Assembly: GCA_900320565.1 (NCBI GenBank)
Contig: ONSR01000012.1
Coordinates: 1 to 49,540, forward strand
Reading direction: 5' to 3'
DNA from: an uncultured Prevotellaceae bacterium
GTDB taxonomy: Bacteria; Bacteroidota; Bacteroidia; Bacteroidales; Bacteroidaceae
DNA length: 49,540 nt
The notes under the pieces were generated by a model. That model searched no databases, was not told where the DNA came from, and saw only the letters and a program-made list of their open reading frames with translations. Shown piece after piece: positions 1 to 49,540 of this stretch (the first letter of the stretch is position 1; the number at the start of each line of letters is the position of its first letter). Position numbers and translations under genes: made by a program.

Positions 1-1
1 C

Positions 2-370
2 TACGAACAAACAAAATCATGGTTCACCATCGAGGGTGGAGGCCTCTTCGCTGCCTTCGGCAAATACGGGCCTATCTCGTTTAACAACGACAGGTCAATC
101 CATTTTGACAGTTACACCGACGTGCGCTATCCTGTCGGCGGTTATCTGTCGGGCAACTATGTCTATGATGCCGACGGCACAGAAGTGACGAACGACTGGG
201 TTGTCATCGGCCCCGACACGCAAGCGACAAAGGATTTGATTACAGGAGTAGCCTCTCCTAAATCCTCTCCTGAAGGGAATGACTTCATCTATAACCTTGC
301 TGGCCAACGCTTGAGCAAGCCTCAGAAAGGCATCAACATCGTTGGCGGCAAAAAGGTCTTGATAGAATAA
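2..370 (+). CDS. C-terminal end of a secreted protein (partial)
   Basis: The reading frame is open from the window edge and ends at the stop before 370, so only the last 122 residues are present. The catalytic or binding part lies outside and the family cannot be named. The last 30 residues (NDFIYNLAGQRLSKPQKG, then a GGKKVLIE end) match the short tail seen on many secreted Prevotella proteins, which is thought to act as a surface-sorting or anchoring signal. The stretch ASPKSSPEG just before the tail is encoded by a copy of the dispersed palindrome found in other genes here. A bidirectional terminator follows at 402-435 and faces a convergent gene. Confidence 0.8.
   Translation, partial: YEQTKSWFTIEGGGLFAAFGKYGPISFNNDRSIHFDSYTDVRYPVGGYLSGNYVYDADGTEVTNDWVVIGPDTQATKDLITGVASPKSSPEGNDFIYNLAGQRLSKPQKGINIVGGKKVLIE
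251..282. repeat. Intragenic palindromic element, copy 1
   Basis: CCTCTCCTAAATCCTCTCC followed by TGAAGGG is a degenerate copy of the palindrome at 8326-8358 and 42941-43014. It is in frame and encodes ASPKSSPEG, just ahead of the C-terminal tail of the partial gene. Confidence 0.45.
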
Positions 371-401
371 GGAACAGGCTTAAAGGAAATAACATTATAA
401 C

Positions 402-435
402 ACATAGAGCCCGCGCTTCTGCGTGGGCTCTATGT
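402..435. terminator. Bidirectional terminator between convergent genes
   Basis: ACATAGAGCCCGCGC and GCGTGGGCTCTATGT form a 15-bp stem with one G-T pair and a TTCT loop. It lies between the stop at 370 and the convergent stop at 456 and could end transcription from both sides. Confidence 0.8.
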
Positions 436-455
436 TTATGCAGGCTTACTTTCGT

Positions 456-2798
456 TTATTTAGCCATTATCTTCCTGACGATGGAAGCGCCGTTGCGAAG
501 GATGATGTGCGCTATGACGGGCTCTCCTACAGGCAAAGCATAGCCGATGCGGCGTCCCTGCAGGTCGTAGTAATACACGCCGACAATGTCGTCGGACAGG
601 GAACTCGTCTCCTCCCCTGGCAGGAGCACGGGCTCGATCTCCACCTCGTCGATACCTGTGGCTGTGATGCCTTCGGGAGTTGTCTGTTCGAGCAGAGTCT
701 CGCAAAGAGCCGTGCTGGGCGTCAGGTAGTAATTGTCGAGCAACTCGAAACGGGCAGGATTGCTGGTGACTTGCACAAGAGTTTTGCTTGCGTTGATGCC
801 GAGGTATCTGGATGAAGCCAGTCGGAAAGCGAACTTGCCGACTGCGAAATTCATCGTAATCCGTTCGGGAATGGCAGACAGGAAAGACTTTTCACGCGAA
901 GACAAGAAGAGACCTGTGCCCATGTTATAGATGCAGTAGTAGGTCTGGTCGTCGTGACGCAAGATAATCCAATGGTTGTTGGGGTCTGTCACGTCAGCCT
1001 CAGCCTGAGGAATGGTGACGAGCTGATTGTCGCGCACTGCAATGATGTCCGTGCCGTTGCCTATCATATAAGCTCGGAAAGAACAGATGTGGTCAGTCTT
1101 CACGGTATTGCCGTAGCGCAACAACTCGTTCTTTTCGGCCATCTTCAGCAGCGCAGCCTTCATCTCCCTGACGGTATATTCGGTCTTCAACATGTCGCGA
1201 ATGGGTGCTAACGCCTCATATGTGTATCCCTCGAAGCGGTTAGCTCTGGCGACTAGATCCTGAACAAACGGATCCAGCAACTTCTTCGTACCACGCGTAG
1301 CAAGGAGTGCCTTCATCGAAGCCTTCGAGTCGGCAAGGTAAGCCGTCTTCAGCGTAGCGATAAGGGAGTCGAGGTTGATGCTCTCCACGCAGCTGTGGTC
1401 GTCCACGAGCGGCAATGTGCTGGCAGAATCCTTAGGCATTCCGTAGCCGCCAGTCTGCATGTAGAACGCACGAGGCACATCGCTGGCACGACCATGACCA
1501 TAGTCCATGCGGCGGTGGCGGGTGGTTATCTCTCCGTCCTTGATGAAAGTCTGATAGTCTGTCTGCGAGAAGAGGTCCACCTTGTTGACGAAGTACCACT
1601 TGCCGCTGCCCACACTGCGCTGGTAATTGTTACGGTAATAAGCCCTGCGGAAGAGCTCGCCGCCGGTGTCGGCCCAGTTCTCGATGAAGGAGTACCAGGT
1701 GTTGTAGTAGTGCGACTCGCCACTGTGACGGATGGTTGCCATGTAGTGCCACTCAGGGTCGTCTATGTTCTTGTACCACGTAGAGAGCAGCGAACAGGGA
1801 TAGCGAATGATGCTGTCGTTGCCGGCTTGATCCTTGAGAACGATGGTACGCTCCTCTGGACGGGCACACGTCAGGAACTGTACCCATTGCCCCGGATTCC
1901 AACGACCATTATAGACCATAGACTGGCAGCCTGTGCCTTCGTTGCCGAAGCGATTGATGGCAACGTCATCGCCGTTAGCCAATGCACCTGCCCTGAGGTA
2001 TGTGGCGAGGTCGGGAGTGATGTCTGTGTCGCCATTGTCCCAGATGGAGAAGAGGACGCGATGCTGATAAGACGAGGGAATCGTATCGGTTTTCTGCCCG
2101 TTCTCGTTCTCCACAGTCTGGCCACACATCTGTATGCCCATGTAGCCACCTGTGATGCCAAGCGTCATGAGGTACGTGTTGATGGTTGCCCACTGCTTTG
2201 GCATAAGCACTTCCTGGTAGCACCACTCATATGACTCGTTCTGCGGAGCGCCGGCAGCCGTAGAGTGTCCGAACCAAAGATGTGTGGCAGGCGTTGGGAA
2301 ACCTCGCAGATGGGCATCTATAACAGGCCGGCTGCCCGTACGCTCGAAGTCGAGCTCATCAAGACGCTGGATGCGACTATATCCCTCGGGAGCCTGAATC
2401 TCCACACGATACCACGTATCGGCAGGGAAGTTCATCTCTGGAATTATCTCCAGGCTCGCACTCTTGCTTCTGGTACATGCCTGTGTAACGCTATGCTCAA
2501 GAAGCACCTCGCTAGTCTCACAGTTCTTGACGCGAACATTAAGTGTCACATCGCCTGTCACCTTTGATATCAGCTTTGCAGAGGCAGACACCGTGGCCTT
2601 GGGAATACGAAGGCAATAGACGAGGATGATGCGGTCGTCCGTCTCGAAAGTCGTAGTCGTTACGCCATTGTCGTTCTTTCGGACACCTGCATATCGCCCA
2701 TCTATCTCGCGATAGTGGCAGTTGCCATCGATAATGTCCGTGGCCTGCAACTGCAAGGCGACGAGCATCATCAGGCATGATAAAAGATTGTGTTTCAT
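456..2798 (-). CDS. Secreted DUF3472/DUF5077-type protein
   Basis: A 780-residue protein with a signal peptide (about residues 1-19, MKHNLLSCLMMLVALQLQA). Residues 25-150 resemble the beta-sandwich DUF5077 domain. Residues 150-400 resemble DUF3472, with WFGHSTAAGAPQNESYEWCY, HRVLFSIWDNGD and the GNEGTGCQS and SWYKN-like segments. A lectin-like region follows at about 570-700, and the protein ends in a Bacteroidales-type tail (VYYYDLQGRRIG to VRKIMAK). Family members are found in polysaccharide-use loci of Bacteroidetes, but the biochemical activity is not known. The start lies 14 bp from the acyl-CoA dehydrogenase stop, so it may be read through from that operon. A surface carbohydrate-binding or hydrolytic role is an inference. 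Confidence 0.8.
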   Translation of the reverse strand: MKHNLLSCLMMLVALQLQATDIIDGNCHYREIDGRYAGVRKNDNGVTTTTFETDDRIILVYCLRIPKATVSASAKLISKVTGDVTLNVRVKNCETSEVLLEHSVTQACTRSKSASLEIIPEMNFPADTWYRVEIQAPEGYSRIQRLDELDFERTGSRPVIDAHLRGFPTPATHLWFGHSTAAGAPQNESYEWCYQEVLMPKQWATINTYLMTLGITGGYMGIQMCGQTVENENGQKTDTIPSSYQHRVLFSIWDNGDTDITPDLATYLRAGALANGDDVAINRFGNEGTGCQSMVYNGRWNPGQWVQFLTCARPEERTIVLKDQAGNDSIIRYPCSLLSTWYKNIDDPEWHYMATIRHSGESHYYNTWYSFIENWADTGGELFRRAYYRNNYQRSVGSGKWYFVNKVDLFSQTDYQTFIKDGEITTRHRRMDYGHGRASDVPRAFYMQTGGYGMPKDSASTLPLVDDHSCVESINLDSLIATLKTAYLADSKASMKALLATRGTKKLLDPFVQDLVARANRFEGYTYEALAPIRDMLKTEYTVREMKAALLKMAEKNELLRYGNTVKTDHICSFRAYMIGNGTDIIAVRDNQLVTIPQAEADVTDPNNHWIILRHDDQTYYCIYNMGTGLFLSSREKSFLSAIPERITMNFAVGKFAFRLASSRYLGINASKTLVQVTSNPARFELLDNYYLTPSTALCETLLEQTTPEGITATGIDEVEIEPVLLPGEETSSLSDDIVGVYYYDLQGRRIGYALPVGEPVIAHIILRNGASIVRKIMAK

Positions 2799-2812
2799 GG
2801 TTTATGGATTGA

Positions 2813-4525
2813 TTATTGTTGTCTGTAATTGTCGAGCTGCTCAGGGTTCAGCTTGCCAAGCAAAGTGGCGTGCTTCTCGACCTCAGCTTCTGCAAGGTTC
2901 ACATAGACCTGCAGGCTCTTACCGAACAACTCGGGAGCCTTTGTAGCGTTCTGCATCAAGAGGTGACACATGATGACGTCTGCAGCCATCTCATAAAGGT
3001 GACGGGCACAGAGGTCGTGCAGTTCCTGGTTGTCTGCCTCCTTGACTGCTGCCGTACAAGCATTGAACTTCTCGGCCATTGCCTTGATGCGAGCCTTCGT
3101 TCCTTCAAGTTCCGCAGCGACAGGCAACTGCTCGTAGTCCTCGATGACTTGCGAATAGAAGCCGTTCGTCACATAGCGAATGGCAGCTACCGTCTGCAGC
3201 TGTGTTGTACCTTCGTAGATAGAGGTGATGCGGGCGTCGCGATAGATGCGCTGACAAGCATACTCGAGCATGAAGCCTGAACCGCCATGGACCTGTATGC
3301 AGTCGTAGCCATTCTGGTTGGCATACTCGCTGTTCATGCCCTTTGCCAATGGTGTGAAGGCATCGGCGAGGCGGCTGTACTGCTTGAGCTCAGCACGTTC
3401 TTCGGGCTCCAGCTTGCGGTCGCGAGCAATGTCCTCCAGTGCCTTGTAGATATCCACATAACGCGCCGTCTGATAGAGCAACGCACGACCTGCATCGAGG
3501 CGCGCCTTGATGTTGCTGATCATCTCAGCCACAGCGGGGAACTCGATGATGGCCTTGCCGAACTGCTTGCGGTCGCGTGCATAGGCGACGGCTTCGTTGT
3601 ATGCTGCCTGACTGAGGCCAACGCTCTGAGCAGCAATGCCGAGGCGGGCGCCATTCATCAGCGACATTACATATTTAATAAGGCCAAGCTTGCGGTCGCC
3701 GCACAGCTCGCACTTCGCATTCTTATAGACCAGCTCACAGGTTGGCGAGCCATGTATGCCGAGTTTGTTCTCGATACGACGCACGTCAACGCCTCCGTCG
3801 CGCTTGTCATAGATGAACATCGAGAGGCCACGGCCGTCGCGTGTGCCTGCTTCGCTGCGTGCAAGCACCAGATGGATGTCGCTGTCGCCGTTCGTAATGA
3901 AGCGCTTTGCGCCGTTCAAACGCCAGCAGTTGTTCTCCTCGTCGAAGGTTGCCTTGAGCATCACGCTTTGCAGGTCGCTGCCGGCATCAGGCTCGGTCAG
4001 GTCCATCGACATTGTCTCGCCCTTACATACGCGGGGAATGTACTTCTGTCTTTGTTCCTCGTTGCCAAAGCAATAGAGCGTCTCGATGCAGTCCTGCAGG
4101 CTCCAGATGTTCTCGAAGCCAGCATCGCCGGTCGAGACAATCTCGTTCGCTGCGGTATAGACTGTGACAGGCAGGTTCAAGCCACCATAGCGGCGAGGCA
4201 TCGTCATGCCGTTCATGCCTGCCTGAATCATGGCGTTGAGGTTCTCGTAGGTCTTCGAAGCATAAGTGACGCGACCCTTTTCGAGGTGAGGCCCCTCGGC
4301 ATCAACAGCCTCAGCATTGGGAGCCACAACGTTCGCCACGATGTCGCCCACGATGTCCAGCACCTTGTCATACGAATCCATCGCATCCGCAAAGTCCTGC
4401 GGAGCCTCGTCGTACTTGTCTTTATCCTCGTATTGACGTTCCTTGAGCTCAACGATGCGCTCCATCAAAGGACTGTTCTCGAGCTCGAACTTAATCTCAT
4501 TTATGTCGTTATAATAGTTTGCCAT
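2813..4525 (-). CDS. Acyl-CoA dehydrogenase
   Basis: A 570-residue FAD enzyme that oxidises an acyl-CoA to the enoyl-CoA, passing electrons to the ETF encoded in the same operon. Visible landmarks are the substrate/FAD segment MDLTEPDAGSDLQSVMLKAT (residues about 175-195), the central domain with LGIHGSPTCEL, and the C-terminal signature GSGFMLEYACQRIYRDARI followed by SIYEGT, which carries the catalytic Glu in this family. The length exceeds the usual 380 residues because of an N-terminal extension and an extra helical C-terminal domain, as in the Bacteroidetes type. Chain-length preference cannot be read from sequence. With etfAB it may work in butyrate or branched-chain acid metabolism. 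Confidence 0.93.
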   Translation of the reverse strand: MANYYNDINEIKFELENSPLMERIVELKERQYEDKDKYDEAPQDFADAMDSYDKVLDIVGDIVANVVAPNAEAVDAEGPHLEKGRVTYASKTYENLNAMIQAGMNGMTMPRRYGGLNLPVTVYTAANEIVSTGDAGFENIWSLQDCIETLYCFGNEEQRQKYIPRVCKGETMSMDLTEPDAGSDLQSVMLKATFDEENNCWRLNGAKRFITNGDSDIHLVLARSEAGTRDGRGLSMFIYDKRDGGVDVRRIENKLGIHGSPTCELVYKNAKCELCGDRKLGLIKYVMSLMNGARLGIAAQSVGLSQAAYNEAVAYARDRKQFGKAIIEFPAVAEMISNIKARLDAGRALLYQTARYVDIYKALEDIARDRKLEPEERAELKQYSRLADAFTPLAKGMNSEYANQNGYDCIQVHGGSGFMLEYACQRIYRDARITSIYEGTTQLQTVAAIRYVTNGFYSQVIEDYEQLPVAAELEGTKARIKAMAEKFNACTAAVKEADNQELHDLCARHLYEMAADVIMCHLLMQNATKAPELFGKSLQVYVNLAEAEVEKHATLLGKLNPEQLDNYRQQ

Positions 4526-4554
4526 GTTACTTTATTTTTGTAGAGAGTAGTTAT

Positions 4555-4988
4555 GTAGTTAAGTAGTTAAGCCAATACTACAGCTAAAGGTCTTTACTGA
4601 AATCTTTGTCAATAACACCTTTGCAATAGCCATTCAACAACTTGCTTGTTTCTTCTACCATATCAAAAAGGTGATTGTAATGCTCTTCATCGATATAACC
4701 CAAGTCCCTTGAAAGCAAAACATAATATCTGCATTCCTCCAGACTACCTTGGGCAATGTTGTAAAAACGAAGTTTATCTGCTCTACTCAATTTCTTATAA
4801 CCTTCCGCTATGTTAGCAGGAATGGAAATAGCTGCACGTTGAAACTGAGAACATAACCCATATCTCTCAAAGTCAGGGAAGTTTTTTGTCTCCTTGTAAA
4901 CCATCAGCACAAAGTCATGTGCCTTCTGCCATGCAACGATTCCGTGAAAGTTATTAGTCATGAGGTAATGGCTTAACTACTTAACTAC
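4555..4988. repeat. 20-bp inverted repeats around the four-helix-bundle gene
   Basis: GTAGTTAAGTAGTTAAGCCA at 4555-4574 and its exact reverse complement TGGCTTAACTACTTAACTAC at 4969-4988 enclose the small gene at 4584-4961. The repeats are made of 8-bp GTAGTTAA words. A further run of the same words continues to about 5005. The arrangement suggests that the gene and its flanks were inserted as one unit between etfA and the acyl-CoA dehydrogenase gene. Confidence 0.8.
4584..4961 (-). CDS. Four-helix-bundle protein (S23 / IVS family)
   Basis: A 125-residue protein with family landmarks near the N terminus (WQKAHDFVLMVYKETKNFP), in the middle (QFQRAAISIPANIAEGYKK) and in the third helix (GSLEECRYYVLLSRDLGYI). 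The family was first seen as ORFs within 23S rRNA intervening sequences and is related to Avd, the accessory protein of diversity-generating retroelements. No reverse transcriptase is nearby. Function of the free-standing members is unknown; nucleic-acid binding is a reasonable guess. It sits inside the etf operon, flanked by perfect 20-bp inverted repeats, so it looks like a passenger and not an operon partner. Confidence 0.92.
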   Translation of the reverse strand: MTNNFHGIVAWQKAHDFVLMVYKETKNFPDFERYGLCSQFQRAAISIPANIAEGYKKLSRADKLRFYNIAQGSLEECRYYVLLSRDLGYIDEEHYNHLFDMVEETSKLLNGYCKGVIDKDFSKDL

Positions 4989-5010
4989 TCTAACTACTTA
5001 ACTACTGGTT

Positions 5011-6033
5011 TTATTTACTATTCTGTTTGTAATACTTGATGAGCTTTGGTACGACTTCTTCTACTGTGCCGTTGATGACGTAGTCGGCAATTGTGTTGAT
5101 GGGGGCGTTCTCGTCTGAGTTGATGGAGATGATGATGCCCGACTCCTTCATGCCTGCCACGTGTTGAATGGCACCGCTGATGCCGCAAGCGATATACACT
5201 TTGGGACGGACGGTGACGCCTGTCTGACCAATCTGCAGGTCGTGGTCGGCAAAGCCTGCATCCACGGCAGCACGGCTGGCACCCACTTCTGCATGAAGTA
5301 CTTTGGCGAGTTCATACAGTTGGTCAAAGCCTTCCTTCGAGCCGACGCCATAGCCTCCAGCCACAATGATAGGAGCGCCTTTCAGGTTGTTCTTGGCTGC
5401 CTCGACGTGACGGTCGAGCACCTTGGTGACGTACTCTGCCTCGGGAACGAACTTCGCTACATCTTCCACGATGACCTCGCCCTTGTAGTTCTGGTCGAGT
5501 ATCTCTGCCTTCATCACGCCGCTGCGAACAGTCGCCATCTGCGGTCTGTTCTCGGGATTGACGATGGTAGCCACGATGTTTCCACCAAAGGCGGGTCGTA
5601 TCTGATACAACAGGTTCTCGTACGTCTTACCATTCTTCTTGTCCTCATGAGGACCAATCTCAAGGCTGGTGCAGTCCGCGGTGAGTCCGCTATGCAAGGC
5701 AGACGAGACGCGCGGACCGAGGTCGCGACCTACGACGTCAGCTCCCATCAGGCAAATCTGCGGTTTCTCCTGCTTGAAGAGGTTGACGAGGACTGCCGTG
5801 TGAGGCTTGCTCGTATAGGGAGCGAGGCCTTCTGCATCGAAGATATGGAGTTTATCGACGCCATAAGGAAGTATCTGAGCCTCCACTTTTCCCACGATTC
5901 CGCTGCCGGCAGCAACGGCTTCGAGTTGTACGCCAAGCGTATTGGCCAGCTTCCTGCCTTTAGTCAGAAGCTCTTGGCTTACTTCGGCAACCTTTGTGCC
6001 TTCAAGCTCGCAATAAACAAATACACTATTCAT
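5011..6033 (-). CDS. etfA: Electron transfer flavoprotein alpha subunit
   Basis: A 340-residue EtfA. The N-terminal half has the adenine-nucleotide-like fold shared with EtfB. The C-terminal FAD domain shows GYGVGSKEGFDQLYELAK, ASRAAVDAGFADHDLQIGQT and YIACGISGAIQHVAGM, the FAD-binding signature. It accepts electrons from the acyl-CoA dehydrogenase encoded downstream. The start lies 6 bp from the etfB stop, so the two are co-translated. Whether this ETF is an electron-bifurcating type cannot be decided from what is visible. Confidence 0.96.
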   Translation of the reverse strand: MNSVFVYCELEGTKVAEVSQELLTKGRKLANTLGVQLEAVAAGSGIVGKVEAQILPYGVDKLHIFDAEGLAPYTSKPHTAVLVNLFKQEKPQICLMGADVVGRDLGPRVSSALHSGLTADCTSLEIGPHEDKKNGKTYENLLYQIRPAFGGNIVATIVNPENRPQMATVRSGVMKAEILDQNYKGEVIVEDVAKFVPEAEYVTKVLDRHVEAAKNNLKGAPIIVAGGYGVGSKEGFDQLYELAKVLHAEVGASRAAVDAGFADHDLQIGQTGVTVRPKVYIACGISGAIQHVAGMKESGIIISINSDENAPINTIADYVINGTVEEVVPKLIKYYKQNSK

Positions 6034-6039
6034 AGGGCG

Positions 6040-6927
6040 TTATCCGATTGTGTGGCTTGCGAGGAGTTCCTGGATGAGACCGTTCACGTCCTCGTCACTG
6101 CCGGTTAATACTTTACTTTCCTTCGCCTTGAAGACGATGTTCTCTACGTTCTTGACCTTAGTTGGCGAGCCTGCCAGACCGCATTGCTGCAGGTCGGCAT
6201 TCACGTCGGCACAACTGAGTTGACCGAGCTTCAGGTAAGGTTTCTTCTCATACTCTGCTGCGTAGGGCAGGTCGGCAAAGCTTGTGCCCTGAGCCAACTC
6301 CATTGGAGCGAGGCATCGCTTGTACTTCATGACGCGCTTGACGTTGCGAGGACGGCAGGGAGCAGCGCTTCCGTTGACGGTCAGGACGCAAGGCAGCGGG
6401 CTTTCCACTGTTTCTACGCCGCCGTCGATATGGCGCTTGACGGTAATCTTGCCGTCCTTCAGCGAGAGAATCTCCTCGCTGTATGTGATTTGATTCAAGC
6501 CCAACTTCTCAGCCACCTGCGGTCCAACCTGAGCGGTATCGCCGTCGATAGCCTGACGACCGCCAATGATGAGGTCCACATTGGGGCATACATGCTTGAT
6601 GGCAGTAGCGAGGGCATAGCTCGTGGCGAGTGTGTCGGCACCGGCAAAGGCACGGTCTGTCAGCAGATAACCGCCGTCGGCACCGCGATACATGGCTTCT
6701 CGAATCACTTCGGCAGCACGGCCCGGTCCCATGGTGAGGACGGTAACTGTGGTGCCGGGGAATTGGTCTTTCAGTCTCAGAGCCTGCTCGAGGGCGTTGA
6801 GGTCCTCGGGGTTGAAGATGGCAGGCAACGCGCTACGATTGACGGTTCCCTCGGGCGTCATGGCGTCCGGGCCGACGTTGCGCGTATCGGGCACTTGCTT
6901 GGCAAGTACGATGATGTTCAAACTCAT
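6040..6927 (-). CDS. etfB: Electron transfer flavoprotein beta subunit
   Basis: A 295-residue EtfB, the first gene of the etfB-etfA-dehydrogenase operon. It begins MSLNIIVLAKQVPDTRNVG and has NPEDLNALEQALRLKDQ and the nucleotide-binding GGRQAIDGDTAQVGPQVAE. The family signature region reads SPLPCVLTVNGSAAPCRPRN. It is somewhat longer than the common 250-260 residues because of its C-terminal arm, as in clostridial and Bacteroidetes ETFs. A promoter -7 element lies 48 bp upstream at 6975-6982. Confidence 0.96.
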   Translation of the reverse strand: MSLNIIVLAKQVPDTRNVGPDAMTPEGTVNRSALPAIFNPEDLNALEQALRLKDQFPGTTVTVLTMGPGRAAEVIREAMYRGADGGYLLTDRAFAGADTLATSYALATAIKHVCPNVDLIIGGRQAIDGDTAQVGPQVAEKLGLNQITYSEEILSLKDGKITVKRHIDGGVETVESPLPCVLTVNGSAAPCRPRNVKRVMKYKRCLAPMELAQGTSFADLPYAAEYEKKPYLKLGQLSCADVNADLQQCGLAGSPTKVKNVENIVFKAKESKVLTGSDEDVNGLIQELLASHTIG

Positions 6928-6974
6928 ATTATTCTCTATTCTGTTTATTTTTGCACACTTTGTTAAATTTCGTG

Positions 6975-6982
6975 CAAAGGTA
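6975..6982 (-). promoter_or_regulatory. Promoter -7 element of the etf operon
   Basis: Read on the minus strand this is TACCTTTG, matching the Bacteroidetes -7 consensus TAnnTTTG. A poor TTTG-like match (CTTG) lies about 20 bp upstream. It is placed correctly for etfB. Confidence 0.6.
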
Positions 6983-7035
6983 CGGCTTTCTTTTCAATTA
7001 GGCAAGGAAAGAGCCTAATTATATATAATAATGTG

Positions 7036-8301
7036 TCAATATCTCTCCAGGAAGTCTCGAACGAGACGGAAGGTGGGTTCGTAGCTGTCGGTCACCGCGT
7101 GCTCCCAGTTGTCGTAGATGGTGTGGTAATACTGGAAGGCGTCGCCCTTCTCGTTCTCAAGGAAGATGCACGGCACGCCACGGGTTGCGAAGACATAATG
7201 GTCGCTGTTGGCAGCGAGATTGCCGCGGTGGAGGTCCTTGAAATAGTGCTTCTCGGCATTAATCTGCTCGAAGAGTGGGAAGGCCTGCATGCCTGCGTCG
7301 CTCACTTCGCAGTATTGAACCGGGTTGTTGTCGCCTATCATGTCGATGTTGAAGAGGTACTTAATCTTCTCGAGCGGGAAGGTGGGATGCTCCACGAAAT
7401 AGGTCGAACCGCGCAGGTTGGCGTCCTCGCCCGAGAAGGCCAGGAAGTAGATGTCGAACTTGGGACGGTGCTTGGCGTAGTACCTGGCGAGTGTGACGAG
7501 CGTGGCCGAGCCAGAGGCATTGTCGTTGGCGCCTGCATAGAATATCTTGTCGCCGAGGTTGCCCAGGTGATCATAATGGGCGGTGAAGACGTAGCAACTG
7601 TCGTGACGCGCTCCCTCGACCTTGCTGATGACGTTGAAACACTCGTAATCCTTCAGGAACTTGGCATCCACGTCGAGCCGCACGCGCTGCACACCTTCGA
7701 TGGCTTCCGGCGTAACCCAGACGATGGGCTTGTCTACGACACGATGTCCGTAAGCCTTGAAGAACTTAATCGGCGCAGGCCAGGTGTAGATGAGGCCGGC
7801 ATTCGTGCATTCGCCATCCTTTTGCAGACGCGAGAAATCCTGGCTGTGCTTGTAGGTGAACCAGAACTCGCAAGCCACCAAGCAGTTCCTGTATTCGGGT
7901 TTCTGCAGGTCGGAGAACATCTTGCCGGCATTGTAGTGGAGCGTATCGACGTGATAGACGGGGAACTCTCCCTTGACGCCAGGGCTGTATTCGCGCATCG
8001 AGAAGTCCACGCCAGTCTGGAGGGGCTTCCCGTCTGCCTCCATTTCCATGTTTCCGGCAAAGGTCTGGATGTCGAGCGTGAAAGGTTGCAACGTCACTTC
8101 ATCCACGCCTGCCCGCTTGTATTCCTTTGCCAAGAACTTGCCCGCCTTGTTGGCTCCGCCCTTCGCATACCCGCGACCTTGATACTTCTTGGAGGCCAAC
8201 TCCTTCACCACACGCTTGTAGCGCGACAAATCCTGCGCGTTTGCTTGCAATCCAAAGGCAAGCAAAACAATTAGTAGAACTCTCATAGTCATATTTTTCA
8301 T
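7036..8301 (-). CDS. Secreted M28-family metallopeptidase
   Basis: A 421-residue zinc aminopeptidase-like protein with a signal peptide (about residues 1-22, ending QANA). Two-zinc site landmarks are all present: FTAHYDHLG (His and Asp), GANDNASGSAT (bridging Asp), AFSGEDANLRGS (Glu-Asp pair) and NIDMIGDN. A final His is supplied by SDHYVFATRGVPC. Residues 25-210 form a long N-terminal segment that holds a PA-like or lid insert. M28 enzymes of this layout cleave N-terminal amino acids from peptides outside the cytoplasm. It probably shares in the peptide-scavenging role suggested by the other peptidases nearby. Confidence 0.92.
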   Translation of the reverse strand: MKNMTMRVLLIVLLAFGLQANAQDLSRYKRVVKELASKKYQGRGYAKGGANKAGKFLAKEYKRAGVDEVTLQPFTLDIQTFAGNMEMEADGKPLQTGVDFSMREYSPGVKGEFPVYHVDTLHYNAGKMFSDLQKPEYRNCLVACEFWFTYKHSQDFSRLQKDGECTNAGLIYTWPAPIKFFKAYGHRVVDKPIVWVTPEAIEGVQRVRLDVDAKFLKDYECFNVISKVEGARHDSCYVFTAHYDHLGNLGDKIFYAGANDNASGSATLVTLARYYAKHRPKFDIYFLAFSGEDANLRGSTYFVEHPTFPLEKIKYLFNIDMIGDNNPVQYCEVSDAGMQAFPLFEQINAEKHYFKDLHRGNLAANSDHYVFATRGVPCIFLENEKGDAFQYYHTIYDNWEHAVTDSYEPTFRLVRDFLERY

Positions 8302-8322
8302 AGTGTTAAATCATTTGGCAGA

Positions 8323-9240
8323 TTAAGCCCTTCCCTTAAAGGGAGGATTTTGGAGAGGCTCTTTCGGCTCTACATGCACGACGACATGGGTCTCCTCGCC
8401 GTATTGTTTGCGCAGCCGGTCCTCCACTTCCGACGCGCGGTCGTGAGCCACGAGGAGCGGGAGATTGCCGTCCATAAGGATGTGAAGTTCGATAGCATAA
8501 TGGTTGCCAATGCGACGAGTCTTCAGGTCGTGAGGCTCCTCGACGCCCTCCACCGAACTGGCCAGCTGCAAGATTTCCTGCTCCACCTCGTCCGGAAGGG
8601 ACTGCTCGGTGAGGTCTCCTATCCCACCGCGCAGCAAGTCGAGGGCAACTTTGGCAATGAAGAAGCCCACGATGACTGAGGCCAGCGGGTCGAGCACCGC
8701 CCAACGACGGCCCAGGAAGATGGCTCCGCCGATGCCGATGGCTGTGCCTATCGACGACAGAGCGTCGCTGCGATGGTGCCAGGCATTAGCCTCGAGGGCC
8801 TGCGACTCCAGCTGCTTCGACTTCACCATCGTGTAGTGGAAGACGCCTTCCTTCATTATGATGGACAACAAAGCCGCCAGAAGCGCCAGCATACCCGGGG
8901 CTTCCAACTGCCCGCCCCTCGCCCAGACGACTATCTTAACCAGCCCTCCATACACGATTCCCACGGCAACTGCAAGCAGCATAAAGCCGATAATGGTCAA
9001 CGCCAAAGTCTCGTACTTGCCGTGACCATAGTCGTGCGACTTGTCTTTGGGTTTCGAGCTGATGTGGACGAAAGCCAGCACGATGATGTCCGTCACGAAG
9101 TCCGAGAGCGAATGGACTGCGTCGGCCACCATCGCGGCACTATGCCCCACGATGCCCGCCGTGAACTTGAAGGCAAGCAGCAACACATTCACCGCCCCGC
9201 CACACAGCGTCACGCGGTAGATTTCCTTGTTTCTCTCCAT
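8323..9240 (-). CDS. Cation diffusion facilitator (CDF) efflux transporter
   Basis: A 305-residue inner-membrane protein from the start MERNKEIYRVTL. An upstream ATG at 9426 would add 62 residues that lie in a repeat array and upstream of the promoter, so it was rejected. Metal-site motifs are HSLSDFVTDI in helix 2 and HHRSDALSS in helix 5. There are six membrane helices and a C-terminal cytoplasmic domain (ELHILMDGNLPL and HVVVHVEP). Such proteins export Zn, Fe, Mn or Co in exchange for protons; the metal here is not resolved. The last nine residues (LQNPPFKGRA end) come from an inserted palindromic element. Confidence 0.92.
   Translation of the reverse strand: MERNKEIYRVTLCGGAVNVLLLAFKFTAGIVGHSAAMVADAVHSLSDFVTDIIVLAFVHISSKPKDKSHDYGHGKYETLALTIIGFMLLAVAVGIVYGGLVKIVVWARGGQLEAPGMLALLAALLSIIMKEGVFHYTMVKSKQLESQALEANAWHHRSDALSSIGTAIGIGGAIFLGRRWAVLDPLASVIVGFFIAKVALDLLRGGIGDLTEQSLPDEVEQEILQLASSVEGVEEPHDLKTRRIGNHYAIELHILMDGNLPLLVAHDRASEVEDRLRKQYGEETHVVVHVEPKEPLQNPPFKGRA
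8326..8358. repeat. Intragenic palindromic element, copy 2
   Basis: AGCCCTTCCCTTAAAGGGAGG followed by ATTTTGGAGAGG is a copy of the palindrome whose core pairs CCCTT with AAGGG. It forms the 3-prime end of the CDF transporter gene, which reads into it and gains a short QNPPFKGRA-type tail. Confidence 0.6.
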
Positions 9241-9262
9241 CGCAAAACGTACTTTCTGCCTA

Positions 9263-9270
9263 CAAATATA
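9263..9270 (-). promoter_or_regulatory. Probable promoter -7 element of the CDF gene
   Basis: The minus strand reads TATATTTG, a TAnnTTTG match 23 bp before the chosen ATG at 9240. A second match (TAAGTTTG) lies at 9283-9290. Neither has a clear -33 TTTG at the best spacing. Both support the short form of the gene. Confidence 0.45.
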
Positions 9271-9372
9271 CTGTTTTTTTCGCAAACTTATCACGTTCCG
9301 GCAGAAAAACATCCCTGACGGAGGAAATCTTTTAACATCAAGAAAAGGCTGACTCCACACCACGAATCGCCA

Positions 9373-9460
9373 AACTCGACATGCTAAGTTCATTGCATAT
9401 ACATGTATATGCAATTGCACGTACATGTATATGCAATTGCAAGTCTAATCGGGCTTCCAG
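9373..9460. repeat. 22-bp word array A1 (alternating pyrimidine-purine palindromes)
   Basis: Four 22-bp units in register start at 9373, 9395, 9417 and 9439. The two middle units carry TGCATATACATGTATATGCA (a perfect 20-bp palindrome, alternating pyrimidine-purine throughout) and a transition variant of it. The outer units are diverged. The array fills much of the 327-bp gap between the CDF gene (ends 9240) and the C1-type peptidase gene (9568). It lies just beyond that peptidase's terminator. The rest of the gap holds the CDF promoter and nothing else recognisable. Array A6 near 42.1 kb has the same core. Confidence 0.85.
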
Positions 9461-9465
9461 ACAGC

Positions 9466-9505
9466 ATAAAAAGAGCGGCACAACGCTTCGAACGATGTGC
9501 CGCTC
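9466..9505 (-). terminator. Terminator of the C1-type peptidase gene
   Basis: On the minus strand GAGCGGCACA and TGTGCCGCTC form a perfect 10-bp stem, and the stem is followed by TTTTTATG. It lies 62 bp past the stop at 9568. Confidence 0.85.
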
Positions 9506-9567
9506 CCTGTCTGAGCCTTTATTTATATACGGTATGCGAGTACCGAAGGTTGTATGTGTTGTCCTGC

Positions 9568-10785
9568 TTAGAAGCCCAACTTGGCGCGGATGTCAGCAGG
9601 AACAGCGTTCTTGTTGATGACGATGTTCATGGTCTTGTAGGCTGCATAAGCCTGGCTGACGTACCAGAAGCCCTTGAACGGGCCGCTCTCGCCCCAAGAA
9701 TTCTTCATCATGAAGTACTCTTTGCCGTACTGATCCTTGGCAATACCATAGATTTGCATGCCGTGGTCGTCAGTCGTCTCCCAGTTGTCATAAGCCTCCT
9801 GACGCATCTCAGGCGTGATTGCCTTCTCGGCATTGGCACTTACAATCTCCACTTTCTCCGCAGCTTTCTCGCCCGTCCAACGTGCCTGATCGCTGCCCAC
9901 ACCAGCCTTGAACTTGGTGTCTGGCACCATAGCCACGCTCTTGTTCTTGCCGTTGCGACGGCTGAAGCCGTCCTCGCTGACGTCGGCACCCCAAGCGAAT
10001 GTCCAGCCATTCTTAACCGATTCGTACATCACACGCATCAGGTCGTCGAGAGGCAGGTTGTAGCTACTTGCCCAGCGCCAGTTGTCTTCAATCTCCAGAA
10101 TGAAGGTGCTCCAGTAGGGATGGTGTGTGTAGCTGGTCAGGCTGACGTAGTCTTTGGGGTCGAGCTTCAGGTAATCCTTGACGAAGCTCTGTGGTGTGTA
10201 GCGCACGCCCTTGTATTCAAACTCCTCGGGACACTTGCCGAAGTAGCCGTCGAGCATGCTCTGCAGAGCGCCCTTCCAAGCCTTCGGGTAGATCTTCTTT
10301 GCGCCGCTCTTGCTGATGCTCTGCAGGTATGCAGTCATCGGGGGGAAGAGCTGGCCGAAGTTAAACAGGGAGTCGCCGTACTCGGTGATGGGATAAGGCA
10401 TCAAGCCCTCGGGAACAAGGCCGTAATGCTCCATGCAATAGATGGCATCTTCGAAGCTTCCGCCTTGGCTGAAGCTTGCGTCGCCATGCGTGCGGACGTG
10501 CTTGTCTGCACGATCTACATATGTCTTACTGATGAGGAACGACTCGCAGAGGTCGAGATCTTCCTTCAGTGCGGGGTTCTTCTTGATAGCCTCGCTCTCC
10601 AGGAATGCCAGCGAGGAATAAGCCCAGCAGGTGCCCGAGCTGTTCTGGTTCTTGATGCTTGTTACGGGATTCTCGATGATGGTGGTGAAGATGAGGCTGT
10701 CCTTGTCGGCCTTCTTCTCCTTGTCCTTTGCAACTGCAGGCATCACGAGCAATGCGGCTGCAGCCAGTGCGATGAGCTTTTTCAT
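9568..10785 (-). CDS. Secreted C1-type (bleomycin-hydrolase-like) cysteine peptidase
   Basis: A 405-residue cysteine peptidase with a signal peptide (about residues 1-19, LAAAALLVMPAVA). Catalytic landmarks are NQNSSGTCWAYSS (Cys53), TDDHGMQIYGI (His) and MMKNSWGESG (Asn). The order and spacing fit the C1B aminopeptidase C / bleomycin hydrolase group and not papain. It probably acts on peptides outside the cytoplasm. A second, equally secreted relative is encoded at 17765-19132. The gene follows the M24 aminopeptidase, separated by 52 bp of short AT-rich repeats, and a strong terminator follows it. Confidence 0.9.
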   Translation of the reverse strand: MKKLIALAAAALLVMPAVAKDKEKKADKDSLIFTTIIENPVTSIKNQNSSGTCWAYSSLAFLESEAIKKNPALKEDLDLCESFLISKTYVDRADKHVRTHGDASFSQGGSFEDAIYCMEHYGLVPEGLMPYPITEYGDSLFNFGQLFPPMTAYLQSISKSGAKKIYPKAWKGALQSMLDGYFGKCPEEFEYKGVRYTPQSFVKDYLKLDPKDYVSLTSYTHHPYWSTFILEIEDNWRWASSYNLPLDDLMRVMYESVKNGWTFAWGADVSEDGFSRRNGKNKSVAMVPDTKFKAGVGSDQARWTGEKAAEKVEIVSANAEKAITPEMRQEAYDNWETTDDHGMQIYGIAKDQYGKEYFMMKNSWGESGPFKGFWYVSQAYAAYKTMNIVINKNAVPADIRAKLGF

Positions 10786-10837
10786 TTTATTATTTTTGAA
10801 TTTTATGATTTTGAATTTTGAATTTAATTATTTTGAA
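10786..10837. repeat. Short AT-rich tandem repeats before a start codon
   Basis: The gap holds several ATTTTGA words in a 7-bp rhythm (GATTTTGAATTTTGAATTT), just upstream of the C1-type peptidase start. Equivalent but different repeats occupy six other gaps between co-directional genes. Confidence 0.7.
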
Positions 10838-12202
10838 TTAATAAGGTATCCTGTCCTTGCCGAGGAATCTGCAACCGTCCTTCGTGATGAGGATATCGTC
10901 TTCTATGCGGATGCCGCCAAAGTCCTTGTACGTTTCGAGTAGGTCGAAGTTAAGGAACTCCGCGCAATGTCCTGTCGAGCGCCAGTCGTCGATGAGTGCC
11001 GGAATGAAGTAGATGCCCGGTTCATCCGTCATGACAAAGCCTTCCTGAAGGCGTCTGCCACATCGCAAGCAATTGGTTCCGAACTGTTCCAGGTTGGGTC
11101 GCACCTCGTCGTCGAAGCCTACATAGGTCTGTCCGAGGCCTTCCATGTCGTGAACATCCATGCCCATCATGTGTCCGAGACCGTGAGGCATGAACATCGC
11201 ATGAGCCCCAGCACGGACGGCTGCCTCGGTGTCTCCCTTCATCAGGCCAAGTTCTTTGAGTCTCTCGGTCATGAGTCGGCACACACCAAAGTGCACGTCC
11301 CACCACTTCACGTCAGGTGCGGCAAGCGTCAGGGCGTAGTCGTGACACTCTTTCACGATGTCGTAAATCTCCTTCTGGCGTTGCGTGAAGGTTCCGCTGA
11401 TGGGCGTCGTGCGGGTATTATCGCTGCAATAGTTCTCGTTGGTCTCAGCTCCAGCATCGCAGAGAAGCAGTCGTCCTGCCTCGAGAGGGCGAGGGCTTGG
11501 GTAGCCGTGCATAATCTCGCCATGCATCGTGACGATGCTCGGGAAGCTGACCATGCAGCCATGACTGCTCGCAATGCCGCTGATAACGCCTGCTATCTCC
11601 TGTTCCGTCACACCTTCTCGGCACATCTTCATGGCCGTGGTGTGCATCTCGTAACCGATGGCACAAGCGCGTTCTATCTCTTCTATCTCGCCCTGACTCT
11701 TCACGGCACGCTGGTCGATGACCGCTTTGATGAGTTCCACGCTGGCAGCCTCCCTTTGCTGAGAGGGATGGATGCCCAGCATGTCCATGAGCTGAATCAT
11801 GTGGTCGTGACGATACGGCGGCAGGAAATGGATGCGCTGACCGCTGGCCTTTGCCTTCTTTATGAAGTCCGAAAGGCCCTTCATCGGCAAAGTCTTGGCC
11901 ACGCCACACTCGGCAGCCATGTCGGCAACGCTATCTACAGAGCCAAACCAAACAATGTCGTCGATGTCGATATCATCGCCAACGAGGTACTCTTGGTTGT
12001 TGTCAACATCGATGATGCCAGCCAAACCTTCACGATGCTGGCCATAGAAATAGAGGAAAGAGCTGTCCTGACGGAAGCGATAGACGTTGCTGGGATAGTT
12101 GGCCGGCGAGTCATTGTTGCCCATCAGCAGTATGATGCCAGAGCCTATCCTTTGTTTGAGCAGCCTGCGCCGCTCGATGTAAGTACTTTTATCGAATAAC
12201 AC
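10838..12202 (-). CDS. Xaa-Pro aminopeptidase (M24B family)
   Basis: A 454-residue enzyme that removes an N-terminal residue preceding proline. The N-terminal creatinase-like domain spans about 1-170. The catalytic pita-bread domain carries the two-metal ligands: LLCDAGAETN and YCSDNTRT (Asp residues), HGLGHMMGMDVHD (His), TDEPGIYFIP (Glu) and GGIRIEDDIL (Glu). There is no signal peptide, so it should be cytoplasmic, and length and motif order are normal for PepP-type enzymes. It lies between the GH5 mannanase and C1-type peptidase genes on the same strand, which would fit a peptide-use role alongside the M28 and C1 enzymes. Confidence 0.94.
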   Translation of the reverse strand: MLFDKSTYIERRRLLKQRIGSGIILLMGNNDSPANYPSNVYRFRQDSSFLYFYGQHREGLAGIIDVDNNQEYLVGDDIDIDDIVWFGSVDSVADMAAECGVAKTLPMKGLSDFIKKAKASGQRIHFLPPYRHDHMIQLMDMLGIHPSQQREAASVELIKAVIDQRAVKSQGEIEEIERACAIGYEMHTTAMKMCREGVTEQEIAGVISGIASSHGCMVSFPSIVTMHGEIMHGYPSPRPLEAGRLLLCDAGAETNENYCSDNTRTTPISGTFTQRQKEIYDIVKECHDYALTLAAPDVKWWDVHFGVCRLMTERLKELGLMKGDTEAAVRAGAHAMFMPHGLGHMMGMDVHDMEGLGQTYVGFDDEVRPNLEQFGTNCLRCGRRLQEGFVMTDEPGIYFIPALIDDWRSTGHCAEFLNFDLLETYKDFGGIRIEDDILITKDGCRFLGKDRIPY

Positions 12203-12249
12203 CTTTGTAAATTTACTATTTGACGATTTACTATTTACTATTTAACAAC
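12203..12249. repeat. Short tandem repeats before the aminopeptidase start
   Basis: Words of the type TTTACTA recur in a 7-bp rhythm (GATTTACTATTTACTATTTA) in the 47-bp gap between the GH5 mannanase stop and the M24 gene start. Confidence 0.7.
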
Positions 12250-13572
12250 TCATTTGCCAAGCTTTTCTGCAGCCTGACGAATGACTTCGAGGGTCGTTGT
12301 GTCGCAAGCGAAGACGGCATTAAGGCCTTGTTCCTCTTGAGCAGGATCACCGACATAATCGTCCCAACGCTGCCAGCGAACATGCTTGGGCTGTGCATAA
12401 CCGCCCCATGCCCAGAAGCAGCAGCCTTGCAGCTTACCTTCGTCCATCAGGCTGAAGGCATATTCATAATAGATGTCGCGACCTTGAGTGGTCGAACCCA
12501 ACTCGATGCGATAGCCATCGCGGGGATAGCCGAACTCCTCCAAGACCATTGGCTTGTTCAAGTCCTTCACGATATTCCAGCAACGCTCCATATAGGCACG
12601 CGTCATTCGAGATGCATAAGGAACGCTGTCCACGACAGAGGTCTCGCCATTCTTTGCCAGGCCATTCACCAGCGGACCGCTTGCCGGGCCGAGCCAATGC
12701 CAGTTGTAGGGCCAGATGTGGATGCAGATGTAGTCAATCTCGGGGAAGGCATGAACCTGACGGAAGAGGTCGGGATCGTACTCGCAACCCTCGAGGCCTT
12801 CGCTTCCTGTTGTTACCAAATGGTTGCCGTCAAGGCTCTTGATGAGCTTAGCCTGTGCCTCGACCCATTCTGCAAAGCAAGCCTTCGTCACAGAGTCGCG
12901 GGCAAAAGCACGAGGCTCGTTAGCGAGTTCCCATGCCATAATGGCTGGCGATTCGCTATAAGGCTTGCCTGTAACGGTATTGGTGCGAGAGACGATATAG
13001 CGAACATGACGCTCTGCCATTGCCTTTGCGCTGTCGTTCTTGACGAATTGGCAGTGATAGTCCTGTGCGATGGTCCAGTCCGACCAGTCGGGCACAGGGC
13101 CGCATCCTGCCCATTCGAGGTAAGCGCCATAGCCCCCACTCCATTCCCAAGCATTGTTCAGAAAGAGGACTGCCGTCATCTCGCGCTTCTCGAGTTCTGC
13201 CAAGAGGTAGTCCAAGCCCTGAAGAATAGTGTCGTTATAGACGCCAGGCTCGGGCTGGAGGACTGGCACAACATGCGAAGCCACGGTGTCCGGGCCTTCG
13301 CCACCAACGAGGACACGCACATTGGTGATGCCTACTTCCTGCATGAGGTCGAGTTCCTTCTGCAGTCGTTCACGGTCGCCGCCCTGACCTTCGCTTGCCA
13401 AGACTGCACCGTACCAGAAGTTTGCACCGATGAACTTGTACTCATTGTCGCCGCGATAGAACTTGCCATCACGGGTTGTCACGAAAGTGCTGCTGTCCTG
13501 TTGACCGCCAACGCAGCAGATATTGAGCAACAACACAGCGATTGTTGCTAAAGTTAAGCAGATGCGCTTCAT
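12250..13572 (-). CDS. GH5 mannanase-type lipoprotein
   Basis: A 440-residue protein with a lipoprotein-like signal (LLLNICC, Cys19 or Cys20). The fold is a GH5 (beta/alpha)8 barrel of the subfamily 7 mannanase type, with GANFWYGA near the start. The acid/base Glu is in MAWELANEPRAF, IHIWPYNW follows, and the nucleophile Glu is in MVLEEFGYPR. Related enzymes cleave internal beta-1,4-mannosidic bonds or release mannose from manno-oligosaccharides; exact specificity is inferred. An AraC regulator is encoded 14 bp upstream on the same strand and probably controls it. Confidence 0.88.
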   Translation of the reverse strand: MKRICLTLATIAVLLLNICCVGGQQDSSTFVTTRDGKFYRGDNEYKFIGANFWYGAVLASEGQGGDRERLQKELDLMQEVGITNVRVLVGGEGPDTVASHVVPVLQPEPGVYNDTILQGLDYLLAELEKREMTAVLFLNNAWEWSGGYGAYLEWAGCGPVPDWSDWTIAQDYHCQFVKNDSAKAMAERHVRYIVSRTNTVTGKPYSESPAIMAWELANEPRAFARDSVTKACFAEWVEAQAKLIKSLDGNHLVTTGSEGLEGCEYDPDLFRQVHAFPEIDYICIHIWPYNWHWLGPASGPLVNGLAKNGETSVVDSVPYASRMTRAYMERCWNIVKDLNKPMVLEEFGYPRDGYRIELGSTTQGRDIYYEYAFSLMDEGKLQGCCFWAWGGYAQPKHVRWQRWDDYVGDPAQEEQGLNAVFACDTTTLEVIRQAAEKLGK

Positions 13573-13586
13573 TATTATGAACTATG

Positions 13587-14465
13587 TTAGATGATGATTT
13601 TGCTCTTATGGTAGTTGTCGCGGAAGGCAGTCGGCGAACATCCCTTCTTCTTCTTGAAGATACGATTGAAGTTGCTGATGTTGTTGAAGCCGCAGCTGTA
13701 GCAAATCTCAGCAACGCTGGTATGCGTATCGACGAGCAAGCGAGCGGCATAGCCCAAGCGGATGTCGATGATGTAGTCGCTGACGGTCTTGCCTGTCCTG
13801 GTGCGGAAGAAACGAGAGAAAGCAGCTGGAGTCATTCCGGCGATGTCGGCAAGGGTCTTCAGACGTATCTCCTTCTTGAAGTTCTGGTCGATATGTTCCT
13901 CGACGGCACGAACGCGGCGGCTCTCAGGCTGGTTCTTCACGTTGGCAAACGACTTGCTGGCCAAGAGATGATAGTTGTCCTGCAGAGAGAGTTCATAGAG
14001 GATTTCGAGCAAGGAGAGCATGCGATAGAAACCGGGCTGAGCCGATGTGATGCTCGTTATCTTGCCGTACAGCTCCATGATTGCCGGCAGTTCGAAGGCA
14101 ACGCCTCGCTTCGCATTCTCGAAGAGAGCACGCAGGCTGGAGAGCTGATTCTTCTGGAGGAATTGTTCGCCAAGCAGGTCGGGAGGGAACTGAATGGTAA
14201 TCTCGTGGATGGAATGGCTTTGGCAGTCGTACTGGTCCCACATGTGTTCCAGTCCGCTTCCGACCAGCACCAGGTCATACTTACCCAGCACTTCGATGCT
14301 GTCGCCAACAATGCGACGAGCGCCATCACAATGCTCCACGAAGTTCAACTCCATCTCCTCGTGCTTGTGCAGAGGATAAGTGAACGCGTCTTTGTCACGA
14401 TCGACCATCAAGAAGCAGTCTTTCTCACCAAGAGGGGTGACCTCAGTAAATACTTTGTCTGTCAT
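13587..14465 (-). CDS. AraC-family transcription regulator
   Basis: A 292-residue regulator. The N-terminal cupin-like half (DKDAFTYPLHKHEEMELNFV) would sense a ligand. The C-terminal half holds two helix-turn-helix motifs: LKTLADIAGMTPAAFSRFFR and SVAEICYSCGFNNISNFNRI, with the classic FKKKKGCSPTAFR end. It lies upstream of the GH5 mannanase on the same strand with a 14-bp gap, so the two are likely co-transcribed. A direct repeat at 14580-14610, upstream of its promoter, has the two-turn spacing of AraC operators and suggests autoregulation. The inducer may be a manno-oligosaccharide. Confidence 0.93.
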   Translation of the reverse strand: MTDKVFTEVTPLGEKDCFLMVDRDKDAFTYPLHKHEEMELNFVEHCDGARRIVGDSIEVLGKYDLVLVGSGLEHMWDQYDCQSHSIHEITIQFPPDLLGEQFLQKNQLSSLRALFENAKRGVAFELPAIMELYGKITSITSAQPGFYRMLSLLEILYELSLQDNYHLLASKSFANVKNQPESRRVRAVEEHIDQNFKKEIRLKTLADIAGMTPAAFSRFFRTRTGKTVSDYIIDIRLGYAARLLVDTHTSVAEICYSCGFNNISNFNRIFKKKKGCSPTAFRDNYHKSKIII

Positions 14466-14518
14466 AAATTTTAATTGTAGGCTTTAAGGTTAATTGTTAG
14501 TTTTAAGTTTCGGCGGCA

Positions 14519-14526
14519 CAAAATTA
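14519..14526 (-). promoter_or_regulatory. Promoter -7 element of araC-type gene
   Basis: The minus strand reads TAATTTTG, a TAnnTTTG match about 54 bp before the ATG. A CTTG (near TTTG) lies 20 bp upstream at 14547-14550. Confidence 0.6.
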
Positions 14527-14579
14527 CACTTTTTTATCAAAACTAACAAGTTTTGAGCAATAAAATAACATTATTCGTG

Positions 14580-14610
14580 AATATATGCAATGAAACTGAT
14601 AATATATGCA
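14580..14610. promoter_or_regulatory. Candidate AraC-type operator (direct repeats)
   Basis: AATATATGCA occurs twice, at 14580-14589 and 14601-14610, start-to-start 21 bp apart (two helical turns). It lies about 55-90 bp upstream of the predicted -7 element of the regulator gene, where AraC-type activators usually bind. Confidence 0.45.
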
Positions 14611-14693
14611 GAAATAATGAATGAACAAGGCCGTCATATTTAATTTGGAAAAATTCTTTACAGAATCAGGTGGCTTAAAGTGGCGAATCGACC

Positions 14694-14847
14694 AACCTGC
14701 TACGCCGAGTCATTCAACGCCCTACGTTGCATTTGCAAACTCAACGTAGGGCGTTGACAATTCCCCTACGTTAAGTTGACCGACTTAACACGTCGAATTT
14801 TGCATGATTTGATGCTAAGTTTAACAACGAAGCCTGGTAAAGCGGCA
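14694..14847. repeat. 22-bp word array A2
   Basis: Seven 22-bp units in register start at 14694, 14716, 14738, 14760, 14782, 14804 and 14826. Most begin AAC, ATT or GAC and end in TGAC, TGCA or similar. Units 2 and 3 hold inverted cores (AACGCCCTACGTT and AACGTAGGGCGTT). Unit 4 begins ATTCCCCTACGTT and unit 5 has GACTTAACACGTCGAATT. The array occupies the middle of the 531-bp gap between the anSME-like gene (ends 14997) and the AraC promoter. I see no gene in the rest of the gap. Confidence 0.8.
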
Positions 14848-14996
14848 CTTTCTTAACATCATGTCACAAAAGTCGCTTTTGTAACTCATTGATTATCAGC
14901 AGAAATTCGATTTAAGCCATTTTCTCGCCTTTTAGGTAGCAAAGTACCAGAACGTCAAAAATAAGCCGTTAGAAACGATGACTTGGGAAAGAATCT

Positions 14997-16208
14997 TTAC
15001 AAATTTGTCCGCATTACACCACTTGCGGGACGACCTGCAAGAAGTTCATTTCGCATGTAATCCATGTAGGGCGCTACATGATGGAAGAAGATTTGATAGC
15101 CCGCACAAAGGTAATTGAGACCCGGCTCGCCATCGGCTGTCTTTTGGAAACGCAAGCGAGGACACTCTCCATGACAAGCCTTAAGCCACTGGCATTCACG
15201 ACATTGGCGGGGAAGCGCTTCTTTCTTCAAGCGACTGAAGCGATTCTGCTTAGTCCCATAAAGCATCTGCGGCAAGCCGTGTGTGCGGATATTGCCTAAC
15301 TTGTATTGCGGGAAGACGAAGTGGTCGCACGAATACACATCGCCATTATGCTCCATGACCGCTGCATGACCACATTCCTCGGCATAGACACAAACACCAG
15401 GCTCCACTCCCATCCAACCGGCAAGGGTGGCGTCGAAGAGTTGCACAAAGACCTCGCCCACATCCCGCTTCACCCATTCATCGAAGATGGCACACATGAA
15501 CCGCCCCCACTCTTCTGGCCGAATGCTGAAGGGTGCTACAGGGCAATCCTCGTCGAAGAGCTGGGCCAGATGCCGGCCATCGCTGTGCTCCTTGATGCGC
15601 TCCACGACAGGACTGATTTGCAGGAACTTGCACTTGAGCTCGTCGCGGAAGAACTTGTAGAAGGCAAGCGGGTCCTGGGCGTTATGATGATTGGCAGTCG
15701 CCATCGCATTCCACTCTACACCATAATCGTTAAGCATCTTGATACCATCCATCACCTTCTGCCAAGTGCCCTGACCCTGAACGTCGAGCCGATAAGCATC
15801 GTGCTGCTCTTTGGTTCCGTCAATACTGATACCCACAAGCCAACCCTCGTCGTGAAGGAACTGACACCACTCTGGCGTGAGCAGAGTGCCGTTGGTCTGG
15901 ATGCTGTTGCTGATGCGCTTGCCTCGGCCATAATAGCGCTGCAGTCGGACTGCCTGCTGATAGAAGCTGAGAGGCCTCAGCATGGGTTCGCCGCCATGCC
16001 AAGTGAAAAGCACATCCGGCATCTGCTGAACACTAATATAGTCGCGGATGTATTGTTCGAGGAGCTTGTCCGTCATGCCAGCCTGTTGCCTTTCAGAGAG
16101 GTGTTGCTTCTCCAAGTAATAGCAATACTCGCACCGAAGATTACACTTCGGCCCTGCTGGCTTGGCCATGACATAAAGCGGACGGGCAAAAGGATAGGCA
16201 GTACTCAT
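14997..16208 (-). CDS. anSME-like radical SAM/SPASM enzyme (putative sulfatase maturase)
   Basis: A 403-residue protein from the start at 16208, which overlaps the stop of the upstream permease gene as ATGA; an upstream start at 16301 is less likely. The radical-SAM cluster motif is KCNLRCEYCYY (Cys22, Cys26, Cys29). The C-terminal SPASM region has cysteines in CVYAEECGHAAV, YSCDHFVFP, CRECQWLKACHGECPRL and LCAGY, which would bind two auxiliary 4Fe-4S clusters. Family members oxidise a Cys or Ser of sulfatases to formylglycine. No sulfatase gene is in the window, so the partner lies elsewhere or the substrate differs. Confidence 0.87.
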   Translation of the reverse strand: MSTAYPFARPLYVMAKPAGPKCNLRCEYCYYLEKQHLSERQQAGMTDKLLEQYIRDYISVQQMPDVLFTWHGGEPMLRPLSFYQQAVRLQRYYGRGKRISNSIQTNGTLLTPEWCQFLHDEGWLVGISIDGTKEQHDAYRLDVQGQGTWQKVMDGIKMLNDYGVEWNAMATANHHNAQDPLAFYKFFRDELKCKFLQISPVVERIKEHSDGRHLAQLFDEDCPVAPFSIRPEEWGRFMCAIFDEWVKRDVGEVFVQLFDATLAGWMGVEPGVCVYAEECGHAAVMEHNGDVYSCDHFVFPQYKLGNIRTHGLPQMLYGTKQNRFSRLKKEALPRQCRECQWLKACHGECPRLRFQKTADGEPGLNYLCAGYQIFFHHVAPYMDYMRNELLAGRPASGVMRTNL

Positions 16209-17431
16209 AGGATTTTCTTTGAGAGATAGCGGACCGGATACCATATCGCAAGCCAACCGACAACAAGGACGGTAACAAGGATGAGCAGGATATCCGTCCA
16301 ATAAACGCTGACGGGATAAGTCTCGATGATGAAGCTGCCTTCGCTGTCACCCATCGTCACGATGCCGTACTCCTGCTGTATCCAACAAAGCACACCACCC
16401 AGCACAAGGCCGAGCAAAGCACCTGCCAGGCAGATGATGTGACCTTCCAGACGGAAGATGGTACAGAGCTGCGAGTCGTTAGCACCAAGGCTGCGAAGGG
16501 TTTGGATGTCCTGCCGCTTGTCTATCATCAGCATCGAGAGCGAGCCGATGATATTGAAGCAGGCCACCAATAATATAAAGGAAAGGAAGACATAAGAGAT
16601 GAGCTTCTCGATGCGCATCACACGGAAGACATCGTTCTGCTGCTCATAGCGGTCCTCGACCTTGAAGCGTTCTCCAAGCACTGACCTCAGTTGCTCCTTG
16701 GCCTTGTCTGCCTTGAGACCCTCCTTGAGCTTCAACTCAACGGCCGACACCCTGCCCTCTCTGTCGAACAGCTTTTGGGCAAACGCGAGACTAGTGAGGA
16801 TGTAGTTGGCATCGTACTTGGCTTGCCGAACCATAAAGACCACACCGGGACTTTGAAGCTCGTCATGATTGAAAGATGACAGAGGATTACCGATGTTCAC
16901 ACGCTCTCCAGGCTTTGGAGCATAGACTTGGAGCGGGTTCTCAAAGTTAGCAGGAAGGCCAAGCTGCTGAGCCAGCTGAATGCCCAAGATGCCGTACTCC
17001 AAGACATCAGCATGTAGGCAGAAGTGTCCGTCGCCATAAAGAATGCCCTCGATGTGCCCCTGCTTTGTGACATTATCTGCCACACCTTTGATAGTCACGA
17101 CCTGCTGCTTACCGCCTTCCACGACGAGGGCTTGTCCTTCGAGGACTGGCGTATAGACCTCCACCGCATCGCTCTTCTTGAGCCACAACAGGTCTTTGTC
17201 CTTCGCATCGATGGTCTGTCCGTCTTTTGGCGTGACCAGCAACTCCGGATCGAACGCCGTAAAGAGGTCAGCCACAAGATCTTGGAAGCCGTTGAAGACA
17301 CTCAGCGTGACCACCATCGCCATCGTAGCCACAGCCACACCAAGCACCGAAATGCCACTAATGATGTTGATGGCATGGTGGCTCTTCTTGGCGAAGAGAT
17401 ACCTTCTTGCTATGAACAATTCATAGTTCAC
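16205..17431 (-). CDS. LolC/LolE-type ABC transporter permease
   Basis: A 408-residue inner-membrane protein with the MacB/FtsX layout: one N-terminal helix (HHAINIISGISVLGVAVATM), a large periplasmic domain (about 45-270), and three C-terminal helices (YVFLSFILLVACFNIIGSLS, GHIICLAGALLGLVLGG and ILLILVTVLVVGW). IARRYLFAKK at the start and the SLGANDSQLCTIFRLEG coupling segment fit the lipoprotein-release permeases. No ATPase gene is adjacent, so it must pair with LolD encoded elsewhere. The gene overlaps rbfA by 4 bp upstream and the radical SAM gene downstream. Confidence 0.88.
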   Translation of the reverse strand: MNYELFIARRYLFAKKSHHAINIISGISVLGVAVATMAMVVTLSVFNGFQDLVADLFTAFDPELLVTPKDGQTIDAKDKDLLWLKKSDAVEVYTPVLEGQALVVEGGKQQVVTIKGVADNVTKQGHIEGILYGDGHFCLHADVLEYGILGIQLAQQLGLPANFENPLQVYAPKPGERVNIGNPLSSFNHDELQSPGVVFMVRQAKYDANYILTSLAFAQKLFDREGRVSAVELKLKEGLKADKAKEQLRSVLGERFKVEDRYEQQNDVFRVMRIEKLISYVFLSFILLVACFNIIGSLSMLMIDKRQDIQTLRSLGANDSQLCTIFRLEGHIICLAGALLGLVLGGVLCWIQQEYGIVTMGDSEGSFIIETYPVSVYWTDILLILVTVLVVGWLAIWYPVRYLSKKIL

Positions 17432-17763
17432 TGCTTCAGGAGTTCGTCGATGTGTTCAACGTAATCTAATGAGTCGTCCACAAAGAACTTGAGCTCAGGG
17501 ATGATGCGTAACTGCTTGCCTACTCTTGTGCCCAGTTCGAAGCGTACCTGCTTCTGGTTAGTATTGATGTTCTGCACAATCTCTTCAGCCTTCTCGCTTG
17601 GGAAGACGCTGAGATAGACGCGACACACACTCAAGTCGGGACTGATGCGGCAAGCGCTGACGCTCACCAAGACGCCCCTCATCGCACTTGTCTGCTTCTG
17701 GAAGATGTCGCTCAACTCCTTTTGAATAAGGCGAGCTATCTTGTTCTGTCTGGTTGTTTCCAT
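17428..17763 (-). CDS. rbfA: Ribosome-binding factor A
   Basis: A 111-residue KH-type protein that matures the 30S subunit and helps process the 16S rRNA 5-prime end. It begins METTRQNKIARLIQKELSDI and has the family segments GVLVSVSACRISPDLSVCRV and RIIPELKFFVDDSLDYVEHI. Its start lies 1 bp after the upstream peptidase stop and its end overlaps the permease start by 4 bp, so translation is probably coupled. RbfA next to a LolC/E-type permease is a common Bacteroidetes order. Confidence 0.95.
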   Translation of the reverse strand: METTRQNKIARLIQKELSDIFQKQTSAMRGVLVSVSACRISPDLSVCRVYLSVFPSEKAEEIVQNINTNQKQVRFELGTRVGKQLRIIPELKFFVDDSLDYVEHIDELLKQ

Positions 17764-17764
17764 A

Positions 17765-19132
17765 TTAGTCTTCTTCGCTAAACATTGGGTCCCATGCTGG
17801 CAGACGGATGGGCTTCTGCTTGAGCAACTCGAGAACGGATTCAGGACAGAACTTGCGGTTCACTACTACGCGGAACATGTACTCGCGGAACCATTCGTCG
17901 GTCATGATGATGTAGCCGTTCTGCCCGCTGTCCGAGCCCCAGCTATTCTCCACCTTCCACTTCTTCGCCTTGCCTTGGCTGTCGAGGTCCACGGCCATCA
18001 GGGTCATGGCATGGGTGCTACCGCTGTCAAAGGTCTCAATGCGCTGCTTCTTGTTCATGCCAAAGGTAGTGCCCAAGAGGCTACCGTAGTCGAAGTTATT
18101 GATGTCGGCAATGCCCACATTGCGATCCAGGAACTTGCCCACGTCGCAGCTGAAATACATCTGGCAGCTGTCCTTCAGCGAGGCGATGGCAATGTTCTCC
18201 AGCTCCTCTATAGGCAGGTTGACGTAGAGCCAGTTGTGTCCGTCATAGACATGGCGGTCGTAGTCAATCTCATAGACCTTGCCGAAGGGACGGCTCGGGT
18301 CGTTCATCAGCATCACATAGTCCTTGTTGAGGTCTTCTCCATCCTCGATGCAATAGGCCTTGAAGAACTCTTGTGGGGTGTAGGTCTTGTCCTTCCAAGT
18401 GAACTTTGTGGGAGGCACGCCATAGGCCATGACAAGCATGCGATAGACGGTGCCGAGCTGCTCCACCTTAAGCGCCTGTAACTGCTTCTCGCCCATGCCT
18501 GCCTCGCTCTTCTCGCGAAGGGTGATGCCGAACTCGCGCAACTTTCTCTTCAAGTGTCCACAGAACTCGCTGGTGCTGTTGCTAACGTAGGTTTCTGGCA
18601 TGATGTCGGCAGGAACCACGCCGTACTTCGTAGCGAGGTCAGCCACACCGGTGTAAGTGCCGCCGTCGGAGAGCGGATGCTGGAAAAGCCAGCGCACCAT
18701 CTCGCTATCGATGGGCTGTTTGCGTGTGTCAATGATGCCTTGCAGGAAGAGGTTGCTCTTCTCGAGCTGATCGAAGAAGAAGAGGTAGCACTGACTGAGG
18801 ACAAAGTCCTTCGTGTCGAGCTTCTTCATCGCCCTGCCCCTCAGCACATTAAGTCCCGTAAAGAGCCAGCAACGACCACTGCTCTTCTGGTCGGTAATGC
18901 CTGTGTTCTTAATCTCGATGCCGAAGTGCTTGTCCTTGGCACCTGCATTCTCCTGATTGACGGCCATCTTTGCGATGCCGACATTGCTGATAGCATTGCG
19001 GAGCGCCTTCTCGGCTGGCGTACCGGTATAGCTGCCCTCGAGCTGCTTGAGCACCTCGGGTGTGATGCCTGTCTGCGCACTTACCAGCATGCAGAACATC
19101 ATTGCCAATGTGTAGATTAGTGTTCTTTTCAT
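17765..19132 (-). CDS. Secreted C1B aminopeptidase (bleomycin hydrolase family)
   Basis: A 455-residue cysteine aminopeptidase with a signal peptide ending near residue 20 (MFCMLVSAQ). The catalytic triad is Cys88 in DQKSSGRCWLFTGLN, His in GSTHAMTLMAVD and Asn in KVENSWGSD. LSQCYLFFFDQLEKSN is typical of PepC/BLH proteins. The family forms self-compartmentalised hexamers with the active site inside, trimming residues from peptide N termini. It is the first gene of an operon with rbfA, the permease and the radical SAM enzyme. The 405-residue protein encoded at 9568-10785 is a diverged relative. Confidence 0.93.
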   Translation of the reverse strand: MKRTLIYTLAMMFCMLVSAQTGITPEVLKQLEGSYTGTPAEKALRNAISNVGIAKMAVNQENAGAKDKHFGIEIKNTGITDQKSSGRCWLFTGLNVLRGRAMKKLDTKDFVLSQCYLFFFDQLEKSNLFLQGIIDTRKQPIDSEMVRWLFQHPLSDGGTYTGVADLATKYGVVPADIMPETYVSNSTSEFCGHLKRKLREFGITLREKSEAGMGEKQLQALKVEQLGTVYRMLVMAYGVPPTKFTWKDKTYTPQEFFKAYCIEDGEDLNKDYVMLMNDPSRPFGKVYEIDYDRHVYDGHNWLYVNLPIEELENIAIASLKDSCQMYFSCDVGKFLDRNVGIADINNFDYGSLLGTTFGMNKKQRIETFDSGSTHAMTLMAVDLDSQGKAKKWKVENSWGSDSGQNGYIIMTDEWFREYMFRVVVNRKFCPESVLELLKQKPIRLPAWDPMFSEED

Positions 19133-19167
19133 GTCTTTTTTATTATAGAATTTGTCTTTAAGCTGTG

Positions 19168-19175
19168 CAAAGGTA
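19168..19175 (-). promoter_or_regulatory. Promoter -7 element of the peptidase-rbfA operon
   Basis: TACCTTTG on the minus strand, 36 bp before the ATG at 19132. A -33 element is not clear. Confidence 0.55.
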
Positions 19176-19278
19176 CAAAGAAAAGGTAATAAAGAGAAAT
19201 AATAATGGATAAATTTCTTTATTCAGGCATTTCCGACTTCAATTGCGACGGGACAACTCATGGCTACATGGACATTTC

Positions 19279-21807
19279 TTAGTGAACCTTCATTACTTTA
19301 TGCGAGCGTTTCCCATTGGTTACGATATAAATACCAAGAGTAACCTGCCTCGTGTCCACCGCTTGCCCGCACATATTGTATGCTCTGTCACTCCTGATAG
19401 AAGAGGATTTCGAGTCTTGTTGCCAATATTCATCTGCTTGAACTTGGCCGATACCAGTCTCGATTGCCGTTAGATCTGTGAGTGTGAAGTCATCAAATGA
19501 GTAACTGAAAGAGGTTTTGTTGGAACCAACTTTCAGCGCAAAGTAAACGGTTCCTGTTGTTGTGGCTTTCCATTTCATCGTGCCAGCTGTATGGTTACTT
19601 CCTGTCCTGGCCTTAGCGGACATCATACCATCATACTCAGCAAGAGAAGCATCCAGCCACGAATTAAGTTGACCGATAGTGTTAGCCTCGCTCAGTCCCT
19701 CGTCAGCATAGTCCTTTGGCTTGTCATTAACAACGAATGCCTGTATCCAGAAATCTCCATTACCACTGGCGCCTCGCACAGCCACATCGGCTGAATAGGT
19801 ATGTCCTGCTATGACCTCTATCGGCTGATACATCACTGTATTGAGTGAATGGTTGCGTGCCGAGGAGATTCGGAGTGCTCCACCATTGCCGGCAGCTGGA
19901 GTGCTGGCAGTCGAGTTCCACTCATACTTGGTATTGTTTACGGATGCAAGTGCTGCAGTTTGCCATGCGCCCTGATATTCACATTCTCCATTCAGGAGGT
20001 GATTGCGTTCCGCGTCCAAATCTGGCTCCAAGACTTGCAGTTCCTGTTCCGAGGCTTCCCTTCTACCTGAGAAGCGCAGCCAGTTGATGTTGAGCCCACC
20101 TTTTTCTATATATACGCGCACACGCAAAGTCCCTTTCGGGAGAATGATGCCTGAGAATGATTTCGTGCTCCATGTGGTATAGCCTCCTGTAGATGTCAGC
20201 TTTGTAGAGGCCGTGACTGGTCGGCCATTGACGGTGATACGCACAATCGACGAACCGGAGTTTATGGCATAACGCAATTGCAGTTGCCATTTGCCAGCCT
20301 CACTGGGGTTATCTATTGTGTACTGTAACCATTCTCCGTCCTTTGTTTCTCCCACATAATATCCACAGTTTTTGGTATCATTGGGGCTGTCATAAATGTC
20401 CACCCCGTCATTGCGATATGTCCATCCTCTCTGCCATGAGGTGTAATCCTCTCCACTATACTGATATGAGGCATCATCAGTGTCCCAGTATGCTCTGCCT
20501 GGAGCGCCCATGTCATAGTGTGCAGCATATATATAGTCGCCCGTCTGATAGTCAGCAAACGGCAGACAATCATCGTCGAAAGGACGTCGCAGGAGCGCAT
20601 CGAGGTAATCTGTTCGCACGATGCAGCGACTGATATGCTGTGCTTCTGCCCATGCCTTGCAAGCATTCCAAAGCGTCGTCGCAGAGGGGTGGCTGCCATT
20701 CTGCCATTGGCTGATGACATTGTCGTAACTGGAAACACGCTTGACTTGCAGGATGCTGTTGATGTTGCTCTTCTTCATTGGCCAACAAGTCCATGCGGCA
20801 AACTGCATTGCTTCCTCATAGAGACGGACGCATCCGGCTGTCCATGAATTGCTGTTCTCGCCGAACTCGCCAATATAGACGGGGCATCTGTACTTCGTGG
20901 CCATATCGGCCATGTATTGCACTTGCTCTTTTGTGTTATACACGCCATATCGATGGAACTGCAGCATCATCTTCGTGTCCATCTTGGTTGAGGGGAAACC
21001 AGTATAGTCGTTGCTGTAGGAATTGCCTTCCACGATGACGATATGGCTGGTGTCCACCGTTCGGATCGCCTTAATGATGGCTTTGAAGGTGTCCCACAAA
21101 AGTTTGTTGCTGCTGGGGAGTGTCCAGTTGGTTTCGTTGATGAGGTCGTATGCTGCCACACACTTCTGGTCCTTATAGCGTTCGGCAATCTTTTTCCACA
21201 AGGCTGTCAGTTTCGTGCGATTGGCTTCATTTTCCCACAAGGAGGGCTTGCTGGAGTCGTAGTCGCAGATATCGCCAGATGATTGGCCGCCCGGGCAAGC
21301 ATGCATGTCCAGTATGAGCAGGATGCCCCATCTTTCTGCCCAGACACACATGGAGTCAATGCGGTCGAAACCTTCTCGCAGCCAAGTCTGTTCTCCGGCT
21401 ACAGGTTCCTTCTCAATGGGCAGGGTGAAGTATTTATAGTGCATCGGTACGCGTAAGGTATTGAAGCCCTGTTCTGCGAGGAACTTCATATCCTCTTCGC
21501 AGAAGTTATTGTCCATCCATAAACGGTCGAACTCTTCAACTTTTTCTTCACCGCACACATCTGCAAGCATCTGGTCGAACTTGAACTGGCGGTCCAAGTT
21601 TCCGGAAGTGTTCATCATGTACGGTTCGCGCACCATCCAGTTGCCGCAGTTCGTGCCACGCATCACAAGCGTCTGACCGTCGCGACCTATCAGCTTTGTG
21701 CCAGATATGCGTACATAATTGTCGGTTGCACTAACAGTGAACACGTTTGCAGCAAATGCCAATGCAACAATCACAAACGACACGATGTGTCTCATTGGTA
21801 GATGCAC
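19279..21807 (-). CDS. Modular GH5 glycoside hydrolase with two carbohydrate-binding modules
   Basis: An 842-residue secreted enzyme with a signal peptide at about 1-27. A GH5 catalytic domain follows (30-360; MRGTNCGNWM, acid/base Glu in DLINETNWTL, nucleophile Glu in VYIGEFGENS). A CBM6-like module at about 415-600 (DGVDIYDSPNDTKNCGYYVG, GEWLQYTIDNP, LNINWLRF) comes next. A CBM4/9-like module at about 615-790 follows (LLNGECEYQGAWQ, FDDFTLTDL), and the protein ends with a Bacteroidales secretion-type tail (AYNMCGQAVDTRQ to VMKVH). The GH5 part resembles exo-glucanase and endoglucanase subfamilies; the substrate is not settled. It may be co-transcribed with the small gene 28 bp upstream. Confidence 0.88.
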   Translation of the reverse strand: MHLPMRHIVSFVIVALAFAANVFTVSATDNYVRISGTKLIGRDGQTLVMRGTNCGNWMVREPYMMNTSGNLDRQFKFDQMLADVCGEEKVEEFDRLWMDNNFCEEDMKFLAEQGFNTLRVPMHYKYFTLPIEKEPVAGEQTWLREGFDRIDSMCVWAERWGILLILDMHACPGGQSSGDICDYDSSKPSLWENEANRTKLTALWKKIAERYKDQKCVAAYDLINETNWTLPSSNKLLWDTFKAIIKAIRTVDTSHIVIVEGNSYSNDYTGFPSTKMDTKMMLQFHRYGVYNTKEQVQYMADMATKYRCPVYIGEFGENSNSWTAGCVRLYEEAMQFAAWTCWPMKKSNINSILQVKRVSSYDNVISQWQNGSHPSATTLWNACKAWAEAQHISRCIVRTDYLDALLRRPFDDDCLPFADYQTGDYIYAAHYDMGAPGRAYWDTDDASYQYSGEDYTSWQRGWTYRNDGVDIYDSPNDTKNCGYYVGETKDGEWLQYTIDNPSEAGKWQLQLRYAINSGSSIVRITVNGRPVTASTKLTSTGGYTTWSTKSFSGIILPKGTLRVRVYIEKGGLNINWLRFSGRREASEQELQVLEPDLDAERNHLLNGECEYQGAWQTAALASVNNTKYEWNSTASTPAAGNGGALRISSARNHSLNTVMYQPIEVIAGHTYSADVAVRGASGNGDFWIQAFVVNDKPKDYADEGLSEANTIGQLNSWLDASLAEYDGMMSAKARTGSNHTAGTMKWKATTTGTVYFALKVGSNKTSFSYSFDDFTLTDLTAIETGIGQVQADEYWQQDSKSSSIRSDRAYNMCGQAVDTRQVTLGIYIVTNGKRSHKVMKVH

Positions 21808-21835
21808 ACTAAATTAAAGATAATTATACCAGACA

Positions 21836-22018
21836 TTAATACTTCCAGAAGTTGTATTTCTTACGCAGTTCTTCCTGCTTCTCGGGTGGCAACGACTTGA
21901 AATAGCCTCGCCAACTGGGGCAGAAATTGATTTGCCAACGCCAAAAGCGGCCTATTAACGACTTGGGATTCTTGTCATACTGAGCACGAAGCTTGCAGTT
22001 CTCACATGGGTACTTCAT
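21836..22018 (-). CDS. Small conserved Cys-containing protein
   Basis: A 60-residue, basic and Trp-rich protein that begins MKYPCENCKLRAQYD and continues GRFWRWQINFCPSWRGYFKS. The CxxC pair plus one more Cys suggest a small metal site, but no function is known. I believe similar short proteins occur widely in Bacteroidales; this is recall and was not searched. It starts 17 bp after the peroxidase remnant and is probably on the same transcript. Confidence 0.75.
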   Translation of the reverse strand: MKYPCENCKLRAQYDKNPKSLIGRFWRWQINFCPSWRGYFKSLPPEKQEELRKKYNFWKY

Positions 22019-22035
22019 AATCTGTTATAATGTAT

Positions 22036-22251
22036 TTATTTAAGTTGTTCCTCTATTGGCTGTCCCAATTGAGCTGGCTCCGTTGTCGGCTCAAAACGTC
22101 CAACTACCTTGCCTTTGTAGTCGGCAAAGTTCACCTCCTGGCCCTTGTTCGACAGGGCGCTGAATTGATAAATGGTGTTCACAGAGTTTGTCTTACAAGA
22201 TAGCAGGCAAAGAGCGGCCGCCATGATTAAAAGAATAGGGTTGTATCGCAT
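22036..22251 (-). pseudogene. Glutathione peroxidase gene with its centre deleted
   Basis: The product is 71 residues from the ATG at 22251. The first part is a lipoprotein signal (LLIMAAALCLLSC), then TIYQFSALSNKGQEVNFADY, which is the N-terminal strand of Bacteroidetes glutathione peroxidases. The last part, GRFEPTTEPAQLGQPIEEQL, is the C-terminal helix of the same family. The two are joined at GKVV, a tetrapeptide expected at both sites in an intact gene. About 110 residues are missing, including the catalytic Cys (or Sec), Gln and Trp, so it cannot be a peroxidase. The reading frame is kept and the promoter is intact. A longer form from 22374 is rejected because it begins upstream of the promoter. 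Confidence 0.82.
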
Positions 22252-22282
22252 TCTGATGGGTGGTTTTTCTATGTTTGCTTTG

Positions 22283-22290
22283 CAAAGATA
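22283..22290 (-). promoter_or_regulatory. Promoter -7 element of the peroxidase remnant
   Basis: TATCTTTG on the minus strand, 32 bp before the ATG at 22251. No good -33 element is seen. Confidence 0.5.
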
Positions 22291-22742
22291 ATCAAAAAGA
22301 ACGACTTTTTGCATGATATTCAATAAATAATGCCTTTCAACGCAAAAAACAACTGTTCTGATGATGAAAAGCAAAGGTTATACATTAACGTGAGTTCAAT
22401 GAAATGAATTGTCTAATGCTAATTCGTTGAAATCGCGTTAATGAGTGGAACTTGTGGCTTTTATTTCTGATGTTTGCAATTTGATGTGCCATTTTGGTGC
22501 TTTGACAAAATGTAAGCAATTCGGCAGTTTTGCTTACAGGCAACTTTTCCTCGAATGCCTCAGAATCGCTTCTTTTGCCTCTGACCTTGTTTTTCGACCC
22601 CCGAGCAAAAATATGGGCTTAAATCGAAGACGGTTTCTCAACTATCTCTGCCACAGACTGTTAGAAGTACCTCCGCGCGACTGCCATTTTATCCCGATTC
22701 ATCGTTTTGCTATCTGCGGATGGCAAAACAGGCCGTTTTGAC
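22291..22742. other. Intergenic stretch without a convincing gene
   Basis: No supported gene lies between the peroxidase remnant and array A3. The 98-codon open frame at 22445-22741 has no recognisable domain and runs into the array. From about 22677 the sequence already falls into 22-bp words with T-runs, so A3 may begin there. Confidence 0.5.
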
Positions 22743-22918
22743 CCGAAATTGCACACTTTTTGACGTGAAGTTTCCACCAATTTCACACGAGAAATTTTCA
22801 AACGCGACACGTGAACTTTTCAAACTTCACGTGTCGCGTTTGAAAAGACCTCACGTCGCGCCGGCAAAATCGACGTAAAAAGTGCTCTTTTTCGACACTT
22901 TTCAGAGTGTGCAATTTC
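22743..22918. repeat. 22-bp word array A3 with a 21-bp perfect inverted repeat
   Basis: Eight consecutive 22-bp units (starts 22743, 22765, 22787, 22809, 22831, 22853, 22875, 22897) mostly end in GAC, CAC or CTC and begin GTG, ACG or GTA. Inside, 22795-22815 and 22826-22846 are perfect inverted repeats of 21 bp (left arm begins TTTTCAAACGCGACACGTGA) around a 10-bp loop. The first and last units carry GAAATTGCACACT (22745-22757) and its complement (22906-22918). This gives a nested hairpin about 174 bp long. Confidence 0.8.
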
Positions 22919-22968
22919 TAACACTTTGACGGCTTCTTATGTATTTTTGCTTACATTATGACAAAAGA

Positions 22969-23003
22969 AGCTCCCACCTTAATGCATGATTAAGGTGGGA
23001 GCT
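22969..23003. terminator. Strong terminator (small-peptide transcript)
   Basis: AGCTCCCACCTTAAT and ATTAAGGTGGGAGCT form a perfect 15-bp stem with a 5-nt loop. On the minus strand it is followed by CTTTTGTC. It would end the short transcript that starts near 23240. Confidence 0.85.
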
Positions 23004-23050
23004 TTATTGATTCCCCACTGAAGGGGGGGAGATTCAGATATGGCTATTCT

Positions 23051-23188
23051 TTACCATTCCTCGTCCCAGACATTGACCTGTTCCTTGGTGCGGGACTCGC
23101 CGTTTCCTGCGCCGCCATTCACGAGGCCGGCATTGCCTTTAACTTCGCCCACGCTCTGCATCAGCAAACCTTGATGTTGCAGCTGCAC
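23051..23188 (-). CDS. Small acidic Trp-ending peptide, start codon uncertain
   Basis: From a GTG at 23188 the frame gives 45 residues: VQLQHQGLLMQSVGEVKGNA and on to EQVNVWDEEW. I recall short Prevotella peptides of the form YxxPEIxxxQLQHQGLL...NVWDEEW, and the upstream codons still read YLSPEIII, so the gene belongs with them. No ATG in any frame lies between the predicted transcript start (about 23240) and this point. It has either lost its start codon, begins at GTG or ATT, or is decaying. Promoter and terminator are both intact. The function of such peptides is unknown. Confidence 0.5.
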   Translation of the reverse strand: MQLQHQGLLMQSVGEVKGNAGLVNGGAGNGESRTKEQVNVWDEEW

Positions 23189-23245
23189 AATGATTATTTC
23201 AGGGCTTAAATAATATAATAATGTATTTAATATAATTTTGGGCAG

Positions 23246-23276
23246 CAAAGGTACGAATAAGTGAAAATAATGCAAA
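23246..23276 (-). promoter_or_regulatory. Promoter of the small-peptide transcript
   Basis: On the minus strand TTTG (23276-23273), exactly 19 bp, then TACCTTTG (23253-23246). This is a full match to the Bacteroidetes promoter; transcription should start near 23240. Confidence 0.75.
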
Positions 23277-23306
23277 AAAATCATTATTTTTTTCAAGAAT
23301 AGCAAT

Positions 23307-23372
23307 AATTTGACGAGTTATGTTGCCTAACTTAACACGTCAAAATTGACAATATAACACGTCAAAAATGCT
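23307..23372. repeat. 22-bp word array A4
   Basis: Three units start at 23307, 23329 and 23351. Units 2 and 3 share TAACACGTCAAAA and end TTGAC and ATGCT. The array sits between the divergent promoters of the small peptide (minus) and the mannose-6-phosphate isomerase operon (plus). The word is shared with arrays A2 and A6 (TTAACACGTCGAATT type). Confidence 0.7.
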
Positions 23373-23388
23373 TTTTATCCACAATGAT

Positions 23389-23419
23389 TTTGCTTTTTGA
23401 ATTATATATTGTATCTTTG
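23389..23419 (+). promoter_or_regulatory. Promoter of the mannose operon
   Basis: TTTG at 23389-23392, 19 bp, TATCTTTG at 23412-23419. The ATG follows at 23440. Confidence 0.8.
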
Positions 23420-23439
23420 CAAAGGAAATATCATAATTT

Positions 23440-25173
23440 ATGAGAAAGAGCAATTATGACAAGCAGCCCTCAACACACATCGAAGGCAAGGTAATTAAAG
23501 GTTGGGATAGCATCGTCAAGACACTTTCCGAGGCTTGGGCAGACGAACCCGTATGGGCCATCGACCTCTACCCAGGCACTTACGAAGAAGACTTCATCGC
23601 CGCTTTTGCCAAGACGGGCAGGAAGATTATCAATACCCGCGACCTGATGCGACCGGAAGAGGAAATCCGACAACTCACAGAACGCTTCATGACGGATGAT
23701 GTTTTGTTCGGATATATGTCGAATGTGAGGCTGGAAGAGTACTTCAGCCCCCTCCCCGCTCCCCCTTTGGGGGAGTGCTCTGGAGGCATCGCCATCATCG
23801 GCACAGGAGCAGCCTTCGTCGCCAAGAAATGGTCAATGGTCAATGGTCAATGGTCAATAGTTTACGCCGACATGGCCCGCTGGGAGATTCAGCAGCGCTT
23901 CCGCCGTCACGAAGTGAAGGCGCTCGGCATCGACAACCACGAGGACAGTCCTTCGGTACAATATAAAAGAGGTTACTTCAACGATTGGAACATAGTTGAC
24001 CATTATAAAGACGAGTTGATGCAAAGCGGACGCATTCAGTTCTGGATTGACTCGAACAAGCGCGACGAACCCAAGATGATTACCGATGCCCAGATGCGGC
24101 AAGGACTGGATCGCACGGCTCACAAACCTTTCCGCGTCGTGCCCTTCTTTGACCCAGCGCCTTGGGGCGGGCAATGGATGAAGGAAGTGTGTGACCTGCC
24201 TCGCGAAGAACAGAACTATGGCTGGTGCTTCGACTGCGTGCCCGAAGAGAACAGCCTCTACCTGGAAGCAGAAGGCACACTCTTCGAACTGCCTTCGCAG
24301 GATGTTGTGTTGGCTCACACTCGCGAGCTGCTCGGGCAGCAGGTGTGGCATCGCTTCGGCAAGAGTTTCCCCATCCGCTTCGACTTCCTCGATACCATGC
24401 AGGGCGGCAACCTCAGTCTGCAAGTGCACCCGACTAACGAGTTCGCTCAAAGAGAGTTCGGTCTGCCTTATACTCAAGACGAGAGCTATTACCTGCTCGA
24501 TGCAGCCGACAATGCTGTTGTCTATCTTGGCCTGAAAGAAGGCGTTGACAAGGTGCAGATGATTGAGGACCTGCGGGCAGCACAGCGAGGCGAGATACTG
24601 TTCGATGCAGAGAAGTACGTCAACAAGTTGCCTGCCAAGAAGCACGACCACTACCTTATCCCAGCAGGCACTATTCATTGCTCAGGCCACGATAGCATGG
24701 TGCTCGAGATAAGCTCAACCCCAAGCATCTTTACCTTCAAGCTTTGGGACTGGGCACGACTTGGACTGGATGGCAAGCCACGTCCCATCAACGTGGAGCG
24801 CGGCAAGTACGTCATCCAATGGGACCGCACCACACCCTTCGTCAAGTCGCAAATCGCCAACCATTTCGAGGTGCTCAGCGACGAAGACGGCATCAAGGAA
24901 GAGCGGACAGGACTGCATCCCAACGAGTTCATCGAGACACGAAGGCACACCTTCACGCGTCCTGTTGAGCACAACACAAATGGCGGCGTGAATGTCCTCA
25001 ACCTTGTCGATGGCGAGGCAGCACTCATCGAAAGTCCTGAAGGCAAGTTCGAGCCCTTCGAGGTGCATTATGCCGAGACCTTCATCATACCCGCCTGCAT
25101 TGGTCTCTACACCATCAAGCCCTTGCAAGGAGAGTGCATGACAATCAAAGCATACGTAAGACAAACACTATAA
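23440..25173 (+). CDS. manA: Class I mannose-6-phosphate isomerase, long form
   Basis: A 577-residue protein that should interconvert mannose-6-phosphate and fructose-6-phosphate. The C-terminal 330 residues are the type I isomerase cupin: NLSLQVHPTNEFAQ (zinc His and nearby Gln), QDESYYLL (Glu) and PAGTIHCSGHD (His). The first 240 residues form an extra domain (PVWAIDLYPGTYEEDFIAAF) of unknown role that I believe is found in Bacteroidetes homologues. Two foreign insertions lie in this domain: a palindrome-derived SPLPAPPLGECSGG and a four-fold 7-bp repeat giving WSMVNGQWSI. The gene heads an operon with a ROK kinase and a permease. Confidence 0.88.
   Translation: MRKSNYDKQPSTHIEGKVIKGWDSIVKTLSEAWADEPVWAIDLYPGTYEEDFIAAFAKTGRKIINTRDLMRPEEEIRQLTERFMTDDVLFGYMSNVRLEEYFSPLPAPPLGECSGGIAIIGTGAAFVAKKWSMVNGQWSIVYADMARWEIQQRFRRHEVKALGIDNHEDSPSVQYKRGYFNDWNIVDHYKDELMQSGRIQFWIDSNKRDEPKMITDAQMRQGLDRTAHKPFRVVPFFDPAPWGGQWMKEVCDLPREEQNYGWCFDCVPEENSLYLEAEGTLFELPSQDVVLAHTRELLGQQVWHRFGKSFPIRFDFLDTMQGGNLSLQVHPTNEFAQREFGLPYTQDESYYLLDAADNAVVYLGLKEGVDKVQMIEDLRAAQRGEILFDAEKYVNKLPAKKHDHYLIPAGTIHCSGHDSMVLEISSTPSIFTFKLWDWARLGLDGKPRPINVERGKYVIQWDRTTPFVKSQIANHFEVLSDEDGIKEERTGLHPNEFIETRRHTFTRPVEHNTNGGVNVLNLVDGEAALIESPEGKFEPFEVHYAETFIIPACIGLYTIKPLQGECMTIKAYVRQTL
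23748..23787. repeat. Intragenic palindromic element, copy 3
   Basis: CTCCCCCTTTGGGGGAG is a palindromic core with flanks CCCCCTCCCCG and TGCTCTGGAGG. It is in frame within the isomerase gene and encodes PLPAPPLGECSGG. It is of the same class as the copies at 8326 and 42941 but with a G-rich variant core. Confidence 0.6.
23829..23856. repeat. Four tandem ATGGTCA heptamers inside the isomerase gene
   Basis: Four perfect copies of ATGGTCA, then a degenerate ATAGTTT. They encode WSMVNGQWSIV. Because 7 is not a multiple of 3, gain or loss of one copy would shift the reading frame. Confidence 0.9.
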
Positions 25174-25185
25174 AAAGCAACTATT

Positions 25186-26280
25186 ATGAGCAAAGACAAG
25201 AAAATCGTGCTGACGCTTGATGCAGGCGGAACGAACTTCGTGTTCTCAGCAATTTGTGACAATGAAGAGATTGTAGAACCTGTTCGACTGAAAGCCGTCA
25301 CAACTGACACAGAAGGCTGTCTGGCTACCCTTGTGCAAGGCTTCACTACAGTCAAGGAGATGCTCGACACAGAGCCTGTTGCCATCAGTTTTGCCTTCCC
25401 TGGCCCTGCCGACTATGAGCGCGGCGTGATTGGCGACCTGCCCAACTTCCCTTCCTTCCGCGGTGGTGTGGCTCTTGGTCCGTACTTGGAGAGCGTCTTC
25501 AAGATTCCCGTGTATGTGAACAACGACGGCAATCTCTTCGCATATGGTGAGGCTTTGGCTGGAGCTCTGCCGCGTGTCAATAAGGCACTCGAGGAGGCTG
25601 GTTGCAAACGTCGCTACAAGAATTTGGTAGGCATCACCCTCGGCACAGGTTTTGGTGGAGGTGTGGTAATCGACAAGGTCTTGTTAACGGGCGACAACAG
25701 CTGTGGCGGTGATGTTTGGTGCATGCGAAACGGCATGTATCCCTTCGTGATTGCAGAGGAGAGTGTCAGCATCCGTGCCGTCCGCAGAGTGTATGCCGAG
25801 ATGTCGCATGAAGAGATAGGCGACCTCACGCCCAAGGACATCGGCGACATTGCAAATGGTACCCGGCCAGGCAATGCCAAGGCTGCTCAGGAGAGCTTCC
25901 GCCAGCTGGGTCAAGTGACGGCTGCAGCTCTTGTTAATGTACTCAATATTGTCGATGGAATCGTTGTTATTGGTGGCGGACTATCGCACAATTCGAAATG
26001 GATTCTGCCTGGCATGATGGAGGAGTTCAACCGTCCTGTAGGCACATTCTCCGGCAACCTGCTCCCCACCCTTCAGTCGGAAGTTTACAACTTCGAAGAC
26101 CCTGAGCAGCGAGCAGCCTTCCTTGAAGATAAAGATGTTTATGTGGATGTGCCCCATACCGACAAGAAGGTGCTCTACTGTGCACAGCGCAAGGTTGCCG
26201 TCTGCATCTCCGAACTCGGCGCAAGCAAAGCTATCAATCTTGGCGCCTACAACTTCGCACTTAATCAGTTAGAGAAATGA
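25186..26280 (+). CDS. ROK-family sugar kinase
   Basis: A 364-residue kinase with the actin-like ATPase fold. Phosphate motif LTLDAGGTNFVFSAI is at the N terminus, then SFAFPGPADYERGVI, the catalytic NNDGNLFAYGE with its Asp, and the adenosine motif LVGITLGTGFGGGVVID. The canonical ROK zinc-binding Cys motif is not present; the corresponding region reads SCGGDVWCMRNGMYPF. The likely substrate is mannose or glucose, producing the 6-phosphate used by the isomerase encoded 12 bp upstream. The permease gene overlaps its end by 4 bp (ATGA), so all three are coupled. Confidence 0.9.
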   Translation: MSKDKKIVLTLDAGGTNFVFSAICDNEEIVEPVRLKAVTTDTEGCLATLVQGFTTVKEMLDTEPVAISFAFPGPADYERGVIGDLPNFPSFRGGVALGPYLESVFKIPVYVNNDGNLFAYGEALAGALPRVNKALEEAGCKRRYKNLVGITLGTGFGGGVVIDKVLLTGDNSCGGDVWCMRNGMYPFVIAEESVSIRAVRRVYAEMSHEEIGDLTPKDIGDIANGTRPGNAKAAQESFRQLGQVTAAALVNVLNIVDGIVVIGGGLSHNSKWILPGMMEEFNRPVGTFSGNLLPTLQSEVYNFEDPEQRAAFLEDKDVYVDVPHTDKKVLYCAQRKVAVCISELGASKAINLGAYNFALNQLEK

Positions 26281-27431
26281 ATAAGAAGTTAATCCCTGTC
26301 ATGCTATGCTTCTTCGCCATGGGCTTCGTGGATATGGTTGGCATAGCAAGCAATTATGTAAAGGCCGACTTGAACCTCTCCGACTCGATGGCCAACACGC
26401 TCCCATCGCTCGTATTCCTGTGGTTCCTCATCTTCAGCATCCCCACAAGCTTGCTGATGAACAAGATTGGGCGCAAGAACACAGTTCTGCTGAGCCTTGT
26501 TATGACCCTTGTGGCAATGGCGATTCCGGTATTCACCCTTGATTTCGCCATGCTGCTGCTCTCCTTCTCTCTTTTGGGAATAGGTAACGCCATCCTTCAG
26601 ACCTCGCTCAATCCGTTGGTTGACACGGTAATGAAAGGCGGAGCATCAGCAAGCACCTTGACTTTCGGGCAGTTCATCAAGAGCATTGCATCGTTTCTGG
26701 CTCCCATCATCGCCTCGTGGGGAGCCACCACAAACGCTTTCGGCCTGGGATGGCAAGCACTCTATCCTATATATTTATGTGTAGGAATCGTGGCAACGCT
26801 GCTGCTCTTCGGCACTCGCATCGACGAGGAACCCGCAGCCCAAGAGCAGAAATCCGTTGGCGAGCAGTTTGCCGGAGCCTTTGCTCTGCTGGGCAATCCC
26901 TTCATCCTGCTTTGCTTCCTGGCCATCATCTGTCATGTGGGCATCGACGTAGGAACTAGCGTCACAGCCCCGAAGATACTGATGGAACGGACAGGCATGG
27001 AGCTCAATAGTGCCGCTTTCGTCTGCACCATTTACTTCGTAGCAAAGGCCGTCGGCAGCTTCTCGGGCAGTTTCATCATGAACTACCTGAAGGACTGGAG
27101 CTTCCTGCTCCTGAGTGTCTTGCTGATGGTATTGGCCGCCGTTGGCCTCATCTACGGCCACGACACCGCTACCATCTACGCCAGCGTGGCTTTGATGGGC
27201 TTCGGCAACGGCAACCCCTTCAGCATCATCTTTGCAAGAGCTATGCAAGCTGTGCCCGAGAAGAAGAACGAAGTGAGCGGCCTGCTCATCATGGGCATCT
27301 TCGGCGGCACAATCTTCCCGCTTCTCATGGGCTTTGCCAGCGATGCGATGGGACAGGTAGGCGCCGTCCTCGTCATGGCTGTCGGCATCCTTTACCTGCT
27401 TGGCTTCTGGCTTCAAGGCAGGAAGGCCTAA
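26277..27431 (+). CDS. MFS sugar permease (FHS family)
   Basis: A 384-residue inner-membrane transporter with 12 predicted helices. The first helix reads PVMLCFFAMGFVDMVGIAS, and LLMNKIGRKNTVLLSL is the MFS signature after helix 2. Helices 4-5 contain LGIGNAILQTSLNPLVDTV, typical of the fucose-galactose-glucose:H+ symporters. The central loop (about 185-205) is hydrophilic. Together with the kinase and isomerase it should import a hexose, most simply mannose, by proton symport. It ends the operon; a weak CCTAAG/CTTAGG hairpin overlaps the stop. Confidence 0.9.
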   Translation: MNKKLIPVMLCFFAMGFVDMVGIASNYVKADLNLSDSMANTLPSLVFLWFLIFSIPTSLLMNKIGRKNTVLLSLVMTLVAMAIPVFTLDFAMLLLSFSLLGIGNAILQTSLNPLVDTVMKGGASASTLTFGQFIKSIASFLAPIIASWGATTNAFGLGWQALYPIYLCVGIVATLLLFGTRIDEEPAAQEQKSVGEQFAGAFALLGNPFILLCFLAIICHVGIDVGTSVTAPKILMERTGMELNSAAFVCTIYFVAKAVGSFSGSFIMNYLKDWSFLLLSVLLMVLAAVGLIYGHDTATIYASVALMGFGNGNPFSIIFARAMQAVPEKKNEVSGLLIMGIFGGTIFPLLMGFASDAMGQVGAVLVMAVGILYLLGFWLQGRKA

Positions 27432-27441
27432 GACTTAGGAT

Positions 27442-28407
27442 TCATTTGGCGGGAATCAGACTTGAGTATCCCGTCAACTTTGGAATGTATTTGCGACAGA
27501 AATAGACTGCCCCGACGCTGAATAACAAAATCAAGCCATAGGACGGCAACGCGATGAGTACCTTATTCAGCAAGGGCAGTTCGTCTGTTGCGAACAGTTG
27601 CGATGTCAAGTAGTTAAGGCGTTCTATCACTGGAAAATGCACCGACATGATGACAAGCGAGTGTTTCCCAAGCCAATTGACTGCTGGCAGTCGCTGCACC
27701 TTCACAGACAACATAACGACTGCTATTATCCCTCCGATGCAAGTCAGGAGGGACAATGGCAGGTTGTAGGTATAGGTCCCCGTGTTTGCATATATGAGAT
27801 GGGAGGTGTCATACAAGCATGTTGAGGCATAGCCACCAGCGAGAAATACGATTGCCGACAATAGCATGAGCACAAGCGAAGGCCGTTCCTTCAAAGTGTC
27901 CAGCCGCCTGAGTTGGCAACCCAGATGTATGAAGAAGGTTGACTCCAAAGATCTGATGAGGAGAGACGGCAGGTAGAAGTCATCGTTAAAATACGTCAGC
28001 CAAACATATACGAACACAGGCAATAGGCAGCACACCACATTCAAAAGCACTCTGCTACGGAAGCAGAGATTCAGCGCGCCATATATCACAAGCGACACAA
28101 ACATCGTCTGCAAGAACCATAAGGGTCCGTTGAAGGGATTCTCGCCCACCGTTCCGACCAAAGCCTCTGCCAAAAGGCTTACGACGGAGAAGAAGACCCA
28201 TGGCACAAGAAGGCGGTTCGTCTTCTTCACAAGGAATGTCCGACAGTCGCACCACTGAGGAGCGACAAAAGTCAGACCTGCAATGAAGAAGAACAACGGC
28301 ATATGAAAAACCGAGACGTAGAAGGTCTGCAGCAGTCCGTGATTACACAGCACCAACAGAATGCCTATTCCCTTCAACAAATCTATATAGTCTTTATACA
28401 CCTTCAT
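27442..28407 (-). CDS. Acyltransferase-3 family membrane protein
   Basis: A 321-residue inner-membrane protein from the start MKVYKDYIDLLKGIGILLVL at 28407; the longer start at 28497 adds a poor N terminus. The family motif is the early D..KGI...LVLCNHG (RLxxH-like His), followed by SVFHMPLFFFIAGL. About ten helices follow. Such proteins transfer acetyl or succinyl groups to surface sugars, like OafA or the fucose 4-O-acetylases. No glycan cluster surrounds it, so the target is unknown. It is convergent with the mannose operon, 10 bp apart. Confidence 0.85.
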   Translation of the reverse strand: MKVYKDYIDLLKGIGILLVLCNHGLLQTFYVSVFHMPLFFFIAGLTFVAPQWCDCRTFLVKKTNRLLVPWVFFSVVSLLAEALVGTVGENPFNGPLWFLQTMFVSLVIYGALNLCFRSRVLLNVVCCLLPVFVYVWLTYFNDDFYLPSLLIRSLESTFFIHLGCQLRRLDTLKERPSLVLMLLSAIVFLAGGYASTCLYDTSHLIYANTGTYTYNLPLSLLTCIGGIIAVVMLSVKVQRLPAVNWLGKHSLVIMSVHFPVIERLNYLTSQLFATDELPLLNKVLIALPSYGLILLFSVGAVYFCRKYIPKLTGYSSLIPAK

Positions 28408-28671
28408 GACATTATCGGCAGTCTCGCGCTGCAAAGATAATGCTTTTTCCTTTCCTGCGAAAGAGAACGACGAGAAATATTGGATTTTGTCGAACACAAC
28501 CCTTAAATCCTCTTTCCACTAAGGAGGAAAACCTTTTCCCGGCTTGTTAAATTCTTGCATCGCAGTTGCGATGCAAGAACTTGGCATGGTTCAAAGAAGA
28601 AGATGACGTAGGGAATAAGCTTATGCATGCCAGCGCATCTGCCAAGGCATGCAGATACATATATTAAATAG
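28408..28671. other. Intergenic stretch with hairpins
   Basis: No gene is seen. It holds a remnant of the dispersed palindrome (28500-28530, CCTCTTTCCACTAAGGAGG) and a perfect 13-bp hairpin at 28552-28579 (TTCTTGCATCGCA paired with its complement). TGCATGCC at 28624 and GGCATGCA at 28646 have starts 22 bp apart and may be a short relic of the 22-bp arrays. A -7-like TATCTTTG lies at 28432-28440 on the minus strand for the acyltransferase gene. Confidence 0.5.
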
Positions 28672-28701
28672 AAAAGGGGCAGCCTCACGGTTGCCCCTTT
28701 C
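28672..28701 (-). terminator. Terminator of the sigma/anti-sigma operon
   Basis: AAAGGGGCAACC and GGCTGCCCCTTTT pair on the minus strand around a short loop, followed by TCTATTT. It lies about 70 bp past the stop at 28773. Confidence 0.75.
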
Positions 28702-28772
28702 TGTCGTTAGATTAATTGTTTTGAGAGAATTGATTGTTTTAAAGAGTTCTTATATAATATAAGATGAAATGA

Positions 28773-29261
28773 TTATCTTGGTAGTGCAGCGATTGTGTCG
28801 GCAGGTTGCGTCGTGAGTTCCGCCGACTGCTGTTCGGGCTGGCCGATGGTGATTTGCTGCAGGCTGTCTTGAGCAATGATCTCGGCCATTTGCTCGCCAT
28901 TTGCGATATCTTCATCGTCCGAGAAACTTTGATGAGCCGCATTGCCGATGGTAAGGAGGATGGCGACCAGACCTGCTGCCCTGTAGAAAGGACGGAGGCG
29001 ACGCATAACTGTGATGCGACGAGCCTTGCATACATGCATCGGAGTCTCTTCCCCAACCAGTCGGAGCATCTTGTTGGCAAAGTCCCCATCCAAGTGTTCC
29101 TCGGCCATTTCATCCTGCTCGATGAAGAGCTGACGATAGGGAAGCAGGCTTGCAGGCACATCTTCCTGACGGAAGAAGTTACGGAGGATGGTCTCCTCCT
29201 CAAGCGTTGTCTGGCATTCCCAGTAGCGCTCCAACAATTGCTCTATGTATTTGTAATCCAT
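28773..29261 (-). CDS. Probable anti-sigma factor, single-pass membrane protein
   Basis: A 162-residue protein with a cytoplasmic N-terminal part (about 1-88, YIEQLLERYWECQTTLEEE), one membrane helix (AAGLVAILLTIGNAA, about 94-108) and a short Gln-rich outer tail. Its start overlaps the end of the ECF sigma gene by 19 bp, the standard arrangement for a sigma factor and its regulator. No zinc-binding anti-sigma motif is visible. The opening resembles small Prevotella proteins that follow sigma factors. Role as an anti-sigma factor is inferred from context and topology. Confidence 0.7.
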   Translation of the reverse strand: MDYKYIEQLLERYWECQTTLEEETILRNFFRQEDVPASLLPYRQLFIEQDEMAEEHLDGDFANKMLRLVGEETPMHVCKARRITVMRRLRPFYRAAGLVAILLTIGNAAHQSFSDDEDIANGEQMAEIIAQDSLQQITIGQPEQQSAELTTQPADTIAALPR

Positions 29262-29731
29262 TCTTTTATCTTTGTTCTGGCTCGATGCAAATAGACCTTT
29301 ACTTGCGTCTCGCTGATATCCAATGTTTGTGCTATCTCCTGATAAGTTTTGCCTTCGATGTCGCGCAACAACATAATCGTTCGTTGAACCTCGGGCAAGC
29401 TGTCCATGAGTCGCCTTACGAGAGAGATTTCTTCACGAGCCTCCAGCTGTTCATGAGGCGTCTGGCTGCTAAAATGTACCATTTCATCGAGATTTTCGGT
29501 ATCACGTCCAGCACGTTTCACCACATCGATGGCTCTGTTTCGGCACGTCGCTATGGCAAATGCCTCGAGATTGTTTATCCGGTTCCAGTTGTCGCGACAC
29601 TCCCAAACCTTCAAGAGGGTGTCTTGCACCACATCTTCGGCCTCTGCCTTGTTCATCGTAATGCGCAGAGCAAGACGGTAAAGCCTGTCGCTCAACGGCA
29701 AAACGGTGGTTCGGAAGCTGATGTTTTCCAT
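29243..29731 (-). CDS. ECF-type RNA polymerase sigma factor
   Basis: A 162-residue sigma-70 of the ECF class. Region 2 reads NKAEAEDVVQDTLLKVWECR and contacts core polymerase and the -10 element. Region 4 reads LPEVQRTIMLLRDIEGKTYQ, followed by EIAQTLDISETQVKVYLHRA, the helix-turn-helix for the -35 element. The following gene overlaps it by 19 bp and encodes the likely membrane-bound regulator. A perfect inverted repeat at 29753-29779 lies just upstream and may be part of its control. Confidence 0.93.
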   Translation of the reverse strand: MENISFRTTVLPLSDRLYRLALRITMNKAEAEDVVQDTLLKVWECRDNWNRINNLEAFAIATCRNRAIDVVKRAGRDTENLDEMVHFSSQTPHEQLEAREEISLVRRLMDSLPEVQRTIMLLRDIEGKTYQEIAQTLDISETQVKVYLHRARTKIKEWITNT

Positions 29732-29752
29732 CTCTCTATTTATGAAGACGAT

Positions 29753-29779
29753 TCAGGGCTGCAAATGTTACAGCCCTGA
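29753..29779. promoter_or_regulatory. Inverted repeat upstream of the sigma gene
   Basis: TCAGGGCTG and CAGCCCTGA are a perfect 9-bp inverted repeat around AAATGTTA-like sequence, 22 bp before the sigma ATG and 12 bp after the argB stop. On the minus strand its loop reads TAACATTTG, close to a -7 element. It could be an operator, or the hairpin that ends argB, although no T-run follows on that strand. Confidence 0.45.
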
Positions 29780-29791
29780 GTAAAAAAAATT

Positions 29792-30592
29792 TCACTTTAT
29801 TGTTGTACCCCTCGAGCCGTCGATATTATCGGAGTGCGTGATAATGACTTGTCGCACGCCTTTGTGAATGGCATCGAAGGCATTCTCAATCTTCGGTATC
29901 ATGCCGCCTGCAATGATGCCTTCGGCAATAAGTTTGCTTGCCTCTTGCTCGTCAATAAGAGGAATCACGCTCTTGTCGTCGTTGGCATCGCGAAGCACGC
30001 CCGCCTTCTCGAAACAGAAGGTAAGTGTAACTTCATAGTGCTCGGCAAGGGCTTGGGCAACAGTCGAAGCGATAGTATCGGCATTGGTATTGAGGATGTG
30101 TCCCTCGCCATCATGCGTCAACGGAGCAACCACAGGCACAGCGCCACTCTCGATGAGCGAGGCAAGGAACTGAGCATCAACCTTATCGACATCGCCCACA
30201 AAGCCGAAGTCCACCATCTGTTCTGTGCCGTCGTCCATCTTGACGCGCTTGAGAGGACGCTTGTGACTGCGAATGATATCACCATCGGCACCAGTCAGGC
30301 CAATTGCCTTTACACCCTTTGCCTGCAAGCCTGCCACGATGTTCTTGTTGACCAGTCCGCCATAGACCATCGTCACGACCTCGAGCATCTTGTCATCAGT
30401 GATGCGACGACCGCCAACCATTCGGCTCTCGATGCCAAGACTGGCTGCCATAGAAGTTGCCAATCGGCCGCCACCATGAACCAGGACCTTGCGGCCCTGC
30501 ATCGCAGCAAACTGACTCAACAACGAAGCAAGCGAAGCGACATCCTCCACGACACCGCCTCCTACCTTTATTATATTAAGTCTTTCCTTCAT
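29792..30592 (-). CDS. argB: Acetylglutamate kinase
   Basis: A 266-residue amino-acid kinase of arginine synthesis that phosphorylates N-acetylglutamate. Landmarks are LNIIKVGGGVV (ATP), VLVHGGGRLATSMAASLGI (glycine-rich acyl-glutamate site), AIGLTGADGD and NADTIASTVAQAL. The end has EGIIAGGMIPKIENAFDAI, the K-binding segment. Some Bacteroidetes use N-succinyl in place of N-acetyl intermediates, so the acyl group is not certain. No other arginine gene is nearby. rsgA lies 5 bp upstream and frr precedes that, so it is the last gene of a frr-rsgA-argB operon. Confidence 0.95.
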   Translation of the reverse strand: MKERLNIIKVGGGVVEDVASLASLLSQFAAMQGRKVLVHGGGRLATSMAASLGIESRMVGGRRITDDKMLEVVTMVYGGLVNKNIVAGLQAKGVKAIGLTGADGDIIRSHKRPLKRVKMDDGTEQMVDFGFVGDVDKVDAQFLASLIESGAVPVVAPLTHDGEGHILNTNADTIASTVAQALAEHYEVTLTFCFEKAGVLRDANDDKSVIPLIDEQEASKLIAEGIIAGGMIPKIENAFDAIHKGVRQVIITHSDNIDGSRGTTIK

Positions 30593-30597
30593 CTTCT

Positions 30598-31533
30598 TTA
30601 GTTCGCGCTTCTGTATTTGTCCTCGTCTTTGTCTTCAAGCATCGAGAGATAACTGTTGAAGCGACTCTCTGCAATGTCTCCTGCAGCAACGGCTTGCAAC
30701 ACAGCGCAACCGGGCTCGTGCGTATGCGTGCAGTTGCCGAAACGACAATCTTCCGATGTCCTGAATATCTCGCGAAAGTAGTGCGACACCTCCTCGCGTT
30801 CCATATCAAACGTACCAAAGCCTTTGATTCCAGGCGTGTCAATCAAGGCACCTCCCTGGGGCAAGAAGAACATCTGGGAGAAAGTCGTGGTGTGCATGCC
30901 TGCATCGTGGGCCACACTAATCTCGGCAGTCTTTGCGTCGGCATCAGGCACAAGCAGGTTGAGCAAAGTGCTCTTGCCCACGCCACTGTTGCCGCTGAGC
31001 AACGTCGTCTTGCCTTGAAGTTCAGCCCGCAACGCGTCGATGCCATCGCCCTTCTCTGCCGAGCACGTCAGGCAAGTATAGCCGATGCTCCGATAGAGAG
31101 CAACAAGTCCTGCCAGTTGCTCCTGTTCAGCCTCATCATAAAGGTCCGTCTTATTGAAGACCAGGAGCACAGGAACCCGATAAGCCTCTGCACTCGCCAG
31201 AAAACGGTCGATGAAAGTCGTGCTCGTCTCCGGATGCGCAATCGTCACCACAAGTGCAGCCATATCGACATTGGCAGCAATGATGTGGCTCTGCTTCGAC
31301 AGGTTGGAAGCTCGACGGATGATGTAGTTACGGCGGTCCTCAATGTCCTCTATCAACGCCGTTTGCCCGTCAGGACTTGGCATAATAGTCACCACATCGC
31401 CCACGGCAACAGGGTTTGTGCTCCTGATGCCCTTAAGGCGAAATGTTCCCTTAACTTTGCAATCGAATAGTTGGCCATCGTCTGTCCTGACGGTGTACCA
31501 ACTGCCCGTATTCCTGATGACAAGACCGCGCAT
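30598..31533 (-). CDS. rsgA: Small ribosomal subunit biogenesis GTPase
   Basis: A 311-residue circularly permuted GTPase that assists late 30S assembly. The order is an OB fold at about 1-65 ([20 protein letters not shown]). The GTPase domain follows in permuted order: G4 VFNKTDLYD, then G1 [15 protein letters not shown] and G3 [10 protein letters not shown]. The zinc-finger end has [16 protein letters not shown] (Cys-Cys-His-Cys). Length and motif order are normal. It lies 1 bp from frr, another ribosome factor, which makes functional sense. Confidence 0.96.
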
Positions 31534-32094
31534 TTAGACGGTCATGATTTCCTTTTCCTTGGCAGCAAGCAGTTCGTCAACCTTCTTGATGAACTTGTCG
31601 TGCATCTTCTGCATGTCGGCTTCTGCATCCTTTTCCAAGTCCTCGGACAGGCCTTCCTTGATGCTCTTCTTGAGCTTCTCGATGATATCTCGGCGAGTGT
31701 TGCGGATGCTCACCTTGGCTTGCTCGCCCTCCTTGCCACACTGCTTGGCAAGCTGCTTACGGCGCTCCTCTGTCAAAGGAGGAATGCCCAGGCGAATAAT
31801 CTCGCCATTGTTCTCGGGCGTAATGCCTACGTTACTGTCCATGATAGCCTTCTCGATGGGACGGAACATATTCTTGTCCCAAGGCTTGATGGCAATAGTG
31901 CGTGCATCAGGCGTATTGATGGCTGCCACCTGATTCAGGGGAACCATGCTGCCATAGCTGTCCACACGAATGCCGTCAAGAATCTTCACATTTGCTTTAC
32001 CGGCACGAATATGTGCCAAAGCCTCCTCGAGGTACATCACGGCCTCTTCCATTTTCTCCTCAGCCTTGCCGAGGATTTCCTTTACTTCTACCAT
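31534..32094 (-). CDS. frr: Ribosome recycling factor
   Basis: A 186-residue RRF that splits post-termination ribosomes with EF-G. It shows the coiled three-helix bundle: [20 protein letters not shown] at the start, then [20 protein letters not shown] and the hinge segment [20 protein letters not shown]. The C-terminal helix is [20 protein letters not shown]. It is the first gene of the frr-rsgA-argB operon. A TACTTTTG -7 element lies 52 bp upstream at 32146-32153. Confidence 0.97.
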
Positions 32095-32145
32095 ATTCTC
32101 TTCTTTTTAATAATATATAATGTACATTTAAGTGCTTTTGTTTAG

Positions 32146-32153
32146 CAAAAGTA
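32146..32153 (-). promoter_or_regulatory. Probable promoter -7 element of frr
   Basis: TACTTTTG on the minus strand matches TAnnTTTG. No clear -33 element. It is divergent from the VTC-operon promoter about 60 bp away. Confidence 0.4.
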
Positions 32154-32207
32154 GTGATTTTTTGTTAAAAACGCAGCGTTTGGAAATGTTATTTGCTCAA
32201 AAATGTC

Positions 32208-32215
32208 TATATTTG
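32208..32215 (+). promoter_or_regulatory. Promoter -7 element of the VTC operon
   Basis: TATATTTG. Transcription would begin near 32220, which excludes the upstream ATG at 32132 and leaves a very short leader before 32225. The ATG at 32237 is the alternative start. Confidence 0.5.
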
Positions 32216-32224
32216 TCCCGTAGA

Positions 32225-33016
32225 ATGCAAAAAAGTATGGGAATTGATGCTCGTATAGACGAATTACTTGCAAATCTTGAGCCAATCACATTGGATCAGA
32301 TGAAGGAGATTCGTCTTATGAATCGCACGGACACCAAGTTCGTGACGAACAAGGAAACCCTTGCACGCCTCTTGGAGCTTGCGCAAGGGAAGTACTACGC
32401 ACAGTTCCATTGCGATGCTAAGATTGCTAACTACATGACAACCTATTGGGACACGGACACGTATCGCTTCTATATGGAGCACCACAACGAACGGGCTCCC
32501 AGACAAAAGGTTCGCGTCAGGACCTACATGGACAGCAACGACACTTTCCTCGAGGTCAAGACAAAGAACAATCACGGCCGCACGAAGAAGAAACGCGTCG
32601 CTGTGCCGGGACAAGAGATAACAGGCGAGAACGGCAACGAAGAGTTCCTGCAGGAGAGGGTGCACCTCGGCTTGGCAGACATCCATCCTACGGTTCGCAA
32701 CCAGTTCCATCGCATCACGCTCGTCAACTATGGCAAGACAGAACGCCTGACCATCGACTACGACGTGCACTTCCACAACTACGAGACAGGGAGGAATGCT
32801 AATGTCGGCCCCCTCGTCATCATCGAGCTCAAGCGCGACGGCAACGTCTATAGTCCCGTCCTCGACATCCTTAGGGAACTTCGCATCAAGCCAAGCGGCT
32901 TCAGCAAGTACTGCATCGGTTCCGTCATGACGAACAAAGAGCTGAAGCAGAACCTCTTCAAAGCGCGCCTGGTCAAGTTGAGTAAATTGGCAGGACATAA
33001 GTTGCAACTCGATTGA
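32225..33016 (+). CDS. VTC-domain protein (polyphosphate polymerase-like)
   Basis: A 263-residue soluble protein with the VTC/triphosphate-tunnel fold known from the yeast polyphosphate polymerase Vtc4. Tunnel residues are visible as MNRTDTKFVTNKETL, QKVRVRTYMDS (Arg pair), FLEVKTKNNHGRTKKKR (Glu-Lys), ERLTIDYDVHF, VIIELKRDG (Glu-Lys) and the closing SGFSKYCIG. Bacterial members are usually encoded next to DUF4956, as here. Polyphosphate synthesis is not proven for them. The start was chosen from the promoter position; it leads a five-gene operon ending at 36429. Confidence 0.88.
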   Translation: MQKSMGIDARIDELLANLEPITLDQMKEIRLMNRTDTKFVTNKETLARLLELAQGKYYAQFHCDAKIANYMTTYWDTDTYRFYMEHHNERAPRQKVRVRTYMDSNDTFLEVKTKNNHGRTKKKRVAVPGQEITGENGNEEFLQERVHLGLADIHPTVRNQFHRITLVNYGKTERLTIDYDVHFHNYETGRNANVGPLVIIELKRDGNVYSPVLDILRELRIKPSGFSKYCIGSVMTNKELKQNLFKARLVKLSKLAGHKLQLD

Positions 33017-33048
33017 AAGCAAAAGGAAACTAAACAAACATCATTTAT

Positions 33049-33762
33049 ATGGACTTCTTAAACGATCTTAACTATCAGCTGGGTAATGCGATAGGCTTGA
33101 CGCTGCTTGACCCCCAGCATTTCATTTCACTGGTAATGCGCTTTATCATCAACCTTGTCGTAGTGACAATCATTGCGCGTTGCTTCTACTATCCCCGCAG
33201 TCGTCGTCGCGACTACATGTTCATCTACATTCTGATGTCAATGAGCATCTTCCTGCTTGTAAGCCTGATGGAGGGCGACGGCATGAACCTCGGTGCTGCG
33301 ATGGGACTCTTTGCCATTTTCGGCATCATGCGTTTCCGTACGGAAGCCGTGCCTATCCGAGAGATGACTTACCTCTTCATGCTCATTGCTGTAAGTGTCG
33401 TCAATGCTCTTGGTCGTGCAGAGTATCACCCGAAGGCTGACTATTGGGACGGTTTCGGTTTGGTAACCATAGTCTTTGTTAACCTTGCCTTCCTGGGAAT
33501 GGCTTGGCTCTTTGAGAGCAGCAGACTGGTCAACTCTAACTGCAGCAAATACATTCTTTACGATAACATATCCCTCATCACTCCAGACAAGCGCGAAGAG
33601 TTGAAGGCCGACTTGGAGAAGCGTACAGGTCTGAAGATAGAGCGCATAGAAGTAGGCACCATCGACTTCCTGAAGGACTCGTGCATGATTCGCATCTTCT
33701 ATGACTATCCCTTCGACCGTGGCAACAGCATAGAGGAAATGATTAAAATGCCTCGCACATGA
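33049..33762 (+). CDS. DUF4956 membrane protein
   Basis: A 237-residue inner-membrane protein. Four helices lie in the first 155 residues (VMRFIINLVVVTIIARCFYY, YIILMSMSIFLLVSL-like, MGLFAIFGIMRFR and LVTIVFVNLAFLGMAWLF). The conserved loop MRFRTEAVPIREMTYLFMLI is the family hallmark. A soluble C-terminal domain (REELKADLEKRTGLKIERIE to YDYPF) follows. DUF4956 is repeatedly found beside VTC-domain genes, so the two probably form a membrane complex, perhaps a channel plus polymerase. The DUF2490 gene overlaps its end by 4 bp. Confidence 0.88.
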   Translation: MDFLNDLNYQLGNAIGLTLLDPQHFISLVMRFIINLVVVTIIARCFYYPRSRRRDYMFIYILMSMSIFLLVSLMEGDGMNLGAAMGLFAIFGIMRFRTEAVPIREMTYLFMLIAVSVVNALGRAEYHPKADYWDGFGLVTIVFVNLAFLGMAWLFESSRLVNSNCSKYILYDNISLITPDKREELKADLEKRTGLKIERIEVGTIDFLKDSCMIRIFYDYPFDRGNSIEEMIKMPRT

Positions 33763-34661
33763 AACTGCGTCAAACAATACTTGCACTCTTGTTGCTTCTT
33801 GTGGCTCCCCTGATGGCTCAGGAAAGCAACGACGAAGCCGGCATCTGGTCTGAGATTGGCATCGAGAAAGCCATTACGAAGAAATGGGATGTGGGACTCG
33901 ACATGGAGTATCGTGCGCAGAACAAGGCCCGCGTCTCTGTCGGGCTTGGCACGAGTTATAAGGTGAACAAGTATCTTAAGTTTGGCCTGAGTTACAGTTT
34001 TCTCTATTCTTGCAAAGCAGACAAGTATAAAGACAAGAGTGAAGGTGAAGTCGGTGCAGATTACTGGAAGATTGGTCACAACTTCACGCCCGAGTATTGG
34101 TACCCGCGCCATCGTTTCAATGTCGAGGCGACAGGCAGCATAAAGTTAATGAATTGGCTCAAGATTTCCCTTCGTGAGCGTTATCAGCTGACATATGCTG
34201 GGGAACGGACTTATGATAAGTATGTTTATCGCGAAGATTGGAGCATGCAGCCACAATATATAATAGACGGATGGGATTGGATTTACATAGGAGACGTTGC
34301 TGAGATGAATGGTGACCCTACCGACGAGTGGAGAGTCGAAACGAAACCAGCATACACCGACCAGGTGCTACGTTCGCGCCTCAAGTTCGAGTATGACAAG
34401 AAGCGTTGCCCTTACTCGCCTTTTGTATCGGCAGAGTTCCACAACAGTGTCAGCGTTGGCGACCACATGCTCTTGCAGAAGATACGCACTGCCGTCGGAT
34501 GCTCCTACAAGTTCCGCAAGCATAATGAGGTGTCGCTGGCATACATCATTACCTTCGACATGTTCGACACAGAAGAGAACACGACTACATTAGAGACCGA
34601 AACCATACGCCTGCACGACAGGATGCATACTATTAACATCGGCTACAAATACAGCTTCTGA
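33759..34661 (+). CDS. DUF2490 outer-membrane beta-barrel protein
   Basis: A 300-residue protein with a signal peptide (LALLLLLVAPLMAQ, about 1-21). The rest is a run of amphipathic strands such as KWDVGLDMEYRAQN, YLKFGLSYSFLYS and ISLRERYQLTYAGE. It closes with TINIGYKYSF and a terminal Phe, as usual for barrels inserted by the Bam machine. It matches the DUF2490 family. In this operon it could be the outer-membrane exit for whatever the VTC-DUF4956 pair makes or controls. That role is an inference; no substrate is known. Confidence 0.82.
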   Translation: MKLRQTILALLLLLVAPLMAQESNDEAGIWSEIGIEKAITKKWDVGLDMEYRAQNKARVSVGLGTSYKVNKYLKFGLSYSFLYSCKADKYKDKSEGEVGADYWKIGHNFTPEYWYPRHRFNVEATGSIKLMNWLKISLRERYQLTYAGERTYDKYVYREDWSMQPQYIIDGWDWIYIGDVAEMNGDPTDEWRVETKPAYTDQVLRSRLKFEYDKKRCPYSPFVSAEFHNSVSVGDHMLLQKIRTAVGCSYKFRKHNEVSLAYIITFDMFDTEENTTTLETETIRLHDRMHTINIGYKYSF

Positions 34662-34700
34662 TAATTACAATTGCACAATCACTGAATTACCAATAGCATT

Positions 34701-35144
34701 ATGAAGACAAAGAACATTTTGGCAGCAATGCTGCTCATGATTGGCACGAGCCTGATGGCAGAGAACTATCTTACTGTCACTTACGGTGGCACAACAGACA
34801 ACTTCTCCTTGCCCACAGTTCAGAGGGTTACGTTCCTGGACGATTATGTCAAGGTAACAACCACCGAATGCGAGGCGCTCTTCCCCATCTCTATTATCGA
34901 GAAGATTTCCTTCACCGATTCTCCTGATGCCATCAATGCTTTGCCTGAGCAGGCAGAGAACCTTACCTTCAAGAACGGCACCCTTGCTGTCAAGGGCGAC
35001 GGACTGCTCTGCATCTATGGCTCAAATGGCGCTCTCGTCAACATTGCCAATGTCAAGGAAGGTGCCAACATCAGCCTCAAGAATCTTCCCGCAGGCGTGT
35101 ATGTTGTCAGAATGGGGGACAAGACTATCAAGGTGAGGAAGTAA
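34701..35144 (+). CDS. Small secreted protein with Bacteroidales sorting-type tail
   Basis: A 147-residue protein with a signal peptide (ILAAMLLMIGTSLMA, about 1-20). A short beta-rich module follows: YLTVTYGGTTDNFSLPTVQR and ALFPISIIEKISF. The tail is LLCIYGSNGALVNIANV then LPAGVYVVRMGDKTIKVRK, of the kind found on exported Prevotella proteins. It has no domain I can name. Its N-terminal module resembles the opening of the next gene's product, suggesting the two bind the same partner. Confidence 0.75.
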   Translation: MKTKNILAAMLLMIGTSLMAENYLTVTYGGTTDNFSLPTVQRVTFLDDYVKVTTTECEALFPISIIEKISFTDSPDAINALPEQAENLTFKNGTLAVKGDGLLCIYGSNGALVNIANVKEGANISLKNLPAGVYVVRMGDKTIKVRK

Positions 35145-35196
35145 AAACTGCCTCTCCGGATAGAGGCTCTTTTACCAGAAACACATCACAAACAGG

Positions 35197-36429
35197 ATGA
35201 TAATGAGAAGACTTTTCATTATGGGCATGTCTGTGCTCTATGCCTTTGCTATGCAGGCACAAGAGCAGATTCGTGTATGGAAGGAGGGCGAGAGCAAACG
35301 CTTCCGCACCTCGGAACTCGTATTCTCCGAGGACGGCACGTCTTTCCAGGTGAATGACTCTACCTACGACTGTGCCCAAATAGACAGCATCACCGTAGTT
35401 CATATTGTCACCGTTACTTTCGATGGCGACACGGCATACGTTGACCTTGGGCATGCTCCGAATGTTACGGATACAATTCAAGGCGCTCACGTCAAGTTGA
35501 TTAGCACCGACACGAAGAACGAGTTGGAGTTTGTGCTGCAGGGAGAGAGCACGCATGGTTCGTTGTATTACGACGGGCCGCTCAAGTGTAGGTTCTACCT
35601 GAATGGGCTCAACCTCACGAGCGACCAGGGTGCTGCCATCGACATCAAATGCGGCAAGCGCGTTGACCTGATTCTGAATGAAGGCACGGAGAATTTCCTT
35701 GCCGATGCAGCAGGCGGCGACCAGAAGGCTGCCCTGTACTGCAAGGGCCACCTCGAGGTTTCGGGTGGCGGCGCGCTCACCGTCTCTGGCAATGCCAAGC
35801 ATGGTATCGCCACGAAGGAGTACATGGAGATAAAGAAGAGCACGGGCAGCATCACGGTCAACAAAGCGGTATCTGATGCCATGCATATCGGGCAGTACTT
35901 CTTGATGAACGGCGGCACAGTGACGCTAAGCAAGCAAAAGGGCGACGGGCTGCAGGTGGAAATCCTGACAGACATCACGGAAAGCGGTGACACCATTCCG
36001 GACCCCGACAAGGAGGACAACGGACAGGTGTTCATCCGCGGCGGGTTGCTCACCATAACAGCTGAAGAGGACCTGACCAGAGGCATCAAAGCACCGCTCG
36101 ACATGACCGTCAGCGGTGGTACGGTTCGTGTCGAAGCTAGAGGCGACGGCTCCAAGGGCATCTCCGTGACACGCAATATGCTCATCAATCAAGAAACTGA
36201 TAACACCCTCATCCAGGTCTATGTCACAGGCGATACCTATGAGTACGACGACGACGACGAGGAGTATAATGTAGGTATCAGGGTAAAGGGCGACCTCACC
36301 ATCAATGCCGGAACCGTTCAGGTAAGCACCGGTCAACATAATTTCGGCATTAGGTTGAGCAAGAACAGCAAATACACGAAGTCCGACGAGGCAGTCGTGA
36401 ATGCCAAATTGTCGCGGGCAAGTAAATAA
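35197..36429 (+). CDS. Secreted Cthe_2159-like carbohydrate-binding protein
   Basis: A 410-residue protein with a signal peptide (about 1-22, ending MQAQ), a short module like that of the preceding gene, then a beta-helix of the Cthe_2159/DUF4353 type (about 90-400). Repeating turns read HGIATKEYMEIKKSTGSITV, DAMHIGQYFLMNGGTVTLSK, GIKAPLDMTVSGGTVRVEA and GIRVKGDLTINAGTVQVSTG. Family members bind calcium and acidic polysaccharide. An acidic insert (YEYDDDDEEYN) from a GAC-rich tract could add a calcium site. It closes the VTC operon and its stop runs directly into array A5. Confidence 0.85.
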   Translation: MIMRRLFIMGMSVLYAFAMQAQEQIRVWKEGESKRFRTSELVFSEDGTSFQVNDSTYDCAQIDSITVVHIVTVTFDGDTAYVDLGHAPNVTDTIQGAHVKLISTDTKNELEFVLQGESTHGSLYYDGPLKCRFYLNGLNLTSDQGAAIDIKCGKRVDLILNEGTENFLADAAGGDQKAALYCKGHLEVSGGGALTVSGNAKHGIATKEYMEIKKSTGSITVNKAVSDAMHIGQYFLMNGGTVTLSKQKGDGLQVEILTDITESGDTIPDPDKEDNGQVFIRGGLLTITAEEDLTRGIKAPLDMTVSGGTVRVEARGDGSKGISVTRNMLINQETDNTLIQVYVTGDTYEYDDDDEEYNVGIRVKGDLTINAGTVQVSTGQHNFGIRLSKNSKYTKSDEAVVNAKLSRASK

Positions 36430-36537
36430 CGCTCTGCCGAGGAGTGAAAAACGCCCTATAGGGGAATGACCAACGCCCTATAGGGGAATAGCAAACGCCC
36501 TATAGGGGAATGACTCTTCCCCTATAGGGCGTTTTTC
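36428..36537. repeat. 22-bp word array A5 (AACGCCCTATAGGGGAAT)
   Basis: Five 22-bp units start at 36428 (degenerate), 36450, 36472, 36494 and 36516. The three central units share AACGCCCTATAGGGGAAT, with a CCCTATAGGG palindrome. The fifth, in the same register, is an inverted copy (TTCCCCTATAGGGCGTT). It fills the entire gap between the convergent stops at 36429 and 36547. Confidence 0.95.
36494..36535. terminator. Terminator formed by the last two array units
   Basis: AACGCCCTATAGGGGAA and TTCCCCTATAGGGCGTT pair perfectly over 17 bp around a short loop, then TTTT follows on the plus strand. It would end the VTC operon and, from the other side, rmlA. Confidence 0.75.
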
Positions 36538-36546
36538 TATGCTGGT

Positions 36547-37455
36547 TTAAAGGTCGATATTTTCCTTACCGAAGCGCCTCACGTCTTCTATGACCTTCAG
36601 CAGATACTGCCCGTACTGGTTCTTGAGCATAGGCTGTGCCAGCGCACGCATCCGCTCTTCATCAATCCAACCCTTGCGGTAGGCAATACCTTCCAAGCAA
36701 CCGACCTTGAGTCCCTGCCGCTTTTCGAGAACCTCAATGTAGGTAGAGGCTTCGGAAAGTGAATCGAAGGTTCCCGTGTCAAGCCAAGCGAAGCCTCGAC
36801 CAAGTGTCTGCACCTTCAGTTCGCCATCCTCCAGGAAGCGTTGGTTGACAGTCGTTATCTCGTACTCGCCGCGGGCACTGGGCTTGATGTTCTTCGCCAC
36901 TTCGACCACCTTATTGGGATAGAAGTAAAGACCCACGACGGCATAGTTGCTCTTCGGATTGGCTGGCTTCTCTTCGATGCTGAGGCAGTTGCCCTGCTTG
37001 TCGAACTCTGCCACGCCGTAGCGCTCGGGGTCGTTCACCCAGTAGCCAAACACGGTTGCCTTCTTCTCTTCCTCTGCAGTGCGGACTGCCTCATGCAGCA
37101 AAGCACTGAAGCCATTGCCCTGAAAGATGTTGTCGCCAAGCACGAGGCAGGCGCAATCGTCGCCAATGAAGTCAGCGCCAATGGTAAAGGCCTGGGCCAA
37201 TCCGTCGGGCGAAGGCTGCTCGGCATATGTGAAGTGTACGCCATAGTCGCTGCCGTCGCCGAGCAAACGCTTGAAGCCCGGCAGGTCGAAAGGCGTGGAG
37301 ATGATGAGGATGTCGCGTATTCCAGCTTGCATCAGAACACTGATGGGGTAGTAAATCATCGGTTTGTCGTAGATAGGCATGAGCTGCTTGCTGATGCCTT
37401 TCGTGATGGGATATAACCGAGTGCCGGAGCCTCCGGCAAGAACAATTCCTTTCAT
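36547..37455 (-). CDS. rmlA: Glucose-1-phosphate thymidylyltransferase
   Basis: A 302-residue nucleotidyltransferase that makes dTDP-glucose from glucose-1-phosphate and dTTP, the first step to dTDP-rhamnose. The N-terminal signature is [20 protein letters not shown] followed by [16 protein letters not shown]. Also visible are [36 protein letters not shown] with the catalytic Asp, [20 protein letters not shown] and [11 protein letters not shown]. rmlB, rmlC and rmlD are not in the window. The length matches the long RmlA type. The start codon follows a run of 8-bp repeats. Confidence 0.96.
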
Positions 37456-37511
37456 GGTTAGTCTTTTATTTTGTCGTTATGACGTTATAACGCTATTTCA
37501 TTATAACGATG
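37456..37511. repeat. 8-bp imperfect tandem repeats before rmlA
   Basis: From about 37472 the gap reads as 8-bp words GTCGTTAT, GACGTTAT, AACGCTAT, TTCATTAT, AACGATGT. It lies between the Dabb gene and rmlA, both on the minus strand. Confidence 0.6.
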
Positions 37512-37820
37512 TTAATTAGTCTCATAGTCCAGACAGGTGCGGAGGCAGGTGTATGGACGCACCTTGCCGTCTGCCACAGCCACGTGTTCCGGGTGAACGG
37601 CATAGGCTTTCAGCGCAGCCTCATCAGTGAAGGTGCTGTCGAGCATCACGTCGGCATTCGACGACTCGAGGCGTCCGTCAACGTTCACTACAATGCTCAG
37701 CAGGCCGGGAATACGGCCAGCCAAGCCTTCCAGACCTGCCTTGATGTCCTTCTTGACGCGCTGCTTCTCCTCGTTCGAGAGGTCATCTCTCAGCTTCCAC
37801 AGTATGATGTGCTTTACCAT
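37512..37820 (-). CDS. Dabb-family (dimeric alpha-beta barrel) protein
   Basis: A 102-residue protein beginning MVKHIILWKLRDDLSNEEKQ, with GLAGRIPGLLSIVVNVDGRL and MLDSTFTDEAALKAYAVHPE followed by HVAV. This is the stress-responsive A/B barrel (Dabb) fold, which dimerises to form a small cavity. Some members bind or modify small aromatic or polyketide ligands, but most bacterial ones have no known role. It has its own promoter (37852-37883) and may be co-transcribed with rmlA downstream. Confidence 0.9.
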   Translation of the reverse strand: MVKHIILWKLRDDLSNEEKQRVKKDIKAGLEGLAGRIPGLLSIVVNVDGRLESSNADVMLDSTFTDEAALKAYAVHPEHVAVADGKVRPYTCLRTCLDYETN

Positions 37821-37851
37821 AATATATTATATATAATGTGTAATCGTGCCA

Positions 37852-37883
37852 CAAAGTTAACAAGATTTGCCGACATCTCCAAA
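37852..37883 (-). promoter_or_regulatory. Promoter of the Dabb gene
   Basis: On the minus strand TTTG (37883-37880), 20 bp, TAACTTTG (37859-37852); the ATG is at 37820. Confidence 0.7.
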
Positions 37884-37898
37884 TTTAACAGGCAGAAA

Positions 37899-38675
37899 TC
37901 ATCCGCCATACGTGTGTACGCTTGCTCCTTGGGCTGATGGCAGATAGTTTATGCCCCACCAACACATCTGCAGACACATGAAGCAAACCACTTGCCACAA
38001 CAGGGCTGGAGTGACTGCGTCGGGCCGACTCTTGCGCAGATGCACGTAGATGAGGTAGCACATCCACGTCGCAGCGGCCCACGTCTCCTTCGGGTCCCAC
38101 GACCAATACGTGCCCCATGCCTCCTTGGCCCACAGTGCTCCGAACAGCATGCCGATGGTAAGGAACGACAGACCCACTCTGGTCAGGTTGTCGATGGCTG
38201 CCAGCTGGTCCTGTTTCTTACAGAGCTGCCACAATGCCATCAGCGTTGCAACACCCGTCGTGGCATAGGCGAACATATAGATAATGACGTGGGGTGCGAA
38301 CCATGGGCTTTGCAAAGCAGGCATCAACTCCTTGCTATGTATCTCTGGCTTCAGGATGTTGATGCAGATAAACACTGTGCTGAGCAGCGTACTGAAAGAG
38401 AGAATCCACCGATAATGCCAGCGGCTGTAGGTGATCAGGCCTACGAGAGGGAGAAACAGGGAATACCAAAGTCGCGTCTCACCCATTGTGCGCATGGGCG
38501 GATGACCTAATGAAATCCACATCATGGCGATGTACGAGCCAAAGATGAGCAAGCCGCAGATGGTCAGCAGATATACTGCCTTCTGCCTCTTCCCACGCAG
38601 GGAAAGCACAGCCGCCACTGTCCAGCATATCCAAGCCAGCAGGGCAAAAAGCCAAAGAGTGTTCCAAGTTACCAT
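37899..38675 (-). CDS. CcsA-type cytochrome c maturation protein
   Basis: A 258-residue inner-membrane protein with about eight helices that handles haem for cytochrome c assembly (system II). The tryptophan-rich WWD haem-handling motif is clear: KEAWGTYWSWDPKETWAAAT. Candidate haem-ligand His residues lie in GHPPMRTMG and APHVIIYMFAYATTG. The gene overlaps its ResB-like partner by 7 bp. In many Bacteroidetes the pair sits next to the nitrite reductase genes nrfHA; none is present here. The target cytochrome is therefore unknown. Confidence 0.9.
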   Translation of the reverse strand: MVTWNTLWLFALLAWICWTVAAVLSLRGKRQKAVYLLTICGLLIFGSYIAMMWISLGHPPMRTMGETRLWYSLFLPLVGLITYSRWHYRWILSFSTLLSTVFICINILKPEIHSKELMPALQSPWFAPHVIIYMFAYATTGVATLMALWQLCKKQDQLAAIDNLTRVGLSFLTIGMLFGALWAKEAWGTYWSWDPKETWAAATWMCYLIYVHLRKSRPDAVTPALLWQVVCFMCLQMCWWGINYLPSAQGASVHTYGG

Positions 38676-39550
38676 TTCTTACCTATAAAAATACTTAATG
38701 CACCTGCCAGCATCATGAAGATACCTATATAGACATAGGGCAACCAAGGGTCGCGGACGAGTTCGAAGACGCTGATGTCGCTCTCCTGGCCGCGTGCCTC
38801 GTCGTAGCTGTACTGGTATATCTTCCACCCATGAACCGCGAGGGGTTTGTTCACGCGAATCGTATCATCGACCGAACTGCCACGCTTAGTATAGACGGTC
38901 ACCGCAGACGAGTAGCTCTTCGGAGCGAGCGAAGTCTCATGAAGCTCCATAGAGAAGTCGTGCAGTTCGATGGCTATCGGGAGTTGATGGACACGGTGCT
39001 GAGCATCGACCGCCCGCCATTCCGTCTTGCCTTCCTGCACTACCATACGCAAGTCCTGCATGTCTGCGGCCCCAAGCGTGCCGGCTACGAGGGCGATGAA
39101 GAGTCCCAAGTGATTGAGCAGGAAAGGGATGCTTTGCAGGGACGGCTGCACGAGTCGGGTCATGCACACCATTCCGACGAGCACCACAAGCCATGTATAT
39201 GAGAGGACAAACGGCCAGAATGTGAGCATGGAGGTAATGCCGATGGGTTCCATAGGCTGATGCCCGGACGGAATCTGCCTGGTGACGCCCATCAGGACGG
39301 TCAGCATGGCGCATGCCACCATAGCCGGAATGCCTGCCTGCAACGTAGCCATCCAGCGGAAGAGGCGTACCTTCTTACGCAACAAATGCATCGAGATGAT
39401 GCCGAGCAGCAGCACTGCCAACACGATGATGTTGGCCGGCCAAGCCATCGCATCCCATCGAACTGGTCCGACCGTCAGCTGTAAGAGCATCCCGACGGCA
39501 ACCAAACCGCAGCAGATGAAACTGCCCAATGTCAATCCCCACCTTTTCAT
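38669..39550 (-). CDS. ResB-like cytochrome c maturation protein
   Basis: A 293-residue inner-membrane protein with N-terminal helices (about 8-160, including IIVLAVLLLGIISMHLL and YTWLVVLVGMVCMTRLV). A periplasmic beta domain follows (LPIAIELHDFSMELHETSLA and DTIRVNKPLAVHGWKIYQYS), and a final helix lies near the C terminus (YVYIGIFMMLAGALSIFIG). It fits ResB/CcsB, the partner of CcsA that holds apocytochrome c for haem attachment. It lacks the full ResB length (about 400-450 residues). The start codon lies 184 bp after exonuclease III; the gap holds a repeat relic. Confidence 0.82.
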   Translation of the reverse strand: MKRWGLTLGSFICCGLVAVGMLLQLTVGPVRWDAMAWPANIIVLAVLLLGIISMHLLRKKVRLFRWMATLQAGIPAMVACAMLTVLMGVTRQIPSGHQPMEPIGITSMLTFWPFVLSYTWLVVLVGMVCMTRLVQPSLQSIPFLLNHLGLFIALVAGTLGAADMQDLRMVVQEGKTEWRAVDAQHRVHQLPIAIELHDFSMELHETSLAPKSYSSAVTVYTKRGSSVDDTIRVNKPLAVHGWKIYQYSYDEARGQESDISVFELVRDPWLPYVYIGIFMMLAGALSIFIGKKW

Positions 39551-39589
39551 ATTGCTGACTTAACTTTTTGAAATTCCATTTATTTTGTA

Positions 39590-39722
39590 GGTAAGTAGTT
39601 AAGTAGTTATCGCTTCGCTCGTCCTCCGGACTGTAGTTAAGCCAAAACCATTATGCCTGCTTTCGACTTTCCAAACATTCGGCTTATCTACTTAACTACT
39701 GACTACATAACTACTTCCTAAC
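39590..39722. repeat. Empty inverted-repeat site like that around the four-helix-bundle gene
   Basis: GTAAGTAGTTAAGTAGTTA and TAGTTAAGCC on the left face GGCTTATCTACTTAACTACT and CATAACTACTTCC on the right. These are the same words that bracket 4555-4988, but only about 45 bp with no gene lie between them. A GCTTCGCTCGTCCTCCGGAC insert splits the left arm. Confidence 0.75.
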
Positions 39723-39734
39723 TAAAATTGCAAA

Positions 39735-40487
39735 TTATTCAAGTTCCAGCGACACGGGACAGTGGTCGCTTCCCATGATGTCGTCGTGTATCTCGGCCGA
39801 CTTGAGGCGCGAAGCGAGGCGACTCGACACGAGGAAATAGTCGATGCGCCAGCCCACGTTCTTCTCTCTGGCGTGGAACCGATAGCTCCACCAGCTGTAG
39901 CGTCCCACGGCGTCGGGGTAGAAGTGACGGAACGTGTCGATGAATCCGCTGCCGAGCAACGTGGTCATCTTGTCGCGCTCCTGGTCCGTGAAGCCTGCGT
40001 TCTGATGGTTCGTGGCCGGATTCTTCAGGTCGATTTCCTTGTGGGCCACATTCATGTCGCCACACACGACGACGGGCTTCTTCTGGTCCAACGCGAGAAG
40101 ATAGCTGCGGAAGGCATCCTCCCACTCCATCCTGTAACTGAGGCGGCGCAAACCATCCTGGCTGTTCGGTGTATAGACGCACACCAGATAGTGGTCTCCC
40201 ATCTCGAGCGTGATGACGCGTCCCTCGTGATCGTGCTCCTCGATGCCAAGCCCGTAAGTCACTGCGACTGGTGTCTGGCGCGTGAAGACTGCGGTGCCCG
40301 AGTAGCCTTTCTTCTCTGCGTAGTTCCAATAGGACTGATAGCCTGGGAAACTCAGCTCGAGTTGTCCCTCCTGCAACTTCGTTTCCTGAAGGCACACGAA
40401 GTCGGCATCGAGCTCGGCAAATGCTTCGCGAAAGTTCTTTCCCACAACAGCGCGGAGGCCGTTGACGTTCCAACTGACGTATTTCAT
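39735..40487 (-). CDS. xth: Exodeoxyribonuclease III
   Basis: A 250-residue enzyme from MKYVSWNVNGLRAVV (40487). The upstream ATG at 40514 lies inside the promoter and is rejected. It repairs abasic sites and trims 3-prime ends. Metal and active-site residues appear in CLQETKLQEGQLE (Glu), VCVYTPNSQDGLRRLSYRME (Tyr/Asn), VVCGDMNVAHKEIDLKNP (Asp-Asn) and SWWSYRFHARE. The end is IMGSDHCPVSLELE (Asp-His). Length and motif order are those of single-domain ExoIII/XthA. Confidence 0.96.
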   Translation of the reverse strand: MKYVSWNVNGLRAVVGKNFREAFAELDADFVCLQETKLQEGQLELSFPGYQSYWNYAEKKGYSGTAVFTRQTPVAVTYGLGIEEHDHEGRVITLEMGDHYLVCVYTPNSQDGLRRLSYRMEWEDAFRSYLLALDQKKPVVVCGDMNVAHKEIDLKNPATNHQNAGFTDQERDKMTTLLGSGFIDTFRHFYPDAVGRYSWWSYRFHAREKNVGWRIDYFLVSSRLASRLKSAEIHDDIMGSDHCPVSLELE

Positions 40488-40511
40488 GCTGTTTAATCTT
40501 ACTTTTCGCTG

Positions 40512-40542
40512 CAAAGATACGACAATTCTTTTGTATTACAAA
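40512..40542 (-). promoter_or_regulatory. Promoter of exonuclease III
   Basis: On the minus strand TTTG (40542-40539), 19 bp, TATCTTTG (40519-40512). It overlaps the divergent flippase promoter. Confidence 0.75.
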
Positions 40543-40560
40543 AAGAAAATCGTAACTTTG
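40530..40560 (+). promoter_or_regulatory. Promoter of the flippase gene
   Basis: TTTG at 40530-40533, 19 bp, TAACTTTG at 40553-40560; ATG at 40586. Its -33 to -7 spacer contains the -33 element of the opposing promoter. Confidence 0.8.
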
Positions 40561-40585
40561 CATGCAATAAAACGGAATACTGACA

Positions 40586-42010
40586 ATGGCAAACCTCAAA
40601 GCTCTGGCCAAAGACACGGCCATATACGGACTCTCGAGCATCGTGGGTCGTTTCCTCAATTACCTGCTTGTACCGCTCTACACGCACTACATGCCCAAGG
40701 CTTCCGGCGACTATGGAGTGAACACGAACATGTATGCGTACACCGCTTTGTTCTTTGCCATCCTGACGTTCGGCATGGAGACGACGCTCTTCCGCTATGC
40801 CAACGACGAGCGCGAGACGCCCGACACCGTCTTCTCCACCGGCTTTGCGATGGTGGGGAGCCTCGCCGCAGTGTTCCTTTTGCTGGTCTTCGGCTTCATC
40901 ACTCCCATTTCGAATTACCTGGGATATGCTGAGCATCCGGAATACTTGCTGATGATGGCGACGGTGGTTGCGCTGGATGCCTTGCAGGCACTGCCTTTCT
41001 GCTTCCTTCGTTTCCAGCATCGTCCCATCCGATTCATGTCGCTGAAGATGGGCTTCATCTTCCTCAACATCGCGCTTAACCTGCTCTATTTCGTCCTGCT
41101 CGGCAAGACGAGTGTGTTCTATGTCTTCTTCATAAATCTGCTTTGCACAGGCTTCATCACCTTCTTCTTCATTCCTGATTTGGTGAAGATACGTTGGAAG
41201 TTCGACGGCGCACTGCTTCGAAGGATGCTTTCCTACTCGTGGCCGATACTGCTTTTGAGCGTCATGGGCATCCTGAATCAAGTGGCGGACAAGATACTTT
41301 TCCCAAAGGTTTACCCCGACCAGGCACAGGCCAATGTGGAACTCGGCGTGTATGGCGGCTGCGTGAAGATAGCCATGATTATGGCCATGATTACCCAAGC
41401 CTTCCGATTCGCCTACGAGCCCATCGTTTTCTCGAAGGCTAAAGATGCCGACAAGAACGAGTATTACGCCTTGGGCATGAAGTATTTCATCATCTTCACC
41501 CTGCTCGCGTTCCTCTGCGTGATGGGCTGGCTGCCCGTACTTCGCTACATGATCGGCTCCGATTACTGGGACGGATTGCGCGTCATTCCCATCGTAATGG
41601 CTGCGGAAATCATGATGGGCATCTACTTCAACCTGTCCTTCTGGTACAAGTTGATTGATAAAACCATCTACGGCGCCCTGTTCTCTTTGGCAGGATGCCT
41701 CGCTCTGCTGGCCGTCAACATCTGGGGCATTCCCCATTACAGCTACATGGCTTGTGCCTGGGGAGGCGTCGCAGGATACGGAACGGCGATGCTCCTGAGC
41801 TATTTCGTGGGGCAACGCATCAATCCCATCCCCTACCCGATTGGCTCGATAGCGCTTTATGTCATCATCGCAGCCGCGTTCTATGGGGTGATGACGCTTG
41901 TTCCGTCGGAATGGCCGATGTATTGCTACCTGGCCATCAGCACGCTGCTCATCCTCGTCTATGCAGCCATCATCTACAAGAAGGAGTTGAGAAAAGGCCA
42001 AGTTGCCTGA
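40586..42010 (+). CDS. Polysaccharide flippase (Wzx/MATE-like)
   Basis: A 474-residue inner-membrane protein with about 14 helices and the MVF/PST flippase layout. The opening is LAKDTAIYGLSSIVGRFLNY, then LLVPLYTHYMPKASGDYGV. Internal segments are WPILLLSVMGILNQVADKIL and AFRFAYEPIVFSKAKD. Such proteins move lipid-linked glycan units across the inner membrane for capsule, O-antigen or glycoprotein assembly. No glycosyltransferase cluster is adjacent. It is a single-gene unit with its own promoter, ending before array A6. Confidence 0.9.
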   Translation: MANLKALAKDTAIYGLSSIVGRFLNYLLVPLYTHYMPKASGDYGVNTNMYAYTALFFAILTFGMETTLFRYANDERETPDTVFSTGFAMVGSLAAVFLLLVFGFITPISNYLGYAEHPEYLLMMATVVALDALQALPFCFLRFQHRPIRFMSLKMGFIFLNIALNLLYFVLLGKTSVFYVFFINLLCTGFITFFFIPDLVKIRWKFDGALLRRMLSYSWPILLLSVMGILNQVADKILFPKVYPDQAQANVELGVYGGCVKIAMIMAMITQAFRFAYEPIVFSKAKDADKNEYYALGMKYFIIFTLLAFLCVMGWLPVLRYMIGSDYWDGLRVIPIVMAAEIMMGIYFNLSFWYKLIDKTIYGALFSLAGCLALLAVNIWGIPHYSYMACAWGGVAGYGTAMLLSYFVGQRINPIPYPIGSIALYVIIAAAFYGVMTLVPSEWPMYCYLAISTLLILVYAAIIYKKELRKGQVA

Positions 42011-42021
42011 TCGCGTCACCC

Positions 42022-42131
42022 GACTTAGCACGTCGAATTCGTTGATTCATCATGATGACTCTATTGCACATACATGTACATGCAATTGCATATACATGTA
42101 CGTGCAATTGCATGTACATGTATGTGCAATA
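42022..42131. repeat. 22-bp word array A6 (alternating pyrimidine-purine palindromes)
   Basis: Five units start at 42022, 42044, 42066, 42088 and 42110. The first contains GACTTAGCACGTCGAATTC (a word shared with array A2), the second the palindrome TCATCATGATGA. The last three fit TGCAYRTACATGTAYRTGCA, in which every step alternates pyrimidine and purine and all differences are transitions. It lies between convergent genes, abutting the terminator of the transglutaminase gene. Confidence 0.92.
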
Positions 42132-42168
42132 AAAACACCCTGCCTAATCTGACGATATAGGCAGGGTG
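42131..42168 (-). terminator. Terminator of the mannosidase-transglutaminase operon
   Basis: CACCCTGCCT and AGGCAGGGTG form a perfect 10-bp stem; on the minus strand the stem is followed by TTTTTATTG. It lies 20 bp past the stop at 42188. Confidence 0.85.
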
Positions 42169-42187
42169 CATTCGTATCTCGACAGGC

Positions 42188-44686
42188 TTATTCCTTCAAG
42201 ATGACCTTTCGAAGTGCGTCCATCAGCTGGTCGGCCAGGCCGATGTTGTAGCCCTGACGATACCAGACGACGCGGTTGAACGTGTCACAAAGCAGGAGGA
42301 GCGGCAGTTCCTTGTTGCCGTGAGTGAGTTCCTCGATGTGCATCGCCTCGATTGTAGCAGGGTCTGCGACGCCGAAGAGCACGTTGCTTGGCAGGTCGTC
42401 GAACTCCTTGCGGTCGAAGTTGGCGAAGTCTTCCTGGCTCTCGAACAGCATGAGGTAGCAGCCGGACCACTGCGAGATGTGTATGTTGGCTGCCTCCATG
42501 TCGTGCAGGAGGTGCGTGCTCGGCTCGTGACCGCTGCGGATGAGGGCTATCATATAGAAGCCTCGTCCGGTCGTTTCCAGTATCTTCTTGTGCACGCCCT
42601 TTATGTTCGTGAAGTAGTTCTCGCAGTCGAAGTTGCCGATGACATGCAGGTGCTCGTCGTCCGCACGCAGCCGCAGTTGTTCCGTATGTTGCTGTTGTGC
42701 TGCAACATTAAATATATTAAGGTTCGCCCAAACGCTGCCATTCGCCAGACGAGTGCCGCTGAGGAGCATGTATTGGCCTGCCTCGACGTTCACGCCATCA
42801 GCAAAAGTCTCTTTCCACGTCGCACTCTCAGGGTATTCCTGCAACTGCGGACGACCGTTCTCGATGCGCGAAAGTGCGAAATGCGAGTAGTAGGAAGGGT
42901 TCTCCTTGACTGCCTGATCGGTGTAGTTGAGGCGCAAAGACCCCTCTAAATCTCCCCTTAAAGGGGAGACTTCCTGTTTTGAGTCCTCTCCCTTTAAGGG
43001 AGAGTTAGAGAGGGTCTCCACTTTTCCTGTAACCTCATCTATGCGTGCGGGAATACCGATGGCACGGGCTGCCGACACGAGGAAGATGTCGCGGCTGTGA
43101 GCGTCGCACGTTCTGTGGCGCAACACGCCGAGCGGACTCATGCAGAGATGCTGCGGGTTGCGGGTCTCGTCCACCGTTATGCTGTCCTTCACCCACTGCA
43201 GAAGTTGCTCGGCCGTCATGCCTCGGAAGTACGCTTGGAGCGCTCCGCGGCACGGTGTCAAGCGTTCGTTGGCCACACGCGGGCTGAGGACATATTGCCT
43301 CTTCCCTTCCTCTCCCGATGGGGAGGCGTGTTGTGCCACATCCATCAGCACGTCGAGCGTGACGTCGCGATAGTCTTTCTTTGAAAGCGTAGCAAGGATG
43401 TCGTCGGCCAGCTTCTTGTCGGAACAATTCTTTCGGAACGCCTCGATGGTTCGCCAATTAGCGCGAGCCAGTGCTTCAGGGCTGCCTGGTTTGGCATCCT
43501 GACAGAAGGCCTGATTCATGTAGGCGATGCGGATGCTGTCTTCCTCGGCGAGGCGTTTGCGGTTGGCGCGTACGGCATCGGCACTCACATCGGGCTTGTT
43601 GTCCTTACCAAACGGCGGTACGAGGTCGAACTCGAGCGATGCGCTGTACGTGCTGTCCTTGTCTATGACCACAGTCACCAGGGCTTCCTTGCCAACACTC
43701 ACTTTCTTGAAGCCGAACTTGCCGCCCTTGCTTGCCCAGACTATCAGGTCGCCCTTGCCGCACGTCAACGACGACTTGCCCTTCGCATCGCTCTGTTTCG
43801 AGACGATTGGGTAGAGTTCTGCGTAGTTGTAAAGGCGGTAATCGACCGTTGCACCCTCGACGGGAAGGCTGTCCTGGCTCAGCACGGTGACGATGATGGT
43901 TGAGACATCGCAGTAGTTCTTCGTGACGTTTATCTCGGTGTAGCACGCTGTCTTGTTCACCACTTCCTCGGGGCCGGTGTAATCCCCAAAGGCTTTCGTG
44001 TGCATGAGCATGCCTCTGCTGGCCGATTCGTTGAACCATCCGAGGTTCAGCAACGGCTCAGGTTCGCAAGCGCCCAAGAAGTACCAGTTGCCATCGACCC
44101 AGGCCTCGACCCAAGCATGGTTGTCATCCGTGTGGGCCCAACGCGGCGTATAGACCTGGCGGGCAGGGATGCCGATAGTGCGCAGGGCAGTGACGGTGAA
44201 GGTGCTCTCCTCTCCGCAACGTCCGATGGCCGAGCGAAGTGTGTTCATCGGCGAGGAGGTGCGGCTGTCGCTGGGTTGGTAGCTGACGTGTTCGTGGCAC
44301 CAATGGTTCACTTCCAGCACGGCGGCGTACATCGTCTTGCCTTCCACACGAGCCTTCAACTCGTCGTAATAAGCGATACGGAACGAGTCGAGGTCCTCGT
44401 TGTTGACGCGCAGAGGCAGTACGAAATGCCTCCACTCTCGGCCAGGAACCTTTTCGCCCCAAGGCATCTCGTGGCGTGCCTTGACCGCCACACGCGCGTT
44501 GGCTTCCCAGAACTCGCGCGGGTAATCGACGCTGTCGGGCAGCGGCATCCCAGCATACAGGAAGTCGAGTGCGTCCTGCACCTCAGCCTCATCACCGCTC
44601 GTACAAGCCGAGAAAAAGGCGGCCACAAAAGCAAAGAGCCCTACAACGAGGGCTCCTGCTGGTATCTTTCTGTGTTTATTCTGCAT
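42188..44686 (-). CDS. Transglutaminase-like lipoprotein
   Basis: An 832-residue protein with a lipoprotein signal (FVAAFFSAC, Cys28). A transglutaminase-like domain spans about 115-215, with Cys157 in SAIGRCGEESTFTVTAL and His190 in TDDNHAWVEAW. The third position reads FLGACEPEP where an Asp is usual. Beta domains at about 240-370 follow (VVIDKDSTYSASLEFDLV). A second, shorter transglutaminase-like segment is at about 530-560 (RTCDAHSRDIFLVSAARAIG and IPARID). Residues near 560-590 (SNSPLKGEDSKQEVSPLRGD) come from two inserted palindromes. It is the last gene of the GH92-GH125 operon and overlaps GH125 by 11 bp. Protease-like cleavage of mannosylated proteins is a guess. Confidence 0.85.
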   Translation of the reverse strand: MQNKHRKIPAGALVVGLFAFVAAFFSACTSGDEAEVQDALDFLYAGMPLPDSVDYPREFWEANARVAVKARHEMPWGEKVPGREWRHFVLPLRVNNEDLDSFRIAYYDELKARVEGKTMYAAVLEVNHWCHEHVSYQPSDSRTSSPMNTLRSAIGRCGEESTFTVTALRTIGIPARQVYTPRWAHTDDNHAWVEAWVDGNWYFLGACEPEPLLNLGWFNESASRGMLMHTKAFGDYTGPEEVVNKTACYTEINVTKNYCDVSTIIVTVLSQDSLPVEGATVDYRLYNYAELYPIVSKQSDAKGKSSLTCGKGDLIVWASKGGKFGFKKVSVGKEALVTVVIDKDSTYSASLEFDLVPPFGKDNKPDVSADAVRANRKRLAEEDSIRIAYMNQAFCQDAKPGSPEALARANWRTIEAFRKNCSDKKLADDILATLSKKDYRDVTLDVLMDVAQHASPSGEEGKRQYVLSPRVANERLTPCRGALQAYFRGMTAEQLLQWVKDSITVDETRNPQHLCMSPLGVLRHRTCDAHSRDIFLVSAARAIGIPARIDEVTGKVETLSNSPLKGEDSKQEVSPLRGDLEGSLRLNYTDQAVKENPSYYSHFALSRIENGRPQLQEYPESATWKETFADGVNVEAGQYMLLSGTRLANGSVWANLNIFNVAAQQQHTEQLRLRADDEHLHVIGNFDCENYFTNIKGVHKKILETTGRGFYMIALIRSGHEPSTHLLHDMEAANIHISQWSGCYLMLFESQEDFANFDRKEFDDLPSNVLFGVADPATIEAMHIEELTHGNKELPLLLLCDTFNRVVWYRQGYNIGLADQLMDALRKVILKE
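42941..43014. repeat. Paired intragenic palindromic elements, copies 4 and 5
   Basis: Two palindromes (cores TCTCCCCTTAAAGGGGAGA and TCTCCCTTTAAGGGAGA) lie in inverted orientation, bounded by CCCCTCTAAA and TTAGAGAGGG. They are in frame and add about 25 residues (LSNSPLKGEDSKQEVSPLRG and on) to the transglutaminase-like protein, between two conserved segments. Confidence 0.8.
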
Positions 44687-46106
44687 ACATATCTACGATA
44701 AGTTCACCGAAGATAGTGTTGGCCCATGCGAACCAACTGCGTGTGAAGTCCGTCGCATCGTCCTTGTTGAAGGATTCATGCATGAAGCCTTTGCCGCCGT
44801 CGGTCTTCAGGATTTGCTGTACACACCACTCCTTCTCGGCACGATCATTGGTGGTGAAGCCCTTCATCACGAGCGACATGGGCCATGGCTTATCGAGTCC
44901 GCAGTGAGGACCGCCGATGCCTTCGCCGGCCTTGCCTTTGAAGAAGTATGGATTATCCTCGCTCCAGACGAACTTCCTCGTGTTCTGATAGACAGGATCG
45001 TCTATTGCGACGTCGGTTAGATAAGGCAGGCAGAGCAGGCTTGGGGCGTTGCTGTCGTCCATGAGAAGCGCACTCCCGTAGCCGTCAACCTCGAAGGCAT
45101 AGATGGGACCATACTTCGGATGCTCAACTACGGCATACTGCTTCAGGGCAGCCTCCACTTGGCTTGCCATCTGCTCACACTCGCCGGCCATCACGTTCTC
45201 CTTGTTCACGGTGCGGAGGATAGTGGCTGCCTTGCGAAGCACGCTTACTGCAAAGAAGTTCGAGGGCACGAGGTATGGGAAGATTGTGCTGTCGTCGCTG
45301 GGACGGAAGGCACTTGCGATGAGTCCACAAGGCTTGCCCGGATGGCCATAGCCTGCGTTGCTGCGGGTGTCGTGGAGTGCCTTGGTGTTACGGCGGAAGT
45401 GGTAGTTCGTCTTATAACCATTCCAGTTCTGCTGGTCGCGGAACACATCAAGTGTGGCACGAACTACTTTGAGCCATGTCTCGTCGAATATCGTGCTGTC
45501 TCCTGTCTTCTGCCAATAGGCATAGGCAAGGCGCAAGGGATAGCAAAGGGAGTCAATCTCGTACTTACGCTCGTGCAGCATCTTGTTCATCTTCGTCTCG
45601 TCGGTCTGCCACTCGCCATCCTTTGGCTTGATGTTGAAAGCATTGGCGTACGGGTCGATCAGTATGCAGGCAAACTGACGACGGATGACGCCACGGATGA
45701 GATGACGCAGGGGCTCGTCCTGATTCACATAGCGGAGATAGGGCCAGACCTGTGCTGCGCTGTCACGCAACCACATGGCCTCGATGTCGCCAGTAATGAC
45801 GAATGTATCGTCGTCACCGCTTTCGTTGCTATACCAGACAGTCGTGTCGAGTGTGTTTGGGAAGCAGTTGACGAACATCCAATAGAGCTTTGGATCGATG
45901 GCCGTCAGCTTCTGTTTGAGGTCGAGGATTTGTTTCTCGACGGCTTCGCTGCGGAAGAGGCGCTTCTCCGGCTCAGGACGCAGGTCCTTTATGGTGCTTT
46001 GTACTGCCACTTGCTGCTTCTTGGCGGGCTCGGGCATCGTGTAATTTGTGTTGCTGAAGGCAGCCATTGGTGCGCACATCAGCAGGGCAAATAGCATTCT
46101 TTTCAT
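44676..46106 (-). CDS. GH125 exo-alpha-1,6-mannosidase
   Basis: A 476-residue secreted enzyme with a signal peptide (about 1-18, MCAPMAAFS). It matches the metal-independent alpha-mannosidase family (GH125, formerly DUF1237). Segments of the (alpha/alpha)6 barrel are DTFVITGDIEAMWLRDSAAQ (Asp of the active site), HLIRGVIRRQFACILIDPYA, ASAFRPSDDSTIFPYLVPSN and GEGIGGPHCGLDKPWPMSLV. The C-terminal part has a Trp-rich FTRSWFAWANTIFGELIVD. Family members release alpha-1,6-linked mannose from N-glycans or fungal mannan. The GH92 gene lies 42 bp upstream, across a run of 8-bp repeats. Confidence 0.94.
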   Translation of the reverse strand: MKRMLFALLMCAPMAAFSNTNYTMPEPAKKQQVAVQSTIKDLRPEPEKRLFRSEAVEKQILDLKQKLTAIDPKLYWMFVNCFPNTLDTTVWYSNESGDDDTFVITGDIEAMWLRDSAAQVWPYLRYVNQDEPLRHLIRGVIRRQFACILIDPYANAFNIKPKDGEWQTDETKMNKMLHERKYEIDSLCYPLRLAYAYWQKTGDSTIFDETWLKVVRATLDVFRDQQNWNGYKTNYHFRRNTKALHDTRSNAGYGHPGKPCGLIASAFRPSDDSTIFPYLVPSNFFAVSVLRKAATILRTVNKENVMAGECEQMASQVEAALKQYAVVEHPKYGPIYAFEVDGYGSALLMDDSNAPSLLCLPYLTDVAIDDPVYQNTRKFVWSEDNPYFFKGKAGEGIGGPHCGLDKPWPMSLVMKGFTTNDRAEKEWCVQQILKTDGGKGFMHESFNKDDATDFTRSWFAWANTIFGELIVDMYAE

Positions 46107-46148
46107 CGTTATTGCGTTATTACGTTATTGCGTTATTTAGCTGTCACT
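46107..46148. repeat. 8-bp tandem repeats before the GH125 start
   Basis: CGTTATTG, CGTTATTA, CGTTATTG, CGTTATTT in direct succession fill the short gap between the GH92 stop and the GH125 start. The units differ only in the last base. Confidence 0.85.
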
Positions 46149-48314
46149 TTACTTCGTCATATAGACATCCAGTGTGCCGCCGGCCATGATCTGCTCGTGG
46201 GTGATGGTTGTGCCCTTGAGCTGCTTGCCGTTCAGCACGTACTTCTTGACGTAGATGGCTTTGTCGCTGCCTCCGTGGGTACGGATGGTGAAGGTCTTTC
46301 CATCGCGAACTGGGATGACGGCCTCTTCCACGATGGGTGAGCCAAGCTGGTAAACGCCGCCACAAGGCTCTACCTGATAGAAGCCGAGGGCTGAGAGGAT
46401 GTACCAGGCAGACATCTGTCCGACGTCCTCATTGCCGCAAAGTCCGGCGGGCTGGTCAGTGTAGAGTTCGTCCATGACCTGACGAATCCACTTCTGTGCC
46501 TTGCGAGGCTGACCAACATAGTTGTACATATAGAGGATGTGATGGCTGGGCTCGTTGCCATGAGCATACTGTCCGATGAGTCCGGAGATGTCGGGAGCGG
46601 CACCTGCACCCAGGTCGCTGCTGGCTGCCAGCAGGTCGTCCAGACGCTTGTCGAGTGCCTTGTCGCCACCCATCACCTCGGCGAGTCCCTTCACGTCGTG
46701 AGGCACGAGGAAGGTATATTGCCAGGGATTGCCCTCGGTATAGTCGCGGGTCTGCTGGTTGGGGTTGAAGTTAGGAGGCAACGGACGGAACTCGCCTTTG
46801 CTATCGAGGGCACGCATCACGTTGACGCGGCGGTCGTAGAGCTTCTTGTAGTTCATGCTGATGTCATAGAAGCGAACGCTGTCTTCCTTATGGCCGAGCT
46901 TGCCAGCGAGTTGTGCGGCTGCCCAGGATGCAATGAAATACTCCATGCTCTTGCCCACGACCTCGCCCTCGCGACCGTCATAGGGCAGATAGCCGAGCTC
47001 TGCCAGATAGTCTTTGCCACGCAGGGGCACGCGACGAACCTTGGCATACTCTGTGGGAAGCATACTGGCACATACGGCTTCGTAGGCCTCGTCGATGTCG
47101 ATGTCGCCTGCCTCGCCCTTCAGGATGATGTCGGCCAGTACAGGAACAGCAGGCTCGCCAACCATGCAATAGGTATCGTTGCTTACGAGATGCCATACAG
47201 GCAGTTCGCCCCATTCACGGTAGATGGCGAGCATCGTCTTGGCATAGTCACGCATGCGGTCGGGCATGATGATGGTTGCCAGAGGATGGGCAGCACGATA
47301 AGTGTCCCAAAGACTCCAGGTGGTGAGCGTATTATAGTCGGCTCCACGATGCACCTTAAAGTCCGCACCCATGTAGTCACCCGTGACATCGTTCCAGAGC
47401 TGAGGTGCCACCATGTAGTGGTACATAGCCGTGTAGAAGATGGTACGCTCGCGTTCCGTACGGAAAGTTGCCTTGATGCGGGAGAGTTGCTTGTTCCAAG
47501 CCTCAGTAGCAGCATCGGCAACAGCGTTGAAGTCGAAGCCCTCAGGCTGCTCAGCCTTCATGTTGAGCAGAGCATTCGCCTCGCTGGTAGGCGAAAGCGC
47601 CACCTTGACCATCACCTGGTCACCCGGGTCAACCTCGAAAGTCGCCTGCCCGTACTTGCCGTCCAGGCTCTCGCTCAGCCAGTTATGCATAGGCTTGTTG
47701 AACTTCATGCAGAAGTAAACAATCTGATCATTAGCCCAGCCATGACTGCGACGATAGCCCATCAGCGTATAATCATCGACAGGAACAACACGACAGTCGC
47801 GAGCATCATCGCCAATAGTGTTCTCCAAGTCGATGATGATGCGAGCATTGTTGCTGCCACGAGGGAAAGTGAAACGATAGAGAGCCGTGCGCTCGGTAGC
47901 CGTCATCTCGCACATAATGCCGAAACGGTCCAGCAAGACACGATAGTAGCCCGGCACCGCAACCTCCGTCTCATGGCGGTAATCACTGGCCAGACCCTCG
48001 CGGCTCATCTCCAGCTCACCATAAGCAGGCATCAGGCCGATGTCGCCCAAGTCGCCACAACCAGTGCCGCTCAAGTGCATCTGGCCAAAACCGATAATCT
48101 TCTTGCCACTCTCGTGATAGCCGGAACACCAGTCCCAGCCCGTCTCAATCTGCGTCGGACCAGCATTCACCATACCGAAAGGCACATTGGCACCCATGAA
48201 AACATGACCATGGTCGCCCGTACCGATAACAGGATTCACGTACTGCGCTAAATTGTCAGCCTTAGCCGTAGCAGCCAGCAAAAGGCCGAGAAGAAGGAAT
48301 TTACTTTTCATCAT
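46149..48314 (-). CDS. GH92 alpha-mannosidase
   Basis: A 721-residue secreted, calcium-dependent exo-alpha-mannosidase with a signal peptide (LLLGLLLAATAKA, about 1-19). The N-terminal beta-sandwich (about 20-250) includes YVNPVIGTGDHGHVFMGANV and GCGDLGDIGLMP. The (alpha/alpha)6 domain has TLTTWSLWDTYRAAHPLATI. The family's active-site region at about 620-670 holds AHGNEPSHHILYMYNYVGQP and then GNEDVGQMSAWYILSALGFY. Most Bacteroides GH92 enzymes act on alpha-1,2 or alpha-1,3 mannose of N-glycans or yeast mannan. Pairing with GH125 (alpha-1,6) suggests stepwise removal of mannose from a branched glycan. First gene of the operon. Confidence 0.95.
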   Translation of the reverse strand: MMKSKFLLLGLLLAATAKADNLAQYVNPVIGTGDHGHVFMGANVPFGMVNAGPTQIETGWDWCSGYHESGKKIIGFGQMHLSGTGCGDLGDIGLMPAYGELEMSREGLASDYRHETEVAVPGYYRVLLDRFGIMCEMTATERTALYRFTFPRGSNNARIIIDLENTIGDDARDCRVVPVDDYTLMGYRRSHGWANDQIVYFCMKFNKPMHNWLSESLDGKYGQATFEVDPGDQVMVKVALSPTSEANALLNMKAEQPEGFDFNAVADAATEAWNKQLSRIKATFRTERERTIFYTAMYHYMVAPQLWNDVTGDYMGADFKVHRGADYNTLTTWSLWDTYRAAHPLATIIMPDRMRDYAKTMLAIYREWGELPVWHLVSNDTYCMVGEPAVPVLADIILKGEAGDIDIDEAYEAVCASMLPTEYAKVRRVPLRGKDYLAELGYLPYDGREGEVVGKSMEYFIASWAAAQLAGKLGHKEDSVRFYDISMNYKKLYDRRVNVMRALDSKGEFRPLPPNFNPNQQTRDYTEGNPWQYTFLVPHDVKGLAEVMGGDKALDKRLDDLLAASSDLGAGAAPDISGLIGQYAHGNEPSHHILYMYNYVGQPRKAQKWIRQVMDELYTDQPAGLCGNEDVGQMSAWYILSALGFYQVEPCGGVYQLGSPIVEEAVIPVRDGKTFTIRTHGGSDKAIYVKKYVLNGKQLKGTTITHEQIMAGGTLDVYMTK

Positions 48315-48352
48315 ATCATAGTTTTAGTTAGGAATTAGCGAAAAACGTGGTG

Positions 48353-48360
48353 CAAATTTA
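48353..48360 (-). promoter_or_regulatory. Probable promoter -7 element of the GH92 operon
   Basis: TAAATTTG on the minus strand, 39 bp before the ATG. The -33 position reads GTTG in place of TTTG. Confidence 0.45.
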
Positions 48361-48495
48361 AGGAAAAAAGGCGAAATACCCAACACATTAACAGAAAATC
48401 TTTGCCTCACAACCCAATTCCGCTTTTGAAGGAACACACGCAGCACAATCAGGGAAACCGAACAAAATCTTTACATACCTTAGCGCAAGCCATGC

Positions 48496-48583
48496 CACAT
48501 CACACGCCGAATCAACCAACGCAGGCAGGGGCGTTGCTCAACGCAGGCTGTTAAGTTTGCAATTCCCCTATAGGGCGTTTACT
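48496..48583. repeat. 22-bp word array A7
   Basis: Four units start at 48496, 48518, 48540 and 48562. Units 2 and 3 both begin AACGCAGGC and end GCTC or TGCA. Unit 4 is ATTCCCCTATAGGGCGTT, the same word as the last unit of array A5. The lead-in CGAATCAACC matches CGAATCGACC before array A2. Confidence 0.82.
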
Positions 48584-48894
48584 CAAGACCTATGTCGATT
48601 TCACCGAAAAAACAGCCCAATTTTTGTACCATAACACCACAAACCTGTCCACTTTCACCTCCGTCCCGAAAAACGCCGCCCCACAACCCACTGAAAGCCA
48701 CCGTATTACAAAACAAGCCCCAAATTGCGTTTTGGGGGTATCCAGACTACCCTGCAATCATTTTATGCCCTTAAAAATGGCCTCGATGAGAAAAATATTG
48801 ACAAAATCGCTATTCGAAAGAAAAAAAGAAGAGATACATGCGATAATCAACAACGCGGTTTATCCGCCAGCCTCCAAACAACTACAAACAAAAA
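48584..48894. other. Intergenic stretch without a gene
   Basis: The gap between array A7 and the rplQ terminator has no supported gene. The open frames on the plus strand here (48592-49052) show no domain and run antisense into rplQ. Local base composition is A- and C-rich on the plus strand. Confidence 0.5.
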
Positions 48895-48927
48895 AAGCCG
48901 CTCCATCCTTCACGGACGAAGCGGCTT
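48892..48927 (-). terminator. Terminator of the ribosomal protein operon
   Basis: On the minus strand AAGCCGCT and AGCGGCTT pair around a loop of about 17 nt and are followed by TTTT. It lies 19 bp past the rplQ stop. Confidence 0.85.
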
Positions 48928-48945
48928 CATTATTGCAATTTAGAA

Positions 48946-49491
48946 TTATTCTTGAGCTTCTTCAGCAGGAGCTGCAGTCTCTGCGGCCTCTGTTGCGGGT
49001 GCCTCGGCTACTTCTGCTGCTGGTGCGGGTTGCTCCGTTGCAGCAGCCTTGACTTCACCTTCAGTCGTCGAGCCTTGCTTCTTTGAAGAACGACGTGTAC
49101 GCTTTGCCTTCTTCGCAGTCTTAGCCATGTTCTCGTCGAAGTCAACGAGCTCGATGAAGCACATGGGAGCAGCATCGCTGGCACGGAAGCCAGTCTTGAT
49201 GATGCGGGTGTAACCACCGGGACGGTCGGCAACCTTCTGAGAGATTACTGTGAACAGTTCCGTGATGGCGTGCTTGTCCTGCAAGTAGCTAAACACGACG
49301 CGGCGTGAATTGGTAGTGTCCTCCTTTGACTTGGTGATCAGAGGCTCTACATACTTCTTCAAGGCCTTTGCCTTGGCGAGGGTCGTAGTGATTCTTTTGT
49401 GCATGATCAGAGACACGGCCATGTTGCTCAACATAGCTGCTCTGTGGGATGCAGTACGACCCAGATGGTTGAATTTCTTATTATGTCTCAT
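48946..49491 (-). CDS. rplQ: 50S ribosomal protein L17 with Ala-rich tail
   Basis: A 181-residue L17. The conserved core (1-120) begins [20 protein letters not shown] and has [20 protein letters not shown], then [21 protein letters not shown] lysine-rich patch ([18 protein letters not shown]) and a 50-residue Ala-Glu-Pro-rich tail follow; I believe this extension is typical of Bacteroidetes L17. It lies directly downstream of the rpoA end, in the standard order of the alpha operon, and closes the operon with a strong terminator. Confidence 0.97.
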
Positions 49492-49500
49492 GACTTTCTA

Positions 49501-49540
49501 TTATTCTTTATCTAATTTATACTTAGAAATATCAGTTCCA
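49501..49540 (-). CDS. rpoA: RNA polymerase alpha subunit, last residues (partial)
   Basis: On the minus strand the frame entering from the window edge reads GTDISKYKLDKE and stops at 49501. Position immediately upstream of rplQ and the KYKLD-type ending fit the RpoA C terminus of Bacteroidetes. Only 12 residues are visible, so the call rests mainly on gene order. Confidence 0.65.
   Translation of the reverse strand, partial: GTDISKYKLDKE

Follow-up and report, generated by a model that had tools for sequence, protein, structure and literature searches.

Intergenic arrays of dyad-symmetric 22-bp units in Bacteroidaceae: possible rows of phased protein-binding sites

Tandem arrays of 22-bp units, in which the length of the unit is kept and its sequence (the word) is replaceable, occur in about one third of the longer intergenic regions of some rumen bacteria; as far as our literature search shows, the element has no name. 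We tentatively read these arrays, with a probability of about 0.43, as rows of double-stranded DNA binding sites for one or several dimeric proteins, which would be phased on the helix and lie mostly near gene ends. The analysis follows up an earlier note on the window, i.e. the whole stretch of 49,540 nt analyzed here.

Results

A 22-bp register in seven gaps of the window

The earlier note had cut seven gaps of the window into consecutive 22-bp units. This register stands: among the lags tested between 12 and 33, 22 was the best in 7/7 gaps. Identity at lag 22 was 0.55, 0.38, 0.45, 0.61, 0.72, 0.69 and 0.41, compared with 0.24-0.28 in mononucleotide shuffles, and even the worst gap (48496-48583) gave P = 0.0022. 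The strength of the arrays is uneven. Those at 36428-36537 (the focal array) and 42022-42131 are clear tandem arrays; at 14694-14847 and 48496-48583 the arrays are mosaics whose units have diverged, and the repeat finder reported neither of the two. The arrays and their relevant neighbors are the following (coordinates, strand, description).

9373..9460, no strand, word-2 array with two clear units and diverged flanking units
14694..14847, no strand, mosaic array of 7 units (from unit cutting and lag test)
22743..22918, no strand, array built from a different set of words (TTTTCAAAC/GTTTGAAAA-like), in divergent gap 22019-23439
23307..23372, no strand, three AACTTAACACGTCAAAATT-type units, in divergent gap 22019-23439
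35197..36429, + strand, Cthe_2159-like protein (PF14262), left neighbor of the focal array
36450..36533, + strand, focal array in a convergent gap, word-1 cores (AACGCCCTATAGGGGAAT) at 36450, 36472 and 36494 (+) and 36516 (inverted)
36547..37455, - strand, nucleotidyl transferase (PF00483), right neighbor of the focal array
40586..42010, + strand, polysaccharide biosynthesis protein (PF13440), left neighbor of the 42022 array, used in the cross-species gap comparison
42063..42130, no strand, word-2 array (TTGCAnnTACATGTAnnTGCAA three times) in convergent gap 42011-42187, diverged units at 42022 and 42044
42130..42171, - strand, terminator-like hairpin with U-run, adjoining the word-2 array and separate from it
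42188..44686, - strand, transglutaminase-like protein (PF01841), right neighbor of the 42022 array, used in the cross-species gap comparison
48496..48583, no strand, weak mosaic array that includes a single inverted word-1 unit (48562)

Two details of the original cutting had to be corrected. The focal array keeps the 22-bp register, but the first 22-mer of the cutting (36428) is no part of the repeat; it overlaps the stop codon of a gene whose last base is 36429. The array at 9373-9460 does repeat at lag 22, but it is not purely a gap, as it overlaps the listed ORF 8323-9426. The true start of this ORF probably lies downstream of the listed one, since the cation-efflux domain is reached only at residue 78.

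Arrays are frequent between genes

The source genome (G000, 89% complete) and its sister genome (G237) were sampled more widely; most of the compared genomes are metagenome-assembled, and genes in the sampled stretches were called with a custom hexamer script. The G000 sample of 432 kb consisted of the window and stretches L021-L040, which were partly picked around hits of one word (word 1); its gaps, counted from 50 bp upward, number 152. The G237 sample, with the same gap limit, was the first 20 kb of contigs 1-40, unselected for arrays.

The three strongest intergenic lags of the G000 sample, over the range from 5 to 79, were 22, 44 and 66. A lag-22 score of at least 16 was reached in 50/152 gaps compared with 0 expected from shuffles, a proportion that is biased upward by the word-1-based sampling; the 80 of 259 G237 gaps with arrays (one N run removed) give a fairer estimate. 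Arrays were also found in 15 of the 135 gaps of 19 other stretches from the genus (20 were drawn, and L042 was dropped because it had no readable letters). With Tandem Repeats Finder, which allows indels, 22 was the leading period in G000 (41 arrays), in G237 (79), in the 19 further stretches from the genus (10) and in 25 stretches from the family's other genera (9). Elsewhere in the order, period 22 did not lead: its 2 arrays equaled the number for periods 20, 15 and 13. Arrays in strict 22-bp register thus recur in related genomes.

The seven-gap shuffles, the genome-wide lag spectrum and the Tandem Repeats Finder results lead us to reject a chance origin. Repeats of coding origin are rejected too: 22 is no multiple of 3, and coding DNA of the 432 kb had a lag-22 identity of 0.246 compared with 0.241 at the lags that share its codon phase. 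The earlier note had named beforehand, as grounds for giving up its reading, an intergenic lag-22 signal no stronger than that of shuffled or coding DNA; the intergenic signal was stronger than both and the reading survives.

The unit: a conserved core and a free spacer of fixed length

Each unit consists of an 18-bp dyad-symmetric core and a 4-bp spacer. The spacing was examined in 180 word-1 copies of the G000 sample, which form 53 clusters including singles when copies with up to 3 core mismatches are grouped at distances of up to 60 bp; one cluster (in L037) falls within a called gene close to the start of a contig. Of the 127 core intervals up to 60 bp, inverted neighbors included, 125 measure 22 bp and 2 measure 44 bp, and none contains an indel of 1-3 bp. 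Wider intervals are outside this count; three of them (95, 110 and 110 bp) contain a structured module described below. Neighboring copies have the same orientation in 118/127 cases and are inverted in 9/127.

The two parts of the unit diverge very unequally. The 118 head-to-tail spacers comprise 33 different sequences, with mismatches between adjacent ones at 127 of 296 positions (43%). The cores of 74 adjacent full units differ at 5.9% per position, with zero divergence at several central positions; this value is somewhat underestimated, since the count stops at 3 core mismatches per copy, and the fact that there are just two 44-bp intervals suggests that few units were lost to this cut-off. 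The strictness of the spacing is less absolute when arrays of all words are considered. Tandem Repeats Finder gave 0% indels for 30/41 (G000) and 71/79 (G237) period-22 arrays and some indels for the other 11/41 and 8/79; for arrays of other periods of at least 10, 0% indels were found in 23/33 and 38/59, respectively.

Dyad symmetry exceeded the mean of a permuted-unit null in 45/50 arrays of G000, 72/81 of G237 (one of them the N run) and 14/15 of the 19 genus stretches, and it holds across differing words. This bears out the earlier remark that many cores are palindromic. An apparent two-patch conservation profile of mixed words was set aside, because it can arise from the choice of one of the two dyads that a tandem array offers.

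A conserved core, a conserved spacer length, a free spacer sequence and dyads together have the look of phased double-stranded binding sites, and the dyad sites at constant helical spacing that define a tandem operator array are present. In the mechanism that we propose, one unit would provide two 9-bp half-sites (often with AAC......GTT outside), which together make up the 18-bp dyad, plus the 4-bp spacer. Successive dimers would sit two helical turns apart on one face of the DNA and would probably touch each other, i.e. bind cooperatively. The binder could be one DNA-binding protein or a few related ones with different preferences. The many words in each genome count against binding sites, as they would require several proteins or one tolerant protein.

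Arrays are biased toward gene ends in two genomes

Arrays are present in convergent, co-oriented and divergent gaps. Within co-oriented gaps the array is closer to the upstream stop codon than to the next start in 21/27 cases in G000 (p 0.006) and in 39/51 in G237 (p 0.0002; the 51 may include the N run); the small genus sample of 19 other stretches shows no such bias (5/9). The density per kb in convergent, co-oriented and divergent gaps is 2.92, 1.31 and 0.78 in G000 and 1.94, 1.33 and 0.53 in G237. Counted per gap, the convergent excess is supported in G000 (p 0.025) and not significant in G237 (p 0.30). Since 13 of the 66 divergent G237 gaps hold arrays, they are not strictly gene-end elements. 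The orientation of word 1 relative to the genes in co-oriented gaps (20 same, 10 opposite) is not significantly biased (p 0.10).

If proteins fill the arrays, the filament near the ends of transcription units could form a boundary, acting as a roadblock, an insulator or a supercoil barrier. An objection to a role at gene ends is that the position bias could reflect avoidance of promoters.

Words are replaced while the register is kept

The 46 stronger arrays of the G000 sample, which is biased to word 1, fall into eight word families: 30 arrays of word 1, 6 of AACTCGGCACGTCGAATT type, 5 of word 2, which has the pattern fixed-nn-fixed-nn-fixed, and five singletons. The 75 arrays of G237 (N run dropped) fall into ten families, led by 49 arrays of AACTTAACACGTTAAGTT type, with word 1 in 2. 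The earlier note had seen words common to several arrays of the window. This sharing is far wider: whole genomes contain, at up to 2 mismatches, 190 word-1 cores in G000, 42 in G237, 33 in G034, 26 in G219, 3 in G064, 1 in G035 and 0 in G088 and G019, and reversed controls all gave 0. Strand hits of AACTTRACACGTYAAGTT at up to 3 mismatches, in which a palindrome may be counted on both strands, number 269 in G000, 443 in G237, 42 in G034, 62 in G219, 18 in G064, 143 in G035, 299 in G088 and 19 in G019, compared with 2 to 12 for reversed controls (3 in G000, 2 in G237). By the whole-genome counts of these two words, the difference between G000 and G237 is a shift in word balance only. Phage origin of words 1 and 2 was rejected, as neither double-word pattern had an exact match in viral_contigs.

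Replacement can be seen within single arrays and between the sister genomes, whose median protein identity is 98% (83 reciprocal best hits above 60%). Mosaic arrays change the word from unit to unit and keep the register (L035, L032). One G000 array (L039, 14587) differs from G237 inside alignable flanks by a different word and 44 bp more length, and in one orthologous mosaic gap word-1 units are more numerous in G000 and AAGATGGCACGTTAAGTTTGCG units in G237. The array at 14694-14847 has no indel relative to G237, with an ungapped alignment across the whole 531-bp gap, and differs at 21/154 positions compared with 22/377 in its flanks (p 0.005). When all orthologous gaps of G000 and G237 are taken together, multiples of 22 do not make up most of the length differences, because the flanks change too and called gene ends differ. 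An excess of differences equal to 20 modulo 22 was set aside, since several of these gaps have unalignable flanks or a flanking protein that is just 76-77% identical.

The gap at 42011-42187 was followed across species by means of its two flanking genes. A match was found in 106 of 139 genomes, and the best 30 loci (G000's own and 29 from relatives) were read. Among the 22 of these in which the gap was measurable, 15 hold a 22-bp array and four hold none; G026 has a 21-bp palindromic array, and G089 and G052 have 9/18-bp arrays. These exceptions indicate that 22 bp is not obligatory. The 15 array-gap lengths (111 to 375 bp, seven distinct) all equal 1 or 7 modulo 22, and under any other modulus from 15 to 30 they fall into four to seven classes. 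The probability that seven independent lengths fall into two classes or fewer is about 3e-5, a figure which concerns one gap across many species and ignores phylogeny. The words in these gaps are, by eye, mostly unrelated across lineages, and the G000 gap is more like that of the distant G019 than that of the sister G237 (also by eye), which indicates that gap alleles are exchanged among lineages or retained through speciation.

On the binding-site reading, gain and loss of whole 22-bp units would allow minority words of a mosaic to take over with the register kept, and copying between loci would spread words through the genome.

One word is partly linked to an interspersed structured module

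A flank that is 96.8-100% identical between different loci is common to 6 of the 46 word-1 arrays with two or more copies; the other 40 have no common flank within 100 bp. The common flank contains a module of 81-91 nt with four predicted stems, in which the changes are compensatory, with 8 of 24 pairs altered on both sides among 13 sequences. Rfam gave no match over threshold on the module. BLAST located ten copies in G000, of which 7 adjoin word-1 units, one is cut by a contig end and two have no word-1 units. G237 and G219 have close copies with 99-100% identity; some of them are at the same loci as judged by their flanks, so this identity is not by itself a sign of transfer. In G064 two module-bearing contigs meet at the module; one (C55) is 96.6% identical to a G000 locus (C88) and the other (C167) just 75%, and both a recent transfer and a misbinned contig are possible. 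A model of the module matches 29/61 genomes of the genus, with up to 31 (weaker) copies in one genome, and 0/38 genomes of the other genera of the family. At least one word may therefore spread as part of a fusion with an interspersed structured element; the module is absent from most arrays.

These data bear on the alternative that the arrays are a selfish or neutral satellite. Units would then be copied between loci or by a mobile vehicle and expanded by slippage or unequal exchange, so that the period is inherited and brings no benefit to the host. The uneven word-1 counts are consistent with a recent expansion in G000, the six arrays with a common flank with copying between loci, and the amplification of different units in the two sister genomes within one gap with local expansion. 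A period maintained by slippage alone is also an argument against a selected spacing. Neutral repeats, on the other hand, should gather indels of 1-3 bp, and the word-1 intervals have none despite the 43% divergence of their spacers; core and spacer would be copied jointly and yet diverge very unequally; dyad symmetry extends across unrelated words; and most word-1 arrays share no flank. The satellite behavior is real and may be the whole story. Two observations argue against this, the missing word-1 indels and the dyad symmetry found in unrelated words, and as a complete account we regard it as doubtful.

Pairing and folding

A second alternative places the function in RNA or in a cruciform: units would pair in the transcript and terminate transcription or protect 3' ends in both directions. 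The focal array speaks for this. Its last pair (36494 + and 36516 inverted) forms a hairpin that is followed by a T5 run, i.e. the stem-loop and U-run of an intrinsic terminator, and the array folds far below shuffles (z -9.3). In the eleven genomes in which the focal gap was compared, 22-bp arrays are present in G000, G237, G219, G238 and G019 and a mixed 21/22-bp array in G035. The inverted array end is retained in G237 and, with the pair alone, in G034; by eye, a plain hairpin takes the place of the array in G088, G026, G070 and G228. The gap length in G034 is exactly 44 bp apart from that in G000, and the length in G237 differs by 27. Altogether 7 of eight folded array strands have z of -3.3 or lower; the remaining strand (z -1.35) is not below shuffles. 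The density of arrays in convergent gaps and at gene 3' ends is likewise what this alternative would predict.

As a class, the arrays lack the intrinsic terminator signature: T5 is found downstream of just 5/41 arrays in G000 and 4/67 in G237, and upstream of 1 and 2. The 42022 array is adjoined by a separate terminator-like hairpin (fold z = -5.4), inverted word-1 neighbors are rare, arrays occur in divergent gaps too, and no Rfam family matched the window over its gathering score. Selection for RNA pairing should make G-U more tolerable than A-C on the sense strand. Dyad positions in co-oriented gaps show no such excess, with 49 G-U to 85 A-C in G000, where word 1 drives the result, and 121 to 139 for the non-word-1 arrays of G237. 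G-U was slightly above A-C in the convergent gaps of G237 (52 to 33, p 0.05), where the sense strand is undefined.

The variable dinucleotides of word 2 were analyzed in 19 arrays with 56 units, after 9 single units were dropped. Within a unit they are complementary at 19/112 positions, below the 39.8 expected by chance (sd 4.7), as if these bases were unread within the unit. They are not enriched in pairing between neighboring units (43/148, 52.8 expected) or over the whole array (42/112, 40.0 expected). Outer units, with the self-paired middle unit excluded, are complementary at 39/80 compared with 28.6 expected (sd 4.2, P 0.008, one of four measures). This last result favors a long hairpin and counts against the DNA-site reading, so that an RNA or cruciform function stays in play; taking all data on pairing together, we consider it unlikely.

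Comparison with known repeats

The closest functional analogy to the 22-bp arrays is the ARG box of ArgR. ARG boxes are paired 18-bp palindromes about two helical turns apart, with 21-bp spacing, to which one oligomer binds; there are two per site, at a few operators, and their consensus is TGAATnnnnATTCA. This pattern is itself palindromic and had 0 matches on the + strand of the window and L021-L040 (432 kb), and ARG boxes were therefore rejected. Plasmid replication iterons are direct repeats about 22 bp apart that are bound in phase, with one origin-linked array per replicon; the arrays described here differ in occupying about a third of G237 gaps and in having many words.

REP/BIME elements with RAYT resemble the arrays as short palindromic intergenic repeats at high copy, and they often lie close to gene ends. 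They have been described as protein binding sites; REPs are reported to be GTAG/CGTC-tagged palindromes that alternate in orientation in clusters (PMC3733652, PMC2817692). The 22-bp arrays differ in being head-to-tail and in having many unrelated words per genome, and inspection of the word-1 core revealed neither tag. PF01797 (Y1_Tnp, RAYT-type) had 0 matches in G000, which is 89% complete, and matched 5/14 control genomes; RAYT-driven REPs were rejected on this ground.

BrickBuilt of Porphyromonas gingivalis is likewise an intergenic tandem repeat of the Bacteroidales, with units close to two helical turns long. It is reported to be a minisatellite-MITE with a 23-nt unit of one sequence at 19 loci, a leader and tail with inverted ends and predicted stem loops, and 22-nt tandem repeats are also mentioned for strain W83, their locations not given (PMC4596501). 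The arrays here differ in their 22-bp length, their many words and the absence of a common flank from most word-1 arrays, on which basis a MITE with fixed ends was rejected for the arrays as a whole. PINSR of Prevotella intermedia, a 188-bp incomplete repeat, is also high-copy, intergenic, lineage-specific and without terminal inverted repeats; an array of 22-bp dyads does not figure in the section describing it (PMC4755523). On the features tested, membership in REP/BIME, BrickBuilt, ARG boxes or an Rfam family fails; Rfam RNAs were rejected for both the window and the module. Arrays of 22-bp palindromes with fixed length and replaceable words were not described in the open-access literature searched, a scope in which subscription papers were mostly not included.

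Site-specific recombination or transposon-end sites, where exchange at the unit center would swap words in register, could explain half-site chimeras at 14716 and 14760 (by eye), a register that outlasts word replacement and the likeness of the G000 gap 42011-42187 to that of G019, but we consider this very improbable given the missing Y1 transposase, the 40/46 word-1 arrays with no common flank and the fact that gain and loss of units suffices to explain the register.

Discussion

The combination of a conserved length with a replaceable sequence suggests protein-DNA arrays, and the sister genomes show words in the middle of being replaced. Of the interpretation in the earlier note, the array class and its palindromes hold, and binding of a protein along one face of the helix is, judged from sequence, the best reading; its RNA option met with results for and against.

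A wider form of the binding-site reading, about which we are more doubtful than hopeful, is a phase-locked nucleoprotein scaffold along the whole chromosome in Bacteroidaceae. The two-turn spacing would be selected and the words replaceable, co-evolving with fast-changing DNA-binding proteins. If this were true, each species would mark its gene boundaries in its own dialect of words on a common 22-bp grid. If the binding protein is found, the arrays would represent a new way of marking gene boundaries or of organizing the nucleoid; if there is no such protein, they would clearly exemplify the concerted evolution of a satellite in bacteria.

Variable dinucleotides of the word-2 arrays

The word-2 unit consists of three fixed segments separated by two variable dinucleotides, and arrays of it were found at the following places.

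Window 42065-42128: word-2 array
L024, L030 and L061-L073 (other stretches of sequence): further word-2 arrays

Within a unit, complementarity between the two dinucleotides is rarer than expected, at 19 of 112 positions versus 39.8, a pattern resembling avoidance of perfect 20-bp palindromes in word 2. Between the outer units of an array complementarity is more common than expected. The gap orthologous to window 42011-42187 contains no 22-bp array in the related genomes G026, G089 and G052; a 21-bp palindromic array or 9/18-bp TCTAG/CTATAGG arrays are located there.

Other intergenic repeats and gene annotation

A second class of intergenic repeats is AT-rich, with a period of 7/14/21 (AGAATGA, AATTGAC, TTATCTA). 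In the source genome, its sister genome G237 and the genus sample, lag 14 is the next most frequent after 22 and 44. Period-8 repeats (CTTAACTA, GTAGTTAA, CGTTATTG, CGTTATAA) also occur in the window, and several relatives carry sequence resembling the 37469-37509 region.

Window 12211-12244, 23828-23858; also L053, L041, L043: period 7/14/21 repeats
Window 4546-4571, 4972-5006, 37475-37508, 39587-39609, 39683-39716, 46107-46137: period-8 repeats

The listed start of the cation-efflux ORF (8323-9426) falls within the array 9373-9460. Because the cation-efflux domain begins only at residue 78, the gene probably starts further downstream than listed. ARAGORN reported a tRNA with anticodon TTA at 42958-43034, inside and antisense to a transglutaminase-like gene; this tRNA is probably spurious.

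A structured module fused to some word-1 arrays

Some word-1 arrays are fused to a separate interspersed module of 81-91 nt.

L033:3172-3262: structured module
L244, L246, L248, L249, L254, L268 and others: further copies

The stems of this module show covariation, and ACTGAATGT, CCCCACAAAGGGG and TTCCCA are conserved in it. BLAST identified 10 copies in the source genome, seven of which adjoin word-1 units. In the related genome G064 two contigs (C55, L247; C167, L253) come together at the module, within a word-1 array. Identity to the source genome (C88, L035) is 96.6% on one side and 75% on the other. This junction reflects either a misbinned contig or a transfer whose breakpoint lies at an array. 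A comparison with Rfam gave no match above threshold. The module is present in 29 of the 61 genomes of the genus and in none of the 38 genomes from the family's other genera; it may represent a new interspersed RNA/DNA element.
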